64,000 nucleotides of DNA from Paenibacillus sacheonensis (GTDB lineage Bacteria; Bacillota; Bacilli; Paenibacillales; Paenibacillaceae). The DNA lies in NCBI RefSeq assembly GCF_009909195.1, contig NZ_JAAAMU010000001.1, positions 186,001 to 250,000 on the forward strand, written 5' to 3'. Position numbers and translations under genes: made by a program. Below, piece by piece: positions 1 through 64,000 of the stretch. Every line of letters begins with the position of its first letter. Position 1 is the first letter of the stretch. The notes beneath the pieces are model-generated. The model was not told the origin of the DNA and searched no databases. It was given only the letters and a program-made list of their open reading frames with translations.

Positions 1-1230
1 GATTCCCCGGCGCTGTCCCAAGTCGGCGCCGCTTGCCCGGATCACCTCGTGCATACGAAGGTCGTTCCGCTCTTCGTCGACTGGACGCCGAATGCGGATG
101 ACATCGAAGGCCTGAAAGCCATTTTGGCGGAAAGCATCGCGGCTTACAAGAAACAATACGAAGCTTACTTCGAGCGCAACAAGAACGAAGGCGACGTCAT
201 GTTCGAAGCGGCGCCGCGCGTCATTCTGATCCCGGGCGTCGGCATGATCAACACGGGCAAGAGCTGGTCGAACTCCAAGGTCAGCGGAGCGCTCTATCAC
301 CGCGCGATCGCGGTCATGCGCGGCGCGACGGCGCTCGGCAGCTTCGTATCGCTGAGCGAGAACGAATCCTTCAACGTCGAATACTGGCCGCTCGAGCTGT
401 ACAAACTGTCGCTCGCGCCGGCGGAAGCGGAATTCTCCCGCAAAGTCGCGTTCATTACGGGCGGCGCCGGCGGCATCGGCAGCGAAACTGCCCGTCGTCT
501 CGTATCCGAAGGCGCTCATGTCGTGCTTGCCGACCTAAACCTGGAAGGCGCGGAGCGCGTGGCCGGCGAGATCAACGAGAAGTTCGGCGAAGGCCGCGCG
601 ACCGCGGTGAAGATGGACGTAACGAGCGAAGAAGCGGTTATGGCTGCCATCGGCGCAACGTCGCTCGCTTACGGCGGTCTGGATATCGTCGTGAACAACG
701 CGGGTCTTGCAACGTCGAGTCCGTTCGATCAAACGTCCTTGAAGGAATGGAATTTGAACATCAGCGTTCTCGGCACCGGTTACTTCCTCGTTGCCCGCGA
801 AGCGTTCAAGCTGCTGAAAGAGCAAGGCGTCGGCGGCAACATGGTATTCATCGGCTCCAAGAATTCGGTCTATGCCGGCAAGAGCGCATCGGCCTACAGC
901 GCGGCGAAAGCGCTGGAAGCGCATCTGGCGCGCTGCATCGCGGCGGAAGGCGGCGAATTCGGCATTCGCGTCAACACGATTCTGCCTGACGCGATTCTTC
1001 AAGGCTCCGCGATCTGGAACGGCAGCTGGCGCAACGAGCGCGCGGCCGCTTACGGCATCGAGCCGGACCAACTGGAAGAGTACTACCGCAAGCGCACGAC
1101 GCTGCTCGTGAACATCTATCCGCGCGACATCGCGGAAGGCATCGCCTTCTTCGCTTCGTCGAAAGCGGACAAGACGACGGGCTGCATGCTGACGATCGAC
1201 GGCGGCGTGCCCGCTGCCTTTACACGATAA
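1..1230 (+). CDS. rhaEW: Bifunctional rhamnulose-1-phosphate aldolase / L-lactaldehyde dehydrogenase (3' part)
   Basis: The reading frame is open from base 1, so the gene starts upstream of the window; 409 residues are visible. The N-terminal part (to about base 430) carries the end of a class II aldolase domain. The C-terminal part is a short-chain dehydrogenase: glycine-rich TGGAGGIG at about 457-480, NNAG near 697, and the catalytic YxxxK with Tyr at 895-897 and Lys at 907-909. In this family the aldolase splits L-rhamnulose-1-phosphate to DHAP and L-lactaldehyde, and the dehydrogenase oxidises lactaldehyde to L-lactate. It is followed closely by the ASRT, isomerase and kinase genes, so it belongs to a rhamnose operon. 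The function call is confident; the true start cannot be seen. Confidence 0.93.
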   Translation, partial: DSPALSQVGAACPDHLVHTKVVPLFVDWTPNADDIEGLKAILAESIAAYKKQYEAYFERNKNEGDVMFEAAPRVILIPGVGMINTGKSWSNSKVSGALYHRAIAVMRGATALGSFVSLSENESFNVEYWPLELYKLSLAPAEAEFSRKVAFITGGAGGIGSETARRLVSEGAHVVLADLNLEGAERVAGEINEKFGEGRATAVKMDVTSEEAVMAAIGATSLAYGGLDIVVNNAGLATSSPFDQTSLKEWNLNISVLGTGYFLVAREAFKLLKEQGVGGNMVFIGSKNSVYAGKSASAYSAAKALEAHLARCIAAEGGEFGIRVNTILPDAILQGSAIWNGSWRNERAAAYGIEPDQLEEYYRKRTTLLVNIYPRDIAEGIAFFASSKADKTTGCMLTIDGGVPAAFTR

Positions 1231-1248
1231 GAGAGGACGGTGCGGAGC

Positions 1249-1623
1249 ATGCATCAAGCAAGAGGCGAGAAGCATTGGATCATCCCGGACGGATTTATTC
1301 CCCCCAAGAGCGCGCCGGGCGATTACGTGAGCCATGAATCCATCTGCGTGCTGAACTGTTCCTCGGAAGAGGCGCAGCTGCAAATCACCATTTTCTTCGA
1401 AGACCGCGAACCGCTGGAGAACATTTCGGTTGCCGTGGCCGGCAGAAGAACGTATCATATCCGTACCTCGTCCCTCTCGGCGAACGGGGCGTCCATTCCG
1501 GTGGGCGTTCCTTACGCCATCGAGGTGCTGAGCGATATTCCGATCATCGTGCAGTACAGCCGTCTCGACGCCACGCAGGCGGCGAACGCGCTGATGTCCG
1601 TCGTAGCTTACCCTATCAAATAA
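1249..1623 (+). CDS. Anabaena sensory rhodopsin transducer (ASRT) family protein
   Basis: A 124-residue protein. I chose the ATG because GAGAGGA at 1231-1237 is well spaced from it, whereas the in-frame GTG at 1240 is too close. The sequence ([11 protein letters not shown] near the N-terminus, then [17 protein letters not shown] and a C-terminal VQYSRLD) matches the small all-beta ASRT family as I know it. That family is named for a rhodopsin partner in Anabaena but is mostly found in sugar operons and is thought to bind small molecules. No rhodopsin is visible here. It lies 18 bp after the aldolase/dehydrogenase and 13 bp before rhaA, so it is co-transcribed with rhamnose catabolism. The role is unknown; sugar sensing or an accessory mutarotase-like role are guesses. 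Confidence 0.85.
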
Positions 1624-1636
1624 GAGCGAAGGAGCA

Positions 1637-2926
1637 ATGATCATGGACCAAAGCATTATTGCGAATTACGAAGCGGCAAAGGCGCTGTACGCGCAGCATG
1701 GAATCGACGTCGACGCCGTGCTGGAGAAGCTCTCCGAAATCAAAATATCGATGCACTGCTGGCAGGGCGACGACGTCCGCGGTTTCTTGAATAAAGATCA
1801 AGCGCTTACAGGCGGCATTTCGGTAACGGGCAACTACCCGGGCGCCGCAAGCACGCCTGCCGAGCTTCGTTCCGATCTGGAGAAAGCGTTCTCGCTTATT
1901 CCGGGCAAGCACAAGGTCAACCTGCATGCGATCTACGTCGATACCGACGAGAAGGTCGAGCTGGACGCGATCGAGCCGAAGCATTTCGAGAAATGGGTAA
2001 CGTGGGCGAAAGAGCAGGGTCTTGGCCTTGACTTTAACCCGACCTGCTTCTCGCACGAGAAATCGGCCGACGGCCTCACGCTCAGCCATCCGGATCCGGC
2101 GATTCGCCAATTCTGGATCGACCACTGCAAGGCTTCCCGCAAGATCAGCGCGTACTTCGGCGAGCAGCTCGGCCAAACCTGCGTCACGAACGTGTGGATT
2201 CCGGACGGCTTCAAGGATTCGCCTGTCGATCGTTTGGCGCCGCGCCAACGTCTGAAGGATGCCCTCGACGAAGTGTTCGCGGAAGAGCTGAATCCCGCGT
2301 TCCACCTCGATGCCGTCGAGAGCAAGCTGTTCGGTCTCGGTTCCGAGGCTTACGTGGTCGGTTCCCACGAATTCTACATGGGCTACGGCATCGCCAATAA
2401 CAAGCTGATCTGTCTGGATGCGGGCCATTTCCATCCGACGGAGGTCATCTCCAATAAACTGTCCGCCTTGTCGCTGTTCGCCGATGGCATTCTGCTCCAC
2501 GTGAGCCGCCCGATGCGCTGGGACAGCGATCATGTCGTCACGCTCGACGACGAGCTGATCGATATCGGACGCGAGCTCGTCCGCGGCGACCTGCTTGGCA
2601 AGACGCATATCGGCCTCGACTTCTTCGATGCCAGCATCAACCGCGTCGCGGCATGGGTCATCGGCACGCGCAACACGATCAAGGCGCTGCTTCGCGGCTT
2701 CCTGGATCCGGTAGAAGAACTGCGCAAAGCGGAGCTGGACTTCGACTTCACGACGCGCCTGGCTTTGCAGGAAGAATTCAAATCGTATCCGTTCGGCGCG
2801 GTATGGGACTACTACTGCGCGAAGCAAGGCGTGCCGGTTCGCGAGGCATGGCTGGCCGACGTGAAAGCGTACGAGCAGGACGTGCTGCTGAAGCGCGGCA
2901 CGGAAACGGCTGCGGCGAAGAACTAA
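1637..2926 (+). CDS. rhaA: L-rhamnose isomerase
   Basis: The 429-residue protein converts L-rhamnose to L-rhamnulose in the cytoplasm. The length fits the family (about 420). The family signatures [12 protein letters not shown] near the N-terminus, [20 protein letters not shown] in the middle and [24 protein letters not shown] are present, as is the metal-site segment [11 protein letters not shown]. The ATG at 1637 is preceded by AAGGAG; a second in-frame ATG lies two codons later. It is the third gene of the operon, between the ASRT protein and rhamnulokinase, so the window contains isomerase, kinase, aldolase and dehydrogenase together. Confidence 0.95.
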
Positions 2927-3077
2927 TACATTTCATAGGATGCGGGAATTGCCGCCGCGGTTCAATTCGCGTCGCGGCAATTCCCGCAAGATATCCGCTT
3001 CGAATCCTGCAGCCTGCGCGCCGCAAGGGTTCGAAGCGGTCTTGGCTGGCGACGATGAACGTTTGGGAGGGTTCCTT

Positions 3078-4553
3078 TTGCCTAGCATTTTGGCTTACGA
3101 CCTTGGGGCGAGCAGCGGCAGGGCGCTGCTTGGCCGTTTGAACAACCGTACGATCGAGGTGGAAGAAGTACACCGCTTCGGCAACGATCCCGTCGTAGTG
3201 GGGGACCGGATGCATTGGGATATTCTCCGCTTGTATCACGACATCAAGCAGGGGCTGCTGAAAGCGAAGCATGCCGGCGAGACGATCTCCAGCCTGGCGA
3301 TCGATTCCTGGGCGGTCGATTTCGGTCTGGTCGGGCGGGGCGGCGAGCTGCTCGGCAATCCGTACCACTACCGCGACCGCCATACCGACGGCGTCATGGA
3401 ACGGACGATGGAACGTCTGACGGCGAGCCGGATTTTCGGCCGGAGCGGCATCCAGTTCCTGCCGTTCAATACGATCTATCAGCTGGCTGCCCTGAAGGAA
3501 GCGGATTCTCCGCTCCTGGAGCAGGCGAAGCATTTTCTGATGATTCCGGATCTGCTGCGGTATTTCTTGACGGGCGAGATGCATAACGAGTTCTCCAACG
3601 CCACGACGACGCAGTTTTACAATCCGGTGCTGGGCGGCTGGGACGCGGAACTGCTTGCCGACATCGGCATATCGCCTTCGTTGTTCGGCAATGTCGTGCA
3701 GCCGGGTACGCGGGTCGGCCAGCTTCGGGCTTCGCTCACGGAAGAGCTCGGCATCGACGCGATACCGGTATTCGCCGTCGCCGAGCACGATACGGGTTCG
3801 GCGGTCGCGGCTGTACCGGCGCTGGAGCGCGATTTTGCTTACCTCAGCTGCGGCACTTGGTCGCTGATGGGCACGGAAGTGGATCAGCCGGTCATGGGAG
3901 AGCTGGCGCAGACGCTGAACTTCACGAACGAAGGCGGCGTGGGCGGTACATTCCGGCTGCTGAAGAACATCATGGGCCTGTGGATTCTGAATGAGAGCCA
4001 CAGAACGTGGGAGAAAGCGGGACTCTCGTACAGCTTCCCCGAGCTGGTGGCGCTGGCTGAGAAAGCGCCGGCATTCCGGTCGCTTATCGATCCGGACGAC
4101 CCGATGTTCCTGCATGCCGGCGACATGCCGTCCCGCATCGCGAACTATTGCGAGCGCACCGGCCAGCAAGCGCCGCAGTCGCCGGGGGAATTCGTCCGCT
4201 GCATTCTCGAAAGCCTTGCGCTCAAATACCGTTATGTGCTTGAATTAACGGAGCGGCTGTCGGGCAAGAGCTTCAGCGGCCTGCATATGGTCGGCGGCGG
4301 CATTCAGAACGCGCTGCTGTGCCAATGGTCCGCGAACGCGATCGGCAAGCCGGTCTGGGCCGGGCCCGTCGAGGGCAGCGCGCTTGGCAACCTGGCGGTC
4401 CAATGGATCGCGCAGGGCGAGCTTTCGGATATATGGGAAGCGCGCAAGGTCATTCGCGAGTCGTTCCCGGTCACGGTCTACGAGCCTCGGGACGGGGCGC
4501 AATGGGAAGACGCGTACGGCAGGTTCCGCGCATTGACGGGACTTTCGAAATAA
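3078..4553 (+). CDS. rhaB: Rhamnulokinase
   Basis: FGGY-family sugar kinase of 491 residues, phosphorylating L-rhamnulose with ATP. I place the start at the TTG at 3078, behind GGGAGG at 3065-3070. The protein then begins with LPSILAYDLGASSGRALLG, the usual first ATP-binding strand, and has normal family length. The longer frame from 2940 would add 46 low-quality residues. The C-terminal signature MVGGGIQNALLCQWSANAIG followed by GPVEGSALGNLAVQ is typical of RhaB. It lies 151 bp downstream of rhaA; no terminator is visible between them, so I read it as part of the same operon. Confidence 0.93.
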   Translation: MPSILAYDLGASSGRALLGRLNNRTIEVEEVHRFGNDPVVVGDRMHWDILRLYHDIKQGLLKAKHAGETISSLAIDSWAVDFGLVGRGGELLGNPYHYRDRHTDGVMERTMERLTASRIFGRSGIQFLPFNTIYQLAALKEADSPLLEQAKHFLMIPDLLRYFLTGEMHNEFSNATTTQFYNPVLGGWDAELLADIGISPSLFGNVVQPGTRVGQLRASLTEELGIDAIPVFAVAEHDTGSAVAAVPALERDFAYLSCGTWSLMGTEVDQPVMGELAQTLNFTNEGGVGGTFRLLKNIMGLWILNESHRTWEKAGLSYSFPELVALAEKAPAFRSLIDPDDPMFLHAGDMPSRIANYCERTGQQAPQSPGEFVRCILESLALKYRYVLELTERLSGKSFSGLHMVGGGIQNALLCQWSANAIGKPVWAGPVEGSALGNLAVQWIAQGELSDIWEARKVIRESFPVTVYEPRDGAQWEDAYGRFRALTGLSK

Positions 4554-4759
4554 CTGAAATCGTACCCGATACAGCTGGAACGTACGCAATCCATTGGTAC
4601 GGATGCAACAACCAATAGAAGCACGACCTTCCGCCGCCGGGCAGACGGCGCGCCGCATGCCCGGCCATTCGATGCCCGGTCATGGACGCGGACGTATCGC
4701 CGGGCGGCGGAACTGTTCGAAGGTGCAGAACGAATATAAGCAGGATGCGGGAGAGATCA

Positions 4760-5527
4760 ATGATGCTGGTTGCAGAGCGCTATGAGAAAATAGTTGGGCT
4801 GGTGAACGAACGCGGCAGCATTCGGGTGACGGAGCTGAGCGAGCTATGCCAGGTGACGGAGGAAACGATCCGCCGCGATTTGGACCGGCTTGAGCAAGCC
4901 GGACGGCTTCGCCGTTCTCATGGCGGCGCGGTGAGCGTGAAGGATGCGCCTCTGCAGCCGGAAATTCCTTACTCGGAGCGCGAGATCACGCATGCGGAGG
5001 AGAAGCGCCGCATCGCCGGGGAAGCGGTGAAGCTGATTCGTCCGAAGGATCGCATCCTGCTGGATGCCAGCACGACCGCGTGGTACATGGCGTCCATCAT
5101 GCCGGATCTTCCGCTGACGGTGCTGACGAATTCCATCAAAGTGGCGACGGAGCTGAGCAGCAAGGAGCGCATCGAGGTCATCTCCACGGGCGGCACGCTT
5201 GCTCAGCGCTCGCTGTCCTTCGTCGGACCGCTCGCCGAACGCTCGCTCGATGCCTACCACGTGGATAAGGTGTTCTTCTCCTGCAAGGGCGTGCATTTGG
5301 ACCGCGGCATCAGCGAATCCAACGAGCTTCAGGCCCGCATCAAGCAGAAGATGATCGGCATGGCGGACGATGTCGTGCTGCTGGCGGATTCCAGCAAATT
5401 CGGCGTGCAGGCGTTCACCCATGTGGCGGAGCTTGGCGACGTGCATACGATCGTCACGGACCGCCGCGCCCCGCAGGAGACGCTTGCTGCGTTAGCGGAG
5501 CGGGGAATTAAGGTGCATACGGTCTAA
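4760..5527 (+). CDS. DeoR-family transcriptional regulator, probable rhamnose regulator
   Basis: The 255-residue protein has an N-terminal DeoR helix-turn-helix (VTELSELCQVTEETIRRDLDRLEQAGRLRRSHGG) and a C-terminal phosphosugar-sensing DeoRC domain (ILLDASTTAWYMA, VLTNSIKVATELS, STGGTL, FFSCKGVHLDRGISESN). The ATG at 4760 follows GGGAG; upstream residues in the frame look non-coding. DeoR regulators usually bind a phosphorylated intermediate, and the position after rhaB suggests it controls the rhamnose genes, with rhamnulose-1-phosphate a plausible effector. Rhamnose regulators of Bacillus-like bacteria include DeoR types. The 206 bp between it and rhaB show no clear signal. Confidence 0.85.
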   Translation: MMLVAERYEKIVGLVNERGSIRVTELSELCQVTEETIRRDLDRLEQAGRLRRSHGGAVSVKDAPLQPEIPYSEREITHAEEKRRIAGEAVKLIRPKDRILLDASTTAWYMASIMPDLPLTVLTNSIKVATELSSKERIEVISTGGTLAQRSLSFVGPLAERSLDAYHVDKVFFSCKGVHLDRGISESNELQARIKQKMIGMADDVVLLADSSKFGVQAFTHVAELGDVHTIVTDRRAPQETLAALAERGIKVHTV

Positions 5528-5542
5528 ACCGGCGTCAAAGGG

Positions 5543-5592
5543 AAATGCGGACAGTCCTCGGCAAAAAAATCCGATCGGCTCCGCATTTTCTT
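5543..5592 (+). terminator. Probable intrinsic terminator after the DeoR gene
   Basis: Nine-base perfect arms (AAATGCGGA at 5543-5551 and TCCGCATTT at 5580-5588) enclose a long loop. The T-tract is weak (TTCTTATT). It separates the rhamnose operon from the lut genes. Confidence 0.5.
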
Positions 5593-5593
5593 A

Positions 5594-5622
5594 TTGTCAA
5601 CCTGTCTGACAACCTGATAAAA
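5594..5622 (+). promoter_or_regulatory. Candidate lut promoter with FadR-type operator half-match
   Basis: TTGTCA at 5594-5599 and GATAAA at 5616-5621 are 16 bp apart and could be -35 and -10. Between them, the reverse strand of 5602-5612 reads TTGTCAGACAG, which differs from the FadR-family operator pattern TNGTNNNACNA at one position. The downstream FadR-type regulator could act here. This is a pattern match only. Confidence 0.35.
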
Positions 5623-5638
5623 TGATATCATAGATCAC

Positions 5639-5764
5639 CCCTGGTCGCGAACGTTGTTCGCTGCTCGGGTATGCAACCGACCCTGGTCGCGAACGTTGTT
5701 CGCTGCTCGGGTATGCAACCGACCCTGGTCGCGAACGTTGTTCGCCGCTCGGGCAAGCAACCTA
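5639..5764 (+). repeat. Three tandem 42-bp repeats, each with a 15-bp palindrome, upstream of lutA
   Basis: Three consecutive 42-bp units begin at 5639, 5681 and 5723; the first two are identical over almost the whole unit and the third drifts at its end. Each holds GCGAACGTTGTTCGC (5647-5661, 5689-5703, 5731-5745), an inverted repeat of 6-bp arms around GTT. The 42-bp period is four helical turns. The units lie between a candidate promoter and the lutA start, so they may be operators, a leader structure or a simple duplication. Confidence 0.85.
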
Positions 5765-5787
5765 TTTGGAGAGAGGTGCCGGGTATC

Positions 5788-6516
5788 GTGAAAGTATCCT
5801 TGTTTATTACGTGTTTGAGCGATGCGATTTACCCCCGCGTCGGGGAAGCCATGGTGCGCCTGCTGGCGAAGTACGGCGTTACGCTGCAGTTTCCGACCGT
5901 GCAGACCTGCTGCGGACAACCGGCTTTTAACAGCGGCTATTGGAAGGAGGCGCGCGAGACGGCGAGCACGATTATCGCTGCCTTCGAGGACGCCGATTTC
6001 GTCATTTCGCCTTCGGGGTCCTGCACGTTCATGATTCATCATTATCCGAAGCTGTTCGAGGACGATCCCGTCATGCTGGAGAAGGCGCTGAAGCTGCAGG
6101 CCAAGGCATACGAATTCACGCAGTTCCTCGTGCAGGTGCTCGGCGTAACGGACGTGGGAGCGCATTTTCCGCACAAAGTCACGTATCATCCATCCTGCCA
6201 CGGCAGCCGGCTGCTCGGCGTGAAGGAAGAACCGCTCGTGCTGATGGAGCAGGTGAAGGGGCTCGAGTTCGTGCCGCTGCCATTTGCCAATGACTGCTGC
6301 GGGTTCGGGGGGACGTTTTCGGTGAAAATGTCCGATATCTCCGGCGCGATGGTAAACGAGAAGAGCGAGCATGTGCTGGAGACGGAAGCCGAGGTATTGG
6401 TCGGGCTCGATATGGCGTGCCTGATGAACATTGCCGGCAATTTGCGATATCGCGATAAGCCGGTGCGCGTCATGCATCTGGCGGAGCTTCTATATGAAGG
6501 AGTGAAGGGCGCATGA
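5788..6516 (+). CDS. lutA: L-lactate utilisation protein LutA (CCG-domain Fe-S oxidoreductase subunit)
   Basis: The 242-residue protein contains two cysteine-rich CCG domains: TCCGQPAFNSGY near residue 32, and HPSCHGSR followed by NDCCGFGGTFSVKM. These are expected to bind an unusual iron-sulfur cluster or take part in electron transfer in the LutABC L-lactate oxidising complex. I start it at the GTG at 5788 (GTG AAA GTA) behind GAGAGGTG; the frame reads on upstream through the 42-bp repeats but that part is not protein-like, and Bacillus LutA has about 238 residues. It overlaps lutB by 4 bp (ATGA), a sign of translational coupling. Confidence 0.93.
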   Translation: MKVSLFITCLSDAIYPRVGEAMVRLLAKYGVTLQFPTVQTCCGQPAFNSGYWKEARETASTIIAAFEDADFVISPSGSCTFMIHHYPKLFEDDPVMLEKALKLQAKAYEFTQFLVQVLGVTDVGAHFPHKVTYHPSCHGSRLLGVKEEPLVLMEQVKGLEFVPLPFANDCCGFGGTFSVKMSDISGAMVNEKSEHVLETEAEVLVGLDMACLMNIAGNLRYRDKPVRVMHLAELLYEGVKGA

Positions 6517-8042
6517 GCGTAACGGGAACGCAGGCGGGCGGAGCGACCGTCAAGGAACGCGCGGGACTGGCGTTAAACAACGATTTTCTGCGGAAAGCGG
6601 TCAAATTCACGACGGAACGTCTGCGCAACGGGAAGATCAACGCGGCGGAGGATCACGGCAATTGGGACGAGTGGCGCGAACGCGGGCGGCAGATCCGTCT
6701 GCATACGATCGCGCATCTGGATTACTATCTGAACCTGTTCGCGGACAACGCGCGGGCAAACGGCGTGAACGTGCATTTTGCCGATACGGCCGCGGAAGCC
6801 GTGCAGATCTCGCTCGACATCGCGAAACGCGCGGAAGCGAAGACGGTCGTGAAATCCAAGTCGATGGTTACCGAGGAGCTGCATCTTAACCATGCGCTCG
6901 AGGGAATCGGCGTCGAGGCCATCGAAACCGATCTTGGGGAATATATTATTCAATTGGCCGGCGAGACGCCGTCGCATATCATCATCCCGGCGATTCACAA
7001 GAACCGGTATCAGATCGCGGAGCTGTTGTCGGCCGACGCCGGCGAGACGCTTGCTCCGGATACGCAAGTCTTGGCGGGCTTCGTTCGCCGCAAGCTGCGG
7101 GAGAAGTTTCTGGAAGCGGACATCGGCATGACGGGCTGCAACTTCGCGATCGCGGAGACGGGCTCGATGGTGCTGTTCGAGAACGAAGGCAACGCGCGGA
7201 TGGTCACGACGGTGCCGAAGACGCAAATTACGCTGATGGGCATGGAGCGCATTATCCCTTCTTGGTCCGACCTGGAGGTCATGGCGACGCTGCTGCCGCG
7301 TTCCGCGACGGGACAGAAGCTGACGGTATACATGTCCGGCATTACGGGACCGCGCCGCGAGGTCGATGCGGATGGGCCGGAAGAGATGCATATCATTATC
7401 GTGGACAACGGACGTTCGCTGCAGCTCGGCGATCCCGAATTCCAGGAACTGCTGAACTGCATTCGCTGCGGCGCCTGCTTGAACGCCTGCCCGGTCTACC
7501 GCCATATCGGCGGCCATGCCTACGGCGGCACATACAGCGGACCGATCGGCGCGGTGTTGACGCCGGCGCTGAAGAAGAACGTGGCGGAATGGGACGATAT
7601 CGCCAACGCGTCGAGTCTGTGCGGGGCTTGCTATGAAGCTTGTCCGGTCAAAATTCCGCTGCACGAGATGCTCATCTATCTCCGCCGCCGCAAGCTGGAG
7701 GCCGGGCGCGGCGATAAGATGGAAGCGCTCGGCATGAAAGGCTTCGCGGCCGTCATGTCGAACGCGAAGCGGTACGGAGCCGTGCTCAAGATCGGTCAGC
7801 TCGGCCAGAAGCTTGTCGTTCGCGACGGCGGCATTCGCTTGAAGATCGGGCCGCTCAAGGGCTGGAACACGTACCGCGTGACCCCGAGCCTGCCGAAGGA
7901 GTCGTTCCGGCAGCAGTGGAAGACGATGGAGGAAGAAATCCGCCATGGCCTGCAGGACATGGATCCGGCCATGAAGGACCGGATGGAACAGATCGTGAAG
8001 GACCGCGCAGCGGGCAAAGGAGGCCACGGACATCATGGCTAA
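6513..8042 (+). CDS. lutB: L-lactate utilisation iron-sulfur protein LutB
   Basis: The 509-residue protein has an N-terminal LUD domain and a ferredoxin-like pair of 4Fe-4S clusters. The first cluster motif CIRCGACLNACPVY begins at residue 316, and the second CGACYEACPVK at residue 370. Together with LutA and LutC it oxidises L-lactate to pyruvate in the cytoplasm, passing electrons on to the respiratory chain. The length is slightly above that of Bacillus LutB (about 475), with extra residues at both ends. It is coupled to lutA by a 4-bp overlap and to lutC by an 8-bp overlap. Confidence 0.94.
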   Translation: MSVTGTQAGGATVKERAGLALNNDFLRKAVKFTTERLRNGKINAAEDHGNWDEWRERGRQIRLHTIAHLDYYLNLFADNARANGVNVHFADTAAEAVQISLDIAKRAEAKTVVKSKSMVTEELHLNHALEGIGVEAIETDLGEYIIQLAGETPSHIIIPAIHKNRYQIAELLSADAGETLAPDTQVLAGFVRRKLREKFLEADIGMTGCNFAIAETGSMVLFENEGNARMVTTVPKTQITLMGMERIIPSWSDLEVMATLLPRSATGQKLTVYMSGITGPRREVDADGPEEMHIIIVDNGRSLQLGDPEFQELLNCIRCGACLNACPVYRHIGGHAYGGTYSGPIGAVLTPALKKNVAEWDDIANASSLCGACYEACPVKIPLHEMLIYLRRRKLEAGRGDKMEALGMKGFAAVMSNAKRYGAVLKIGQLGQKLVVRDGGIRLKIGPLKGWNTYRVTPSLPKESFRQQWKTMEEEIRHGLQDMDPAMKDRMEQIVKDRAAGKGGHGHHG

Positions 8043-8766
8043 GACGGACGAACACCAAGCATGGCTGGCCGAGCTGGAGGCGAAATCCCGTGCCAAGCAA
8101 GTCGGCTTCATAAACGGCATTTCCGGCAAATTGCGGCGTCCGCGTTCGGCGGAACCGCCGGCGCATCCGTTCCGCGGCGCACCGGAGTTCTGGAATGAAT
8201 TCGAATGGCCGATCGACGAGCGCGTCGAGAAATTCCGAGCGAATTTCAAAGCAGCCGGCGGCCATTCGGAGCGGCTCGCGACGATGGAAGACGCGCGCGC
8301 GTTTATCGCGTCCAAAGCGGAAGAGATGAGCGCGAAATACGTCATCCGCCAAAACCAGCCGGAGCTGAACGCGCTCGGACTGGAAGAAGCGATACCGGAC
8401 GCTTCGTTCTCGGTATGGAACAGCGATGCGGAGGAGCACTGGAAAGCGCGCGCGGCGGAAGCGGATTTCGGCATCGTGGTCGCGGATTACGCGGCGGCTT
8501 ACACCGGCTCCGTCACGGTGCTGTCCTCGAAGGACAAGGGCCGCTCCGTCAGCTTGCTGCCGACGGTCTTGATGGTTATCATCCCGATCGAGCGGCTGCA
8601 TACGCGGCTGGGGCAGATTCTGGTCAACTTTGACCAGGCGGGGAGAGAGAATCTCCCGGCGGGCATTCACTTCATATCCGGCCCGAGCCGTTCGGCGGAT
8701 ATCGAGAACGACCTGACGATCGGCGTTCACGGCCCGGGCGTCGTTTATACGTTGATCGTCGGCTAG
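8035..8766 (+). CDS. lutC: L-lactate utilisation protein LutC (LUD domain)
   Basis: The 243-residue LUD-domain protein is the third subunit of the lactate utilisation complex. Typical features are SVWNSDAEEHWKARAAEADFGIVVADYAAAYTGSV in the middle and HFISGPSRSADIENDLTIGVHGPG near the end. It starts inside the end of lutB, so lutABC are translated as one unit. In Bacillus the operon is repressed by the GntR-family LutR; here a FadR-type gene follows 185 bp downstream. Confidence 0.93.
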   Translation: MAKTDEHQAWLAELEAKSRAKQVGFINGISGKLRRPRSAEPPAHPFRGAPEFWNEFEWPIDERVEKFRANFKAAGGHSERLATMEDARAFIASKAEEMSAKYVIRQNQPELNALGLEEAIPDASFSVWNSDAEEHWKARAAEADFGIVVADYAAAYTGSVTVLSSKDKGRSVSLLPTVLMVIIPIERLHTRLGQILVNFDQAGRENLPAGIHFISGPSRSADIENDLTIGVHGPGVVYTLIVG

Positions 8767-8951
8767 TGGACGGGGAAATCCGCCGGGCATTCTGCGTTGG
8801 CAAGCTGGCCGGGCGGCGATACGCTGCGGCAAGCCGGTTCGCGGCGGCGAGTTGATTTTGCCGATACGGGAATGGTACGATTCTCCAGCAGGCTTTGCGC
8901 GCGCCGACCGGGTTCGGCAGCCGAAGGCCGGTAGGAAAGGAGCTTCAGCAC

Positions 8952-9665
8952 ATGGAAGTTACACGTTTGTCCAAGCGCAACCATTACGAAGAAATCGCCG
9001 AACAGCTGAAGCGTCTGATCCTGGACGGCAAGCTGAAGGTCGGCGACAAGCTGCCTTCGACCAAGGACATGTCGGAGCAGTTCGGCGTCGGCCGATCCAC
9101 GATGCGCGAAGCGCTGAGCGCCCTGAAGGCGATGGGCTACATCGAGATTCGCCAAGGCGGCGGCTGCACCGTCATCAGCAGCGCGCCTGTCTCGGCGCCG
9201 GTCGAGCTTCCCGAGCTGGAGACGCTTCGGATGAACCGCGAGACGCTGCTGGAGCTGTTGGAAGCGCGTCATGCGCTGGAGGTCTCGAACGCGTCCATCG
9301 CCGCGGAGAAGGCGACGCCCGAAGACATCGCGCTGCTGCAGGGCTTGGTGCGCGAGATGGAAGCCGCGATCGGCGATGATTTGGAAGGCGAACGTACGGA
9401 TCTGCTGTTCCATTTGACGCTGGCGAAGGCCACCCATAACTCCATCATGCTGCGGCTGTTCGAATCGATCGTCGGCCAGCTGGAGACGGTGATCCGCGAT
9501 ATCCGGCGGGTGGAGATTTATGCGAACCATTCGGTTGCCGAGCGCCTCTACAGCGAGCATCTCGCCATCTTCGAAGCCGTCTCCGAGCGCGATGCGGCGG
9601 CTGCAAGCCAGCGGATGAAGGCGCATTTGGAGCATGTGGTCAGTAATTTGATGCGGTATTTGTAG
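8952..9665 (+). CDS. FadR/GntR-family regulator, likely LutR-type lactate regulator
   Basis: The 237-residue protein has a GntR winged helix (about residues 8-75, YEEIAEQLKRLILDGKLKVGDKLPSTKDMSEQFGVGRSTMREALSALKAMGY) and a C-terminal all-helical FCD ligand-binding domain with metal-type histidines. The ATG at 8952 follows AAAGGAG at 8936-8942. The FCD class includes lactate regulators such as LldR and LutR, and the gene lies next to lutABC, so control of lactate use is the best guess. Direct proof of the ligand is not possible from sequence. Confidence 0.85.
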   Translation: MEVTRLSKRNHYEEIAEQLKRLILDGKLKVGDKLPSTKDMSEQFGVGRSTMREALSALKAMGYIEIRQGGGCTVISSAPVSAPVELPELETLRMNRETLLELLEARHALEVSNASIAAEKATPEDIALLQGLVREMEAAIGDDLEGERTDLLFHLTLAKATHNSIMLRLFESIVGQLETVIRDIRRVEIYANHSVAERLYSEHLAIFEAVSERDAAAASQRMKAHLEHVVSNLMRYL

Positions 9666-10020
9666 GGTAGGGGCGGGTTTCAAAGTCAATTCGTCCTGAA
9701 GCATAGGCTGTTCTCTCGTTACGACGAGGGGACAGCCTTATTTTATTTTCGAGGAGGAACCGGTGATTCTATTGCAAAGGGAGGGATCGCATGTTGAACG
9801 CATGCGCGATTTCGAGGATCCAGGCGCAGTTTCTCTAAGCGTGGGACTGCGCGTGTTGCTGCTTCAGCCCCTCGATCGGGATCGATACGCGCGGAGATTT
9901 TCCTCGGATGGCCGGTATGGGTTATACTGGAACAGGCAAGACCCTTTCCGGGCTCTGACGGGCCATTGCGCGAGCCCGCACCGCGCCGTATATCCGCTTA
10001 TCTGAGGTGAAGCAAGCATC
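9666..10020 (+). other. Intergenic stretch with terminator and likely cls promoter
   Basis: It begins with the terminator at 9705-9750. Further on, TATACT at 9923-9928 could be a -10 for the cardiolipin synthase gene, but no good -35 is seen. A frame of 80 codons at 9763-10005 follows a GAGGAGG-like site but has no recognisable protein features. Confidence 0.4.
9705..9750 (+). terminator. Intrinsic terminator after the FadR-type regulator
   Basis: AGGCTGT at 9705-9711 pairs with ACAGCCT at 9732-9738, with further pairing inside (CTCG/CGAG), followed by TATTTTATTTT. Confidence 0.85.
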
Positions 10021-11475
10021 ATGGCCGATTTTTTCCTAGCGAACTTCGTTACGATCATCACGATTATCAATATCCCTCTCGCAATCGCGGTCATGTTCAT
10101 GGAGCGGCGCAATGTCGGAGTGACGTGGGCGTGGCTGATGGTGCTCTTGTTTCTGCCGGCCGTCGGTTTCGTCGTGTATTTGGTTTTTGGGCAAAACCTG
10201 AGCAAGAAGAAGCTGTACAAGCTGAACAAGCGCACGAAAGAAACGATGACGGCGCTCATCGAGCAGCAGCGGCGAGAGTTTCGAGACCATCGAATTGTGT
10301 TTAATGATGATGCGGCGGAACACTACGCGGATCTGATTTACATGAATCTGACCAGCGGCTTCGCCCTGTATACGCAGAATAACAACGTCGATATTTTCAC
10401 GAACGGCCCCGATAAATTCGAGGCGCTGCTCGCGGATATCGGACGCGCGTCGCACCATATCCATCTTATGTACTACATCGTCCACAATGACGGCATCGGC
10501 AACCGGCTTCTCGATGCGTTGACCGAGAAAGCGGCTCAGGGCGTCAAGGTTCGCTTCCTCGTCGACGATATCGGCAGCTCGCTGCTGTCGCGGGAGTTCT
10601 TTCATCGGCTGGTTCAGGCCGGAGGCGAGGTGGCGTATTTCTTCCCTTCCAAAATCCCTTATCTGAACATTCGCGTCAATTACCGCAATCACCGCAAGCT
10701 CGTCATCATCGACGGTCAGATCGGATACATCGGCGGCTTCAACGTCGGGGACGAGTACATGGGCCTGAATAAACGATTCGGCTACTGGCGCGACACGCAC
10801 CTGCGCATTACCGGCTACGCCGTGCTCCAAATGCAAGCCCACTACATGCTGGACTGGAACCTGGCTTCGAGCAAGTCGATGAGCCGGGACGTGCTTGACC
10901 TGTTCCCGCCGGCCGTAAGCACGGGCTCCACGGGCGTCCAAATCGTCTCCAGCGGGCCAGACCAGACGCTCGAGCAGATCAAGAATGCCTATATCAAAAT
11001 GATCCATTCCGCGAAAAAGACGATTTACCTGCAAACGCCTTATTTCATCCCGGACGAGAGCCTGCTGAACGCGCTCAAGCTGGCGGTGCTGTCGGGCATC
11101 GACGTCCGCATCATGCTGCCGAGCAAGCCGGATCATAAAATGGTCTATTGGGCAACCTTCTCGTATTTGGGAGAACTGCTCGAGGAAGGCATGAAATGTT
11201 ATTTGTACGAGAAAGGCTTCCTTCATGCCAAAGCGCTCGTCGTCGACGGCTGCGTCGCTTCCGTGGGCACGGCGAACGTGGATATCCGAAGCTTTAAATT
11301 GAATTTCGAGGTCAATGCGATCCTTTACGATACGGAAACGGCTTTGCGGTTGAAACGTATATTCGAAGACGACATGCAGGACTGCACGGAGCTGACGTAC
11401 GAGCAGTACAAGCGCCGATCCAAGCTGGAACGGTTCAGGGAATCGTGCGTGCGGCTGTTATCCCCGATTTTGTGA
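10021..11475 (+). CDS. cls: Cardiolipin synthase
   Basis: The 484-residue membrane enzyme condenses two phosphatidylglycerols to cardiolipin. Two N-terminal transmembrane helices (about residues 5-22 and 35-55) are followed by two phospholipase D domains. The HKD motifs are complete: HRKLVIIDG (His224, Lys226, Asp231) and HAKALVVDG (His402, Lys404, Asp409). The length matches the roughly 480-residue Bacillus ClsA type. It stands 45 bp upstream of the alarmone synthetase gene and may share a transcript with it. Confidence 0.95.
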   Translation: MADFFLANFVTIITIINIPLAIAVMFMERRNVGVTWAWLMVLLFLPAVGFVVYLVFGQNLSKKKLYKLNKRTKETMTALIEQQRREFRDHRIVFNDDAAEHYADLIYMNLTSGFALYTQNNNVDIFTNGPDKFEALLADIGRASHHIHLMYYIVHNDGIGNRLLDALTEKAAQGVKVRFLVDDIGSSLLSREFFHRLVQAGGEVAYFFPSKIPYLNIRVNYRNHRKLVIIDGQIGYIGGFNVGDEYMGLNKRFGYWRDTHLRITGYAVLQMQAHYMLDWNLASSKSMSRDVLDLFPPAVSTGSTGVQIVSSGPDQTLEQIKNAYIKMIHSAKKTIYLQTPYFIPDESLLNALKLAVLSGIDVRIMLPSKPDHKMVYWATFSYLGELLEEGMKCYLYEKGFLHAKALVVDGCVASVGTANVDIRSFKLNFEVNAILYDTETALRLKRIFEDDMQDCTELTYEQYKRRSKLERFRESCVRLLSPIL

Positions 11476-11520
11476 TGGACATAAACATGCATTGTAGAAT
11501 GCAGCAGGAGTGAAGAATCG

Positions 11521-12198
11521 ATGATGGACAAGCAGATGGTCATGGAATGGGCGAAAATGCTCATGAGCTATAAATTCGCGCTCGACGAAGTAAGCACGAA
11601 GCTGACGATACTGAACGAAGAACTGCAATTCATTCAGAACTACAACCCGATCGAGCACGTGAAAACGCGAATCAAGTCGCCCGAGGGCATCGTGGAGAAG
11701 CTGCAGCGCAAAGGGCTTGAAGTCTCGAAGGAGAACGCCGCCGAGCATATTCGCGACATCGCGGGCGTGCGGGTCATCTGTTCCTTCACGACGGACGTGT
11801 ACCGGGTATACGATATGATCCGCAGCCAAGGGGACGTCGAGGTCATCGAGCTGAAGGACTACATCAAGCATCCGAAGCCGAACGGCTACCAAAGCTTGCA
11901 CCTGATCATCCAGATCCCGATTTTCTTATCGGACCGGACCGAGCACGTGAAGGTTGAGATCCAGCTGCGTACGATCGCGATGGATTTCTGGGCGAGCCTC
12001 GAGCACAAAATCTACTACCAGTTCCACGACGATATGCCCGAGTCCATCCGCGAACAGCTCAAATCGACGGCCGATATGATCAATATGCTGGACCGCCGCA
12101 TGCTGAGGCTGAAGGAAGAGGTACAGAAGTTCAGCGACGAAGTCGAGGTAGGCAAGCAGCCGGCGCTGCAAATGCCGATGCTTCCTTCGTCCAAATAG
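11521..12198 (+). CDS. relQ: Small alarmone synthetase, RelQ/YjbM type GTP pyrophosphokinase
   Basis: The 225-residue single-domain (p)ppGpp synthetase transfers pyrophosphate from ATP to GDP or GTP. The RelA/SpoT synthetase signatures are present: VKTRIKSPEGIVEKLQRKG, DIAGVRVICSF, IELKDYIKHPKPNGYQSLH and VEIQLRTIAMDFWASLEHK. It lacks the hydrolase, TGS and ACT domains of the long Rel protein, so it belongs to the small synthetases; the size and the PNGYQSLH motif fit RelQ. Small synthetases of this type respond to cell-wall stress in Firmicutes, which agrees with the neighbouring membrane lipid gene only loosely. Confidence 0.92.
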   Translation: MMDKQMVMEWAKMLMSYKFALDEVSTKLTILNEELQFIQNYNPIEHVKTRIKSPEGIVEKLQRKGLEVSKENAAEHIRDIAGVRVICSFTTDVYRVYDMIRSQGDVEVIELKDYIKHPKPNGYQSLHLIIQIPIFLSDRTEHVKVEIQLRTIAMDFWASLEHKIYYQFHDDMPESIREQLKSTADMINMLDRRMLRLKEEVQKFSDEVEVGKQPALQMPMLPSSK

Positions 12199-12272
12199 AC
12201 GCTGAAGCTAGACGGAAGCCGGATGGTGAAGCTTCAGTGAGGCTTTAGCTAGACATACGCAAGAGAAGAAGA

Positions 12273-12304
12273 GGCCCGGATGAAGCAAGCATCCGAGCCT
12301 TTTC
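12273..12304 (+). terminator. Intrinsic terminator after relQ
   Basis: GGCCCGGATG (12273-12282) and CATCCGAGCC (12290-12299) pair with one mismatch, followed by TTTTCTGTTTT. Confidence 0.85.
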
Positions 12305-12487
12305 TGTTTTGCGCAACGGCTAACATTCGGAGAGAGGCGGAAAAAAATAAAAATATTGCTTTGCGATGTCGATATTGCAACTGGCTGTTCGTTGTCATGA
12401 TGAAGGGTAGCCAAGCGAATGTAGCGCGGGACGTTCGCGTGGTAGAAGCGCAGGTACATCATTCATTCACTTGGGGGAGATGGTTGT

Positions 12488-12880
12488 ATGACGAAGACGA
12501 TTTCGAAAGGCAGACTGTGGACGGCAAGAGCGATGAGCGGCATTGCGATCCTGTTTATGCTGTTCGACAGCATGACCAAATTATTCAAGCCTTCTTTTGT
12601 CGTGGATGCCACCGTCGACCTGGGATTCCAAGAACATCATATATACGTGATGGGCATCCTCGGGCTCCTATCGACGCTGCTTTACGCGTGGCCTCGCACG
12701 GCGAACCTGGGCGCGGTGTTGTTAACCGGCTATTTCGGCGGCGTGATCGCAACGCAGGTTCGTTTGGATGCTCCGCTGTTCTCCACGATTTTGTTCGCGG
12801 TGTATTTGGCCGTGCTGGTTTGGGGAGGCATTTGGCTCCGGGATGAGCAGGTACGCCGATTCTTTGCTGGTCGCCGTTAG
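12488..12880 (+). CDS. DoxX-like small membrane protein
   Basis: The 130-residue protein has four predicted transmembrane helices (about residues 12-30, 48-66, 72-90 and 100-120) and resembles the DoxX-like family, with FMLFDSMTKLFKP in the first helix region and LGAVLLTGYFGGVIATQVR in the third. Its biochemical role is unknown; relatives are quinone- or stress-associated membrane proteins. It follows an AGGTACATC leader with GGGGGAGA before the ATG and ends just before a strong terminator, so it is probably a single-gene unit. Confidence 0.75.
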   Translation: MTKTISKGRLWTARAMSGIAILFMLFDSMTKLFKPSFVVDATVDLGFQEHHIYVMGILGLLSTLLYAWPRTANLGAVLLTGYFGGVIATQVRLDAPLFSTILFAVYLAVLVWGGIWLRDEQVRRFFAGRR

Positions 12881-12949
12881 AGGCGGCTGAAGCTGACTGT
12901 CCGTTCTCCATTCTCCGTGTGCGAGCGGAGAAGCTCGCCCGATTAAGAT

Positions 12950-12972
12950 GCTCCCCGAGGGGAGCTTTTTTT
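12950..12972 (+). terminator. Strong intrinsic terminator after the DoxX-like gene
   Basis: GCTCCCC and GGGGAGC form a perfect 7-bp stem with a two-base tip, followed by seven T residues. Confidence 0.95.
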
Positions 12973-13103
12973 GTTGGCAGAACAGCGCAAAAGCGCAAAG
13001 GCGGGGAGGCTCTTAAAGAAACGAGTGCACTTCTCCACAAAACATTTCTCCACAAAACACTTCCCAGAAGCCATCTCCCCCACAAACCCCTTTCCCAAAA
13101 GCC

Positions 13104-13211
13104 AACTGTCCCATAAACAACTGTCCCATAAACAACTGTCCCATAAACCAACTGTCCCATAAACAACTGTCCCATAAACAACTGTCCCATAAACCAACTG
13201 TCCCACAAACC
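13104..13211 (+). repeat. Minisatellite of seven 15/16-bp units
   Basis: The unit AACTGTCCCATAAAC(C) is repeated at 13104, 13119, 13134, 13150, 13165, 13180 and 13196. The pattern of lengths 15-15-16-15-15-16 shows a 46-bp higher-order duplication. The last unit has CCCACAAACC, and both flanks hold degenerate relatives (CTCCACAAAACA, CCTCTCACAAACC). Confidence 0.9.
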
Positions 13212-13285
13212 ACCTCTCACAAACCACCTCAAGCGCAGATGCCGTGGATCAATGTTGCAGCACACGACATGAGTTCGAAAGGAAG

Positions 13286-13490
13286 TCTAACGGTTGCCAG
13301 CGTCGCTAATTCACGAAAATTGCCACGTAAAAAACGCTAACGGTTGTGACAAGTGTTATTAGCTGTTTAGCAGCCGTTTTCAAAGGGGAAAACTCCCATT
13401 AAGCTTCTTGGCAGCCGTTACAGATTTAAAATGGCGATTTTGGGCCAAATAGGCCTTCGTACAACCGTTAGATTTATAAGGCTGCGGTTA
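13286..13490 (+). repeat. Interspersed intergenic repeat, copy 1
   Basis: The left half has TCTAACGGTTGCCAGCGTCG at its start and CGCTAACGGTTGTGACA 50 bp later. The right half has the inverse motifs CAGCCGTT, CAGCCGTTA and CAACCGTTAG. The same order and the same 50-bp spacing recur at 21415-21607, so these are two members of one repeat family. Confidence 0.75.
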
Positions 13491-13671
13491 CTCACGGCCA
13501 ATCCCATACCTTAGCTGACAAATGAACGAGATTCGGCAGCCGAGTCGTCCCATGCGCCCATCATCCAGCGCGAAATCACTAATTATGACATGAAAATGGA
13601 ATAAATTGTGCTCTAGTTTTGTACGAACGGTTTGATTACAATGAACAAGGACAAAATTGACAGTTTCTATT

Positions 13672-13700
13672 TTGCAAAAATGCAAACGCTTACATAAATT
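13672..13700 (+). promoter_or_regulatory. Promoter with a perfect cre site before the yesM-type kinase gene
   Basis: ATGCAAACGCTTACA at 13680-13694 matches the Bacillus cre consensus WTGNAANCGNWNNCW at every position. TTGCAA (13672-13677) and TAAATT (13695-13700), 17 bp apart, could be -35 and -10, so CcpA bound here would block transcription. A TTGACA at 13657 has no matching -10. Confidence 0.65.
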
Positions 13701-13726
13701 GCATAAATTTTGGGAGGACATCCGGC

Positions 13727-15517
13727 ATGATTTACTTCATGAAACGCGGCATCAATGACCTCAAGCTGAGAACGAAGCTGGTGTTTTCCTTTATCTTCGT
13801 CACGTTCGTGCCCGTGCTGATCGTGGGCGCCTTCCTCACCAGCGAGCTTCGCGACATGGCGCTGGACAATGCGCTCGAGCAGACGGCGAACAACATGGAA
13901 CGGGTCAAGAAACGAACCGGCGAGGTCATCAACGTGTCGTACGATATTTCGTACCGCATGTCCAACGACAGCAGGCTGGAGACGCTGGCTAACCGGCATT
14001 ACGAATCGGTGTACGAGGTTGTCAAGGCGTACAAGGAATATCCGGATATCAAGGATTACATTCGCTTGTACAAGGATATCTCCAACATCCGGCTGTACGT
14101 GAACAATCAGACGCTGCTGAACAACTGGGAATTTCTGCAGCCGACGCCGGATGTCTTGCAGGCCGACTGGTACAAGAGGGCGCTCACGAACAGCGGCCTT
14201 GCCGCTTGGTATTACATGGAGGACGAGCGCGATCATCGGTTTTATTTGAGTTTGGTGCGCAAAATCGATTTTCTGACCCAGCATACGAGCGGCGTGCTCG
14301 TCATTAACGTCAGCTCCGAGAAGCTGGATTCGATTCTCAGCCAGGAGAAGTTCGAGACGATGATCGTGGACGGCAACAATCGCATCGTCGCGGCGAATCG
14401 GCCGGGGCGCGTCGGAAGCACGCTGGCCAGCATCAGTTACGACCCTAACGTCATCGCGGCGAAGAGCGGCAGCTTCCAGGCGAACGTGGACGGCAATTCC
14501 TCGCAAATCCAAATCGAGCCGCTCGTGCCCGAGTCCAGCCTGAACGCCCTGCGCATTATTTCGGTGTTCTCCATCGACGACATCATGAAGGAGCCGAATC
14601 GCATCATCCGATTGGGATTGACGGTCATCCTCATCAGCCTGGTGGTCGCCATTATGCTGATCTACGGTTTCTCCGCGATGCTCTCCAAACGAATGATGCG
14701 CCTGAGCAAGTACATTACGAAGGTCGGCACGGGCAATTTGGACGTGGCGCTCGAGATCGACGGCAAAGACGAAATCGGGCAGCTGTCCAGGCAGTTCAAC
14801 AGCATGGTGGCGAGCATCAACGAGCTGATCGTCGAGGTGCAGGATTCCAACCGGCAGAAGGTCGAGCTGGAGTCGAGGCAGAACGAGATCAAATTCAAAA
14901 TGATGGCCAGCCAAATCAATCCGCATTTTCTGTTCAATGCGCTGGAATCGATCCGCATGAAAGCGCATCTGAAGGGCGAACGCGAAATATCGAACGTCGT
15001 CAAGCTGCTCGGCAAGCTGATGCGCAAGAACCTCGAGGCCGGCAGCCGCACCGTTCAGCTCTGCAATGAAATCGATATGGTGCGCTGTTATCTGGACATT
15101 CAGAAATTCCGTTACGAGGATCGGCTAAGGTACGAGCTGCATATCGATCCCTCCGCCGAGCAGGTGCCGGTCCTGCCGCTCATTATTCAGCCGTTGGCGG
15201 AAAATGCCGTCATTCATGGTTTGGAGAACCGGGAAGCCGGCGGATGCGTGCGCATCTCTGCCGTCGTGGAAGACGATCGCATCCAGGTGGAGGTGTCCGA
15301 CAACGGAGAGGGGATTTCGCAGGAGAAGCTGGAGGAGCTCTGCGGTTCATTGGACGAGGTCGAGGAAAACGAAGGCAATCATATCGGACTCCGCAACGTG
15401 CATATGCGGCTGAAGCTGATGTACGGGCAGGAGTACGGCCTGCGCATTTGGAGCCGTCCTGGCGTAGGAACGAATGTTCAATTTACGATACCGATGGGAG
15501 TGGATCGCTATGTTTAA
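13727..15517 (+). CDS. YesM-type sensor histidine kinase
   Basis: The 596-residue membrane kinase has an N-terminal transmembrane helix (about residues 16-38), a large extracellular sensor region, a second helix (about 285-310), a HAMP domain and a His_kinase/HATPase pair. The phospho-acceptor is His400 in QINPHFLFNALESIRMKA; the ATP-binding N box (LAENAVIHGLE) and the G box (GEGISQEKL, HIGLRNVHMRL) are clear. It overlaps its response regulator gene by 8 bp. Such pairs sit beside carbohydrate ABC importers in Paenibacillus and sense extracellular oligosaccharides or their binding protein. A cre site in its promoter fits a sugar role. Confidence 0.92.
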   Translation: MIYFMKRGINDLKLRTKLVFSFIFVTFVPVLIVGAFLTSELRDMALDNALEQTANNMERVKKRTGEVINVSYDISYRMSNDSRLETLANRHYESVYEVVKAYKEYPDIKDYIRLYKDISNIRLYVNNQTLLNNWEFLQPTPDVLQADWYKRALTNSGLAAWYYMEDERDHRFYLSLVRKIDFLTQHTSGVLVINVSSEKLDSILSQEKFETMIVDGNNRIVAANRPGRVGSTLASISYDPNVIAAKSGSFQANVDGNSSQIQIEPLVPESSLNALRIISVFSIDDIMKEPNRIIRLGLTVILISLVVAIMLIYGFSAMLSKRMMRLSKYITKVGTGNLDVALEIDGKDEIGQLSRQFNSMVASINELIVEVQDSNRQKVELESRQNEIKFKMMASQINPHFLFNALESIRMKAHLKGEREISNVVKLLGKLMRKNLEAGSRTVQLCNEIDMVRCYLDIQKFRYEDRLRYELHIDPSAEQVPVLPLIIQPLAENAVIHGLENREAGGCVRISAVVEDDRIQVEVSDNGEGISQEKLEELCGSLDEVEENEGNHIGLRNVHMRLKLMYGQEYGLRIWSRPGVGTNVQFTIPMGVDRYV

Positions 15518-17069
15518 CGTGCTGATTACCGATGATGAGCCTACTATCCGCGAGGGTCTGAGGACGTTGATCGATTGGGAAGGACTCGGCTATGCCGTCA
15601 TGGACACGGCCGCCAACGGCAAGGATGCCTTGCGGAAAATCACGACCCATCGTCCCGATCTGCTCATCGTCGACATTCGGATGCCGGGCATGAGCGGTCT
15701 CGAACTGATCGAAGCGGTACGGAAGACGGATGATGAGGTGCATGTACTCATCCTGAGCGGGTACGCGGATTTCGACTATGCGAAGAAAGCCATCGGGCTG
15801 AATATTGACGGCTACCTGCTGAAGCCGGTCGACGAAGACGAGCTCACCGCGCATCTGAGCAAGCTCGCGGGCATCATGGAGCGCGAGCGGCAGGCTAAGC
15901 TGGCCAGCGGATCGATGCAGGAATGGAATCGGCAGAAGCTGCTGCAAGCTCTGGTGTCCGCCGACTTGGCGCAGCGGGACGCGCCGAGTCCGAGTGATTT
16001 GGAGGCGGCGGGCTTGTGCTGGGACAGTTACAGCATTGCGATCGTCAAGCTGAAAGGGAAGGATCGCGCCTTGGAGCCGGGCCAATTCGAGGCGATTCGG
16101 GACCGCTTCGTTACCGCCTACGATGAGACAGGGAGAGGCGTCGTCTTGGCTGTGGACGCCGCGCTCGTTCTGCTGCTGCCAGACCGGCTGCAGGAGGAAC
16201 AGGTGCGCAGACGCGTATACAATGAGCTGGCATCGCTCGTTACGGAGCCCGGCGTGCATATTGCGGCCGTTGGCGGCTCGACAGTGACACAGCTTGGCGA
16301 CATCCGCCAATCGTATCTGGAAGCAGCCCGGCTGCTGGAGCGGCGGTTCTTCTATACGGGCGGTCAGCTGGTCCTGGCAGGCACGGCACCGTTTCACCTG
16401 CCGGCAGCCATCTCGCCGTCGGCAGCGGATTGCACAGTCGATGTTCCGGCATTGGCGGATAAGCTGTATTTTGCCATCGATGTCGGCAACGCCGAAGCGG
16501 TCGCGCAGCTGATCGGCAGCACGGGCAGACGGTTGATCGATTGCGGCCAGACGGAGGAAGCCGTGAAATCCACCTTTGCCGGCCTAGTCACGGCCGTCGC
16601 GGGCAAGCTGTCCCAGTCCGGCGATGAACGGAAGCTGGATCATGACCGGCTGTCCCGCTGCATGCTGGCCATCTATGACCATATTCGTTACGACGAGCTG
16701 GAGCGGGAGCTGACCGCGATCCTGCCCGCCCTGCTGATCGGCAGCGCCGCCTGCAGCGGAGACAAGCAGATCAAGAAGATGATCGATCTGATCCAGCGCA
16801 GTTACGACGAGAATCTGAAGCTGGAGACGCTCGCCGAGGTATTCAATTACAACAGCGCGTATCTCGGGAAGCTGTTCAAGAGCGAGACGGGCGAATACTT
16901 CAACACCTACCTCGACAAGGTGAGGATCGAGAAGGCCAAGGAATTTCTGGAGCAGGGGCTGAAGGTTTATCAGGTAGCGGAGAAGGTCGGCTACGCCAAC
17001 GCGGATTATTTTCACGCCAAATTCCGCAAATACGTCGGCGAATCGCCGTCCGCTTATAAGAAGAAGTGA
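15510..17069 (+). CDS. YesN-type response regulator with AraC DNA-binding domain
   Basis: The 519-residue protein has an N-terminal receiver domain (acidic pocket Asp8/Asp9, phospho-acceptor Asp55 in VDIRMPGMSG, Lys near 105), a long linker domain of about 250 residues and a C-terminal AraC helix-turn-helix pair (DNLKLETLAEVFNYNSAYLGKLFKSETGEYFNTYLDKVRIEKAKEFL, then YQVAEKVGYANADYFHAKFRKYVGESPSAYKK). I start it at the ATG at 15510, behind GGGAG, because the frame upstream lies within the kinase gene. It should activate the adjacent ABC importer genes when phosphorylated by the partner kinase. Confidence 0.93.
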   Translation: MFNVLITDDEPTIREGLRTLIDWEGLGYAVMDTAANGKDALRKITTHRPDLLIVDIRMPGMSGLELIEAVRKTDDEVHVLILSGYADFDYAKKAIGLNIDGYLLKPVDEDELTAHLSKLAGIMERERQAKLASGSMQEWNRQKLLQALVSADLAQRDAPSPSDLEAAGLCWDSYSIAIVKLKGKDRALEPGQFEAIRDRFVTAYDETGRGVVLAVDAALVLLLPDRLQEEQVRRRVYNELASLVTEPGVHIAAVGGSTVTQLGDIRQSYLEAARLLERRFFYTGGQLVLAGTAPFHLPAAISPSAADCTVDVPALADKLYFAIDVGNAEAVAQLIGSTGRRLIDCGQTEEAVKSTFAGLVTAVAGKLSQSGDERKLDHDRLSRCMLAIYDHIRYDELERELTAILPALLIGSAACSGDKQIKKMIDLIQRSYDENLKLETLAEVFNYNSAYLGKLFKSETGEYFNTYLDKVRIEKAKEFLEQGLKVYQVAEKVGYANADYFHAKFRKYVGESPSAYKKK

Positions 17070-17128
17070 GGGGTAGGCCGAAAGTCGGATGCAATTTTCA
17101 CATGATTTTACCCCCAATTGCAGTGGTA

Positions 17129-17155
17129 TTGGAAGCGCTTTATATCCGGTATCAT
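17129..17155 (+). promoter_or_regulatory. Near-perfect cre site at the ABC importer promoter
   Basis: TTGGAAGCGCTTTAT at 17129-17143 matches the cre consensus except for one position and has a symmetric AAGCGCTT core. TATCAT at 17150-17155 is a plausible -10, so the site would overlap the -35 region. Together with the cre at 13680 it points to catabolite repression of the whole locus. Confidence 0.55.
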
Positions 17156-17184
17156 AAAGCCATACAGCAAGGAGGTATCGCCAA

Positions 17185-18141
17185 ATGAAAGCCGTTACAA
17201 CGATCAAGCCGCAGCTTGCGGCACGACGCAAATCCCGTTTCTGGGGCACGTTCTTCCAACAGAAATATCTTTACTTGATGTCGCTTCCCTTCGTGCTGTG
17301 GGTGTTCGTCTTCAATTACCTTCCCCTCTGGGGCTGGACGATGGCGTTCCAAAAATTCAAGCCGAAGGATTCGTTCCTGGATCAGGAATGGGTCGGGCTC
17401 AAGTACTTCAAGGAACTGTTTCACGACGACTCGTTCTTCCAAGCGCTGCGCAACACGCTAGCGATGAGCGTCATGGGCCTGGTTGCCGGCTTCATCATCC
17501 CGATCGTGTTCGCGATCCTGCTGAACGAGGTTCGGATCGGCTTCCTGAAGCGGTTCGTGCAAACGATTTCCTACCTGCCGCATTTCGTGTCCTGGGTCGT
17601 CGCGGCGGGCATCGTCACCAAGATGCTCTCGACGGACAACGGGGCGGTCAACGATCTGCTGGTCGGGCTTCATATCATCCATGAGCCCATTCAATTCGCG
17701 GCCAAAGGCAATCTGTTCTGGAGCATCGTCACCGCTTCCGACATTTGGAAAGAGACCGGCTGGAACACGATCATCTACTTGGCGGCCATCGCCGGCATCG
17801 GGCCCGAGCTGTACGAAGCGGCGCGCGTCGACGGCGCCAGCAGGTCGCAGCAAGCGTGGCATATCACGCTGCCGGGCATTCGCTCCACGATCATCGTGCT
17901 CGTCATCATCTCGATCGGCCATCTCATCAGCATCGGCTTCGAGAAGCAGTTCCTGCTCGGCAACAATCTCGTGCGCGATTACTCGCAGACGCTTGACCTG
18001 TACGCGCTGAATTACGGCTTGGGCATGGGACGGTATTCGTTCGGGACGGCGATCAATATATTCAACTCCGTCGTCAGCGTCATTCTCCTGTTCACCGCGA
18101 ACGGCATTTTCAAAAAAATCACGAAAGAAAGCATCATTTAG
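17185..18141 (+). CDS. Carbohydrate ABC transporter permease, LplB type
   Basis: The 318-residue inner-membrane protein has six transmembrane helices and the binding-protein-dependent transport EAA loop (ELYEAARVDGASRSQQAWHITLPGI) that contacts the ATPase. The ATG follows AAGGAGGTA. The N-terminus (YLYLMSLPFVLWVFVFNYLPLWGWTMAFQKF) is typical of the LplB/YtrF-like permeases of oligosaccharide importers. It lies directly downstream of the YesMN pair and 14 bp before the second permease gene. No ATPase gene is in the locus, so a shared MsmX-type ATPase is likely used. Confidence 0.93.
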   Translation: MKAVTTIKPQLAARRKSRFWGTFFQQKYLYLMSLPFVLWVFVFNYLPLWGWTMAFQKFKPKDSFLDQEWVGLKYFKELFHDDSFFQALRNTLAMSVMGLVAGFIIPIVFAILLNEVRIGFLKRFVQTISYLPHFVSWVVAAGIVTKMLSTDNGAVNDLLVGLHIIHEPIQFAAKGNLFWSIVTASDIWKETGWNTIIYLAAIAGIGPELYEAARVDGASRSQQAWHITLPGIRSTIIVLVIISIGHLISIGFEKQFLLGNNLVRDYSQTLDLYALNYGLGMGRYSFGTAINIFNSVVSVILLFTANGIFKKITKESII

Positions 18142-18155
18142 GGAGGCTGCGGCAG

Positions 18156-19061
18156 ATGAAAGCACGATTATTCTCGAGCGGCACCCCCTGGTCAGACCGC
18201 TTCTTCGACTTCACCGTTTACTTCGTCATTACGCTCGTCACGATCATTACGCTGTACCCGTTTCTGAACGTGCTGGCGATATCGCTGAATGATTCGACCG
18301 ACAGCGTCCGAGGCGGCATCACGATATTCCCGCGGGCGTTCACGTTCAAGAATTACGAAACGATCTTCGCTTTCTCCGGCCTGATCACCGGGCTGAAAAT
18401 CTCGATCCTGCGCACGGTCGTCGGCACGATTCTCGGCCTGATCAGCGCTTCGATGCTGGCGTTCACGCTCAGCCGGGTCGACTTCCAGGGACGGCGCTTC
18501 GTCTCCACGTTTCTCGCGCTTACGATGTACGTGTCCGGCGGGTTGATTCCGACCTACATTCTGATCAAGGACCTGCACATGATGGGCACGTTCGCGGTCT
18601 ATGTTCTTCCCGGTCTTGTGAGCGCCTTCAACGTGTTCGTCATCCGTTCGTTCATCGACGGCATCCCGTATGCGCTGCAGGAATCCGCCAAGCTGGACGG
18701 CGCCAACGACTTCACGATCTATTGGCGGGTCATCCTGCCGCTGACGAAGCCGGCGCTCGCCACGATCGCGCTCTTCCTGGCCGTCGGCCAATGGAACTCC
18801 TGGTTCGACACGTACCTCTACAACGGCTCGAAGGATTATCTGACGACGCTGCAATTCGAGCTCATGAAGGTCATTCAGAGCACGACGACCAACGCCGACA
18901 GCTTCCATGGCCGCAACATGACGGAGGTCATGGCGCAGATCTCGCCGGAATCGGTGAAGATGGCGATCACGATCATCGTAACCGTGCCGATCCTAGTGGT
19001 GTATCCATTCTTGCAGAACTACTTTGTAAAGGGTATGACGCTGGGCGCTGTAAAAAGCTAG
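18156..19061 (+). CDS. Carbohydrate ABC transporter permease, LplC type
   Basis: The 301-residue partner permease has six transmembrane helices and its EAA loop in PYALQESAKLDGANDFTIYWRVILPLTKPALATI. A GGGAGG-type site precedes the ATG. The pair forms the membrane channel of a CUT1-like importer. It ends at 19061 immediately before a long composite hairpin that separates it from the binding-protein gene, which is unusual because the binding protein is the last gene of the locus. Confidence 0.93.
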   Translation: MKARLFSSGTPWSDRFFDFTVYFVITLVTIITLYPFLNVLAISLNDSTDSVRGGITIFPRAFTFKNYETIFAFSGLITGLKISILRTVVGTILGLISASMLAFTLSRVDFQGRRFVSTFLALTMYVSGGLIPTYILIKDLHMMGTFAVYVLPGLVSAFNVFVIRSFIDGIPYALQESAKLDGANDFTIYWRVILPLTKPALATIALFLAVGQWNSWFDTYLYNGSKDYLTTLQFELMKVIQSTTTNADSFHGRNMTEVMAQISPESVKMAITIIVTVPILVVYPFLQNYFVKGMTLGAVKS

Positions 19062-19069
19062 CGTTATCC

Positions 19070-19283
19070 GGTCGGCCCGGTAGGTAAAAATCGCCCTGCG
19101 GTCGGTATGGGTCTACGCTCGGTCCGGAGAGTAAAAATCGCCCTGCGGTCGGTATGGGTCTCCAATCGCTGTTGTAGTCGGAAATCTTCATTGTATGAAA
19201 GATTAGAGGTGGATTTCTGACTACAAAGGCGAACGCTGACGCTTTTCCGACTCCATACCTCCCTCCGGGCGATTTTAACCGGG
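19070..19283 (+). repeat. Long composite inverted repeat between permease and binding-protein genes
   Basis: A 31-bp sequence (from 19084 and again from 19131) occurs twice, exactly, with a 47-bp period. A diverged reverse-complement copy lies at about 19249-19283. Between them, TTGTAGTCGGAAATC (19172-19186) pairs with GATTTCTGACTACAA (19212-19226), and a small inner hairpin sits at the tip. As RNA the whole segment would fold into a long hairpin. Confidence 0.85.
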
Positions 19284-19509
19284 CTTCCTTAAAGCGTAAC
19301 AGCACATGACAATCGACTCACAAACAGCTGCAACACAACGTTCATCAGCATTTGAACAGCGAACAGCAAAGCACACCTAAGCGAACCAGACGCGAACTAC
19401 ACAAACTTCAACTGACAACCCGGCACAACCATTACCACCACGCACGGTATCTACAGGCTTCCTGTTTATACAATATAATTTCAGAGATTCATATGGGAGG
19501 GTTTGCAAC

Positions 19510-21282
19510 ATGCAACGAGGGATTTCGAAGAAAGCATCGATGGCTCTTTCGCTAGTGCTTCTGACGGGAATGCTGGCGGCTTGCGGCAATGACGGCAACA
19601 ACGGCAATAACGGCACTAACGCGGCCAACGACGGGAACGCCGCGACGACGAACGGCAACTCGAACAAAAATGCCAACGCTGGCGCGAATGACGGGAAGGA
19701 TGCGGCGGAAGATCTGTCCCCGATCACGTTCTCCTATTTCAGCGAAGACCCGAATCCGAATTGGAACAACATGCAGGACGAAGTGTCCAAGGAAATCACG
19801 AAGAAGACCGGCGTGACGCTGGATGCCGAATTCGCGGTGGGCGACCCTGCGCAGAAGGTCGCGCTGATCGCGACGAGCGGCGAATATCCGGATCTAATCG
19901 CGGCGAAAGGCGACATCGGCAAGCTGGTAGACGCCGGCGCCGTGCTTGATTTGACCGATCTCATCGATAAATACGCACCGAACATCAAGAAAGTGCTCGG
20001 CGATTATATGGTGCGGGCCAAATACACCAATGACGACCAAGCCATCTACGCGATCCCGACTTGGGCAGCCGCGGACGAACAGCGCTTCGTCGCCGGCGGC
20101 GGCTTCGAGCTGCAGCACCGCGTCGTGAAGGAAGCGGGCTATCCGGAGATCCGTACGGTACAGGATTACGAGAAGGTCATGAAGGACTACCTGGCGAAGC
20201 ACCCGACGGACGAGAACGGCAACAAAAACATCGGCCTGTCCCTGAACGCCGACGACTGGCATATGTACATCTCCGTCACGAACCCGGCATTCCTGGCGAC
20301 GGGCGGCTCCGATGACGGCGAATACTTCATCAATCAGGACACGAACGAAGTCACGTACCACTTCCGTCGTCCGGAAGAGAAGGAATATTTCCGCTGGCTG
20401 AACCACATGAACGCCGAAGGTTTGCTGGACCAAGAAAGCTTCGTGCAAAAATACGACCAGTATAAAGCGAAAGTCGCGACGGGCCGCGTGCTCGGCTTGA
20501 TCGATCAGGATTGGGATTACAACGACGCGCAGCAAGCGCTGAAGACGGCCGGCAAATTCGACCAAACGTACGGACACTACCCGGTTACGTTGACGAAGGA
20601 CTACAAGGATACGTCGTTCTGGCCTACGGGCTTCATGGGCGGCTACGGCATCGCGATCTCCAGCACGTGTAAAGACCCTGTCCGTGCCATCAAGTTCCTG
20701 GACTTCCTCGCTTCCGACGAAGGCCAAATCCTGAACAACTGGGGTATCGAAGGCAAGCACTACGTCATGGAGAACGGCAAACGCGTCGTTCCGAAGGAAG
20801 TACAAGACCGCATCAACAACGACAACACGGCATTCACGAAAGAAACCGGCATCGGCTTCTACTGGAACATCATGGCGCATTACGGCGACGGCGCCAAGGA
20901 TCCATCCGGCAACTACTACACGAAGAACTTCCCTGAGCAATTGGTCAACGGCTACAGCGACGTTGAGAAGGAAACCTTGGCTGCGTACAAAGCGACGACT
21001 TGGAAGGATCTGTTCCCGAAAGAGGACGAATTCAAGGTCAAATCGTACGGCGCGGCTTGGAACATCTCCATCCCTGGCGAAGACGACGTGACGATCCTGG
21101 GTCAAAAAATGCGCGACATCACGTGGAAACGGGTTCCGGAAGCGATCCTTGCGAAGCCTGCCGATTTCGACAAGGTATGGGATTCGTACATGGAAGAGCT
21201 GAAGAAAGCCGGCGTCGAGAAAATGGAAGACGGCTACGAGAAGTATGTTAAAGACCGCGTGGAATTGTGGAGCGCGAAATAA
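19510..21282 (+). CDS. Extracellular solute-binding lipoprotein of the ABC importer
   Basis: The 590-residue protein has a lipoprotein signal peptide with the lipobox LAAC (Cys25), followed by a flexible Asn/Gly/Ala-rich linker (about residues 26-70) and a large family-1-type solute-binding domain. Such long binding proteins go with LplB/LplC permeases and oligosaccharide uptake. TATAAT at 19474-19479 and GGGAGG before the ATG suggest it has its own promoter, allowing more binding protein than permease. It is followed by a strong terminator. The substrate cannot be read from sequence. Confidence 0.93.
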   Translation: MQRGISKKASMALSLVLLTGMLAACGNDGNNGNNGTNAANDGNAATTNGNSNKNANAGANDGKDAAEDLSPITFSYFSEDPNPNWNNMQDEVSKEITKKTGVTLDAEFAVGDPAQKVALIATSGEYPDLIAAKGDIGKLVDAGAVLDLTDLIDKYAPNIKKVLGDYMVRAKYTNDDQAIYAIPTWAAADEQRFVAGGGFELQHRVVKEAGYPEIRTVQDYEKVMKDYLAKHPTDENGNKNIGLSLNADDWHMYISVTNPAFLATGGSDDGEYFINQDTNEVTYHFRRPEEKEYFRWLNHMNAEGLLDQESFVQKYDQYKAKVATGRVLGLIDQDWDYNDAQQALKTAGKFDQTYGHYPVTLTKDYKDTSFWPTGFMGGYGIAISSTCKDPVRAIKFLDFLASDEGQILNNWGIEGKHYVMENGKRVVPKEVQDRINNDNTAFTKETGIGFYWNIMAHYGDGAKDPSGNYYTKNFPEQLVNGYSDVEKETLAAYKATTWKDLFPKEDEFKVKSYGAAWNISIPGEDDVTILGQKMRDITWKRVPEAILAKPADFDKVWDSYMEELKKAGVEKMEDGYEKYVKDRVELWSAK

Positions 21283-21297
21283 GCCGCATCTAAAGCC

Positions 21298-21326
21298 AAA
21301 AGCCCGGACAGCCGTCCGGGCTTTTG
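21298..21326 (+). terminator. Intrinsic terminator after the binding-protein gene
   Basis: AAAAGCCCGGAC (21298-21309) pairs perfectly with GTCCGGGCTTTT (21313-21324). Confidence 0.92.
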
Positions 21327-21414
21327 GGCGTAGATCGTGGAGTAAGCGCTGTATGCTGGGAGTTCGGCAAGCGAAGGAAGCCTTCCCGAACGTTGATCGT
21401 GAATGCGGCTGAAC

Positions 21415-21607
21415 TCTAACGGCTGCCAGCGTCGCTAATCGTCGAAAAAGGCGGCTAAATAAACGCTAACGGCTGTGACAGAAGCTATTTCGCCAAAAGG
21501 GTTGATTTGCATGGGAAAATCGCGCAATAAGCCTTCTGACAACCGTTAGCGCAAAGAATAGGCCTTTTTGAACCGATTAGCGTTCCGTGCAACCGTTAAC
21601 CGCTGCA
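21415..21607 (+). repeat. Interspersed intergenic repeat, copy 2
   Basis: It matches copy 1 (13286-13490) in the opening TCTAACGGCTGCCAGCGTCG, in CGCTAACGGCTGTGACA 50 bp on, and in inverse motifs near the end (CAACCGTTAGCG, AACCGATTAGCG, CAACCGTTAAC). The middle is diverged. Confidence 0.75.
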
Positions 21608-21651
21608 GGGTGATTAGGTTTGTTTTTCGTAAGCTTGACTAAAGCGGCGAG

Positions 21652-21687
21652 CAAGAGCGGCAAGAGCGGCAAGAGCGGCAAGAGCGG
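21652..21687 (+). repeat. Four tandem copies of a 9-bp unit
   Basis: CAAGAGCGG is repeated four times exactly, at 21652, 21661, 21670 and 21679, with degenerate units on both sides. Confidence 0.9.
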
Positions 21688-21823
21688 CATGTGCGGCGTT
21701 TGTAAATCGATCCGCTATTACCTGCAGGATGTCAGTTATTTGCAAAAAGATGGCGCTTTCAAACAAAGACAAGGCATCCGATCCGCCCTTATACTGAGGA
21801 ATAAGATGCACCTATAGGGAGCG

Positions 21824-22606
21824 ATGGTTATGACGGCAAAAGAAACGCTGCGCGCGCAGTACGACGAGCAAGGATACGTTCAGGTGCCGAACGTGCTGGA
21901 CGAAGCGCTTATCGGCGAGACGAGGGAGCATCTGGACTGGCTGGCGGCGAAATACCCGGATCTCCGTCCGGAACAGTACCATTCCGACCTGATGGGGAAA
22001 GATCCGTTCTGGCATCGGCTGATCAGCGACGAGCGCCTGCTGGACATCGCGGAAGCTTTTATCGGGCCGGATATCGCGTTGTTCGCCACGCATTATATCA
22101 GCAAGCCGGCCTATGACGGCCAGCCCGTTCTGTGGCATCAAGACGGAAGCTATTGGCCGCTGGAGCCGATGGACGTCGTTACGCTGTGGCTGGCGGTGGA
22201 CGATTCCGTTCCCGAGAACGGCTGCATGCGGGTCATTCCCGGCACGCAGCATATGGATCTGCAGGAGATGATCGCCCGTAACGACGTGGAGAACGTGCTC
22301 GGCTCGGCGATCGATTCGTCGCTGGTCGACGAATCGTCGGCCGTCGACATCGTCCTCCCCGCAGGCAGCGTCTCCGTGCATCATCCGAACGTGATTCACG
22401 GCTCCAACGCGAATCTGTCGCCGATGCGCCGCGCCGGACTTACGATTCGCTATATCCCGACCTCGACGCGCATCAAGGTGACGCCATGGCACAGCGGCTT
22501 TCTGCTGCGAGGCAAACCGGTGGAGGGGATAAACGACTACCTGCCTAAGCCGCGGTTCGTCCCAGGCGAACATATGCCGTTCAGAGGCAGCGAAGCGTAT
22601 CGTTAA
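21824..22606 (+). CDS. Phytanoyl-CoA dioxygenase (PhyH) family protein
   Basis: The 260-residue Fe(II)/2-oxoglutarate-dependent dioxygenase has the metal motif HxD at His105 and Asp107 (LWHQDGSYW) and a distal histidine in SVHHPNVIHGSNANLSPMRRAGLTIRY, whose Arg would bind 2-oxoglutarate. ENGCMRVIPGTQ is typical of the family. The substrate is unknown; bacterial PhyH proteins act on diverse small molecules. The ATG follows AGGGAG. It stands alone between repeats and a terminator; a second, longer PhyH gene is at 54482-55474. Confidence 0.88.
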   Translation: MVMTAKETLRAQYDEQGYVQVPNVLDEALIGETREHLDWLAAKYPDLRPEQYHSDLMGKDPFWHRLISDERLLDIAEAFIGPDIALFATHYISKPAYDGQPVLWHQDGSYWPLEPMDVVTLWLAVDDSVPENGCMRVIPGTQHMDLQEMIARNDVENVLGSAIDSSLVDESSAVDIVLPAGSVSVHHPNVIHGSNANLSPMRRAGLTIRYIPTSTRIKVTPWHSGFLLRGKPVEGINDYLPKPRFVPGEHMPFRGSEAYR

Positions 22607-23005
22607 TACGCCTTGCAGTTACCTTTAAACGTGATGCGCTCGTCGCGATTGTCCATCATTCATCGCTCATCGGTTCATCATTCATCGATCATAATGAATC
22701 ATATCGTTTAGCTAAGAATCACACGCGAAAATCCAGAAAACCGTCTCCGCGCATACTCGCGCGGGGACGGTTTTTTTAGCTTGCATGCGGGCGGTTACCT
22801 TAAATTTCCGCAACGATAAGTACATTCGTAATTTTCGCCGCATCCTGCGTGGACCCGTTCAAAACGACAGGGATTTTTATTGCATGGCCGTGTTTTATTT
22901 TATATATACATCCTTAATCCGGCTAATTATAGTGAAAATTATAGTTAAAAAACAGGACATGCGTTCATGACGGACGTCTGTACATGACGAAAGAGGCTGC
23001 CGATA
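22607..23005 (+). other. 399-bp intergenic region before the beta-galactosidase gene
   Basis: It holds short repeats of the type TCATC(G/A)TTCATC at about 22655-22690, the terminator at 22737-22777 and an A+T-rich stretch (about 22880-22960) that probably includes the promoter of the downstream gene. No clear consensus promoter could be fixed and no gene is seen. Confidence 0.5.
22737..22777 (+). terminator. Intrinsic terminator upstream of lacZ
   Basis: AAAACCGTCTCCGCGC (22737-22752) pairs with GCGCGGGGACGGTTTT after a short loop, followed by T residues. Confidence 0.92.
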
Positions 23006-26000
23006 ATGAAACCGAAATTTACGTATACGCCGCCGGCGAACGGCTACCCGGAGTGGAACAATAATCCGGATATTTTCGAGCTGAATCGCATGAAAGCGCA
23101 CGCCACGCTGATCCCTTTCGATTCCGTGGAAGAAGCGCTCAAGAACGACCGCACCGCTTCGCGCAGCTATATGTCGCTGAACGGCACGTGGAAATTCGCT
23201 TTCGCGGAGAACCCGTCCAAGCGAATTCGGAATTTCTGCGAGGAAGGCTTCGATCATGCGGATTGGCCCGATATCGAGGTACCCGGACACTGGCAGCTGC
23301 AGGGTTACGATTACCCGCAGTATACGAATGTCCGCTACCCGTGGGAGACGTCGGAGCCGGAGCTGGCGTCCCCGTTCGCGCCTACGCTGTATAACCCTGT
23401 CGGCTCGTATGCCCGTACGTTCGCGGTGCCGGATCATTGGCAGGGGCAGCCTGTATTCATCAGCTTCCAAGGCGTGGAATCCGCTTTCTACGTATGGGTC
23501 AACGGCGAGCTTGCGGGCTACAGCGAGGATACGTTTACGCCGGCTGAATTCGACCTTACCCCCTATTTGAGACCCGGCGAGAATAAGCTTGCGGTCGAGG
23601 TCTATCGGTGGTGCGATGCGAGCTGGCTGGAGGATCAGGATTTCTGGCGGCTGAGCGGTATATTTCGCGATGTTTACCTGTATACGGTGCCGAAGGCGCA
23701 TGTGTACGATTTCTTCGTGTCTACGGAGCTTGATGAAGCCTGCACGGACGCGAAGCTCAACGTGAAAGCGACGTTGATGAATCATCGGGAAGCCGATCTG
23801 GGTTCGATCACGCTCGAAGCGCAGTTGTACGATGCCAGGCAAAAGGCCGTGTTCGCGGAGCCGATGACGGGATCGGCAGCCCTTGGCGCCGGGATCGCGG
23901 AAGCGCAGGTCGAGTTATCGGCCCCTGTCGCCAATCCGTTGAAATGGAGCGCCGAGGAACCGCATCTCTACACGCTCGTGCTCAGCTTGAAGCATCGGAA
24001 CGGGGAGCTGCTGGAGACGATCAGTACGCGGACGGGGTTCCGTCGTTTCGAGATCCGAGACGGACTCATGCTCATCAACGGGCAACGAATCGTGTTCAAG
24101 GGCGTCAATCGCCATGAGTTTTGCGTCGACGGCGGCCGCGTAATGAAGCTCGAAGACATGCTCGCGGACGTCAAACTCATGAAGGCGTACAATATCAATG
24201 CCGTACGTACCGCCCATTATCCGAACAATCCGTTGTGGTACGAGCTGTGCGACGAATACGGCATCTACGTGATCGACGAAACCAACCTGGAGACGCACGG
24301 CACTTGGAGCGGCGGTCAGACCGAGCTGCTTCCGACGACGGTGCCCGGCAGCAAGCCGGAATGGACGGCGAACGTCATCGACCGCGCGAATTCCATGATG
24401 CAGCGGGACAAGAACCATCCTTCGATCGTCATGTGGTCGCTTGGCAATGAGGCGTTCGGCGGCGATAATTTCGTCCGGATGCATGACTTCCTGCGTGAGG
24501 CGGACCCGACGCGGGTCGTTCATTATGAAGGCGTCGTGAATTGGAAGGCATCCGCCGATGCGACGGACGTGGAGAGTTACATGTACGTCAGGCCGAGCGG
24601 CTTGATCGCGTACGCGAACGCGCCCGGACCGAAGAAGCCGTATATCCTGTGCGAGTACAGCCACGCCATGGGAAATTCCCTCGGCGGTTTGCATCTGTAT
24701 ACCGAATTGTTCGATCGGTATCCCGTGCTCCAAGGCGGATTTATTTGGGACTGGGTAGACCAAAGCCTCTGGAAGACCGAAGCGGACGGCAAGAGATATT
24801 TGGCGTACGGCGGAGATTTCGGCGAGACCCCTCATTCCGGCAACTTCTGCGGCAACGGTCTTCTTCTAGCCGACCGTTCCGTCTCGCCGAAGCTGATCGA
24901 AGCCAAGAAATGCTACCAAAATATTGACATTTCCGAAGTGGACGGCGCGCGGGGCATCTACCGCATCGCGAATAAGAACTTATTTACGAATACGGATGCG
25001 TATTTGCTCCAGTGGTCGATTGCCGTAGACGGCGCCGCCTATGCGGAAGGCCATCTTAATGTCTCGGTCGCGCCACTCGCCAGCAAGGAGATCACGCTTG
25101 CGCTCCCGAAACCGGAGCAGAGGGGAGAAGCGGTGCTTACGATCAGCTTCGTAACGAAGAAAGCCGAGAAGTGGGCGGAAGCGGGTCATGAGGTGGCCTT
25201 CGAACAATTCGTTCTTCCCGTCGCGAAGCCCGTTACCGCCGTGATTGCGCCCATGAAGAGCTGCGGTCCCGTGAATGCCATGGTTCAATCCGGTTCGTTG
25301 ATCGTAAGCGGCCATCGCTTCAGTGCCCGGTTCGATACGGCAAACGGCAGCTTGGTTTCTTATAGCGTCGGCGGAACCGAATTTCTCAAAGGCGCGCTCG
25401 CGCCGAACTTCTGGCGGGCCTACACGGATAATGACCGCGGCAATAAACAGCATGAACGCTGCGCGACCTGGAGAAGCGCAGGCGAAGAACGCATGCTTTG
25501 CTCGCTGCGTTGGGAACCGCTGGCCGACCGCGTCATCGTGCATGCCGATTACGTGCTGCCGACAACATCGGAATCGGCTTGCAAGGTGACGTATACGGTT
25601 CTCGGCAGCGGAGCGATTGAAGTGCAGCTGCGGCTGGATCCGGGGAGCCGTCTGCCGGAAATACCCGAAATCGGCCTGATGTTCGGCATGGACGGCTCGT
25701 TCGCGGACCTGGAATGGTACGGCAAAGGACCGCATGAATCGTACTGGGATCGTCAGCTCAGCGCCAAAATCGGCATCCATCAAGGTAAAGTTGCAGACCA
25801 GTTCGTGCCTTACCTAAGACCGCAGGAATGCGGCAATAAGATGGACGTGCGCCGTGCCGCGATCTCGAATGCAAGCGGAGCCGCATTGCACATCGCAGGA
25901 CATCCGATCTTCGAGCTGAACGCGCTGCCGTATACCCCTTTCGAGCTGGAAGCCAGCGATCATGCGCATAAGCTGCCTGCCAGCGACACGACGGTCGTTC

Positions 26001-26128
26001 GCGTCAATTATCGGCAAATGGGCGTCGGCGGCGACGACAGCTGGGGTTCGAAGCCGCACGAACCCTATTTATTGCCGGCGGATAAGAGCTATTCCTATCG
26101 CTTCACGCTGCAAGGCAAGGCCGACTAG
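23006..26128 (+). CDS. Beta-galactosidase, glycoside hydrolase family 2 (LacZ type)
   Basis: The 1040-residue cytoplasmic enzyme hydrolyses terminal beta-D-galactosides. It has the full LacZ domain order: sugar-binding jelly roll (about residues 45-215), immunoglobulin-like domain, TIM barrel, second Ig-like domain and C-terminal small chain. The acid/base is Glu482 in SLGNEAFGG and the nucleophile Glu550 in LCEYSHAMGNSLGG. The length is close to E. coli LacZ (1024). It has no signal peptide, so oligosaccharides must first be imported, perhaps by the importer encoded at 17-21 kb. It ends just before a terminator and appears to be a single-gene unit. Confidence 0.95.
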   Translation: MKPKFTYTPPANGYPEWNNNPDIFELNRMKAHATLIPFDSVEEALKNDRTASRSYMSLNGTWKFAFAENPSKRIRNFCEEGFDHADWPDIEVPGHWQLQGYDYPQYTNVRYPWETSEPELASPFAPTLYNPVGSYARTFAVPDHWQGQPVFISFQGVESAFYVWVNGELAGYSEDTFTPAEFDLTPYLRPGENKLAVEVYRWCDASWLEDQDFWRLSGIFRDVYLYTVPKAHVYDFFVSTELDEACTDAKLNVKATLMNHREADLGSITLEAQLYDARQKAVFAEPMTGSAALGAGIAEAQVELSAPVANPLKWSAEEPHLYTLVLSLKHRNGELLETISTRTGFRRFEIRDGLMLINGQRIVFKGVNRHEFCVDGGRVMKLEDMLADVKLMKAYNINAVRTAHYPNNPLWYELCDEYGIYVIDETNLETHGTWSGGQTELLPTTVPGSKPEWTANVIDRANSMMQRDKNHPSIVMWSLGNEAFGGDNFVRMHDFLREADPTRVVHYEGVVNWKASADATDVESYMYVRPSGLIAYANAPGPKKPYILCEYSHAMGNSLGGLHLYTELFDRYPVLQGGFIWDWVDQSLWKTEADGKRYLAYGGDFGETPHSGNFCGNGLLLADRSVSPKLIEAKKCYQNIDISEVDGARGIYRIANKNLFTNTDAYLLQWSIAVDGAAYAEGHLNVSVAPLASKEITLALPKPEQRGEAVLTISFVTKKAEKWAEAGHEVAFEQFVLPVAKPVTAVIAPMKSCGPVNAMVQSGSLIVSGHRFSARFDTANGSLVSYSVGGTEFLKGALAPNFWRAYTDNDRGNKQHERCATWRSAGEERMLCSLRWEPLADRVIVHADYVLPTTSESACKVTYTVLGSGAIEVQLRLDPGSRLPEIPEIGLMFGMDGSFADLEWYGKGPHESYWDRQLSAKIGIHQGKVADQFVPYLRPQECGNKMDVRRAAISNASGAALHIAGHPIFELNALPYTPFELEASDHAHKLPASDTTVVRVNYRQMGVGGDDSWGSKPHEPYLLPADKSYSYRFTLQGKAD

Positions 26129-26170
26129 CTCCCCGGAAACGCATCGATTAGAACGTATTTGCTTAGGTAT

Positions 26171-26200
26171 GCCCTGAACCGGCGAGGTTCGGGGCTTTTT
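26171..26200 (+). terminator. Intrinsic terminator after lacZ
   Basis: GCCCTGAACC pairs with GGTTCGGGGC around GGCGA, followed by five T residues. Confidence 0.93.
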
Positions 26201-26318
26201 GCCGTCCGCGCAGCGCCCGAATTCGCATCTTGGAGCGGTCAGGGACATATGTCCTTCACTGTAAGCGCCAAAGCAGCCATTATTTAAAGGAGAAGAGATA
26301 TCGAGGAGTGAATCATTC

Positions 26319-26747
26319 GTGAGAGGCATTTTATTCGCCTGCTTGGGCGGCGTCTTCATCGCGCTGCAGGGAGCGGCCAATTCGCGCATCAGCGAAGGGA
26401 TCGGCACTTGGCAGACGGCCGCGCTCACGCAATTGACCGGGTTCGCGGCGGCGCTGGTCATTACGCTCGCGGTTCGGGACAGAAGCTGGCGCAGCCTGAA
26501 GCAAGTCAAGCCGTTGTATCTATCGAGCGGCGCCTTCGGAGCGGTTATTATATTCGGTAACGTCGCGGCCATGCACCGGGTCGGAGCCGCCGTTACGATA
26601 TCCGCGGTCATGATCGCCCAACTGCTGCTGACCTTCGTCATCGACAGCCGCGGTTGGTTCGATCTCGCGAAGCTCAAGGTCAAGCCGCCGCAGTTCATCG
26701 GGATCGGGATAATGGCAGCCGGCGTGGTCATACTAGGGCTGAATTAG
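26319..26747 (+). CDS. DUF606/YdcZ-family small membrane transporter (first copy)
   Basis: The 142-residue protein has about five transmembrane helices and the DUF606 pattern (GGVFIALQGAANSRISEGIGTWQTAALTQLTGFAAALVITL, then SGAFGAVIIFGNVAAMHRVGAAVTISAVMIAQLLLTFVIDSRGWF). Family members are half-size relatives of drug/metabolite transporters and often work as pairs. The GTG at 26319 follows GAGGAG. A Crp/Fnr regulator and a second DUF606 gene follow, all on the same strand, so a three-gene unit is likely. The substrate is unknown. Confidence 0.88.
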   Translation: MRGILFACLGGVFIALQGAANSRISEGIGTWQTAALTQLTGFAAALVITLAVRDRSWRSLKQVKPLYLSSGAFGAVIIFGNVAAMHRVGAAVTISAVMIAQLLLTFVIDSRGWFDLAKLKVKPPQFIGIGIMAAGVVILGLN

Positions 26748-26814
26748 GCGTAGGCGGTCAAATGGGAACGCTTGGCGTCGGTTTCGGGCAGGAGTCGAAA
26801 GGGGAAAAGAACAT

Positions 26815-27516
26815 TTGAATGAAATTCAAGACGGAAGGGAAGTCGGGCATTACTTGCAGCTTCACGGGCTAAGCAGCGTATTCCATGAAGCGCTGCGGCC
26901 GCATATGTCGCTCGATCGCTACAAACAAGGAGAGCTGATCTGCTCCCAAGGCGATCCGTCGCACACGCTGTATGTCCTCGTGAAGGGGAAGATCAAGATC
27001 TATACCGACTCCGCGGAGGGACGCACGCTCATCCTCTCGTTCAAGACGCCGGTCGATACGATCGGCGATATCGAATACGTGCAGGATGCGGCGATTCTCA
27101 ATACGGTCGAAGCGGTCTCGTCCGTGGAGATGATTAGCATTCCCTATAAGCGGCTTCGGAGTCATGCCGGCGACCATGCGCCGTTTCTGCAATTTCTGTT
27201 AACGAATATTTCGCGCAAGTTCTATGCCAAGTCCTTGACGATGAGCTTTAATCTCATGCAGCCGGTAGACGTGCGGCTTGCCGGTTATTTGCTTTCCGTC
27301 GCTTTCGCGGATGCGGAACCGGAATCCGGCGGCAGCATAAGCACCTCCGGTCTGCGGGATGCGGCTCATCTGATCGGCACCAGCTATCGGCATGTGAACC
27401 GGGTCTTAGGGCAATTCGCCGCGGACGGTCTGATCGAGCGGACGAAGGGCATGATTCTCGTCAAGGATAGAGCGGGCTTGAGCGTGCGCGCCAATCATAA
27501 TATCTACGAATCATAG
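26815..27516 (+). CDS. Crp/Fnr-family transcriptional regulator (YeiL-like)
   Basis: The 233-residue protein has an N-terminal cyclic-nucleotide-type beta-barrel (about residues 25-145: ICSQGDPSHTLYVLVKGKIKIYTDS, then GDIEYVQ) and a C-terminal winged helix (LRDAAHLIGTSYRHVNRVLGQFAADGLIERTKGMILVKD). No N-terminal cysteine cluster for an Fe-S centre is seen, so it is not a classical Fnr. The TTG start follows a GAAAGGGGAAAAG stretch. Its place between two DUF606 transporter genes suggests that it controls them. Confidence 0.88.
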   Translation: MNEIQDGREVGHYLQLHGLSSVFHEALRPHMSLDRYKQGELICSQGDPSHTLYVLVKGKIKIYTDSAEGRTLILSFKTPVDTIGDIEYVQDAAILNTVEAVSSVEMISIPYKRLRSHAGDHAPFLQFLLTNISRKFYAKSLTMSFNLMQPVDVRLAGYLLSVAFADAEPESGGSISTSGLRDAAHLIGTSYRHVNRVLGQFAADGLIERTKGMILVKDRAGLSVRANHNIYES

Positions 27517-27546
27517 ACCGAATGAATAGGAAGGGAGAATGAAACC

Positions 27547-28089
27547 ATGCTGCAAGGCTTCCTCATCGCACTTATCGCGGGCTCGTTGGTCAGCCTGCAG
27601 ACAATATTCAATAGCAAGGTAAACGGACAAGCGGGTTCTTGGGTGACGACGACGCTCGTATTGGGATTGGGGTTTGCGGCCTCCTTGACGCTCGGCTTGA
27701 TATTGGAAGGCCGGGCGATGTTCAGCTTGGAGCATGCGAAGGCATGGTTCTTCTTCAGCGGCCTGATCGGCGTCGGCGTGGTCACTTGTCTCATGCAGGG
27801 AATCAGGCGTCTCGGGCCAACGTATGCCGTCTCGCTGTCGCTTGCTTCCCAGCTCGTCTGCGCATTGGTTCTGGACTCGCAGGGCTGGCTGGGCTTGACC
27901 AAGGTCGACCTGACGCCCGGCAGACTGATCGGCGTGCTCGTCATCGTAGCCGGCATGCTGGTATTCAAGCTCGGCGGCAGGCGCGCGGGCACAGGGAAAG
28001 AGGCCGACGGGCCGAAAGCCGAAGCGAAAACTGCCGCGAAGGCCGGGCTGCCCGCAGGAGTTGCCGGCTCCAACGGAGAAGCAGTATAA
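27547..28089 (+). CDS. DUF606/YdcZ-family membrane transporter (second copy)
   Basis: The 180-residue protein has about five transmembrane helices with the DUF606 features GFLIALIAGSLVSLQTIFNSKVNGQAGSWVTTTLVLGLGFAASLTLGL and GPTYAVSLSLASQLVCALVLDSQGWLGL, plus a charged Lys/Ala-rich cytoplasmic tail from about residue 148. It resembles the product of 26319-26747 in fold but is clearly diverged. The two halves may form a heterodimeric transporter. The ATG follows GGGAGAATG. Confidence 0.88.
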   Translation: MLQGFLIALIAGSLVSLQTIFNSKVNGQAGSWVTTTLVLGLGFAASLTLGLILEGRAMFSLEHAKAWFFFSGLIGVGVVTCLMQGIRRLGPTYAVSLSLASQLVCALVLDSQGWLGLTKVDLTPGRLIGVLVIVAGMLVFKLGGRRAGTGKEADGPKAEAKTAAKAGLPAGVAGSNGEAV

Positions 28090-28170
28090 AGAATAAGGCG
28101 CTTCAGGTTTCGAGCCCGGGATGCCGGGAGCGAAGCCTGGACGATGTACATAACGAGAGGAGTTGCATGC

Positions 28171-29232
28171 ATGACTAAATTAACGGCGTCCGTCGTGGGC
28201 GGCGGGCAAGGCGGTCAGTTGAGCATGAAAGCGCTTGCCGATTCGGATCGTTACGAGCTGAAAGCCGTTGCCGATCTGAGGCCCGACATCTGCGAGCAGT
28301 TGCAAGCGATGTACCCGGCTATTCAAACGTTTACCGATCACCGGGAAATGCTGGCCGCATGTCCTACGGATATCGTATGCGTCAGCACGTTTCCGCCTTC
28401 GCACGAGGAGGTCACGCTGGACGCCTTGAAGCTGCCGCTGAAAGGAATTCTCGTGGAGAAACCGCTCGGCCATACCGTCGCGTCCGGCCGCGCGATCCTG
28501 CAAGCGATCCAGAGCCGCGGAATACCGATGACGGTGCCGCATGGCATGCTGACGAAGGCGACCCAAACGGAAGTTATCGGCAGGGTGCGGCGCGGCGAGA
28601 TCGGCGAATTCAAGCTGCTGGAAATTCAATGCACCCGATGGGATATTATCAACGCCGGCATTCACTGGCTGAACTTCTTCGTGCAGCTGACCGGCATCGA
28701 GCCGCTCGCTTATGTCATGGCGCAGGCCGATACGAGCACGCGCACGTACAGGGACGGCATGCAGGTGGAGACGGTGGCCGTTACGTATGCGCAGACCCGA
28801 AGCGGGATTCGCGTCGTCATGATAACGGGCGACGAGGTGCAGATCAATTGCGAAGGCAAGGAGACGCTGTTCCGCATCGTGGGCACGAAAGGAACGATCG
28901 AATTCTGGGGCTGGGAAGACGGCTACATCCTGTTGAACGAAGCGCATCCGGCGGGCGAGCTGATCATGCCCGAAGAATTCGCGGTTACCGGCCATCGGCG
29001 CCTGTTGGAAACGATGGCCGACGAGATCGAGCGGGACACGGCCGATTACGGACTCGCGGTCAGTTCGCTCGCCGCGCTCGAAATCGTCGAAGGCGCCTAC
29101 TTGTCCGCTCGCTGCGGCTGCAAGGTTACCTTCCCCGTCGACGCGTTCGAACCGCCTTCCGCGGGTCGGGATTGGATTCCGGGCATCCCTTATTCCGGCA
29201 TCGGCGGCGGCCGGAACGGGAGGCAGCTATGA
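28171..29232 (+). CDS. Gfo/Idh/MocA-family oxidoreductase
   Basis: The 353-residue NAD(P)-dependent dehydrogenase has an N-terminal Rossmann fold with VVGGGQGGQ and the catalytic EKP motif (GILVEKPLGH), and a C-terminal alpha/beta substrate domain with CTRWDIINAGIHWLNF. I start it at the ATG at 28171 behind AGAGGAG at 28156-28162; the longer frame from 28144 adds nine unlikely residues. It overlaps the next oxidoreductase gene by 4 bp, so the two are translationally coupled and may form one enzyme system on a sugar or inositol. The substrate is unknown. Confidence 0.88.
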   Translation: MTKLTASVVGGGQGGQLSMKALADSDRYELKAVADLRPDICEQLQAMYPAIQTFTDHREMLAACPTDIVCVSTFPPSHEEVTLDALKLPLKGILVEKPLGHTVASGRAILQAIQSRGIPMTVPHGMLTKATQTEVIGRVRRGEIGEFKLLEIQCTRWDIINAGIHWLNFFVQLTGIEPLAYVMAQADTSTRTYRDGMQVETVAVTYAQTRSGIRVVMITGDEVQINCEGKETLFRIVGTKGTIEFWGWEDGYILLNEAHPAGELIMPEEFAVTGHRRLLETMADEIERDTADYGLAVSSLAALEIVEGAYLSARCGCKVTFPVDAFEPPSAGRDWIPGIPYSGIGGGRNGRQL

Positions 29233-30338
29233 GCGCGGTCGGCTTCGGGATTGTCGGCGGCGGCTGGCGAACCGAGTTCTTCCTGCGCATCGCCAAGGCG
29301 CTGCCCGAGCGATTTCAGGTGACGGGCGTCGTCGTCCGGGACGCTGACAAGGGAGCGGCTTTCGAGCGGCAATGGAACGTTCCGACTTACCGCACCGTGG
29401 ATGCGCTGCTTGATCGGGCAGAGCTGGAATTTGTCGTCGTCAGCGTACCGCGAAAGGTCGCTCCGTCCATCATGCTGGAGCTGGTCCGGCGCGATGTACC
29501 CGTGCTTTGCGAGACGCCGCCGGCCGAGACGCTGGAGGAGATGATCTCGTTGTACGGGCAGACCGCCGGACGGGGAAGGATTCAAGTCGCGGAACAGTAT
29601 GCCTTTCAGCCCAATCATGCCGGGCGGCTGGCGATCGTCCGATCCGGCCGTCTGGGCCGCGTGACGCAGGCGCAGGTATCGGCCGCGCACGATTACCATG
29701 GCATCAGCCTGATGCGCAGGTACTTGGATATCGGCTTCGAGAACGCGGTCATCCGCGCGTCGGCGTTCGTATCGCAGATCGTGGAGGGATCGGGCCGCTC
29801 GGGTCCGCCGCAGGAGCATCGCATCGTGGATTCCAGCCAAGTGATGGCTGCTTTTGATTTCGGCGACCGCTATGGTTCTTATGATTTTACGGGGGACCAA
29901 TATTTCTCCTGGATTCGCTCGCCGCGTCTGCTCGTGAGAGGCGAACGAGGGGAGATCAATAATTTCGATATCCGTTACCTGCTAGACCATCTAACGCCGG
30001 TGCACGTGCAGCTGACGCGTCAGCAGACGGGGCTCGATGGCAATTTGGAGGGCTTCTATCTGAAAGGCTTGCACTGCGGCGAACAAGTCGTTTATACGAA
30101 CGCCACGGCGCCGGCCAGGCTGACCGACGACGAGATCGCGATCGCGGAATGCCTGGCGCGAATGGCGGACTATGCTGCGGGCGGTCCTGATTTCTATTCG
30201 CTGGCGGAAGCCTGCCAAGATCATTATTTGGCGCTTGCGATGCAGCAATCGCTGCGTTCCGGCGAAGCGGTGACGACCGAAACGCAGTGCTGGGCAAGTA
30301 ACGGCGCCGCAGGCCGCTTGGCTAGACGCGGAAGTTGA
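29229..30338 (+). CDS. Gfo/Idh/MocA-family protein lacking the EKP lysine
   Basis: The 369-residue protein begins with the Rossmann motif FGIVGGGWR. At the place of the usual EKP it reads CETPPAETLEEM, so the conserved lysine is missing. The C-terminal domain has AEQYAFQPNHAGRLAIVRSGRLG, where the partner-type enzymes bind substrate. It starts in the ATGA overlap with the previous gene. It could be a dehydrogenase with another catalytic residue, or a non-catalytic partner of the upstream oxidoreductase. The family call is secure, the activity is not. Confidence 0.85.
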   Translation: MSAVGFGIVGGGWRTEFFLRIAKALPERFQVTGVVVRDADKGAAFERQWNVPTYRTVDALLDRAELEFVVVSVPRKVAPSIMLELVRRDVPVLCETPPAETLEEMISLYGQTAGRGRIQVAEQYAFQPNHAGRLAIVRSGRLGRVTQAQVSAAHDYHGISLMRRYLDIGFENAVIRASAFVSQIVEGSGRSGPPQEHRIVDSSQVMAAFDFGDRYGSYDFTGDQYFSWIRSPRLLVRGERGEINNFDIRYLLDHLTPVHVQLTRQQTGLDGNLEGFYLKGLHCGEQVVYTNATAPARLTDDEIAIAECLARMADYAAGGPDFYSLAEACQDHYLALAMQQSLRSGEAVTTETQCWASNGAAGRLARRGS

Positions 30339-30399
30339 CAAGTCGATCCATGTCTACTAAAGTGGATGTATCGATTCATCCATGATCAAGCGATGAAGG

Positions 30400-30635
30400 G
30401 ATTCAGTAGCGTTCAGCTCATGCTTCCAGAGAACCGGCGGTTGGTGCAAGCCGGTACTTGATTGAACGCGAATTACCTCCCCGAGCTTCTTGTCCCGAAC
30501 CCGCGCGCCGCGCGGAAGGGAGAGACGGCCGTCCGCCGTTACCGGGCAGAGTGGAATGCGCGCTTGCGTATTCAATTAGGGTGGTACCGCGATGACTCGT
30601 CCCTGTCTATGACAGGGGCGGGTCTTTTTGAGTTC
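30400..30635 (+). promoter_or_regulatory. T-box riboswitch (tyrosine) of tyrS
   Basis: Stem I is closed by GCGTTCA (30409-30415) with TGAACGC (30463-30469). In its specifier loop the codon TAC (30455-30457) reads tyrosine. The conserved T-box AGGGTGGTACCGCG lies at 30578-30591 and is followed by the terminator. Uncharged tRNA-Tyr would pair with both and let transcription run into tyrS. Confidence 0.93.
30594..30629 (+). terminator. T-box-controlled terminator upstream of tyrS
   Basis: GACTCGTCCCTGTC (30594-30607) pairs with GACAGGGGCGGGTC (30611-30624), then TTTTT. The T-box TGGTACC just upstream would make the competing antiterminator. Confidence 0.92.
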
Positions 30636-30679
30636 GGTTTGAGTTCGTTTTTAGTACGTAACTATAGGAGGATATGGAT

Positions 30680-31966
30680 ATGGCACAAGACATCGCAACC
30701 GGCCAAGCGGCCTTATTGGAGGATTTGGATTACAGGGGACTGATTCATCAGGTCACCGATCGGGAAGGGTTGAGCGCCAAACTGCAGGATGAACGCGTCC
30801 TGCTGTACTGCGGATTCGACCCGACGGCGGACAGCCTGCATATCGGGAGCCTGCTGCCGATTCTGATGCTGCGCCGGTTCCAGAACGCCGGTCACGTTCC
30901 GATCGCGCTGGTCGGCGGCGGCACGGGCTTGATCGGCGACCCGAGCGGCCGTTCGTCGGAGCGCTCGCTCAACACGGCGGATACGGTAGCGGAATGGACG
31001 AACAGCTTGAAGCGGCAGCTGTCGAACTTCCTGGACTTCGAAGCGGAGCACAACCCGGCCAAGCTCGTGAGCAATTACGATTGGATTTCGCAGCTGGACG
31101 TGATCTCCTTCCTCCGAGACGTAGGGAAACATTTCACGGTTAATTACATGCTCGCCAAGGATTCTGTCGATTCGCGCCTGTCGAACGGCATCTCGTTTAC
31201 CGAGTTCAGCTACATGATCCTGCAAGCTTACGATTTCCTGAAGCTGCGTCAAGATCATGGCTGCGCGCTGCAGATCGGGGGCAGCGACCAGTGGGGCAAC
31301 ATTACGGCCGGTCTGGATCTCATCGGCAAAATGGGCGAATCCGGCGCGTTCGGACTGACCATGCCGCTCGTCACCAAGAGCGACGGCAAGAAATTCGGCA
31401 AATCCGAATCGGGCGCGATCTGGCTCGACCGGAACAAAACGTCGGTGTACCACTTCTACCAATTCTGGATGAACACGGACGACAGCGACGTCGTCAAATT
31501 CCTGAAGTACTTCACGTTCCTGACTCCGGCGCACATCGAGGAGCTGGAGAACGAGCTTAAGGAGCGTCCGGAGAAGCGCGCGGCGCAGCGCGAGCTTGCA
31601 CGCCAAGTGACGCGGCTCGTGCACGGCGAAGAAGCCGTGGAGAGCGCGGAGAAGATTACGCAGGCGCTGTTCTCCGGCGATATTACGAAGCTGACGGAAG
31701 CCGAGCTCGTGGAGGCGCTGCAGGATCTGCCGACGACGGTCATTACCGATCAGGCGGATCGCCTGTTGGTCGATCTGATGATCGAGGCGGGAGCGGCCCC
31801 GTCCAAGCGCCAGGCGAAGCAGGACATCGAGAGCGGCGCTGTTTCCGTCAACGGCGAGAAGCTGACGAGCCTGGAAGCCGTCGTTCAAGCGGAGCACCGC
31901 CTGCACGGCAAATACGTCGTGCTGCGCCGCGGCAAAAAAAATTATTTCTTGATTCGCTTCGAATAA
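30680..31966 (+). CDS. tyrS: Tyrosyl-tRNA synthetase
   Basis: The 428-residue class I synthetase charges tRNA-Tyr. The HIGH-like motif HIGSLLP, the tyrosine pocket motifs (YCGFDPTADSLHIG, QIGGSDQWGNI) and the KMSKS-like KFGKSESGAIWLD are present, and a C-terminal S4 RNA-binding domain (APSKRQAKQDIESGAVSVNGEK) completes the protein. I prefer the ATG at 30680, seven bases after AGGAGG (30667-30672), over the ATG at 30674. Expression is under the T-box leader. It is the only clearly essential housekeeping gene of this part. Confidence 0.96.
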   Translation: MAQDIATGQAALLEDLDYRGLIHQVTDREGLSAKLQDERVLLYCGFDPTADSLHIGSLLPILMLRRFQNAGHVPIALVGGGTGLIGDPSGRSSERSLNTADTVAEWTNSLKRQLSNFLDFEAEHNPAKLVSNYDWISQLDVISFLRDVGKHFTVNYMLAKDSVDSRLSNGISFTEFSYMILQAYDFLKLRQDHGCALQIGGSDQWGNITAGLDLIGKMGESGAFGLTMPLVTKSDGKKFGKSESGAIWLDRNKTSVYHFYQFWMNTDDSDVVKFLKYFTFLTPAHIEELENELKERPEKRAAQRELARQVTRLVHGEEAVESAEKITQALFSGDITKLTEAELVEALQDLPTTVITDQADRLLVDLMIEAGAAPSKRQAKQDIESGAVSVNGEKLTSLEAVVQAEHRLHGKYVVLRRGKKNYFLIRFE

Positions 31967-31978
31967 CCGATCATGAGA

Positions 31979-32015
31979 AGGCTGCCGGCATCGTTCCGGC
32001 AGCTTTCGTTTTTTT
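31979..32015 (+). terminator. Intrinsic terminator after tyrS
   Basis: GCTGCCGG and CCGGCAGC form the stem around CATCGTT, followed by TTTCGTTTTTTT. Confidence 0.92.
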
Positions 32016-32179
32016 GAGGCAGGTTGATACTTTATTCATATAGCTTAGTTATTCATAGGGCTTAATTAAGCAACGAACTGGCGAGAATAATTAAATGTAT
32101 TTTCCCCCTTTCTATAGAAGAACGCAGATTGGATAATGATGATCGATGACCGTTGCTTTCATAAAGGGGAGGAATTTAA

Positions 32180-32992
32180 ATGGGCAGTCATGTCGATGTA
32201 ATCAAGCAGAGCTGGAATCAATGGGCCGAGACCTGGTATTGGAAATACAGAACAGAGGAAGCCATAGCCGGCATCCTGGCAGCTCCCGAGTCCGTATTTC
32301 ACCCCGTGACTTACGCCATGATCCGAGAGGCCGTGCCCGATCTGCGAGGCAAGCGAGTGCTGGTTCCGTCGAGCGGAGACAATCATGCCGTATTTGCCTT
32401 TCATCTCATGGGGGCCGAAGTGACTTCCTGCGATATCTCCGTTAAGCAATTGGAAAGCGCGCAAACGATTGCGGAAGCACGCGGTTGGGAGATTGAATTT
32501 CGGTGCGAGGATACGATGCAGCTGTCCAAGATAAAGGATAACGAATACGACTTGGTCTACACGTCTAACGGCGTCCATGTATGGATTGACGATTTAAACG
32601 CCATGTATCGCCATATTCAGCGGGTGCTGAAGCAGAACGGCGCATATATCATGTTTGATATTCACCCATTCATGCGTCCCTTCGGAACCGCGGTTCGAGA
32701 TCGGATCCAGGTGGTCAAACCCTACGATGCGGTTGGCCCGTTCGGAGAGGTGCCAACCTATAAGTGGCGCATGCAGGATATGGTCAACGCAATCGCCTCG
32801 GCTAAGCTGACTATTCGGCAAATCGAGGAATCGTACGCCGAGAACGGATCGTTCTGGGTCGACGATTCGACGGATGAGGGAGAAGGATTGTCGGATCAGG
32901 ACCTTGCGGGCTTCTGCGACTGGGAACGGAACGCGCTGGCTGCACTGCCGCAATGGCTGTCCGTCCGGGCGAACAAAGGGAATAACGATTGA
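32180..32992 (+). CDS. Class I SAM-dependent methyltransferase
   Basis: The 270-residue protein has a Rossmann-like methyltransferase fold with motif I in RVLVPSSGDNHAVFAFHLMGAEVTSCDIS, an acidic residue ending strand 2 (CDIS) and the post-motif YDLVYTSNGVHVWIDDLNAMYRHIQRVLKQNGAYIMFDIHPF. Motif I is unusual in having PSSGDN rather than DxGxGxG. The substrate is unknown; the type resembles ubiquinone/menaquinone or small-molecule methylases. The ATG follows GGGGAGGAA. It stands alone between the tyrS terminator and the sensor kinase gene. Confidence 0.85.
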   Translation: MGSHVDVIKQSWNQWAETWYWKYRTEEAIAGILAAPESVFHPVTYAMIREAVPDLRGKRVLVPSSGDNHAVFAFHLMGAEVTSCDISVKQLESAQTIAEARGWEIEFRCEDTMQLSKIKDNEYDLVYTSNGVHVWIDDLNAMYRHIQRVLKQNGAYIMFDIHPFMRPFGTAVRDRIQVVKPYDAVGPFGEVPTYKWRMQDMVNAIASAKLTIRQIEESYAENGSFWVDDSTDEGEGLSDQDLAGFCDWERNALAALPQWLSVRANKGNND

Positions 32993-33101
32993 ACGCCGAT
33001 GATTCAAAACATCGGCAAACGTGTATTATCATTAATGCGGGTGAAATTTGAAGCATAATATTGGAAATAAAGTTAATGGGGTCATCAGGAGGTTAAACGG
33101 C

Positions 33102-35021
<1,920 letters not shown>

Positions 35022-35117
35022 CCGTGTGCGATGCTCGTGTCGAAGAATGGGGTCGACGGGTTCGTCGATAACGCGGCCGATACCGGTCCTGCTTCCAAAA
35101 GAATATATCAATGCGAT

Positions 35118-35143
35118 AAAGGAGCTGCGGGCGCAGCTCCTTT
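35118..35143. terminator. Bidirectional hairpin between convergent genes
   Basis: AAAGGAGCTGCG and CGCAGCTCCTTT form a perfect 12-bp stem with a GG tip. It sits between the end of the hybrid kinase gene and the end of the minus-strand AraC gene. Confidence 0.8.
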
Positions 35144-35157
35144 CTTCTGTTCATGAT

Positions 35158-36048
35158 TCAAGACCGAGGCCCGCCTGCGCGGAATTCCCGCGGCGAGAAG
35201 CCGGTATGCTTGCGGAAGATGCGATTGAAGAAGCTGATGTCGCCGAAGCCGGTCTCGTGGGCGATGTCGAGGACTTTTTTGTCCGATGTCAGGAGGAGGG
35301 TAGACGCATGGCGAATTTGCACGGTATGCTTGTAATCGAGCAGGCTCATGCCGGCGGCTTCCTTGAATTTGGCGGTGAACGACGAGACGCTCATGCCGCT
35401 CAGCCGGCTTAGCTGCTGCAAGGTCAGCGGCTGGTAGTAGTGTTGATCCACGTAATGGATGATGGAGTCCATCCAGGCGCGGTCGCTGACGCTCGGTCGC
35501 AGCCCGGAGTCTCGGTTTTCTTGGTGGAACCGGCTGAGCCAGACGAGGCATTCGATCCACCGGGTCTTGATGACGAGCTGGTAGCCTTCGCGGCGCTGCT
35601 TGAACTCCTCGTAGATCGTTTGCAGATGCGATTGGATCTGAACCTTCTGCGTAGGCTGCAGCGGGTGGTAGGGCACGAACGAATGGCTTTTCCGAAGAAA
35701 AGGCACCAGATAGAAGAAGTTGATGAAGGACGGCATCTGCTGCAGCACTTCCATTTCCCGCTGCAGGAATGCCGCGTCGAACAGCACGTTGTATACGATC
35801 GCGTCCTTGTCCGGCGCGCACGTGTAGCTGTGATAGACATTCGGTTCCACGACGAATACGTCCCCTGCCGCAAGCTGGTAGGCGTTACCGGACATTTCAT
35901 GCAGCGCGCTGCCTTCCACGACGAACACAAGCTCGATAAAATCATGCGTGTGCGACGGAATATATTCGTTCTTCTGAATGATGTAGCGCTCGATAAAGAA
36001 CGGAAAGTCGTTCTGGTTAAAAAACATATCGCCTTTGAATATCGTCAT
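35158..36048 (-). CDS. AraC-family regulator with cupin sensor domain
   Basis: The 296-residue protein has an N-terminal cupin-like sugar-sensing domain (IPSHTHDFIELVFVVEGSALHEMSGNAYQLAAGDVFVVEPNVYHSY) and a C-terminal pair of AraC helix-turn-helices (LTLQQLSRLSGMSVSSFTAKFKEAAGMSLLDY, VLDIAHETGFGDISFFNRIFRKHTGFSPREFR). In-frame ATGs at 36060 and 36099 are alternatives; I take 36048 because AGAGG lies about 12 bp before it. Such regulators control neighbouring sugar genes; the divergent N-acetyltransferase gene is not an obvious target. Confidence 0.88.
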   Translation of the reverse strand: MTIFKGDMFFNQNDFPFFIERYIIQKNEYIPSHTHDFIELVFVVEGSALHEMSGNAYQLAAGDVFVVEPNVYHSYTCAPDKDAIVYNVLFDAAFLQREMEVLQQMPSFINFFYLVPFLRKSHSFVPYHPLQPTQKVQIQSHLQTIYEEFKQRREGYQLVIKTRWIECLVWLSRFHQENRDSGLRPSVSDRAWMDSIIHYVDQHYYQPLTLQQLSRLSGMSVSSFTAKFKEAAGMSLLDYKHTVQIRHASTLLLTSDKKVLDIAHETGFGDISFFNRIFRKHTGFSPREFRAGGPRS

Positions 36049-36163
36049 GAACGGATCCATCCTCTTGTCCGGTGGGATAGGATGATTATGGCACGGCAAG
36101 GAACAGTTGTCTATGCGGATTCAGGGACAGCCGCCAGGCTGAATGGGAAGATAGAGGAGCGGG

Positions 36164-36967
36164 ATGAAGATGGAGCAAATCATGAAACCGGCCGCGGCCG
36201 CGTATTTGGAACGGATCGCTTACGAGGGGCCGGTGGACGGGAGCGCGGAGATGCTGGCCCTGCTGCAGCAGGCGCATCTGCTGGCGGTGCCCTACGAGAA
36301 CTTGGATATTTTGAACGGCGTGCCGTTGTCGCTTGACCCCGAACGCTTATGGGATAAGATCGTCCTTAGACGCCGCGGCGGCTACTGCTTCGAACTGAAT
36401 GCGATGTTCAGCTGGCTGCTGCAGGAGCTGGGCTTTTCCGTTACGAACCTCGTAGCGCGGTTCTGGCGGGACGAGACGCTGCTTCCGCCCAAGCGGCGCC
36501 ATCACGTGCTGAAGGTGGAGGCGGAAGGACGGTCGTATCTATGCGATGTCGGCGTCGGCGGCAGCGTGCCGCGGCGTCCGCTCCTGCTGGAGGACGGGCT
36601 GGTCCAAGAGCAGGGAGAAGAAGCTTACCGGCTCGACCGCGACGCCGCATTCGGGTGGTTTCTGAGCGAGCGGAAGAAGGGCGAATGGGGCCGCGTCTAT
36701 TCCTTCACGGAAGAGCCGCAGCTGGCCGACGATTACCTCTTCGCCAGTTATTGGTGCCAATACGCGCCGGATTCGCCGTTTCGAACGGAAGCCAAGCTGG
36801 CGATTTGCACGCCGGAGGGCCGCAATACCGGCGTCGGCCGAGAAATTCGGTTATTCCGGAACGGAAGCGTGACCGTGCTTGCGCCTTCGACGCAAGCCGA
36901 GTACGACGAGGCGCTGGCAGCTCACTTCGGCATCGTGATCGCGACCAGGGACGAGGACAATGGCTAA
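36164..36967 (+). CDS. Arylamine N-acetyltransferase
   Basis: The 267-residue cytoplasmic enzyme transfers acetyl groups from acetyl-CoA to arylamines. The catalytic triad is visible: Cys in RRGGYCFELNAMF, His in RRHHVLKVE and Asp in YLCDVGVGG. The N-terminus with YEGPVDGSAEMLALLQQAHLLAVPYENLDI and the length fit the family. GAGGAG precedes the ATG; a second ATG two codons later is possible. It is transcribed divergently from the AraC gene, with a 116-bp gap that must hold both promoters. Confidence 0.93.
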   Translation: MKMEQIMKPAAAAYLERIAYEGPVDGSAEMLALLQQAHLLAVPYENLDILNGVPLSLDPERLWDKIVLRRRGGYCFELNAMFSWLLQELGFSVTNLVARFWRDETLLPPKRRHHVLKVEAEGRSYLCDVGVGGSVPRRPLLLEDGLVQEQGEEAYRLDRDAAFGWFLSERKKGEWGRVYSFTEEPQLADDYLFASYWCQYAPDSPFRTEAKLAICTPEGRNTGVGREIRLFRNGSVTVLAPSTQAEYDEALAAHFGIVIATRDEDNG

Positions 36968-36976
36968 TCCACTAGC

Positions 36977-37036
36977 TAAGGTTAGAACAAAGGCTAAAAC
37001 AAGGGCTAAAACAAGGGCTGAAACAAAGGCTAATCA
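36977..37036 (+). repeat. Five tandem 12-bp units after the N-acetyltransferase gene
   Basis: Units of the form AARGGCTRAAAC start at 36977 (degenerate), 36989, 37001, 37013 and 37025 (degenerate). The repeat is in the short gap after the stop codon. Confidence 0.85.
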
Positions 37037-37077
37037 TAAATCAAGCGCCTTTTGCTAATGTTGGATCGACAATGAAT

Positions 37078-37119
37078 GCATACGGCCCGGGCCTCGATAT
37101 CGAGACCCGGGCCGTATGC
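37078..37119. terminator. 42-bp nearly perfect palindrome between convergent genes
   Basis: GCATACGGCCCGGG at 37078-37091 pairs with CCCGGGCCGTATGC at 37106-37119, and the centre CTCGATATCGAG is itself a palindrome, with one mismatch overall. It lies between the ends of the N-acetyltransferase and DedA genes. No T-run follows on either strand, so a role as a terminator is only likely. Confidence 0.6.
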
Positions 37120-37135
37120 GTTCGGCATAGCTTCG

Positions 37136-37741
37136 TTAGGCTTTCACTTTGCGGGCATTCATGACCGCCCGGAAGAACATGCCCAGAAGCGCAAGCAGGC
37201 ACGCGACGAACAACAGCGTTCGTCCGTTATGATGGACATACGTCTTGACGCTCTCCCAGCGTTCGCCAAGCATATAACCTACGTAGACGAACAAGGTGCT
37301 CCAAACGAGAGCGCCTGCGTAAGCGTAGAGCAGGAACGTCCGAAGCTTGAAGCGCGACATGCCGGCCATATACGCCGTCACGTGACGGAAGCCTGGGATG
37401 AAGAAGCCGACGAACAGCAGCAATTTTCCGTAACGGTTCATCCAGCCTTGCGCGCGTTCGATTTTGGCGGACGAGAGATGGAGGCGGGGGCCGTATTTGA
37501 GCAGAAACGGCAGTCCGAGACGGTTGCCGATCGCGTAGCTGGCGGTAATGCCGATCGCGGCGCCGAGAAAAGCGCTTAAGACGACCAGCGGCGCCAGAAG
37601 CCTGCCTTCGCCGACGAGATAGCCCGAATAGGTGAGCAGCGCTTCGTCCGGAACGGGGATGCCGACGATGCCGAGCGACAGAGCCAGGGTCAAGCCGATA
37701 TAGCCATAACGCATAATGAGCAGCTCTAAGAGGTTTTCCAA
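37136..37741 (-). CDS. DedA-family membrane protein
   Basis: The 201-residue integral membrane protein has about five transmembrane helices and the DedA signatures GIVGIPVPDEALLTYSGYLVGEG, GAAIGITASYAIGNRLG and FFIPGFRHVTAYMAG, with the conserved Arg. The family acts as flippase or scaffold for lipid carriers and affects membrane potential and antibiotic resistance. The start codon is TTG at the 5' end with no strong ribosome site, so a downstream ATG (LLIMRYG, residue 10) is possible. Confidence 0.9.
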   Translation of the reverse strand: MENLLELLIMRYGYIGLTLALSLGIVGIPVPDEALLTYSGYLVGEGRLLAPLVVLSAFLGAAIGITASYAIGNRLGLPFLLKYGPRLHLSSAKIERAQGWMNRYGKLLLFVGFFIPGFRHVTAYMAGMSRFKLRTFLLYAYAGALVWSTLFVYVGYMLGERWESVKTYVHHNGRTLLFVACLLALLGMFFRAVMNARKVKA

Positions 37742-37924
37742 GTGAGAGGCCTACTTTCTGCGATTGAAATCATGGGAGTACGCTGAATGAACGATGAACG
37801 AACGGTGAATATACAAATTCGACATGATTGTTATATGAAAATGTTGTTGTTTTATATTTCTTCCCATATCGGAATGGACTATACTAGGGACGAATTCATT
37901 CTATCGTTAAAGGTGGCTATCAAA

Positions 37925-38911
37925 TTGACCCGTAAATTACGCTGGGGCGTCATCGGCTGTGCCGGCATTGCCGTCCACTCCGTTATTCCAGGCATCAAGC
38001 TTTCCGAAACCGGAGAAGTGACAGCGATTGCAAGCCGCGATTCGGCCAAGGCCGAAGAAACGGCAGCTAAGCTTGGCATAGCGAAAGCCTATGGAAGCTA
38101 TGAAGAAATATTGGCGGATCAAGATATCGACGCCATCTATATCCCGCTGCCGAACCACCTGCATATGGAATGGTCGATCCGTGCCATGGAAGCGGGCAAG
38201 CACGTGCTCTGCGAGAAGCCCATCGCGTTGAACGCCGAGGAAGCGCAGCGGATGGCGGATGCGGCAGAGAAGAACGACGTGCATCTTGCCGAAGCGTTCA
38301 TGTACCGCAACCATCCGCGTTATGATGAAATCAAAGCGATCATCGATTCCGGCGAAATCGGAGAAATCCGCGGCATACACGGCGCTTTCACGTTCAACAA
38401 CGCCGGCGACGCCAAGAACGTTCGCTACCGCAAAGATTGGGGCGGCGGTTCCTTGTATGACGTCGGCTGCTATCCGATCAGCGCGGCAAGGCTGATTCTC
38501 GGCGCGGAACCCGAAGCCGCAACGGTTCATGCCCTGATCTCTCCCGAGCATGACAATGTCGACATGATGGCATCCGGCATCCTGGAATTCCCGAACAACG
38601 TCGCGCTGACGTTCGACTGCGGCATGTGGGCGGCGTTCCGCAACACGCTTGAAGTGCTTGGCACGGAGGGCCGCATCGAGGTGCCTTCCGCCTTCATCGG
38701 CGATGCCGAGTACTACGTAATCACCAAGGACGGCAAGCGCGAAGTGAAACAGCCGTCGTTGAACCAGTATGCGCTGCAGGCCGATGCTTTTGCCCGCAAC
38801 GTTTGGGGAGAGCAGCCGGTGCGGTTCGCCCCGGCCGACGCCGTCGCGAATATGAAAGTCATCGACGCTTGCCTGGAATCCGCGTATTCCCGCAAACGCG
38901 TAACGCTATAA
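37925..38911 (+). CDS. Gfo/Idh/MocA-family oxidoreductase
   Basis: The 328-residue dehydrogenase begins with the Rossmann motif RWGVIGCAGIA and has the EKP motif in AGKHVLCEKPIALNAEEA and DWGGGSLYDVGCYPISAARLILG in the C-terminal domain, as in the glucose-fructose oxidoreductase/xylose dehydrogenase branch. I place the start at the TTG at 37925 behind AAAGGTGG; the frame upstream to 37787 does not resemble the family. It is 25 bp from the aldo/keto reductase gene, forming an operon with that gene and an esterase. Confidence 0.9.
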   Translation: MTRKLRWGVIGCAGIAVHSVIPGIKLSETGEVTAIASRDSAKAEETAAKLGIAKAYGSYEEILADQDIDAIYIPLPNHLHMEWSIRAMEAGKHVLCEKPIALNAEEAQRMADAAEKNDVHLAEAFMYRNHPRYDEIKAIIDSGEIGEIRGIHGAFTFNNAGDAKNVRYRKDWGGGSLYDVGCYPISAARLILGAEPEAATVHALISPEHDNVDMMASGILEFPNNVALTFDCGMWAAFRNTLEVLGTEGRIEVPSAFIGDAEYYVITKDGKREVKQPSLNQYALQADAFARNVWGEQPVRFAPADAVANMKVIDACLESAYSRKRVTL

Positions 38912-38936
38912 TCTAACGAGAAGGAGTTAACAACCA

Positions 38937-39869
38937 ATGAAACATATCGCACTTCCCGGATTAAATCAAGGCGTCTCCCAACTCATCATGGGCTCCGATT
39001 ATTTCGCGCCGGAGGTTTACGAGCTGGTCAGCAGCAATCTGGATGCTTTCACGGCGATCGGCGGCAATACGATTGACACCGCGTACATCTATTACGGCGG
39101 CAAAAGCGAGCAGGCCATCGGCATGTGGATGGAGGAGCGGAAGAACCGCGCATCCATCAACGTATGGACGAAGGGCGGCCATCCGCATAACGGCGTGCCG
39201 CAGGTGAACAAGAAGGCCATTTACGACGAGCTGATGGTCAGCCTGGAGCGTCTCCGCACGGATTACATCGACGTCTACGCGCTTCACCGCGACGACACGA
39301 ACGTACCGGTCGGCGAGATCGTGGAGATTCTGAACGAGCATATCGAAGCGGGCCGCATCCGCACGTTCGGCGGTTCCAACTGGACGACGGCGCGCCTGCA
39401 GGAAGCCAATGCATATGCGGCGGCGCACGGCCTGCGCGGCTTCGAGTTCAGCAGCCCGAACCTGAGCCTGGGCAAAGCGCAGGAACCTTACTGGGCGGAC
39501 TGCATCAGCGTAGACGACGCGATCCTCTCTTGGCATGAGAATACCGAACTGCCGCTCTTCTCCTGGTCCTCCCAGGCACGCGGTTTCTTCACCGGCCGTT
39601 TCACGCCGGAAGACCGTTCGGACGCCGATCTCGTTCGCGTATTCTATAACGACGACAACTGGGAGCGTTATCGCCGCGCCGAGGAGCTCGGCAAGCAGAA
39701 AGGCTATTCCACGATTCAGATCGCGCTTGCGTACGTGCTGAATCAGTCGTTCCCGACTGCGGCGATCATCGGCGCGCGCAATGAAGCGGAGATGAAATCC
39801 TGCCAGGAAGCGACGACTATACCGCTCACGATGGAGGAAATCAAATGGCTGGATCTGAGAACGCCTTAA
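38937..39869 (+). CDS. Aldo/keto reductase
   Basis: The 310-residue NADPH-dependent oxidoreductase has the AKR barrel with Asp and Tyr in GNTIDTAYIYYGGKSE, the catalytic Lys in VWTKGGHP and the dyad partner His in YALHRDD. The C-terminal nucleotide-binding segment IGARNEAEMKSCQEA is present. The ATG follows AAGGAG. It overlaps the following esterase gene by 25 bp, a sign of one transcript. The substrate is unknown; a sugar aldehyde or a 2-keto sugar is likely from context. Confidence 0.9.
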   Translation: MKHIALPGLNQGVSQLIMGSDYFAPEVYELVSSNLDAFTAIGGNTIDTAYIYYGGKSEQAIGMWMEERKNRASINVWTKGGHPHNGVPQVNKKAIYDELMVSLERLRTDYIDVYALHRDDTNVPVGEIVEILNEHIEAGRIRTFGGSNWTTARLQEANAYAAAHGLRGFEFSSPNLSLGKAQEPYWADCISVDDAILSWHENTELPLFSWSSQARGFFTGRFTPEDRSDADLVRVFYNDDNWERYRRAEELGKQKGYSTIQIALAYVLNQSFPTAAIIGARNEAEMKSCQEATTIPLTMEEIKWLDLRTP

Positions 39870-40645
39870 TCGAGCTTTGGCCGGAGGGAGCACCCTACGC
39901 GGCCGGAACGACGGACGAAGACCGTCCCGCGCTGACGCCTTATCCGGCGGCGGGCAGCAAAGGCGCGGTCATCGTATGTCCGGGCGGCGGCTACGGCATG
40001 CGGGCGGACCATGAAGGCGAGCCCATCGCGCTGTGGCTGAACAGCATCGGCATCAGCGCCTTCGTGCTGCGCTACCGCGTTGCGCCGTACAAGCATCCGA
40101 GTCCGCTGCTGGACGCGCAGCGGGCGATCCGCTACGTGCGCCTGCACGCGGCAGAATACGGCATCGACCCGGAGAAGATCGGCATTCTCGGCTTCTCCGC
40201 CGGCGGCCACCTGGCATCGTCCGCTGCAACGCTGTACGATTCCGGAAGACTGGAAGCGGATGATCCGATCGACCGGATGTCGAGCCGGCCGAACGCGGCC
40301 ATCCTCTGCTATCCGGTCATCTCGATGGGGCCGGCAGGCCACTCGGGCTCGCTCGCGAATCTGCTCGGCGACGAACCGGACGCGGCATTGGTCGCGCGCA
40401 TGAGCACCGAGCTTCAAGTGACGGCGGACACGCCGCCGACCTTCCTGTGGCACACGTCCGACGATGCCGCCGTGCCGGTCGAGAACGCGCTGTTGTTCGC
40501 GGCTGCGCTGAGCCGCGCAGGCGTTCCGTTCGATCTGCACGTCTACGAGAAGGGTCCGCACGGCATGGGATTGGCCGAGCGCGATCCGCATGTGGGGAAC
40601 TGGACGACGGTTTGCGGACTGTGGCTGAAGCGTTACGATTTCTAA
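39845..40645 (+). CDS. Alpha/beta hydrolase, acetylxylan-esterase-like (BD-FAE type)
   Basis: The 266-residue hydrolase has an oxyanion-hole motif in IVCPGGGYGMRADHEGEP, the nucleophile elbow GFSAGGHLAS, the Asp in WHTSDDAAVP and the His in KGPHGMG. This pattern is that of the BD-FAE branch of carbohydrate esterases, which remove acetyl or feruloyl groups from plant polysaccharides. No signal peptide is seen, so it would act on imported oligosaccharides. It is translationally coupled to the aldo/keto reductase. Confidence 0.88.
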   Translation: MAGSENALIELWPEGAPYAAGTTDEDRPALTPYPAAGSKGAVIVCPGGGYGMRADHEGEPIALWLNSIGISAFVLRYRVAPYKHPSPLLDAQRAIRYVRLHAAEYGIDPEKIGILGFSAGGHLASSAATLYDSGRLEADDPIDRMSSRPNAAILCYPVISMGPAGHSGSLANLLGDEPDAALVARMSTELQVTADTPPTFLWHTSDDAAVPVENALLFAAALSRAGVPFDLHVYEKGPHGMGLAERDPHVGNWTTVCGLWLKRYDF

Positions 40646-40675
40646 ACGGGACAAGGGACAACCCGCTTGCGCAGC

Positions 40676-40708
40676 AATCCTTCCCGCCGCATCGGCGGGG
40701 AGGATTTT
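40676..40708 (+). terminator. Intrinsic terminator after the esterase gene
   Basis: AATCCTTCCCGCCG pairs with CGGCGGGGAGGATT around CAT, then TTCG. The T-tract is short. Confidence 0.75.
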
Positions 40709-40813
40709 CGCTGTCCGGAGGGGACAGGCAGTTTCATCCGACGGTCGATTAATGGTATTATAGTTTCGCTATCCCTATTATCGTTCACTTATATTAAAGG
40801 AGACGAATGACGC

Positions 40814-41806
40814 ATGAGCATGAATCAAGCTTATAAAGATACCTATTTGGGAGAGCCGGCCGTATTCCTGAAGTTCGGTCGCTACGAAGCGGTCCTGCTT
40901 CCGGAAGTCGGGGCGAACCTGATCGCGTTCCGCGACGCGGAGAACGGCTATGCGTTCCTGCATGAGCCGACGCAGGACGAGATGGAATCGTTCAAGGCGC
41001 GTCCGTTCATTCACGGCATTCCCGTGCTGTTTCCTCCGAACCGTTTCGAGGACGGCAAGTTCCCTTGGAACGGCCGGACGTTGGCGTTCCCCGTCAACGA
41101 GCCGGAGACGGGCAACCATCTGCACGGCTTCGTGCACAGCGAGACGTTCACGGTCGAAGATTTCGGCACGACCGCGACGGAGAGCTACGTCGTTGCCGCG
41201 CTGAAAGTGGACGAGCAAAGCGACGTGTACAAGTATATGCCGTTCCGCTTCACGCTGCGTCTGCGCTATGCGATCGGCGAACAAGGGCTGGAGCAGCAAT
41301 TCACCGTCATCAACGACGGGGAAGAATCGCTGCCTTGCCTGTATGCCTTCCATACGTCGGTCAATGCGCCGTTCGTACCGGGCAATTCCGCGAAGGATTA
41401 CCGTCTGAAGCTGACGGTGGGCGATCGCTGGCACCTGAACGAACGGATGCTTCCGACCGGCGAATTCCAGCCGCTGTCGCCGAACGAGCAGCTGATGAAG
41501 GGCGAAGGCGTCTACCCGTTCTTCGAAGCGCTGGATAACCATTACACGGTCCGGCCGCAGAACGGCCGCAACCGGATGGAGCTGACGGATACGAAGGCCG
41601 GCTTGACGCTCGTGTATGACGCGGGTACGTCTTACAAGCAGTGGATGATTTGGAATAACGGCGCGACGGAAGGCTTCTTCTGCCCGGAGCCGCAAATCAG
41701 CCTCGTCAATGCGCCGAACACGGAACTGCCGGCGGACGACATCGGTCTGTTCAGCCTGGCCCCGGGCGAGATCTGGCAGGAACGCGCGCGGATCTATGTG
41801 AAATAA
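40814..41806 (+). CDS. Aldose 1-epimerase (mutarotase) family protein
   Basis: The 330-residue protein has the galactose mutarotase-like beta-sandwich, with PFIHGIPVLFPPNRFEDGKFPWNGR near the N-terminus, HLHGFVHSETF (the first catalytic-type His), FHTSVNAPF and EPQISLVNAPNT. It is expected to interconvert alpha and beta anomers of a hexose or to bind sugar. An AAAGGAG site precedes the ATG at 40814. It stands alone between two hairpins. Confidence 0.88.
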   Translation: MSMNQAYKDTYLGEPAVFLKFGRYEAVLLPEVGANLIAFRDAENGYAFLHEPTQDEMESFKARPFIHGIPVLFPPNRFEDGKFPWNGRTLAFPVNEPETGNHLHGFVHSETFTVEDFGTTATESYVVAALKVDEQSDVYKYMPFRFTLRLRYAIGEQGLEQQFTVINDGEESLPCLYAFHTSVNAPFVPGNSAKDYRLKLTVGDRWHLNERMLPTGEFQPLSPNEQLMKGEGVYPFFEALDNHYTVRPQNGRNRMELTDTKAGLTLVYDAGTSYKQWMIWNNGATEGFFCPEPQISLVNAPNTELPADDIGLFSLAPGEIWQERARIYVK

Positions 41807-41860
41807 GAGGTCGGGATCGGAGTTGCATCCAGCAAGGCCGCGATCGATCTCGGCTCGAAT

Positions 41861-41908
41861 AAACAGCGGGAGTCCGGACATGGCAGCATGTCCGGATTTC
41901 CGCTGTTT
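41861..41908 (+). terminator. Probable terminator after the mutarotase gene
   Basis: AAACAGCGG pairs with CCGCTGTTT, and TCCGGACATG with CATGTCCGGA around GCAG. No long T-run follows, so efficiency is uncertain. Confidence 0.7.
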
Positions 41909-42098
41909 GACGTGATCGTACGCTTGAACTGTTCGGTCAGCATGTGAAGCAATCGAGCGTTGGCTGAACCTGGAGTCGAAGGCGCCTCGTTCCCTCTTGA
42001 ACTCGCCGTCTTGTGCGACAAGGGAAATCCGCGAAGCCGTCGAATAACCAAAGAATCGTAAGCCGCGCAAGCAGGGATACGAAAGTCGGAGGTGCAGC

Positions 42099-44504
42099 AT
42101 GGGGGAGAAGAATCAAGCATTGAGAGCGCTGTTGCAGCCGGAGGCCCGCGGCAGGATGTCGGGGCCGATGGCGTATTTCGGTTATTTCGGCGGCAACGGC
42201 CGGGATGAACTGGCGGAGATGGAAGAAGAAGGCGTAAACTGCTCCAGTCCGAACAACGTCATTTATATTCCGGAGCTGGATGCCGAAGGGAATCAGCGGG
42301 ATCCGTACGAGATGGGAAGCGAAAGGGCGCGGCAGTTCAGGGAGCAATTCGCGGCGACGGGCTTATCGTTCGATATTTGCCTCGGCGCTTGGAACAACGG
42401 CTTGTTTCCTTATTTGCCGCAGTGGTATTTGGAAGCGCATCCAGACCTTGCCGTCAAGGACCAGCACGGCGAGCCGATCATGGCTTCGATGCACGGCCAT
42501 TATAAGCCATGGGCAGGCACGGAATGCGCGGCGTACAACGAGGAAATCGACGCGTTCGTCCGCGGTTTCGTCGATGCCTTCGGCGAACACGAGCGCATGG
42601 CGTATTGGGTCACGGGCGGCGAAATGCTGTATCCGACCTACGTGTTTCCCGATCGGCACAGCGATTATTCCGCTGCGGCGCAGGATCATTACCGCGCCTG
42701 GCTGACGCGCAAATACGGCACCGTGCAGGCGCTGCGCGAGGCGTGGGGCGATCGGGGCGAAGGCATCGACGGCTTCGAAGCTGCCGTCCCGGCAGCATGG
42801 GACGAACGTTCGGCGCGCGGGCTCGACTGGCATGCTTTCCGAATGGACGCGCTCAGCGAATATTTCCAGCGGCAATACATCACGTTCCTTGCATCGGATT
42901 CGCCTTATCCGCTGCTGGCGATCTTGCACGGCGACATGTTCCATGAACGCACGTATGCCGAAATGGGCCAGTCGGTATACGGGATGAGCGCGGTTTCGGA
43001 CGGATTGGCGACGAGTCAGATTTTGTTTAATGCGCATAAACCGGACTTCAATCACATGTACCTGCAATTCATCACGTCGCTCGGCAAGCCGGCGACCTCG
43101 CAAGCGCTTGCCTGCGTCAGCCCGCCGATCGGCGAGCAGGTCGTCAACAACTCGTTCACGCCGCAGGATGTGCGACGGGCCGTCTACGAATGCCTCGGCA
43201 TGGGGATCTGGCATGCGGGCCTCGTGCAATGGAAAGGCGATCTGCCCGATGGCAATTGGCAGGTCGCCGGTACGCCGGCGCAGGAGGAAGTGAGGCTGCT
43301 CGCGGCCGAGCTGGATGCGATGAAGCCGGAACTGGCAGGCATGGCGAGGCTTGCGCCCGCTCTCGGCATCCTGTATTCGGAAGCGGCCTTGCTGTTGGAC
43401 GGCTGGCAGGAAGAATGGACGCTGCTGCACCGCGCGACGATCGATGCGCATGTTCCCTACGTGACGCTGTTCGATCAATCGCTCGACCGGCAGTTGGGCG
43501 CTTTGCCGGACGGCGTTTCCTACGGACCGGACGCGATCGGCAGCGTCATCGTACCGTATGCATCAGCGCTCCGGACGGATGCGGCGGACAAGCTGCTGCG
43601 ATTCGTCGCCCAAGGCGGCAAGCTCGTGTTGTTCGACGACGCCGAGCAGCTGCGCACGGCGGCCGCCCATGCGGAATTAGGCTGGAGCGATCCGTTCGCG
43701 GCGCTTGCGCCTTCGTTCTCGCCCGCCGATCCGGCCAAGCGCTTCCGTACGGCGGAGGCGCGTTACGGCGAAGGCGAAGTGCTTTGGGTGCGGTCATCGT
43801 ATAACCGGCTGTTCCTGCAGCGGATTTTCTACGCGCAGGAGACGCTCGTCACGCAAATGTGGCAGCATGCGCTCGCATGGCTCGGCCGGCGCGGCTATGC
43901 CAAGCCGCTCGCCGGCGCGCCGGTCGGGACGGAAAGCTTCGTCTTGACGGACGGCGAGCACGCGGCATGCGTATTTATCAATCGGACCGGCGAAGAAGTG
44001 GCGTTCGAAGCGACGATATCCGACCGGCTCGGGTTCGCGGGCGGGTCGGCGGAACCGCTTTCGGCTGCAGGCAAGCCGGCGCAGCCGCTAGGGGAAGACG
44101 GGACGTTCGCCGTGAAGCTGGACGGCTTCGGCACGGGCGTGTACAAATTACGGGGGATTGAAACGCCTGCGGGGGCGCAAGAGAGCGAATGGTCGATCGA
44201 GCTCGTGGAGGCCGGCCCGGAATGCCTGCGCGTGCGGGTAATGCGGGGCGGACAACCGGATGCGTCCGCGTCCGTGAGCGCCCGCGTCGCGCCGCTGTTC
44301 GATGCGGAGGCGCCGGTCTTCGGCGTCGGCGAAGGCGAATTCGCGATTGGGCTTGAGCGCGCTTCGCTGCCGGGCGTGTACGACTATCGCGCGCGTGCGT
44401 ACGCGCCGTACGAGGGCGTTCTTCGCGTGCACGTCGGCGCATCGGATTCGCGCGGACGCATCGCTGCGTGCCGCACGGTGAAGCTCGAGGCAACGGGACG
44501 GTGA
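42099..44504 (+). CDS. Clan GH-A glycoside hydrolase, GH42-like
   Basis: The 801-residue protein has an N-terminal TIM-barrel region (about residues 1-400) with the acid/base candidate in AYWVTGGEMLYP and WHAFRMDALSEYFQRQYI, then a GH42-like flavodoxin-type domain (LGILYSEAALLLDGW, VIVPYASALRTDAADKLLRFVAQGGKLVLFDDAEQ) and a C-terminal beta domain. At the place of the GH42 nucleophile I read SQALACVSPPIGEQ, without an obvious glutamate of the usual ME..P type. It has no signal peptide. The substrate could be a beta-galactoside; the exact GH family is uncertain. The gene is unusually GC-rich at its 3' end. Confidence 0.75.
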   Translation: MGEKNQALRALLQPEARGRMSGPMAYFGYFGGNGRDELAEMEEEGVNCSSPNNVIYIPELDAEGNQRDPYEMGSERARQFREQFAATGLSFDICLGAWNNGLFPYLPQWYLEAHPDLAVKDQHGEPIMASMHGHYKPWAGTECAAYNEEIDAFVRGFVDAFGEHERMAYWVTGGEMLYPTYVFPDRHSDYSAAAQDHYRAWLTRKYGTVQALREAWGDRGEGIDGFEAAVPAAWDERSARGLDWHAFRMDALSEYFQRQYITFLASDSPYPLLAILHGDMFHERTYAEMGQSVYGMSAVSDGLATSQILFNAHKPDFNHMYLQFITSLGKPATSQALACVSPPIGEQVVNNSFTPQDVRRAVYECLGMGIWHAGLVQWKGDLPDGNWQVAGTPAQEEVRLLAAELDAMKPELAGMARLAPALGILYSEAALLLDGWQEEWTLLHRATIDAHVPYVTLFDQSLDRQLGALPDGVSYGPDAIGSVIVPYASALRTDAADKLLRFVAQGGKLVLFDDAEQLRTAAAHAELGWSDPFAALAPSFSPADPAKRFRTAEARYGEGEVLWVRSSYNRLFLQRIFYAQETLVTQMWQHALAWLGRRGYAKPLAGAPVGTESFVLTDGEHAACVFINRTGEEVAFEATISDRLGFAGGSAEPLSAAGKPAQPLGEDGTFAVKLDGFGTGVYKLRGIETPAGAQESEWSIELVEAGPECLRVRVMRGGQPDASASVSARVAPLFDAEAPVFGVGEGEFAIGLERASLPGVYDYRARAYAPYEGVLRVHVGASDSRGRIAACRTVKLEATGR

Positions 44505-44563
44505 TCCGAAGCGGATAGGATCGTGCCGGCAGGATCGCGCAATCCGGCTGGCAGCCAGTAAAC

Positions 44564-44624
44564 AAAAAAACGGTTGGCGCTCGCGCAGGCGGAATTCGCA
44601 GCCGCTGCCCGGCGCAACCGTTTA
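44564..44624 (-). terminator. Terminator of the NUDIX gene, also serving the convergent hydrolase gene
   Basis: AAACGGTTGGCGC at 44568-44580 and GCGCAACCGTTT at 44612-44623 form the stem. The A-run at 44564-44570 gives the minus-strand T-run. Confidence 0.75.
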
Positions 44625-45182
44625 TTATTTGCTTTCGTTGTCGCCCACGGACGATGCGAATTCCGAGGACGCAAGCAGCCACGCGGCGGCAGCGTCGAGG
44701 ATGAGCTTGTCCCGAAGCAGCATGAAGGACGTCGAATAGTCGGTGCAGGAAGCAATCCGTTCATTCATGGCGCCGAGCGCCAGTTCCAGCGACATCCAAC
44801 GGGTGGTCAGGCCGAGCTTCTTCTCGTGCTCGGTCAGATTCGTCTCGTACGCTTGGTTGGCTCTCGCGATGAAGCAATAGGACAACTGCAAATAATGATT
44901 CCGCTTTTTGTGTTCTTCAATATAGCCGAGCGAGTGAAGGATGTCGGCATCATAGCCGGTTTCCTCTCGTATTTCGCGCATGAAAGCCGCATCCGGCGTT
45001 TCTTTATTCTCTAAGCCTCCGCCCGGGAGCTTGTAAATCGCCGATCGGGACACGTACATCATCGCGACATTCGCCTGCTCGTCCAATAGTATTCCGCGTG
45101 ACGCATAACGGTTCACGACCGGGAGCAAAGCCGGATCTCCTCCCATGATATCCTGATCCGTAATTCTGTGCAGCAGCTCCAT
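44625..45182 (-). CDS. NUDIX hydrolase
   Basis: The 185-residue hydrolase has the full Nudix box GGLENKETPDAAFMREIREETGYD (G-x5-E-x7-REUXEEXGU), which binds divalent metal and cleaves nucleoside diphosphates linked to another group. The substrate is unknown. It is divergent from the AraC-family gene's start side and ends within a hairpin shared with the glycoside hydrolase gene. The ATG follows an AGGGGGGG-like site. Confidence 0.92.
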   Translation of the reverse strand: MELLHRITDQDIMGGDPALLPVVNRYASRGILLDEQANVAMMYVSRSAIYKLPGGGLENKETPDAAFMREIREETGYDADILHSLGYIEEHKKRNHYLQLSYCFIARANQAYETNLTEHEKKLGLTTRWMSLELALGAMNERIASCTDYSTSFMLLRDKLILDAAAAWLLASSEFASSVGDNESK

Positions 45183-45216
45183 ATAAGTCCCCCCCTAGTC
45201 GTAGCCAATCCGTCTT

Positions 45217-46101
45217 TTAATTCATGATCGAATCATCCGCCAGCGGCCGCAGCGGGCCTTTGCGAATCGCGGAAGGCGCTTTGCTCCGCACTTTCTTGAA
45301 CACGCGCCCGAAATACGTCATGTTGGAGAAACCGACGAGGCTTGCGATCTCCGTGACGGGATAATCGGTATCGAGCAGCAGCCGTTCGGCTTCCTGAACG
45401 CGCAGCATATGCATGTATTCGATCAGCGTCTTGCCGGTAACGCTCTTGAAAATTTTACAAAAATGGTTCGGGCTGAGATTGACCATCCGCGCGGCTTCGC
45501 CGACGCTGACCGTTTCCTGGTACCGCTCGCGCAGCGTCTGGAGCAGGTTCGAAAAATCATAGGGCTTCTGGCTCCGAGTCGGAGATTGCAAGGTGCTCTG
45601 CTCCGCATACCGGAAGTAGAGGCCGAAGATCCGCAGCAGCTCGGCCTTCACGAGCAGCTCGTAACCGGGCTGCTTGTTCGTGAATTCGACCAGCAGGCGG
45701 GAGAAAGCGGCGTTCATCTCCTCGATGTAAGGAGCGGCCGTCCGCATCCAGGTGGGCCATTTCATCGGCTGGTTCAGATAGGGCACGAAGTAGTGATGCT
45801 CGGTAATGTCAAGGCCGCTGCCTCGGACAAGCGCTTCATTAAAGACGATGCAGATGAGCTCCGTGCCGGGCGCCAGCCTGACGGCGCTGTGCAGCTGCTT
45901 GGCATTGACGAAGGCGAGCTCGCCCTGGTCGAGCTGCTCGAAGGAACCGTCCACCTGGATGCGCGCCTGTCCTTTCCGGACGTAGATCCATTCGATATGG
46001 TCATGCCAATGCCGACCGAATTCGCCGGGTACCATGAACACGTTAATGGGAAAAGTGCGGTCGGGAATGAACGTATTTTCTTTCAGCGGATTTACCGTCA
46101 A
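45217..46101 (-). CDS. AraC-family regulator
   Basis: The 294-residue protein has an N-terminal cupin-like domain (HWHDHIEWIYVRKGQARIQVDGSFEQLDQGELAFVNAKQLHSA) and a C-terminal AraC helix-turn-helix pair (SVGEAARMVNLSPNHFCKIFKSVTGKTLIEYMHMLRVQEAERLLLDTDYPVTEIASLVGFSNMTYFGRVFKKV). The start codon is TTG after GAGGAGGAA. It is transcribed divergently from the sugar isomerase gene at 46293, and probably controls it and the linked oxidoreductase. Confidence 0.9.
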   Translation of the reverse strand: MTVNPLKENTFIPDRTFPINVFMVPGEFGRHWHDHIEWIYVRKGQARIQVDGSFEQLDQGELAFVNAKQLHSAVRLAPGTELICIVFNEALVRGSGLDITEHHYFVPYLNQPMKWPTWMRTAAPYIEEMNAAFSRLLVEFTNKQPGYELLVKAELLRIFGLYFRYAEQSTLQSPTRSQKPYDFSNLLQTLRERYQETVSVGEAARMVNLSPNHFCKIFKSVTGKTLIEYMHMLRVQEAERLLLDTDYPVTEIASLVGFSNMTYFGRVFKKVRSKAPSAIRKGPLRPLADDSIMN

Positions 46102-46292
46102 CGGGGTTCCTCCTCGGCAAAACGCACGATTTTACGATGCTGGCTGGGAATATCGTCATTGTCATCGTTTTCTTCAAATGAGAAACGTAAGATTGTACGA
46201 ATATATCACAATTTCGATGCTAGTCTCAACGGTATTCTTTCAGTACGATTAGGTCAGTTCGATAAAGCGCTGAAAGGTGATGACATTCGCAT

Positions 46293-47177
46293 ATGCAAAA
46301 CATACGCATTGGCACGTTGGTTAACGGAGGAACGGCAGATAAAATCATTCCGCAAATCATTCCGCACGGCTTCGAGTCGTTCGCATTAACGTTCTGGCAG
46401 TCGACCGGCACGACGGATTTGTACGAGCTGGCCAAACGGGTCCGAGCAACGGTAGATGAGCATAACATCCCCATATCGGCGATCGGCGTATTCGGCAACC
46501 CGCTTACGGGCGCAGGAGACAACGCGGACACGCTGGCGAGCTGGGAGCGTCTGATCGACGCCGCGGAAGCGTTCGGCACGAAGCTGATCAACGGCTTTAC
46601 GGGCCGCATGCCCGGCAGCATCGACGAGTCGATGCCGCGTTTTGCCGAAGTGTTCGGCGAGCTTGCCAAGCGCGCAGAGTCGCGCGGCGTACGGCTGGCA
46701 TTCGAGAACTGCGACATGGGCGGCACGTGGAGCCATGGCGACTGGAACGTCGCGCACAATCCGACGGCCTGGGAAATGATGTTCAACGCGGTTCCGTCCG
46801 ACAGCATCGGGCTGCAATGGGAGCCCTGCCACCAGATGGTCAGCCTGATCGATCCGATCCCGCAGCTTCGCAAATGGGTCGGCAAGATTTTCAACGTACA
46901 CGGCAAGGACGCTACGATCGCCTGGGACATCGTGAAAGAATACGGCATTCACGGCCCGCGCGAATTCGTCTGGCACCGGACGCCGGGCTTCGGCGACACG
47001 AACTGGACGGACATCATTTCCATCCTTCGCCAAGCGGGCTACGCAGGCAGCATCGATATCGAGGGCTGGCATGATCCGGTGTACAAGAACGAGCTGGAAA
47101 TGACGGGCCAGGTACATGGCTTGAATTATTTGAAACGCTGCCGCGGCGGCGACTTCGTACCGAATCCGATCGGCTAG
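46293..47177 (+). CDS. Sugar phosphate isomerase/epimerase (TIM-barrel, IolE/IolI type)
   Basis: The 294-residue xylose-isomerase-like TIM barrel has metal-ligand segments in GVRLAFENCDMGG, QWEPCHQM, VHGKDATI and YAGSIDIEGWHDP. It starts at 46293 behind GAAAGGTGATG. The family handles inositol or keto-sugar epimerisation. It lies 58 bp before an oxidoreductase gene, a common pairing in inositol-like catabolism, and behind a divergent AraC gene. The exact substrate is unknown. Confidence 0.88.
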   Translation: MQNIRIGTLVNGGTADKIIPQIIPHGFESFALTFWQSTGTTDLYELAKRVRATVDEHNIPISAIGVFGNPLTGAGDNADTLASWERLIDAAEAFGTKLINGFTGRMPGSIDESMPRFAEVFGELAKRAESRGVRLAFENCDMGGTWSHGDWNVAHNPTAWEMMFNAVPSDSIGLQWEPCHQMVSLIDPIPQLRKWVGKIFNVHGKDATIAWDIVKEYGIHGPREFVWHRTPGFGDTNWTDIISILRQAGYAGSIDIEGWHDPVYKNELEMTGQVHGLNYLKRCRGGDFVPNPIG

Positions 47178-47235
47178 ACAGGCGTAATCGTGAGATTCAT
47201 GTTTGAATTTATTCCCAAAAAGGAGCTTGAACAAC

Positions 47236-48249
47236 ATGACGCATCGAATTATTGTCGCCGGCTGCGGCGGCATGGCGAATACGTGGGTAGACTACGCCCT
47301 GCAGCGGGAGAACGCGGAAATCGTCGGCTTGGTCGATATTTTCGAAGACAGCGCGAAAGCGATGGCAGAGCGAAAAGGGCTGAACGTGCCGACGTTTACG
47401 GATCTGAGCACGGCGCTCGCGGCGACGGGAGCCAATCTCGTGTTCGACGTCACGATCCCGGCCAGCCATAAGCTTATCGCGACGACGGCGATGAAAGCGG
47501 GCTGCAACGTATTCGGCGAGAAACCGATGGCGGAATCGTTCGCGGATGCGCAGGAAATCGTCGAAGTCAGCCAAGCGACGGGCAAACGTTATTCGGTCAT
47601 GCAGAACCGGCGGTACCTGAAGCAAATTCGCGCCTTCCGAAGCATCGTCGAATCCGAAGCGATCGGAACGGTCGGATCGATTCACGCCGACTTCTTCCTC
47701 GGGGCGCATTTCGGCGGTTTCCGCGACGCGATGGACAACCCGCTGATCATCGACATGGCGATCCATACGTTCGATCAGGCGCGGTTTATCACGGGAGCGG
47801 ATCCCGTGTCCGTCTATTGCCACGAATACAACCCGCCGGGATCATGGTATGCGGGTAATGCGTCGGCCATCTGCATCTTCGAGATGAGCGACGGCTCCGT
47901 CTTCTCGTACAACGGTTCGTGGTGCGCGGACGGCTTGAACACGTCGTGGGAGTCGGAGTGGCGCTTGACCGGCAGCAGCGGCGGAGCCAAATGGGACGGC
48001 CACGCCATGCCGTACGGCGAGAAGCTGAATCCGGAGAAGGCGGAAGGCTTCACGCGCGAGATGCTGCCGGTCGAAGGCGACCAGGGCTGGGAAGGCCGCG
48101 AAGGTCACTGGGGCTGTCTCGACGAGATGTTCGCGGCGCTCGAAGAAGGCCGCCCGGCCGAGACCGACTGCCTGGACAACATCAAGAGCGTAGCCATGGT
48201 ATTCGGGGCCGTCGAGAGCGCGCGTACGGGACAGAAGGTCATGCTGTAG
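47236..48249 (+). CDS. Gfo/Idh/MocA-family oxidoreductase
   Basis: The 337-residue NAD(P)-dependent dehydrogenase has the Rossmann motif IIVAGCGGMANTW, the EKP motif in CNVFGEKPMAESFADA and DMAIHTFDQARFITG in the C-terminal domain. I start it at the ATG at 47236 behind AAAAGGAG (47217-47224); a more upstream ATG at 47203 lacks a site. It forms an operon with the TIM-barrel isomerase gene and is followed by a strong terminator. Confidence 0.9.
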   Translation: MTHRIIVAGCGGMANTWVDYALQRENAEIVGLVDIFEDSAKAMAERKGLNVPTFTDLSTALAATGANLVFDVTIPASHKLIATTAMKAGCNVFGEKPMAESFADAQEIVEVSQATGKRYSVMQNRRYLKQIRAFRSIVESEAIGTVGSIHADFFLGAHFGGFRDAMDNPLIIDMAIHTFDQARFITGADPVSVYCHEYNPPGSWYAGNASAICIFEMSDGSVFSYNGSWCADGLNTSWESEWRLTGSSGGAKWDGHAMPYGEKLNPEKAEGFTREMLPVEGDQGWEGREGHWGCLDEMFAALEEGRPAETDCLDNIKSVAMVFGAVESARTGQKVML

Positions 48250-48378
48250 GCGGGAGATTTAGGGGCGAGTTAGGCGACGCGAAAGGATGCCTTGCATCAA
48301 GCGGCAACCGTGGGATAAGTGCCATCGGGATCGAGAAGTGCACTGCTATGGAAAAGCAGCTGTCTGAACGTTTAAATG

Positions 48379-48416
48379 AAAAGAGGAGCATCCCGATGAG
48401 GGATGCTCCTCTTTTT
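48379..48416 (+). terminator. Intrinsic terminator after the isomerase/oxidoreductase pair
   Basis: AAAAGAGGAGCATCCC pairs exactly with GGGATGCTCCTCTTTT around GATGA, then T. Confidence 0.95.
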
Positions 48417-48559
48417 GGTTTGAGTTCGCAGCTGAAAGGAAAAAATTGATCGCTGATCGCGGCATGCGCAGGCATCATTGTATTTTTTAAATTGATGCTG
48501 CTAGTTATGGTAGTTTGAACCGTGAGTAAGAGCAGAACATTATCACGTTAGTTATGATT

Positions 48560-48739
48560 TTGCATAAAGTACAAGAATTTAGTGGGTTTTTAGATCAAAA
48601 CATTGGAAAGTTGCAAAATCTGCAAGAATTTTAGCAGAATTGCGAGTTTGAGCATGTTTTTGGGTTAGAAAGTTGTATGTTCTACACAATTCCTTATAAT
48701 AACGAGGAAAACTAGGCTTGAATGTTGTACAAAATACAA
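48560..48739 (+). repeat. Array of four TTGYA-N5-TRCAA palindromes
   Basis: TTGCATAAAGTACAA (48560-48574), TTGCAAAATCTGCAA (48611-48625), TTGTATGTTCTACA (48673-48686) and TTGTACAAAATACAA (48725-48739) share the 5-5-5 inverted-repeat form. Their starts are 51, 62 and 52 bp apart. The flanks also share GAAAGTTG or GAATGTTG before units 2-4. It could be operators, or units of a decayed repeat. Confidence 0.65.
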
Positions 48740-48912
48740 CTTTCATACGAAGATGGGGCAGGTAATGCACTGAGCAGCCGCATCCGATTGCAACAAACAA
48801 CCGCGGTCTCCACCAAACGTAGTGAAATCCACCCGGCCCAGCTCAACCCAAACAACTTAACGAAACCATTGATTCTCCGCACATCAGCTTTAAATAATCA
48901 TCCAATGCCATG

Positions 48913-49593
48913 TTAGAGCAAAAATTCGAGCGCCTTCTCCGTAGCAGTATAACCGACAACATAGCTGCCACGTCGGACGGGTTCGAGTAAATGCAGCGAA
49001 GACAGACGTTCCAACGGTTTGCGTATAGTTCGATAGTTGAGATCGAAATGCCGTGCGATTTCGGTTGTGCGAATCGAAGCTCCAAACCTCCAGGCATAAC
49101 GAAGCACTTCTTTTTCCATCGGAGTCAATGTTGTTGTATCAGCGTCCAAGGCCCGCAGCATATGCGGTCCAATCACCAGCTGCAGCAGCATGCGGCACAT
49201 TTCTGGTCGGTTCTGCACATCGTCGAACGAGAAGTGAATCATCTTCCATCCCATGCCGGTCAAATAGGTATCCCTGTTTAGCGCGTAGCTGAAGCGTTCG
49301 CGGTCCATATCTTTCACGTGGCTCTGATATCCGTCGCACTCGATGCCGAATCGTCCGTTCGGAGGCAGGAAAGCGAAGTCCAAAAACTGCGATTTGCGAT
49401 TCCAGTCTGCGACCTCGTACTCCGGATGCAGATGCTCAAAGCTGCCGAACAGCGGCCACCACACCTGCTCGAGCAGCAATTTCTCGGCATGGCGATGACC
49501 GCGGACAAGCCGTCCTCGCCGTTCTCCGGTTCGTTCATCGACGTGATTTGAAATGAATCGTTCGTGGGCAGCTTCGAATGCTGAAAGTTTCAA
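48913..49593 (-). CDS. PD-(D/E)xK nuclease-like protein with C-terminal winged helix
   Basis: The 226-residue protein begins at a TTG preceded by AAGGAGGG. Its N-terminal half resembles the DUF559/Vsr-like REase fold: an Asp in KSQFLDFAFLPPNGRFG, then IECDGYQSH (E-x-D-G-x3-H). A predicted winged helix follows (TPMEKEVLRYAWRFGASIRTTEIARHFDLNYRTIRKPLERLSSLHLLEPVRRGSYVVGYT). Proteins of this build seem to be frequent in Paenibacillus genomes, but I know no established function. DNA binding with or without cleavage is possible. No methylase or toxin/antitoxin partner is beside it, and the leader carries a terminator-like hairpin. Confidence 0.65.
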   Translation of the reverse strand: MKLSAFEAAHERFISNHVDERTGERRGRLVRGHRHAEKLLLEQVWWPLFGSFEHLHPEYEVADWNRKSQFLDFAFLPPNGRFGIECDGYQSHVKDMDRERFSYALNRDTYLTGMGWKMIHFSFDDVQNRPEMCRMLLQLVIGPHMLRALDADTTTLTPMEKEVLRYAWRFGASIRTTEIARHFDLNYRTIRKPLERLSSLHLLEPVRRGSYVVGYTATEKALEFLL

Positions 49594-49609
49594 TTATATC
49601 CCTCCTTGA

Positions 49610-49657
49610 AAATAAAAAAACGTCCTTCTGGCCGGAATCCGGCTAGAAAGGACGTTC
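49610..49657 (-). terminator. Terminator-like hairpin in the leader of the nuclease-like gene
   Basis: On the minus strand AACGTCCTT pairs with AAGGACGTT, with inner stem CTAGCCGG/CCGGCCAG, followed by TTTTTTTATTTT. It ends about 17 bp upstream of the start codon, just before the ribosome site. On the same strand TATACT (49672-49677) lies a little upstream as a possible -10. It could be an attenuator or end an upstream transcript. Confidence 0.75.
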
Positions 49658-49949
49658 TTCGTCTGAACTCAGTATAGCATGCACTACTATCAATTTCAGC
49701 TGAATAAAGCAAATCATTCGAAATTGTTGAATATGACGAAAATTGTTTCAGAATAGGTGGGTCAAGGGGTATTGCAGTTGCGCTGCAGGAACAAGGGCAA
49801 TGGCCGGTCTCCGTCTAGGTGTGCTTCAGGGAAACGTAGACTTTGTGCGTCGTCATAGGCGCAGGCAAGTATTTCATTCGCCGCGGAACGTCCACCGTGG
49901 ACTGAGAGAATTCAGTTCATACGCCAGTGCGTACGCAGCTCAGCTGCTC

Positions 49950-49984
49950 AAAAAAACCGGGCACCTCCACAAGAGGTTCCCGGC
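49950..49984 (-). terminator. Intrinsic terminator after fabV
   Basis: On the minus strand CCGGGAACCTC pairs with GAGGTGCCCGG, followed by TTTTTTT (49956 down to 49950). Confidence 0.9.
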
Positions 49985-50040
49985 CTTTATGCAGTTCATT
50001 CTCTCAGCAATCTGCAAGCGTCACTTCATGCACGCTTCAA

Positions 50041-51231
50041 TCAATAAACATTCGGAACTTCGACGATCGGATCGACGTCCGCTTCGTAGTCGACGCCATC
50101 GGTCTCGAAGCCGAACAGCTGGAAAAACTCCGTCCGGTAGCCGGCAAGGTCCGTCAGCTGCTCGATATTCTCAGTCGTGACGGCTTCCCACAGCTTCGCG
50201 ACTTCGCTCTGCACGTCTTCGCGCAGCTCCCAGTCGTCGATGCGGATGCGGCCTTCGGCGTCGACGGGCACTTCGCCGCCGGCGTAAAGGCGCTCGGAGA
50301 ACAGACGGTACGTCTGCTCGATGCAGCCCTCGTGGATGCCTTTCTCCTTCATGACCTTGTACAGCGCGGAGATGTACAGCGGCACGACAGGGATGGCGGA
50401 GCTGGACTGCGTCACGAGCGCTTTGCTGACCGTGACGAACGCGCGGCCGCCGGCGGCGCCAAGCCGTTCGTTCAGCTGCTTCGCGGTCGCTTCCAGGTGA
50501 TCCTTGGCTTGGCCGATCGTTCCTTCGCGGTAGATCGGCTTCGTGATCTCGGAGCCGATATAGGAATACGAGATCGTCGTCGCGCCGTCCGCCAGCGCGC
50601 CGCCTGCTTGCAGCGCGTCGATCCACAGCTGCCAATCGTCGCCGCCCATGACGGCAACCGTCTCCTTCGTTTCCTGCTCGTTCGCAGGATCGATGGAAAT
50701 CAGGCTGACTTCGCCGGAGTGGAAGTTGACGGTTTTGTTTGTATAGGTGCCGCCAAGCGGCTTCAGTACGGAGTTGAACGTCTCTCCCGTGGCAGGATCC
50801 GTTCTGCGCGCCGAAGCGACGCTGTACACCACGAGGTCGACCTTGCCGAGCTCCCGGCGGATAAGCTCGACGGCTTTCTCCTTGGTCTCTGCCGAGAAGG
50901 CATCGCCGGTGACGCTGAACGATTTCAGGCCGGCTTCTTGAGCCGCCTTCTCGAATGCGGCCGAATTATACCAGCCTGCGGAAGCGGTCCGGCCGGGTTT
51001 TCCTTCGCTGGCACGATAGATACCGACGGTATTGGCGCCTGCGCCGAATGCGGCCACGATTCGGGCGGCAAGTCCGTAGCCGGCGGAAGCGCCGATCACG
51101 AGCACGTTGCGCGGGCCTTGCAGAGCCGGACGCTCTTTGACGTAATTCACTTGTTCCTGGACCTGTTCGGCGCAGCCGACGGGATGCGCTGTCGTGCAAA
51201 TAAAACCGCGTGTTCTAGGTTTAATAATCAT
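50041..51231 (-). CDS. fabV: Enoyl-[acyl-carrier-protein] reductase FabV
   Basis: The 396-residue NADH-dependent reductase catalyses the last step of fatty-acid elongation (trans-2-enoyl-ACP to acyl-ACP) and is naturally resistant to triclosan. The N-terminus MIIKPRTRGFICTTAHPVGC, the nucleotide-binding GASAGYGLA and the Tyr-x8-Lys catalytic region SYSYIGSEITKPIYREGTIGQAK are diagnostic. An ATG eight codons upstream is in frame but the family normally begins MIIKPR. A strong terminator follows. It stands alone. Confidence 0.95.
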   Translation of the reverse strand: MIIKPRTRGFICTTAHPVGCAEQVQEQVNYVKERPALQGPRNVLVIGASAGYGLAARIVAAFGAGANTVGIYRASEGKPGRTASAGWYNSAAFEKAAQEAGLKSFSVTGDAFSAETKEKAVELIRRELGKVDLVVYSVASARRTDPATGETFNSVLKPLGGTYTNKTVNFHSGEVSLISIDPANEQETKETVAVMGGDDWQLWIDALQAGGALADGATTISYSYIGSEITKPIYREGTIGQAKDHLEATAKQLNERLGAAGGRAFVTVSKALVTQSSSAIPVVPLYISALYKVMKEKGIHEGCIEQTYRLFSERLYAGGEVPVDAEGRIRIDDWELREDVQSEVAKLWEAVTTENIEQLTDLAGYRTEFFQLFGFETDGVDYEADVDPIVEVPNVY

Positions 51232-51332
51232 GGCTGTGTATTCATTTCCTCTCATGCGAATGTCAGGGGCAGGCTATGTACTCAATGTTACGATAGTACC
51301 TTGAATGCGGCCAAACCGCAACCTGGACGAGC

Positions 51333-51358
51333 AAAAAGCCCGCGTAATCGCGGGCTTT
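51333..51358 (-). terminator. Intrinsic terminator after the flavin reductase gene
   Basis: AAAGCCCGCG and CGCGGGCTTT form a perfect 10-bp stem with a TAAT tip, with an extra A-run at the left, giving a T-run on the minus strand. Confidence 0.92.
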
Positions 51359-51398
51359 CAGCCTCTATCCCCTGAAACGAAACCGCTCCTGCGGCCCG

Positions 51399-52013
51399 TC
51401 ACGAGGGACGATCCAATTCAAAGGTGCCGCCAAGCTTCGCATAATTGTTGCCGGCCAGCCGGCTGACGGGGCGAAGGCCTTCGGCGTCGACATGGCCTCG
51501 CTCGTCGTAGATGCGCTCGTCGATATGGAATCGGACGATCCGGCCGATCAAGAGATCGCAGGCGGGCGTATCGGCCGTTCCACCAAGCGTCAAGATCCTT
51601 TCGACCGAGCACTCCATCCGCACGGCTGCATCGGCAAGACCGGGAACCCGGACGACCTCGCTCTGCGCAAGCGCCAAACCGAAGGTGTCCGCCTCGCTTT
51701 CTTCCGGCCCGAGATTGGCAGCCGTCCGATTGACCGATTCGACGTTATGCTCATCCGCGATCTGAACGACGAATTCGCCAAGTGCTTCCGCATTGCGGGC
51801 CGTATCCTTCATCGCCCCATTCTTGCGCTGCACGGACACCGAGATCATCGGGGGGTTGGACGTCACGATGTTGAAGTAGCTGAACGGCGCCGCATTGACG
51901 ATTCCCGCAGGGGACATCGTCGTGACCCAAGCGATGGGCCGCGGAATGATGCTGCCGGTCATGAATTTATAGTTGTCCCGTTCGCTTCGGCTCGACGGAT
52001 CGATGGCGATCAT
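51399..52013 (-). CDS. Flavin reductase family protein
   Basis: The 204-residue FMN-binding split-barrel protein (MTGSIIPRPIAWVTTMSPAGIVNAAPFSYFNIVTSNPPMISVSVQRKNG) reduces or binds flavin. I start it at the ATG at 52013, because GGGAGGG precedes it by about 7 bp; the longer frame adds 20 low-complexity residues. It is the last gene of a minus-strand operon with a hydrolase, a ring-cleaving dioxygenase and a DoxX protein, which suggests it supplies reduced flavin or deals with quinones there. Confidence 0.88.
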   Translation of the reverse strand: MIAIDPSSRSERDNYKFMTGSIIPRPIAWVTTMSPAGIVNAAPFSYFNIVTSNPPMISVSVQRKNGAMKDTARNAEALGEFVVQIADEHNVESVNRTAANLGPEESEADTFGLALAQSEVVRVPGLADAAVRMECSVERILTLGGTADTPACDLLIGRIVRFHIDERIYDERGHVDAEGLRPVSRLAGNNYAKLGGTFELDRPS

Positions 52014-52032
52014 GCGCTTCCCTCCCGCGGTT

Positions 52033-52644
52033 TTATTCCGTGAAAGCAGACGCGAACCAGGTCGCGGCTTCATTCACCTCGGTAGACGACAGTCGATGCC
52101 CGTTTTGCTCCCAATGCACGGTTACGTCAGCTCCGGCGCCTTGAAGAAGGGAAGTCAGCTCCTCGGTCTCGGATGCCGTGCAGATCGGATCGTTCGTCCC
52201 GGCACCGATGAATACGGGCACGTTCGTCAGATCCGGCAGCGCGAGGTTGCGCAGCGGTACCATGGGATGATGAAGAACGGCGCCTTGAAGCGCATCGGAA
52301 TAATGGAATAACAGGCTTCCCGCGATATTGGCTCCATTGGAGTAGCCGACAGCGACGACATTATCGCGGCTGAAGCCGTACTTCGAAGCGGCTTCGTCCA
52401 GAAATGCATACAGCTCCTTCGTTCTGAAGCGCAGGTCCTCTTCATCGAAGATTCCCTCGGCCAGCCTGCGGAAGAAGCGGGGCATCCCGTTCTCCAGCAC
52501 GTTCCCTCTTACGCTCAGAACGGCGGAAGAGGGGGAGAGCAGCTTGGCCAGCGGGAGCAAATCATGCTCGTCGCCGCCCGTACCGTGCAGCATCAGCAGC
52601 ACGGGTGCGTGGGAATCGGTACCGGGTTGGAAGATATGTTTCAT
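52033..52644 (-). CDS. Alpha/beta hydrolase, MhqD-like carboxylesterase/phospholipase
   Basis: The 203-residue hydrolase has LLMLHGTGGDEHDLLPLAKLL near the N-terminus, the nucleophile elbow VGYSNGANIA, an Asp in GAGTNDPICT and the His in WEQNGHRLS. It resembles the carboxylesterase MhqD of Bacillus subtilis, which is induced by quinones. It overlaps the dioxygenase gene by 4 bp (ATGA), so both are translated together. The substrate is unknown. Confidence 0.85.
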   Translation of the reverse strand: MKHIFQPGTDSHAPVLLMLHGTGGDEHDLLPLAKLLSPSSAVLSVRGNVLENGMPRFFRRLAEGIFDEEDLRFRTKELYAFLDEAASKYGFSRDNVVAVGYSNGANIAGSLLFHYSDALQGAVLHHPMVPLRNLALPDLTNVPVFIGAGTNDPICTASETEELTSLLQGAGADVTVHWEQNGHRLSSTEVNEAATWFASAFTE

Positions 52645-53591
52645 TGTCCGTCAGCCTCCAATACCCGAACCTCGATCGGAAACAGATTTTGCTCGATCAG
52701 GTCGCGCTGCGGTTCGTACCACGAAGGCAGCATCAGTTTGCCGCCGAGCGTCTCGAACGGTTCATCGCGCTGGAAGCCGGGAGCGTCGGTCGCGATTTCG
52801 AACAAGATGCCGCCTTGCTCGCGGAAATAAATCGCGTTGAAGTATTGGCGGTCGATGATGTCCGTCGAATGGAAACCTTGCTCGATGACGTGATCGCGCC
52901 ATTTGACATGATCCTCGTAGCTGGCCGCGCGCCAAGCGATATGATGCACGGTTCCGGCTCCGCCGGCACCCCAAGGCATCGGTTCGGCATTCACGTCGAT
53001 AACGTTGCCGATGTCGCCGGCAGCGCGGTAACGAACGAGGCCGTTTTCTTCTCCGACTTTCTCGAGGCCGAGGACATCGACGAGCGTGGACTGGGTTTGC
53101 GCCGGTTTCACGCTGTACAGAATCGCGCCGCCGAACCCTTTAATAGCCTGCTCCACCGAAATGCCGCCAAACGACCATTCGCTCTGCGTGCCTTCCTCGC
53201 GCTCGACAAGCTCGAGCTGTAGACCGTCGCGGTCCGTGAATTGCAGGTAGGTCTCGCCGAAGCGCTGCGTCCGCTCGAAGGCGACGCCGAATGCGGTCAG
53301 CCGTGCTTCCCAGAAAGGGAGCGCGCCTGTCGGAACGGCAAACGTCGTGTAGCCGACTTGGCCGCCGCCCACTTTGCCGATTCGAGCGCCTTCGGAAGGA
53401 AAGAATGTCATAACGGTACCGGGTCCGCCGATTTCATTGCCGAAGTAGAGGTGATAGACGTCCGGTGCATCGAAGTTGATCGTTTTTTTCACAAGGCGCA
53501 GGCCGAGAATCCCTGCATAGAAGTCCACGTTGTCCTGCGGGTGGCGAACGAAAGAAGTAATATGGTGAATACCGGCTGTTTGATGTGTCAT
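52641..53591 (-). CDS. Ring-cleaving dioxygenase (glyoxalase fold), MhqO-like
   Basis: The 316-residue VOC-superfamily protein has two paired beta-alpha-beta modules with metal-ligand segments in GIHHITSFVRHPQDNVDFYAGILGLRLVKKTINFD and AGTVHHIAWRAAS and a Glu in GGILFEIATDAPGF. It resembles the hydroquinone-specific extradiol dioxygenase MhqO of Bacillus. Together with the DoxX, esterase and flavin reductase genes it forms a quinone/electrophile detoxification operon. Confidence 0.88.
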   Translation of the reverse strand: MTHQTAGIHHITSFVRHPQDNVDFYAGILGLRLVKKTINFDAPDVYHLYFGNEIGGPGTVMTFFPSEGARIGKVGGGQVGYTTFAVPTGALPFWEARLTAFGVAFERTQRFGETYLQFTDRDGLQLELVEREEGTQSEWSFGGISVEQAIKGFGGAILYSVKPAQTQSTLVDVLGLEKVGEENGLVRYRAAGDIGNVIDVNAEPMPWGAGGAGTVHHIAWRAASYEDHVKWRDHVIEQGFHSTDIIDRQYFNAIYFREQGGILFEIATDAPGFQRDEPFETLGGKLMLPSWYEPQRDLIEQNLFPIEVRVLEADGQ

Positions 53592-53711
53592 TAGAATTCC
53601 CTCCTAGTTTGAGTATGGCCAAGTCAGGCCGATGCTATTGATGCTCGATTACGTAACGTCTAACGTGTTTGCAGTCTGTTCCAAGTTCGACAAAAGCAGT
53701 TGAATGCCTTC

Positions 53712-54098
53712 TTAATTCAGCGCGTAGTCGCCTGCGCCGATCAATGCGACGCCAATGACGACGACAAGAAGCACCAGCGGGTACTCGTAGCCGTTCGCGG
53801 TGGACCAAATGCCGTTCTTGCCATGCACCTTCACGATGGCGCCGAGCATAGCCAGCGCGATCAGCACGGCACCGACTTCAACGAACAGTCCGGCTCCGAA
53901 CAGGAGGCCGCCGACCAATTCCATCAGTCCGGCTGCGACAGCCATCGGAACGCCCGGCTTAATGCCGACCGATTCCAGCCAGCCGCCCGTGCCTTTCGGG
54001 CCATAGCCGCCGAACCAGCCGAACAGTTTCTGCGCGCCGTGCCCGATAAACAACAACCCGATTACCACGCGAATCAAAAGCAATCCCAAATCCATCAT
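53712..54098 (-). CDS. DoxX-family membrane protein, MhqP-like
   Basis: The 128-residue protein has four transmembrane helices and the DoxX motif [41 protein letters not shown] choose the ATG at 54098, nine bases after GGAGG; the frame upstream is not protein-like. In Bacillus, MhqP is a DoxX protein encoded with MhqO and MhqN. It is the first gene of the minus-strand operon, directly downstream of the promoter and operators at 54285-54330. Confidence 0.88.
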
Positions 54099-54135
54099 TG
54101 CAATCATCCTCCAATAAATTAGCTTGTTTTTAATA

Positions 54136-54151
54136 ATCTTAAAATTAAGAT
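54136..54151 (-). promoter_or_regulatory. Second palindromic operator copy in the leader of the DoxX gene
   Basis: ATCTTAAAATTAAGAT is an inverted repeat of 7-bp arms around two bases. It shares the arms exactly with 54285-54300 and lies 149 bp from it, between the promoter and the gene. Confidence 0.75.
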
Positions 54152-54284
54152 ACTTGCTAAAAAATAAATTCCTTACGCTTGTATTTCTCCTCTGATCCTG
54201 CAAGTTCTACATGATCCCGCACCTCCGTAATCGATTCGCCAGAAGCATTGTTTTCATTTGTCGGCAACAACTTCGAAATTTGAA

Positions 54285-54330
54285 ATCTTAACTTTAAGAT
54301 AAATATACGCGATCCACTTCGCAATGTCAA
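54285..54330 (-). promoter_or_regulatory. Consensus promoter with palindromic operator of the mhq-like operon
   Basis: On the minus strand TTGACA (54330-54325), a 17-bp spacer and TATATT (54307-54302) make a near-ideal sigma-A promoter. Immediately downstream, ATCTTAACTTTAAGAT (54285-54300) is an inverted repeat covering the start region. A MarR-type repressor such as MhqR would be expected, but no regulator gene is in the window. Confidence 0.85.
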
Positions 54331-54357
54331 CACCTCATCATGAAAATAGTTGAACAT

Positions 54358-54388
54358 AAAAAAGGCCGCTTCCGAGGAGGGAGCGGCC
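54358..54388 (-). terminator. Intrinsic terminator after the second PhyH gene
   Basis: On the minus strand GGCCGCTCCC pairs with GGAAGCGGCC, followed by TTTTTT. Confidence 0.88.
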
Positions 54389-54481
54389 CGTTATGAAAGC
54401 AATCAAGATGCATGCACATGCGCTTGTAGGCGTAATGCGAATTAAAGTATCGAAGTGTAGCTCATAAAATAGGCGACGGAC

Positions 54482-55474
54482 TTATTTCTTCTGGACGACC
54501 GGCATCATCATTCCGTTGTCCATGCCCATCATGCTGACGCTGCCGTCGCTTTCGGCGCCTTCATATAAATAGACTTCCGTTCCGAATGCGGGCTCGGAAT
54601 AAGGCAGGTGCGTGCGGCCTCTTGCGAGGATTTGGCGGTAGTTGCCGGAATCGCCTTCGTAGCCGTCATGGTCCCAAGGCACCCAAGAACGCGCGTTGCA
54701 ATAATGGCAGACGTACGAGCGGCGGTAACGGTCCGTCGTCTTATTCGGATAAGAACGATGGAAGAGATGCGAGTGGAAGAACAGCACGTCGCCGGGCTGG
54801 AGCGGTACCGAGATCGGCGGCGGATATTTGGCCACGACGCGCGACAGCGTATTCACTTCGTCGTCGAGATGGCTGACATTCTGGACGCCGTCCAGATCGG
54901 AGAACGCATCCAGCGCATGAACGTTGCCGCCGCCGATTTCCTTGGGCGGGTAGACGGGTTCATGGTTGGAACCCGGAGCAACCCACAGACAGCCGTTCTC
55001 TTCGTCCGCTTCCTCCAGCGCGATCCATGCTCCGACCAGCGTATCCGGATGCGTCTTGATATAGCAGGAATCCTGATGCCAGCCTTGGCCGCCGCGGCCC
55101 GGCGGGTTGAGGAACATCATCGATTGCACGGCGTAGACGTCCGGTCCGATGAGCGCTTCCGTAACGTCAAGGATGCGGGGATGCAGCATGCCGCGTTCGG
55201 CGGCCGCCTCTACTCGGGACAGCATATGAACGCGCGTCGCCGCTTTGAATTCTTCCTTCAGCGGATCGGAAGAGCCGGGTACGTAAGACTGCACGAGACT
55301 TTCGGCCTTCAGCCGCGTCTCTTCCGCGAGAGCAAACAGCTCGGCGATGTCTTCTTTTGACAATAATCCTCTTACGATCAGGTAGCCGTTGCGCTGATAG
55401 TGCACGTAGTCCTCGACGCTGACCAGATAGCGGTCTTCGTGCGAGCGGGACTTAGGCGTATAATAGGTTGCCAT
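54482..55474 (-). CDS. Phytanoyl-CoA dioxygenase (PhyH) family protein
   Basis: The 330-residue Fe(II)/2-oxoglutarate dioxygenase has the metal HxD in GGQGWHQDSCYI, the segment ENGCLWVAPGSNHEP and the distal His in LFFHSHLFHRSYPNKTTDRYRRSYVCHYCNARS. It is about 70 residues longer than the PhyH protein at 21824-22606 and only distantly similar. The ATG is preceded by GGAGG. It is transcribed in the same direction as the AraC gene 94 bp upstream, so that regulator may control it. The substrate is unknown. Confidence 0.9.
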   Translation of the reverse strand: MATYYTPKSRSHEDRYLVSVEDYVHYQRNGYLIVRGLLSKEDIAELFALAEETRLKAESLVQSYVPGSSDPLKEEFKAATRVHMLSRVEAAAERGMLHPRILDVTEALIGPDVYAVQSMMFLNPPGRGGQGWHQDSCYIKTHPDTLVGAWIALEEADEENGCLWVAPGSNHEPVYPPKEIGGGNVHALDAFSDLDGVQNVSHLDDEVNTLSRVVAKYPPPISVPLQPGDVLFFHSHLFHRSYPNKTTDRYRRSYVCHYCNARSWVPWDHDGYEGDSGNYRQILARGRTHLPYSEPAFGTEVYLYEGAESDGSVSMMGMDNGMMMPVVQKK

Positions 55475-55568
55475 GGTTATCGAGCCTCCAAATGAAGTGT
55501 GATCATGCTTCTATATTGCCTCATTCGAGGGAGCGGTTTCAATGGAAGAAAGGCGATAAACGATGTCT

Positions 55569-56465
55569 TTATTTGATAGGGGCGTTAACAAGGATATGCC
55601 GATTCGCAAACGTTCTTCCGGGGTCCACTTCAACGGCCGCATGGCGGAATATCGGTTCTTTGCAGCGCTCTAAATATTCGGTTGCGGTGATGCCTCGAAT
55701 TCGCTTGTATATTTTTGAGAAATGATGTTCATCCCCGAAGCCGCATTGGTAAGCGATCTGCTTCACCGATTGACTGCCCAGAAGCATGAATTCCTCGGCA
55801 AGGCGCAGCCTGCGTTCCAGCAGCAGGCGTTTGGGGGACATGCCGACCGCGGCGACGAACATCCTGGTGAAATGCTCATGCGACCAGCCTGCATGCCGGG
55901 CGACCTGCTCGATCGTAATCGGTTCCGTCAAATGTTCTTCGATATAAGTAATGCCGCGCGACACTTGGACGGGATAACTCTCGGAAGCGAATTCCGGCGT
56001 ATTGTCGGCGTAAGCGGCGAGCTCCTCCATGGCAGCGGCCACGAGCGAGGATAACCGCTGCTTCCAATGATGCGATTGATAGCCCGCGACGACGATGATC
56101 TGCTGCATCATCGCCGCGACCAGGCTGCTGTGGCGGGCAGGGATAATATGAAAGCCCTGCTGCAGCATCGCGGCGAAACGTTCGTCGCGGCGGCGCAGCG
56201 GCTCATAATCGAAATGCACGAACAGATGGCGGGTATTGCGTTCCCGGTCGAACAAATATTGATGGCTTTCCCGCGGTCGCGTGAATACGAAGCACGGCGA
56301 GTCGAGCACATGCGGTACGCCGCCCCATTCGTAGACGGTGCCGGTACCTTCCGGAAAATAAACGAGCTCGTAATCCTCGATCTCGCGAATTCCCAGTTTC
56401 GAGCCTTTGCTCGCGATAATGTCGCCCACGGTATGCACATAAGGCCAATGGTGTTCGAGACTCAT
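55569..56465 (-). CDS. AraC-family regulator
   Basis: The 298-residue protein has an N-terminal cupin-type domain (YELVYFPEGTGTVYEWGGVPHVLDSPCFVFTRPRESHQYLFD-like region) and a C-terminal AraC helix-turn-helix pair (ITIEQVARHAGWSHEHFTRMFVAAVGMSPKRLLLERRLRLAEEFMLLGSQSVKQIAYQCGFGDEHHFSKIYKRIRG). I start it at the ATG at 56465, with AAGGAAG nine bases upstream. It lies directly before the PhyH gene on the same strand and divergent from the IclR operon, so it could control either. Confidence 0.9.
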   Translation of the reverse strand: MSLEHHWPYVHTVGDIIASKGSKLGIREIEDYELVYFPEGTGTVYEWGGVPHVLDSPCFVFTRPRESHQYLFDRERNTRHLFVHFDYEPLRRRDERFAAMLQQGFHIIPARHSSLVAAMMQQIIVVAGYQSHHWKQRLSSLVAAAMEELAAYADNTPEFASESYPVQVSRGITYIEEHLTEPITIEQVARHAGWSHEHFTRMFVAAVGMSPKRLLLERRLRLAEEFMLLGSQSVKQIAYQCGFGDEHHFSKIYKRIRGITATEYLERCKEPIFRHAAVEVDPGRTFANRHILVNAPIK

Positions 56466-56784
56466 GAGGCTGCACTTCCTTCCCGGCATGCTGCGAGCGG
56501 CAAATGCGATAACGATCCGCTGGCTTTGGCTCTATTATGGCAAGAAGGCCGGCATGGAAGCAACCATGATCTGCGCCCGGGCCGCAACAAAGACAAGCTC
56601 CAAACCGTGCAAAGGCCGGTGTCACAACTACTCGGTACGAAGGAAACGAATGAAAGGAGAACGCTTTATTTTCATGTTGAAATAGTGCGGGAGGCGCGCT
56701 ATAGTAAGAACAGAAGGTTTACTATACAGAAGTTGGTTTTGTATATAAAACTACATACCGACATTTTCGAGGCGAGGCGATGGA
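56466..56784 (+). other. 319-bp divergent control region between AraC and IclR genes
   Basis: No gene is seen. The right end holds a possible promoter and operator for the IclR gene (56718-56751). The left two-thirds show no clear signal; plus-strand frames there have no family features. Confidence 0.55.
56718..56751 (+). promoter_or_regulatory. Candidate IclR-operon promoter with palindrome
   Basis: TTTACT (56718-56723) and TATATA (56742-56747) are 18 bp apart. GTTTTGTATATAAAAC at 56736-56751 is a near-palindrome across the -10, as expected for IclR autoregulation. This is a pattern match without supporting data. Confidence 0.45.
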
Positions 56785-57543
56785 GTGTCAGAGGAGCGTA
56801 AATACTGGGTCCCCGCGCTGGAGAAAGCCGATAAAGTGCTTGCGGTTCTCGCCGAAGAACCGGCCAAGCATAAGCTGACCGAGCTGTCCAAGCGGCTGGA
56901 TATCAACAAAAGCTCGATGTTTTCGCTGCTGAACACGATGGAAACGCTCCAGTGGGTAAGACGCGAGGAAGGCGATACGTATTCGCTCGGCCACGCTTTC
57001 GCGGCGTACGGATCGTCGTATGCGAAGAGCTACGATCTCAGCCGCTCGTTTCAGACCGAGGCGTCGGTTGCCCGCGATCGGCTGCAGGAAACCATTCAGC
57101 TGGCTAAGCTGGAGGGCAATCAAGTTCGTTACTTAGGCAAACTGGAGGCGGTGTCCCCGGTTCGGCTTCAATCGGAGCCGGGGATGCTGCTGCCCGCGCA
57201 TGCGACCGCTCTCGGCAAATCAATGCTCGCGCAGCTGACGGACGACGAACTGAACCGTCTGTATCCCGAGCAAGCGTTGACGCCATTGACGCCGCATACG
57301 ATCGCTACGCGCGAAGCGTTGTTCGAGCAGTTGCGCGAGATTCGGGAGCAAGGGTATGCCGAGGACGACCAGGAGTCCGTCATGGGGTTCCGCTGCGTAG
57401 CGGCCGTGATTCACGGCGGGGAAGGGCAGGGGGCAGCCGCGGTCAGCTGCTCCATGCTGCTGCATCAATGGGAAGCGAAAAGCACAGAGGCAAGAACGGA
57501 GATGCTCGCGCTGGCAAGGCGGCTCTCCGCACAGCGTTCATAA
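56785..57543 (+). CDS. IclR-family transcriptional regulator
   Basis: The 252-residue protein has an N-terminal winged helix (KLTELSKRLDINKSSMFSLLNTMETLQWVRREEGDTYSLGHAF) and a C-terminal IclR effector-binding domain (GMLLPAHATALGKSMLAQLTDDELNRLY, QGYAEDDQESVMGFRCVAAVI). The start is GTG at 56785. It is 21 bp before the SDR gene, so it probably regulates and is co-transcribed with the SDR, FAH and lactonase genes. Effectors of this family are often sugar acids or aromatic acids. Confidence 0.9.
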   Translation: MSEERKYWVPALEKADKVLAVLAEEPAKHKLTELSKRLDINKSSMFSLLNTMETLQWVRREEGDTYSLGHAFAAYGSSYAKSYDLSRSFQTEASVARDRLQETIQLAKLEGNQVRYLGKLEAVSPVRLQSEPGMLLPAHATALGKSMLAQLTDDELNRLYPEQALTPLTPHTIATREALFEQLREIREQGYAEDDQESVMGFRCVAAVIHGGEGQGAAAVSCSMLLHQWEAKSTEARTEMLALARRLSAQRS

Positions 57544-57564
57544 TCGGAAGAGGAGATGAAGACA

Positions 57565-58338
57565 ATGCGGTTGCAAGACAAAGTCATTCTTATTACGGGT
57601 TCGGGTTCAGGGATCGGCAAAGCGACGGCGCTGCTGTTCGCAAGCGAAGGCGCGAAGCTGATCATCAACGATCTGTCCGAGCAGCAAGGCACGGACACGG
57701 TGAAGGAAATCGAGGCGGCCGGCGGCGAAGCGATCTTCATCCGCGCCGACGTGACGGATCCGGCGGACGTATCCGCCATGGTCGACCAGATCATCGCGAA
57801 ATACGGCGTCATCGACGTGCTGTTCAACAATGCCGGCATCAGCGGCGTAGGCGTGCTGCATGAGATCGAACCGGAAACATGGGACCGCGTCATCAACGTG
57901 AATATCCGAGGCGTGTTCATTCCGAGCAAATACGTGATTCCGCATATGATGAAAGCCGGCAAGGGCTCCATTATCAACATGTCATCATGCATCGCCGAGA
58001 TCGGTCTTGCCAACCGGGCTTCGTACGCCGCGACGAAAGGTGCCGTGCTTGCGCTGACCAAATCGATGCAAGTCGATTACGCGCCGTACAAGATTCGCGT
58101 CAACGCGCTTCTTCCGGGTACGATCATGACCCCGTTCGTGGAGAAATACCTGAAGGAGTCTTACAGCAACAAGGAAGAAGCGATCGCCGGGCTGCAGAAG
58201 CGCCAGCTGAGCGGAGATCTCGGCTTGCCGGAAGACGTCGCGAAGGCAGCCTTGTTCCTGGCCTCCGACGAGTCGTCGTTCGTCATGGGCGCACCGCTTT
58301 ACGTGGACGGCGGCGTCGTATTCGGGAAGAACGCATAA
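57565..58338 (+). CDS. Short-chain dehydrogenase, candidate 2-keto-3-deoxy-L-fuconate dehydrogenase
   Basis: The 257-residue NAD(P)-dependent enzyme has the Rossmann motif ITGSGSGIGKATA, NNAGISG, the catalytic Ser in INMSSCIAEIG, YAATK (Tyr/Lys) and a C-terminus of classical SDRs (GLPEDVAKAALFLASDESSFVMG). I start it at the ATG at 57565, nine bases after GAGGAG; the ATG at 57556 touches that site. Context with a FAH hydrolase and a fuconolactonase-like protein suggests it oxidises a 2-keto-3-deoxy acid of a 6-deoxy sugar, by analogy with the L-fucose pathway of Xanthomonas. This is inference. Confidence 0.87.
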   Translation: MRLQDKVILITGSGSGIGKATALLFASEGAKLIINDLSEQQGTDTVKEIEAAGGEAIFIRADVTDPADVSAMVDQIIAKYGVIDVLFNNAGISGVGVLHEIEPETWDRVINVNIRGVFIPSKYVIPHMMKAGKGSIINMSSCIAEIGLANRASYAATKGAVLALTKSMQVDYAPYKIRVNALLPGTIMTPFVEKYLKESYSNKEEAIAGLQKRQLSGDLGLPEDVAKAALFLASDESSFVMGAPLYVDGGVVFGKNA

Positions 58339-58393
58339 CGAATGGATTGCAGCTGGATGCACTTATTTTTTCATCTATAAGGAGGAACTACGA

Positions 58394-59302
58394 ATGAAAT
58401 TGATCAGCATATCCAAACAAGGCCGGAACGCGCTTGGCGTCGTAACGGAGAACGGCGTTATCGATGTCGAGCAGGCGCTGGCGGCCGAGGCTTCCCGCGC
58501 AAGCGCGGAGGTGCCGTCCGATGTCATGGCGGTAATCGAAGGCGGAGAGCAAGCCCTCGCTTCGCTTCGCGGTTTTATCGCTTCGCTCCCCGCAACGGGC
58601 AATGAAACCTACGTCGTGAGCGAAGAAACGATCGAATGGGGACCCTGCGTAACGGCGCCGAACAAAATCATCTGCGTCGGACTGAACTATCGCAAGCATG
58701 CGGAAGAGACGAATGCGCCGATCCCGCAATTCCCGATTCTGTTCAACAAATTCAACAACACGCTGACGGGTCATCTGAAGGAGATCGCCGTCCCGAAAGT
58801 GACGCAGAAGCTGGACTATGAAGCCGAGCTCGTCATCGTCATCGGCAAAACGGCGAAGTACGTGTCCAAGGAAGATGCGCTCGGCCACGTATTCGGTTAT
58901 TGCGCGGTGAACGATTTGTCCGCGCGCGACCTGCAGCTGCGCACGCAGCAATGGCTGCTCGGCAAATCCTGCGACGATTTCAGCCCGCTCGGACCTTATC
59001 TCGTGACCGCGGACGAAGTCGGCAACCCGAACGATCTGGCCATCAAGGCCATCGTGAACGGCGAGACGCGCCAAAACTCCAATACGTCGGATATGATTTT
59101 CCGCTGCGACGAGATCGTGAGCTATATCTCGCAGCACATGACGCTCGTACCGGGCGACGTGATCCTGACAGGCACGCCGGAGGGCGTCGTATTGGGATTG
59201 CCGGAGGATCAACAGGTGTACCTGAAGCCGGGCGACGAAGTGACGATCGAAATCGAGAAGCTCGGCAAGCTGACGAACCGTTTCGTCAAGGATCCGGCTT
59301 AA
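58394..59302 (+). CDS. Fumarylacetoacetate hydrolase family protein, candidate 2,4-diketo-3-deoxy-L-fuconate hydrolase
   Basis: The 302-residue FAH-domain protein has a divergent N-terminal domain (about residues 1-70) and a catalytic domain with CVGLNYRKHAEETNAP, the metal ligands in LDYEAELVIVIGK and VNDLSARDLQLR, and TGTPEGVVLGL. In the non-phosphorylating L-fucose/L-rhamnose pathway such an enzyme cleaves 2,4-diketo-3-deoxy-L-fuconate to pyruvate and L-lactate. It may instead act on another beta-diketone. It follows AAGGAGG and is in an operon with the SDR gene. Confidence 0.87.
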   Translation: MKLISISKQGRNALGVVTENGVIDVEQALAAEASRASAEVPSDVMAVIEGGEQALASLRGFIASLPATGNETYVVSEETIEWGPCVTAPNKIICVGLNYRKHAEETNAPIPQFPILFNKFNNTLTGHLKEIAVPKVTQKLDYEAELVIVIGKTAKYVSKEDALGHVFGYCAVNDLSARDLQLRTQQWLLGKSCDDFSPLGPYLVTADEVGNPNDLAIKAIVNGETRQNSNTSDMIFRCDEIVSYISQHMTLVPGDVILTGTPEGVVLGLPEDQQVYLKPGDEVTIEIEKLGKLTNRFVKDPA

Positions 59303-59314
59303 GCGAGAAGGCAG

Positions 59315-59352
59315 ACGCCCGCCGTTCATTGGCGAACAATGGCGGCGGGCGT
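59315..59352 (+). terminator. Hairpin after the FAH gene
   Basis: ACGCCCGCC pairs with GGCGGGCGT, with a short inner pairing. Only TTTCGGCG follows, so some transcripts may continue to the next gene. Confidence 0.65.
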
Positions 59353-59404
59353 TTCGGCGTTTATAATTCGCTATTCCTATTATGAATTCGAAGAGGTGTT
59401 CTGA

Positions 59405-60256
59405 ATGAGTCGAACAATCGATGCCCATCAGCATTATTGGAAGCTAGACCGGGGAGACTACGGCTGGCTGACGCCGGAGGGCGGACCCGTGCTGTATCGG
59501 GATTATGGCCCGCAGGATCTAGAGCCGGATCTGGAACGCGCGGGCGTTCGGCAGACGATCGTCGTGCAGGCGGCTGCTACCCATGCGGAAACCGACTATA
59601 TGCTGCAGCTCGCGGACAACGCGGTTTCGATCGCGGGCGTCGTCGGTTGGCTTGATTTTCATGATCCCGATTGGAAGGCGGTACTGGAGAAATTCCGCGC
59701 CAATCCCAAATTCGTCGGCATTCGGATCATGATCCAAGAAATGAAGGATGCCGCCGAGGTGCTCGAGCCGGAGAGCTTGGAAGCGCTGCGTTACCTCGCC
59801 GAGATCGGCCTGCCGGTCGATCTGCTCATGCACTCCAAGCAGCTGCCGGAGACCATTCAGCTGCTGAAGCAGATTCCGAACCTGCATGCCGTGATCGACC
59901 ATATCGGCAAGCCGCAGATCGGACTAGGCGTCTTCGAGCCGTGGGCGAGCCAGATCAAGGCGCTTGCCGCGAGCCATCCCGGACTGTATTGCAAGTTGTC
60001 CGGCATGCTGACGGAAGCCGACCACGAGTCCTGGGAACCGGAGCAATTTACCGCGTACGTGCGCCACGTCGTGGAATGCTTCGGCACCGAGCGGGTCATG
60101 TTCGGCAGCGACTGGCCGGTCTGTCTCCTGGCAGGCAGCTATATGGACGTCCGCGCCGTGCTGGAGACGGCGCTTCCGGAAGGATTGTCCGAGCAGCAGC
60201 TGTCGGCGATATACGGCGGCAATGCGGCTGCGTTCTATAAGCTGCCGGCTGAGTAG
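59405..60256 (+). CDS. Amidohydrolase family protein, candidate L-fuconolactone hydrolase
   Basis: The 283-residue metal-dependent TIM-barrel hydrolase begins with TIDAHQHYWKLDRGDYGWL, which is typical of the L-fuconolactonase group, and has VGIRIMIQ, HAVIDHIGKPQ and a C-terminal MFGSDWPVC with the metal or catalytic Asp. Lactonases of this family open sugar-acid lactones. It follows the SDR and FAH genes, suggesting a pathway in which a 6-deoxy-hexonolactone is opened, dehydrated, oxidised and cleaved. The needed dehydratase and first dehydrogenase are not in this cluster. Confidence 0.87.
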   Translation: MSRTIDAHQHYWKLDRGDYGWLTPEGGPVLYRDYGPQDLEPDLERAGVRQTIVVQAAATHAETDYMLQLADNAVSIAGVVGWLDFHDPDWKAVLEKFRANPKFVGIRIMIQEMKDAAEVLEPESLEALRYLAEIGLPVDLLMHSKQLPETIQLLKQIPNLHAVIDHIGKPQIGLGVFEPWASQIKALAASHPGLYCKLSGMLTEADHESWEPEQFTAYVRHVVECFGTERVMFGSDWPVCLLAGSYMDVRAVLETALPEGLSEQQLSAIYGGNAAAFYKLPAE

Positions 60257-60287
60257 CTGCGGCCGGATTATTCGGGTATGGATTCGT

Positions 60288-60330
60288 AACGGGATGAGCA
60301 GAGCTTTTATGCTGCGCAGTCCCGTTTTTT
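60288..60330 (+). terminator. Intrinsic terminator after the lactonase gene
   Basis: AACGGGA at 60288-60294 pairs with TCCCGTT, with inner AGCAG/CTGC pairing, followed by TTTTT. Confidence 0.85.
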
Positions 60331-60443
60331 ATTGTTTTTCAAAGTTTATCCGGGTTATTGACTTCAAGCTGCCATGGTAATGTTCCAAAATCATGCAACA
60401 TCCGAGGACAAATATTTTTCCTATCATTTACATCCCAGGACCG

Positions 60444-60489
60444 TTGACAGTCATCATTCCATCTCGTATAGTCGAAACAGACTATACGA
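60444..60489 (+). promoter_or_regulatory. Consensus promoter with palindromic operator of the PadR gene
   Basis: TTGACA (60444-60449), a 17-bp spacer and TATAGT (60467-60472) form a strong promoter. TCGTATAGTC and GACTATACGA (60464-60489), perfect 10-bp arms around six bases, overlap the -10, as expected for self-repression by PadR. Confidence 0.85.
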
Positions 60490-60520
60490 TGCCACATCGT
60501 TTCGAAGGAGATCAAGACTC

Positions 60521-61144
60521 ATGGCCAATCGAAGAATAAACAATATGCTGGCTCTTGCCGTCTTATCGCTGCTCAACGAGAAACCGATGCATCCGTATGA
60601 GATATCCGCAACGATGAAGCAGCGCGGCATTCCGGACGTCATCAAGCTGAACAACGGCTCTCTGTATTCCGTCGTGGAGGCCTTGCTGAAGCAGGGATGG
60701 ATCGTGGAGCTTGAGACGCAGCGGGAAGGGAGACATCCGGAGCGAACGATTTACGCGCCGACGGAAGCGGGGAAATCGGGGTTCGTCGACTGGCTTCGCG
60801 AGCTGATTTACGAGCCGGTCAAGGAATATGCTCATTTTCCGGCGGCCTTGGCGTTCATCGGGCATATCTCGCCCGTCGAGACGTACGAATTGCTCGAGCG
60901 GCGGATCGGATTCATCCGCAAGTCGATCGCGGAGCGGCAAGCCGGCATCGACTTGGCACGCGGGCAAGGATTGTCGCGAATCTTCGTGATCGAGGCGGAG
61001 TATATTGTCCATCAGCTGCATGCGGAGCTGGGATGGCTGCTGACGTTCAAGGACGACATCAAGAATGGCAGTTTGACGGAGCAATCGGACGGGGAGACGG
61101 TCTGGCATATGACGGTGCCTCCGGATGAAGAACTGCTTCGTTAA
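60521..61144 (+). CDS. PadR-family transcriptional regulator
   Basis: The 207-residue protein has an N-terminal PadR winged helix (LALAVLSLLNEKPMHPYEISATMKQRGIPDVIKLNNGSLYSVVEALLKQGWIVELETQREGRHPERTIYAPTEAGK) and a C-terminal helical dimerisation domain. I start it at the ATG at 60521 behind AAGGAG (60505-60510); the upstream part of the frame covers its own promoter. It lies 178 bp upstream of an efflux pump gene and likely represses itself and the pump until a drug or phenolic compound binds. Confidence 0.9.
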   Translation: MANRRINNMLALAVLSLLNEKPMHPYEISATMKQRGIPDVIKLNNGSLYSVVEALLKQGWIVELETQREGRHPERTIYAPTEAGKSGFVDWLRELIYEPVKEYAHFPAALAFIGHISPVETYELLERRIGFIRKSIAERQAGIDLARGQGLSRIFVIEAEYIVHQLHAELGWLLTFKDDIKNGSLTEQSDGETVWHMTVPPDEELLR

Positions 61145-61322
61145 CTCGGCAAATGGCATTCGCAGGTGATTTCGGCAGCTCAGCCAATCGTCACGCAGCA
61201 ACTCGAAACACTGTAACTCAGCGTAGAGCACTGTAATTCAGCAACACAGCAACGCAGTTCACAGCAGATCCGCAATTTTGTCATTCGGTAATGGAGAAAG
61301 GTACAGGAGGGAATAACAAAGC

Positions 61323-62858
61323 ATGAGCGCACAACGTAACAAAGTCGGCGTCGTCGTCGCCGGCCTGCTGCTTGGCATTCTGATGGCTTCCATGGACAAC
61401 ACGATCGTCGCGACCGCGATGGGCACGATCGTCGGGGAGCTGGGGGGCCTGGACAAATTCGTATGGGTCACGTCGGCCTACATGGTCGCCGAGATGGCGG
61501 GCATGCCGATCTTCGGCAAGCTGTCCGATATGTACGGACGCAAGAAGTTTTTTATATTCGGTCTATTAATGTTTATGCTGGGATCGATCCTTTGCGGTAC
61601 GGCAAACTCCATCGTGGAGCTCAGCATCTATCGCGTGGTGCAAGGAATCGGGGGCGGCGCGCTCGTGCCGATCGCCTTCACTATTATGTTCGATGCCGTG
61701 CCCGCCGAGAGCCGCGGCAAGCTGGGCGGCCTGTTCGGCGCCGTATTCGGCTTATCGAGCATCTTCGGACCGCTGCTCGGCTCGTATATTACGGATTACA
61801 TCCAATGGGAATGGATTTTCTACATCAACCTGCCTCTTGGCCTGATCGCATTCGTTATGATCGCTTTCTTCTATAAAGAATCGGTGGAGCACAGCAAGCA
61901 GCGCATCGACTGGGGCGGCGCGGTTACGCTCGTCGGCGCCGTAGTCTGCCTGATGTTCGCGCTGGAGCTGGGCGGCAAGGATTACGCTTGGGATTCCGGC
62001 GTCATCTTGAGCTTGTTCGGCGGGTTCGCGGTGCTCGTCATCGCCTTTATCATGATCGAGCGGATCGTTAACGAGCCGATCATCAAGTTCAGCATGTTCC
62101 GCAATCGGCTGTATTGGACCAGCAACGCGATCGCGATGTTCAGCGGTGCCGCTTTCGTAACGGCTTCGGTTTACATTCCGATCTATATTCAAGGCGTATT
62201 CGGCGGCAAATCCACGGACTCCGGTCTCGTGCTCTTGCCGATGATGGTCGGGTCCGTCGTGACGGCGACCATGGGCGGCGCGTTGATGATGAAGTCGTCA
62301 TTCCGTTCGCTGATGGTTCCGACATTGGCCTTGCTGACGGTCGGCAATATTCTGCTGACGACGCTGGGCGTGGAATCGCATCGTTATACCGTCGTGATCT
62401 TCATGGTTCTGATCGGTCTTGGCATCGGGGCGTCCTTCTCCGTGCTCAGCAATGCCGCCATCTTCTCGTTCTCTCCGCAGGAGAGGGGAACGGCAAGCGC
62501 GACGCTGAACTTCCTGCGTTCGCTTGGCATGACGATCGGCATTACGGTTTTCGGCATTATTCAAAGCCATACGATGATGAACAAATTCGGGACGCTGTTT
62601 ACAGCGGACGAGAAAAGCCAGCTTCCGCAGGGCGTGAACTTGAGCGATCCGCGCGCGATCCTGGCACCGGAGCTCAGAAAACACATTCCGGCGGAGATTC
62701 TCGACAAGATTACGAACGGCCTGTCCTATTCGATCACGCACACGTTCGCATGGGCGATCATTCCGTCCGCGTTGGCGCTCTTCTTCGCCCTCTTCATGGG
62801 ACGCAAGAAGCTCAGCGACATGGAACATGCGTCGGAATACTCGCCGTCTTCCCATTAA
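61323..62858 (+). CDS. MFS multidrug efflux pump, DHA2 (EmrB/QacA) type
   Basis: The 511-residue inner-membrane drug/proton antiporter has 14 predicted transmembrane helices. Motif D1 (LLLGILMASMDNTIVATAM), motif A (GKLSDMYGRKKFFIFGL) and motif C (GAVFGLSSIFGPLLGSYI) are typical. It starts at the ATG at 61323 behind GGAGGG. Adjacent PadR suggests induction by the substrate. The pump may export phenolic compounds or antibiotics; substrate not readable from the sequence. Confidence 0.93.
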   Translation: MSAQRNKVGVVVAGLLLGILMASMDNTIVATAMGTIVGELGGLDKFVWVTSAYMVAEMAGMPIFGKLSDMYGRKKFFIFGLLMFMLGSILCGTANSIVELSIYRVVQGIGGGALVPIAFTIMFDAVPAESRGKLGGLFGAVFGLSSIFGPLLGSYITDYIQWEWIFYINLPLGLIAFVMIAFFYKESVEHSKQRIDWGGAVTLVGAVVCLMFALELGGKDYAWDSGVILSLFGGFAVLVIAFIMIERIVNEPIIKFSMFRNRLYWTSNAIAMFSGAAFVTASVYIPIYIQGVFGGKSTDSGLVLLPMMVGSVVTATMGGALMMKSSFRSLMVPTLALLTVGNILLTTLGVESHRYTVVIFMVLIGLGIGASFSVLSNAAIFSFSPQERGTASATLNFLRSLGMTIGITVFGIIQSHTMMNKFGTLFTADEKSQLPQGVNLSDPRAILAPELRKHIPAEILDKITNGLSYSITHTFAWAIIPSALALFFALFMGRKKLSDMEHASEYSPSSH

Positions 62859-62913
62859 TATCGGGGCACGTTTACGAGCATCTTTCTGGAGGTGCCTCGA
62901 GTGCTCCATCTAA

Positions 62914-62955
62914 GTCCGGTGACCCAAGCTTCGTGCTTGGCACCGGGCTTTTTTT
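62914..62955 (+). terminator. Intrinsic terminator after the efflux pump gene
   Basis: GTCCGGTGACCCAAGC pairs with GTGCTTGGCACCGGGC around TTC, followed by seven T residues. Confidence 0.92.
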
Positions 62956-63093
62956 GTGTTCTTGCATGAGCTGAATGTACCGCATCCGGCTGATTATTAT
63001 GGCAGATTGTCGTTTGAGGGGGTCGGAATTTAGACTTTCGTACCGAATTTCTGCGCCCCTGCTACTAATTGTTAATAATTTCTACATAATAGA

Positions 63094-63157
63094 TTAACGG
63101 CCACTTAACAATACCTGGTAAATGATTAACGACCGCTTAACAAAGCTTCCCTATAAT
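63094..63157 (+). promoter_or_regulatory. PhoP-box-like direct repeat array with TATAAT
   Basis: TTAACG (63094), TTAACA (63105), TGGTAA (63116), TTAACG (63126) and TTAACA (63137) recur every 10 or 11 bp, like the TT(A/C/T)A(C/T)A boxes bound by PhoP in Bacillus. TATAAT lies at 63152-63157 without a good -35, and the last box ends at about -22, as in PhoP-activated promoters. The assignment is by pattern only. Confidence 0.6.
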
Positions 63158-63219
63158 CGGTCTTGTACATATAAACGACGCAGACAACCAAACCATTTCA
63201 GAAGGGTGATCACAGTCAA

Positions 63220-64000
63220 ATGTCCATGAAAAAAACGCTTATGATTTCCGCTCTTGCAGCTGCGCTCAGCACGTCCGTCATCGGCGTCGCATCCGCCGCA
63301 ACGCCGCAGCAAACGACCGCAACGGCACCGTTTAACGTGATGGTCAACGATTCTTCCATCCAGGTTCGCTCGATTCAAGCAAACGGAACGACGCTGGTAT
63401 CGCTGCGCGACATCGGTTCCGCGACCGGCGCCTTGTTCGTCGTCAACGTGAAATCCGGCGTTACGGCGTACATCCAAGGTCATTCCGTCGAACTTCATGC
63501 CGGTTCGGCGGCAGCCATGGTAGACGGCGAGCAAGTAGACCTGCAGCAAGCGGTAGTAAGTGTTAATGGTTCTTATTATATCTCGATCGAAGACTTCGTA
63601 GGGGCCTTCGGCGTAGACGGCGCGATGGACGATGCGGGCAAAGCATGGATCGATTCCGTCGAGCGCATCCATGCGGACACGATCAGCTGGATCAACGCCG
63701 GCCAACTGCTTGCTTCTACGCTGTCCGACGAAGGCCGCACGGATTACATCGTCGACGCGAAAACAAGCGCATTTACGAAAGTGTTGAGCTCCGACTCCGC
63801 TTCCGAGCTGTCCGTATCGCCGGACGGCAAGAAAGCCGCTTACACGGACGACGACGGCGCAGTCTACGTGATCGACCTGACGAGCAAGAGCTTCAACAGC
63901 CAAACCGTAACGGCAGACAATTCGATCAAGCCCGAGCTGGTCTGGTCCGCGGACGGCAGCGCGATCTACTTCCTGCAAAGCGACAAAGGAACGGTCATCC
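63220..64000 (+). CDS. Secreted stalk-domain (copper amine oxidase N-terminal type) protein with propeller-like repeats, 5' part
   Basis: The frame is open to the window end; 260 residues are visible. A signal peptide (KKTLMISALAAALSTSVIGVASA, about residues 4-26) is followed by a stalk domain (VSLRDIGSATGALFVVNVKSGVTAYIQGHSVELHAGS) and then a TolB/WD-like segment (ASELSVSPDGKKAAYTDDDGAVYVIDLTSKS). Such proteins are cell-surface proteins in Paenibacillus with unknown function. The ATG follows GAAGGGTGA. The promoter has a PhoP-like array, so phosphate limitation may induce it. Confidence 0.85.
   Translation, partial: MSMKKTLMISALAAALSTSVIGVASAATPQQTTATAPFNVMVNDSSIQVRSIQANGTTLVSLRDIGSATGALFVVNVKSGVTAYIQGHSVELHAGSAAAMVDGEQVDLQQAVVSVNGSYYISIEDFVGAFGVDGAMDDAGKAWIDSVERIHADTISWINAGQLLASTLSDEGRTDYIVDAKTSAFTKVLSSDSASELSVSPDGKKAAYTDDDGAVYVIDLTSKSFNSQTVTADNSIKPELVWSADGSAIYFLQSDKGTVI

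Follow-up and report, generated by a model that had tools for sequence, protein, structure and literature searches.

A gene for a predicted Vsr-like nuclease with a winged helix, located in a 64,000-nt stretch of the Paenibacillus sacheonensis genome (hereafter the window), is preceded by a leader in which a 4-bp mini-hairpin with an AAGNA-type loop adjoins a terminator-like stem-loop. The element recurs before relatives of this gene, its stem covaries, it overlaps the terminator in most leaders, and it also stands before genes of DNA uptake. The shared leader points to an on/off switch, not previously described, of genes that handle incoming DNA; the explanation that we favour, and consider probable, is a factor-read attenuator that would tie the nuclease to DNA uptake. 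A search of openly licensed papers returned no description of the element. With its small size and strong conservation, and standing mainly in front of a few classes of DNA-handling genes, it offers a handle on possible control of DNA uptake in Paenibacillus-type bacteria and on the role of a widespread nuclease family.

Table 1. Features of the nuclease gene, its leader and a leader relic in the window.
Feature	Position	Strand	Basis or remark
Gene-less relic of the nuclease leader (CCTG-AAGCA-TAGG type)	9693..9744	+	Intact gene at this place in G007 (L031)
ORF, 226 aa, TTG start at 49593	48913..49593	-	Predicted Vsr/EDxHD-like nuclease domain and MarR-like winged helix
Shine-Dalgarno AAGGAGGG	49600..49607	-	Read from sequence
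T-run of leader terminator	49614..49620	-	Sequence and folding
Putative terminator stem-loop; 5' arm takes in loop and 3' arm of the mini-hairpin	49616..49659	-	Folding, -25.6 kcal/mol
Mini-hairpin GACG-AAGAA-CGTC (loop 49659-49655), candidate antiterminator or factor-binding site	49651..49663	-	Conserved in relatives
Candidate promoter CTGAAA - 17 nt - TATACT, extended TG	49671..49699	-	Promoter scan and conservation

The window protein is predicted to combine a Vsr/EDxHD-type nuclease fold with a MarR-like winged helix. Profile search matched it to the Pfam families MTES_1575 (E 1.2e-5) and DUF559 (E 0.003), both under the curated cut-offs, and at E ≤0.01 these profiles matched 15 and 17 of 26 family members, respectively. 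The sub-threshold matches of the REase-like segment are backed by fold comparison of an AF2 model (mean pLDDT 90) with VIA-align, in which the best 1000 Foldseek entries were aligned anew. Residues ~34-146 aligned with the catalytic domain of I-Bth0305I (3r3p_A; Z 11.2, rmsd 2.4, 97/97 aligned) and residues ~151-226 with MarR-type winged helices (Z about 11). Winged helices made up most of Foldseek's own best 50; TnsA, Bax1 and R2 nucleases ranked lower. The earlier note had proposed an N-terminal REase-like segment joined to a C-terminal winged helix and had named a missing REase fold as the finding that would speak against it; the profiles are weak, and the modelled structure agrees with its reading. 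The resemblance to the catalytic domain of I-Bth0305I/Vsr (EDxHD), MTES_1575 and DUF559 extends over its whole length, but the family, a putative nuclease, differs from I-Bth0305I/Vsr in its added C-terminal winged helix and in a variable position 87 (D, n = 17; K, n = 5; Q, n = 3; M, n = 1), and no intron, intein or mismatch-repair setting was seen for the family. In the predicted nuclease domain, the alignment columns of D72, E85 and H92 are invariant in 26/26 relatives. A sequence search of the PDB with the single window protein gave no match at E ≤1, and the best PDB matches of the family profile were winged helices. In PADLOC, the best match of the window protein was CARF3--CARF_TM (0.0069), which covered the winged helix only, while PDC-S37 (0.024) touched the nuclease part; family members gave weak CARF, Csa3 and SoFic matches (best 2.3e-5). 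No methylase or toxin-antitoxin partner was recognized by eye among the neighbouring ORFs, and the gene thus stands alone, as had been observed before.

For the leader (49720-49585), the folding energy is -42.6 kcal/mol, compared to -27.8 ± 3.7 kcal/mol for shuffled sequences (z -4.0, 0/200 as good), and the T-run ends the hairpin ~20 nt upstream of the TTG start codon; the terminator-like hairpin described in the earlier note is thus confirmed as a predicted fold. The most conserved part of the leader, the mini-hairpin, had been overlooked there. A simple terminator scan of the window did not list the leader hairpin, probably because its stem continues into the T-run. Rfam at the gathering threshold, applied to the whole window, matched a T-box elsewhere and left the leader unmatched, and at E ≤5 the leader gave matches far below gathering scores only. 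This T-box leader lies at 30384-30607 (+) and scores 130 bits (gathering score 93); a strong terminator hairpin is found at 48377-48417 (+), downstream of an oxidoreductase-like gene (47203-48249). Upstream of the mini-hairpin, the promoter-like sequence ends at 49671, so that the transcript would be expected to start near 49664, at the edge of the hairpin. The promoter scan gave two promoter-like sites against a shuffled mean of 2.2, i.e. the shuffled rate, and the weight of the candidate therefore rests on its conservation in relatives. A TATAAT next to the start codon (49599-49594) is a match separate from the TATACT -10 element. The possibility that the hairpin is the end of a separate transcript had been raised earlier; in unrelated contexts, it likewise has a promoter-like sequence on one side and the gene on the other, and it probably belongs to the gene downstream.

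Paralogues were checked for the same leader hairpin, as the earlier note had proposed, and nearly all carry it. In 32/32 genus homologues the mini-hairpin lies directly before the terminator, with at least three further pairs, and the core around its loop is GAAGNAC in 31 and AAAGAAT in one. Among 95 distinct upstream regions of the nuclease family picked by protein search, 92 contain AAGNA closed by four pairs and followed by a T-run; this is the fair figure, since the larger count of 142/146 includes loci chosen by an RNA model. The next-best of 256 loop patterns reached 6/95, and Markov shuffles had a mean of 0.92 and a maximum of 4. In the remaining three regions the element lies ~322, 732 and 1383 nt upstream, displaced by repeat arrays. 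Arrays of short repeats of the TTGTTGTACAAAGTGCAGGAATT type put up to ~1.4 kb between leader and gene at L043, L054 and L059, and a few short repeats resembling this type occur at ~48560-48760 in the window. The stem triplets vary (GAC, TGT, CCT, CGC, GGC, CGT, CAT), and the closing pair is G-C, or A-U in 4/142 of a set that includes loci picked by the RNA model. All cells of the stem alignment (176/176) are paired, and the covariation score is 0.867, compared to 0.266 ± 0.033 for shuffled and at most 0.248 for slid alignments; pairing was a search criterion, so these figures are partly built in and the loop test is the cleaner evidence. The 30 named loci belong to Paenibacillus, one Gorillibacterium and one Paenibacillaceae bacterium, and the leader is present in all 29 that are testable; the sequence of L258 begins 68 nt upstream of the gene, L249 has the leader, and the T-run behind the mini-hairpin of L262 is broken.

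In 79/92 leaders the 3' arm of the mini-hairpin pairs again within the terminator. A count of exact repeats of the tail triplet gave 26/80 (shuffled mean 11.6, maximum 17), weaker than that of pairing because it misses G-U pairs and shifted folds. The window leader reaches -25.6 kcal/mol as terminator and -18.6 kcal/mol with the mini-hairpin forced; the terminator form is more stable by 7 kcal/mol, and the default is thus expected to be 'off', with 'on' expected when the mini-hairpin is held. The mechanism that we propose would run as follows: the transcript begins at or near the mini-hairpin; unaided, the terminator arm would invade the 3' arm of the mini-hairpin and RNA polymerase would halt ~50 nt downstream; a factor that holds the mini-hairpin would keep the terminator from closing at its base, beside the U-run, and permit read-through into the gene. 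The earlier note had taken a leader terminator as a hint of an antitermination signal, and the conserved mini-hairpin and its overlap with the terminator point, at the level of sequence, in the same direction. In the TGT/CGT leaders (0/11 with renewed pairing) the mini-hairpin merely abuts the terminator and its 3' arm lies outside the terminator stem; simple strand exchange is therefore not general, a true weakness of the model.

The leader would work like known attenuators but fits none of those tested. The RAT of LicT/SacY measures ~30 nt and ANTAR targets consist of two hexaloop hairpins; in both, a small hairpin likewise competes with a leader terminator, whereas here a single 13-nt hairpin has the 5-nt loop AAGNA and no Rfam match. 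Type III toxin-antitoxin systems place a repeated antitoxin RNA before a terminator and an RNase toxin, and were rejected as the leader has one non-repeated hairpin and the protein is of predicted Vsr/EDxHD fold. Upstream-ORF attenuation was dismissed because no start codon occurs in the window leader from the probable beginning of the transcript up to the TTG, and a pyrG-like start-site mechanism because the distance from -10 to hairpin varies. LoaP antitermination on dfn/mln leaders likewise involves a small leader hairpin, a terminator and a dedicated factor, but the hairpin there is of the UNCG type according to PMC12691694, and with AAGNA in 92/95 regions we discarded LoaP as well. Should there be a factor that recognizes AAGNA hairpins, it would represent antitermination of a new and very compact kind.

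In the genomes given below, this mini-hairpin with its terminator also precedes comFA, comEC and Tad/Flp-type pilus operons, whose proteins are unrelated to the nuclease family. Annotation names these comFA loci as helicase only; they were identified by DEAD/helicase domains and, by eye, by cysteines resembling a zinc finger, a neighbouring comFC-like gene and DegU upstream. Among 30 comFA loci from the bacterial family, 24 carry the element and five are covered by another locus in the same genome, giving 29/30 genomes with L160 as the one uncounted locus. In comFA leaders the AAGCA stretch, and with it the entire loop, also lies in the terminator, within its stem, so its conservation is partly of other cause and convergence is possible; the stem change ATG/CAT for GTG/CAC keeps the pairing. 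A covariance model made from nuclease leaders only (R1) scores comFA weakly (23.9-24.5 bits in three genomes, 15.3 in the window genome), comEC at 23.3 bits and the pilus operon at 23.0 bits. The comEC leader of G013 (L488) reads GAGG-AAGAA-CCTC (Pfam Competence, E 2.3e-59), and TGCG-AAGAA-CGCA stands before a Tad/Flp-type pilus operon in G005 (L485; SAF 2.5e-6, T2SSE 1.5e-21), whose genes we take to be cpaB, cpaF and tadB. Paenibacillus cellulosilyticus (L489 and L490 for the comEC and pilus leaders) has AGAGG-AAGAA-CCTCT before an annotated ComEC/Rec2 gene downstream of ComEA and dCMP deaminase genes, pairing of the GATGCG-AAGAA-CGCATG type before a cpaB-like gene and GACG-AAGAA-CGTC before a nuclease family copy, and a T-run comes after each of them. 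Its ComEC and CpaB share 56-58% identity with their counterparts in G013 and G005, which makes it a different species; the comEC and the pilus leader are thus each known from two genomes, one apiece plus P. cellulosilyticus. For the window genome, R1 and a second model (R2) listed no comEC or pilus leader.

These occurrences bear on whether the nuclease/winged-helix protein controls its own amount by binding the RNA of its leader, which we regard as unlikely. Such autoregulation would fit the close tracking of family and element and the kinship of the Vsr-like fold with RNA-binding RAP domains (FASTKD4, PMC11879112), to which the window protein and family members show weak profile matches. However, comFA keeps its leader in 7/7 examined genomes with no (G026, G027, G055, G057, G068) or a weak family match (G025, G067), and the pilus leader of G005 occurs in a genome with no family match. 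Regulation of the own gene only was rejected on the same persistence of comFA leaders, and the factor that would read the leader is probably not the nuclease itself. Nor is the idea of a self-contained one-gene DNA sensor, put forward in the earlier note, supported: with comFA, comEC and the pilus operon sharing the leader, its signal is not private to the nuclease gene.

Under the favoured attenuator, expression of the nuclease would be tied to DNA uptake through the leader that it has in common with comFA, comEC and the Tad-type pilus operon. A wider reading, to which we give barely better than an even chance, takes the AAGNA mini-hairpin as a new antitermination class with a general factor and the genes behind it as an order-wide DNA-uptake regulon switched on together, which would comprise comFA, comEC, the Tad-type pilus and fast-turning, multi-copy Vsr-like/winged-helix nucleases, in one genus also Rpn-like nucleases. 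If so, the nucleases would act on, or alongside, incoming DNA. No demonstration of competence in these bacteria was found in the openly licensed literature searched. PMC8370563 reports no comFA orthologue for P. polymyxa, the occurrence of tad genes and, for Micrococcus luteus, a Flp pilus proposed as competence pilus. The Rpn-like leaders (L420, L445, L453, L465; G227 and G259, one genus) have the loop AAGCA and stand before four ORFs with weak Rpn matches (Pfam 0.0032 and 0.0066, below cut-offs); Rpn (YhgA-like) nucleases are a different nuclease family. In Escherichia coli, Rpn nucleases promote RecA-independent recombination, and the abstract mentions no such leader (PMC5350276); Rpn proteins have also been reported as anti-phage toxins (PMC10327210).

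Genome-wide, R1 found 72 sites at E ≤0.01 in 22 genus genomes, 54 of them no more than 250 nt ahead of a family match (47/52 among sites of at least 30 bits). The 18 orphans were all inspected and comprise six gene-less relics (position 9693 in the window, L131, L132, L133, L135, L141), three comFA, one comEC and one Tad-type pilus operon, three look-alike terminators with GAAGAAC before a GntR-like gene in three genomes (L068, L134, L137; possibly an old relic), two sites inside ORFs (L136, L487), one at an ORF end (L138) and one before a methyltransferase-like ORF (L486). Conversely, 14/68 protein matches had no R1 site at E ≤0.01: L016, L142, L143 and L145 do carry the element, the intact match L144 has the loop AGGCA instead of AAGNA, the weak partial match L146 is without the element, and most of the other eight are fragments of broken genes. 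The combined model R2, which had leaders of both the family and comFA as its training set, favours these. At E ≤0.2 it gave eight sites in the window genome, namely the four family genes, comFA, the window relic, L181, which was rejected as a false site, and C23:122691, which resembled a pseudogene copy but shows a remnant only at E 0.008 in profile search. At E ≤0.001, R2 sites were present in 105/119 order genomes. When 67 further sites were fetched in score order, leaving out those fetched previously, the downstream ORF within the fetched stretch belonged to the nuclease family in 57 cases, was Rpn-like in four and comFA in two, and four had none. Beyond the order, the class sample yielded matches in three genomes (G486, G381, G529). 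G381 has one leader; the G529 match looks like an ordinary terminator. G486 has four look-alike leaders on a single 82-kb contig (C19; loops AAGCA, n = 3, and GAGCA, n = 1; L415, L232), before a CHAP-type protein and others of unassigned family. By eye, no such leader was seen at an Aneurinibacillus CHAP gene related to one of the G486 genes or at a distant SAF-domain gene on a Paenibacillus rhizovicinus plasmid.

The position of the element relative to the promoter would also allow the 13-mer to be a DNA operator at the transcription start that binds a repressor, with the terminator as a separate safeguard. A -10-like hexamer occurs ≤45 nt upstream of the mini-hairpin in 77/106 leaders, compared to 17/106 for a control window, most often at 7-8 nt, and the 13-mer contains a short inverted repeat, both as an operator might have. 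We nevertheless consider an operator improbable, a little more so than autoregulation: the AAGNA centre is asymmetric, the arms vary yet remain complementary, and the distance to the -10-like box ranges from 4 to 39 nt while abutment on the terminator is constant. Least probable of all, with hardly any weight in our view, is a strong terminator that only insulates or silences and bears an incidental small hairpin; leaders outlive their genes as relics, which may serve as ordinary terminators, and look-alike terminators exist before a GntR-like gene, but termination alone would call for no constant loop and no compensatory changes in the stem, and the loop stays unpaired in the terminator fold of the CCT and TGT groups.

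The nuclease family itself is widespread and multi-copy. Matches were found in 21/22 genus genomes (one of them weak and partial), in 169/197 family-level genomes and in 160/198 sampled order genomes; the window genome has four copies, and up to at least 15 per genome occur, counted among the best 15 scored candidates. Within the genus, copies are often broken or fragmentary, and gene contexts are common to close relatives only, e.g. to the window copy and that of Paenibacillus lycopersici. A phage or plasmid origin was rejected, with no match in the phages searched, one Paenibacillus record among the plasmids and no relative found in viral contigs; the 14-mer GACGAAGAACGTCC has at least 120 exact matches in viral contigs, from which nothing was concluded. 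The place of the window relic is also gene-less in G004; in the window, the relic lies between a GntR-like regulator gene and another gene that, we assume, resembles cardiolipin synthase.
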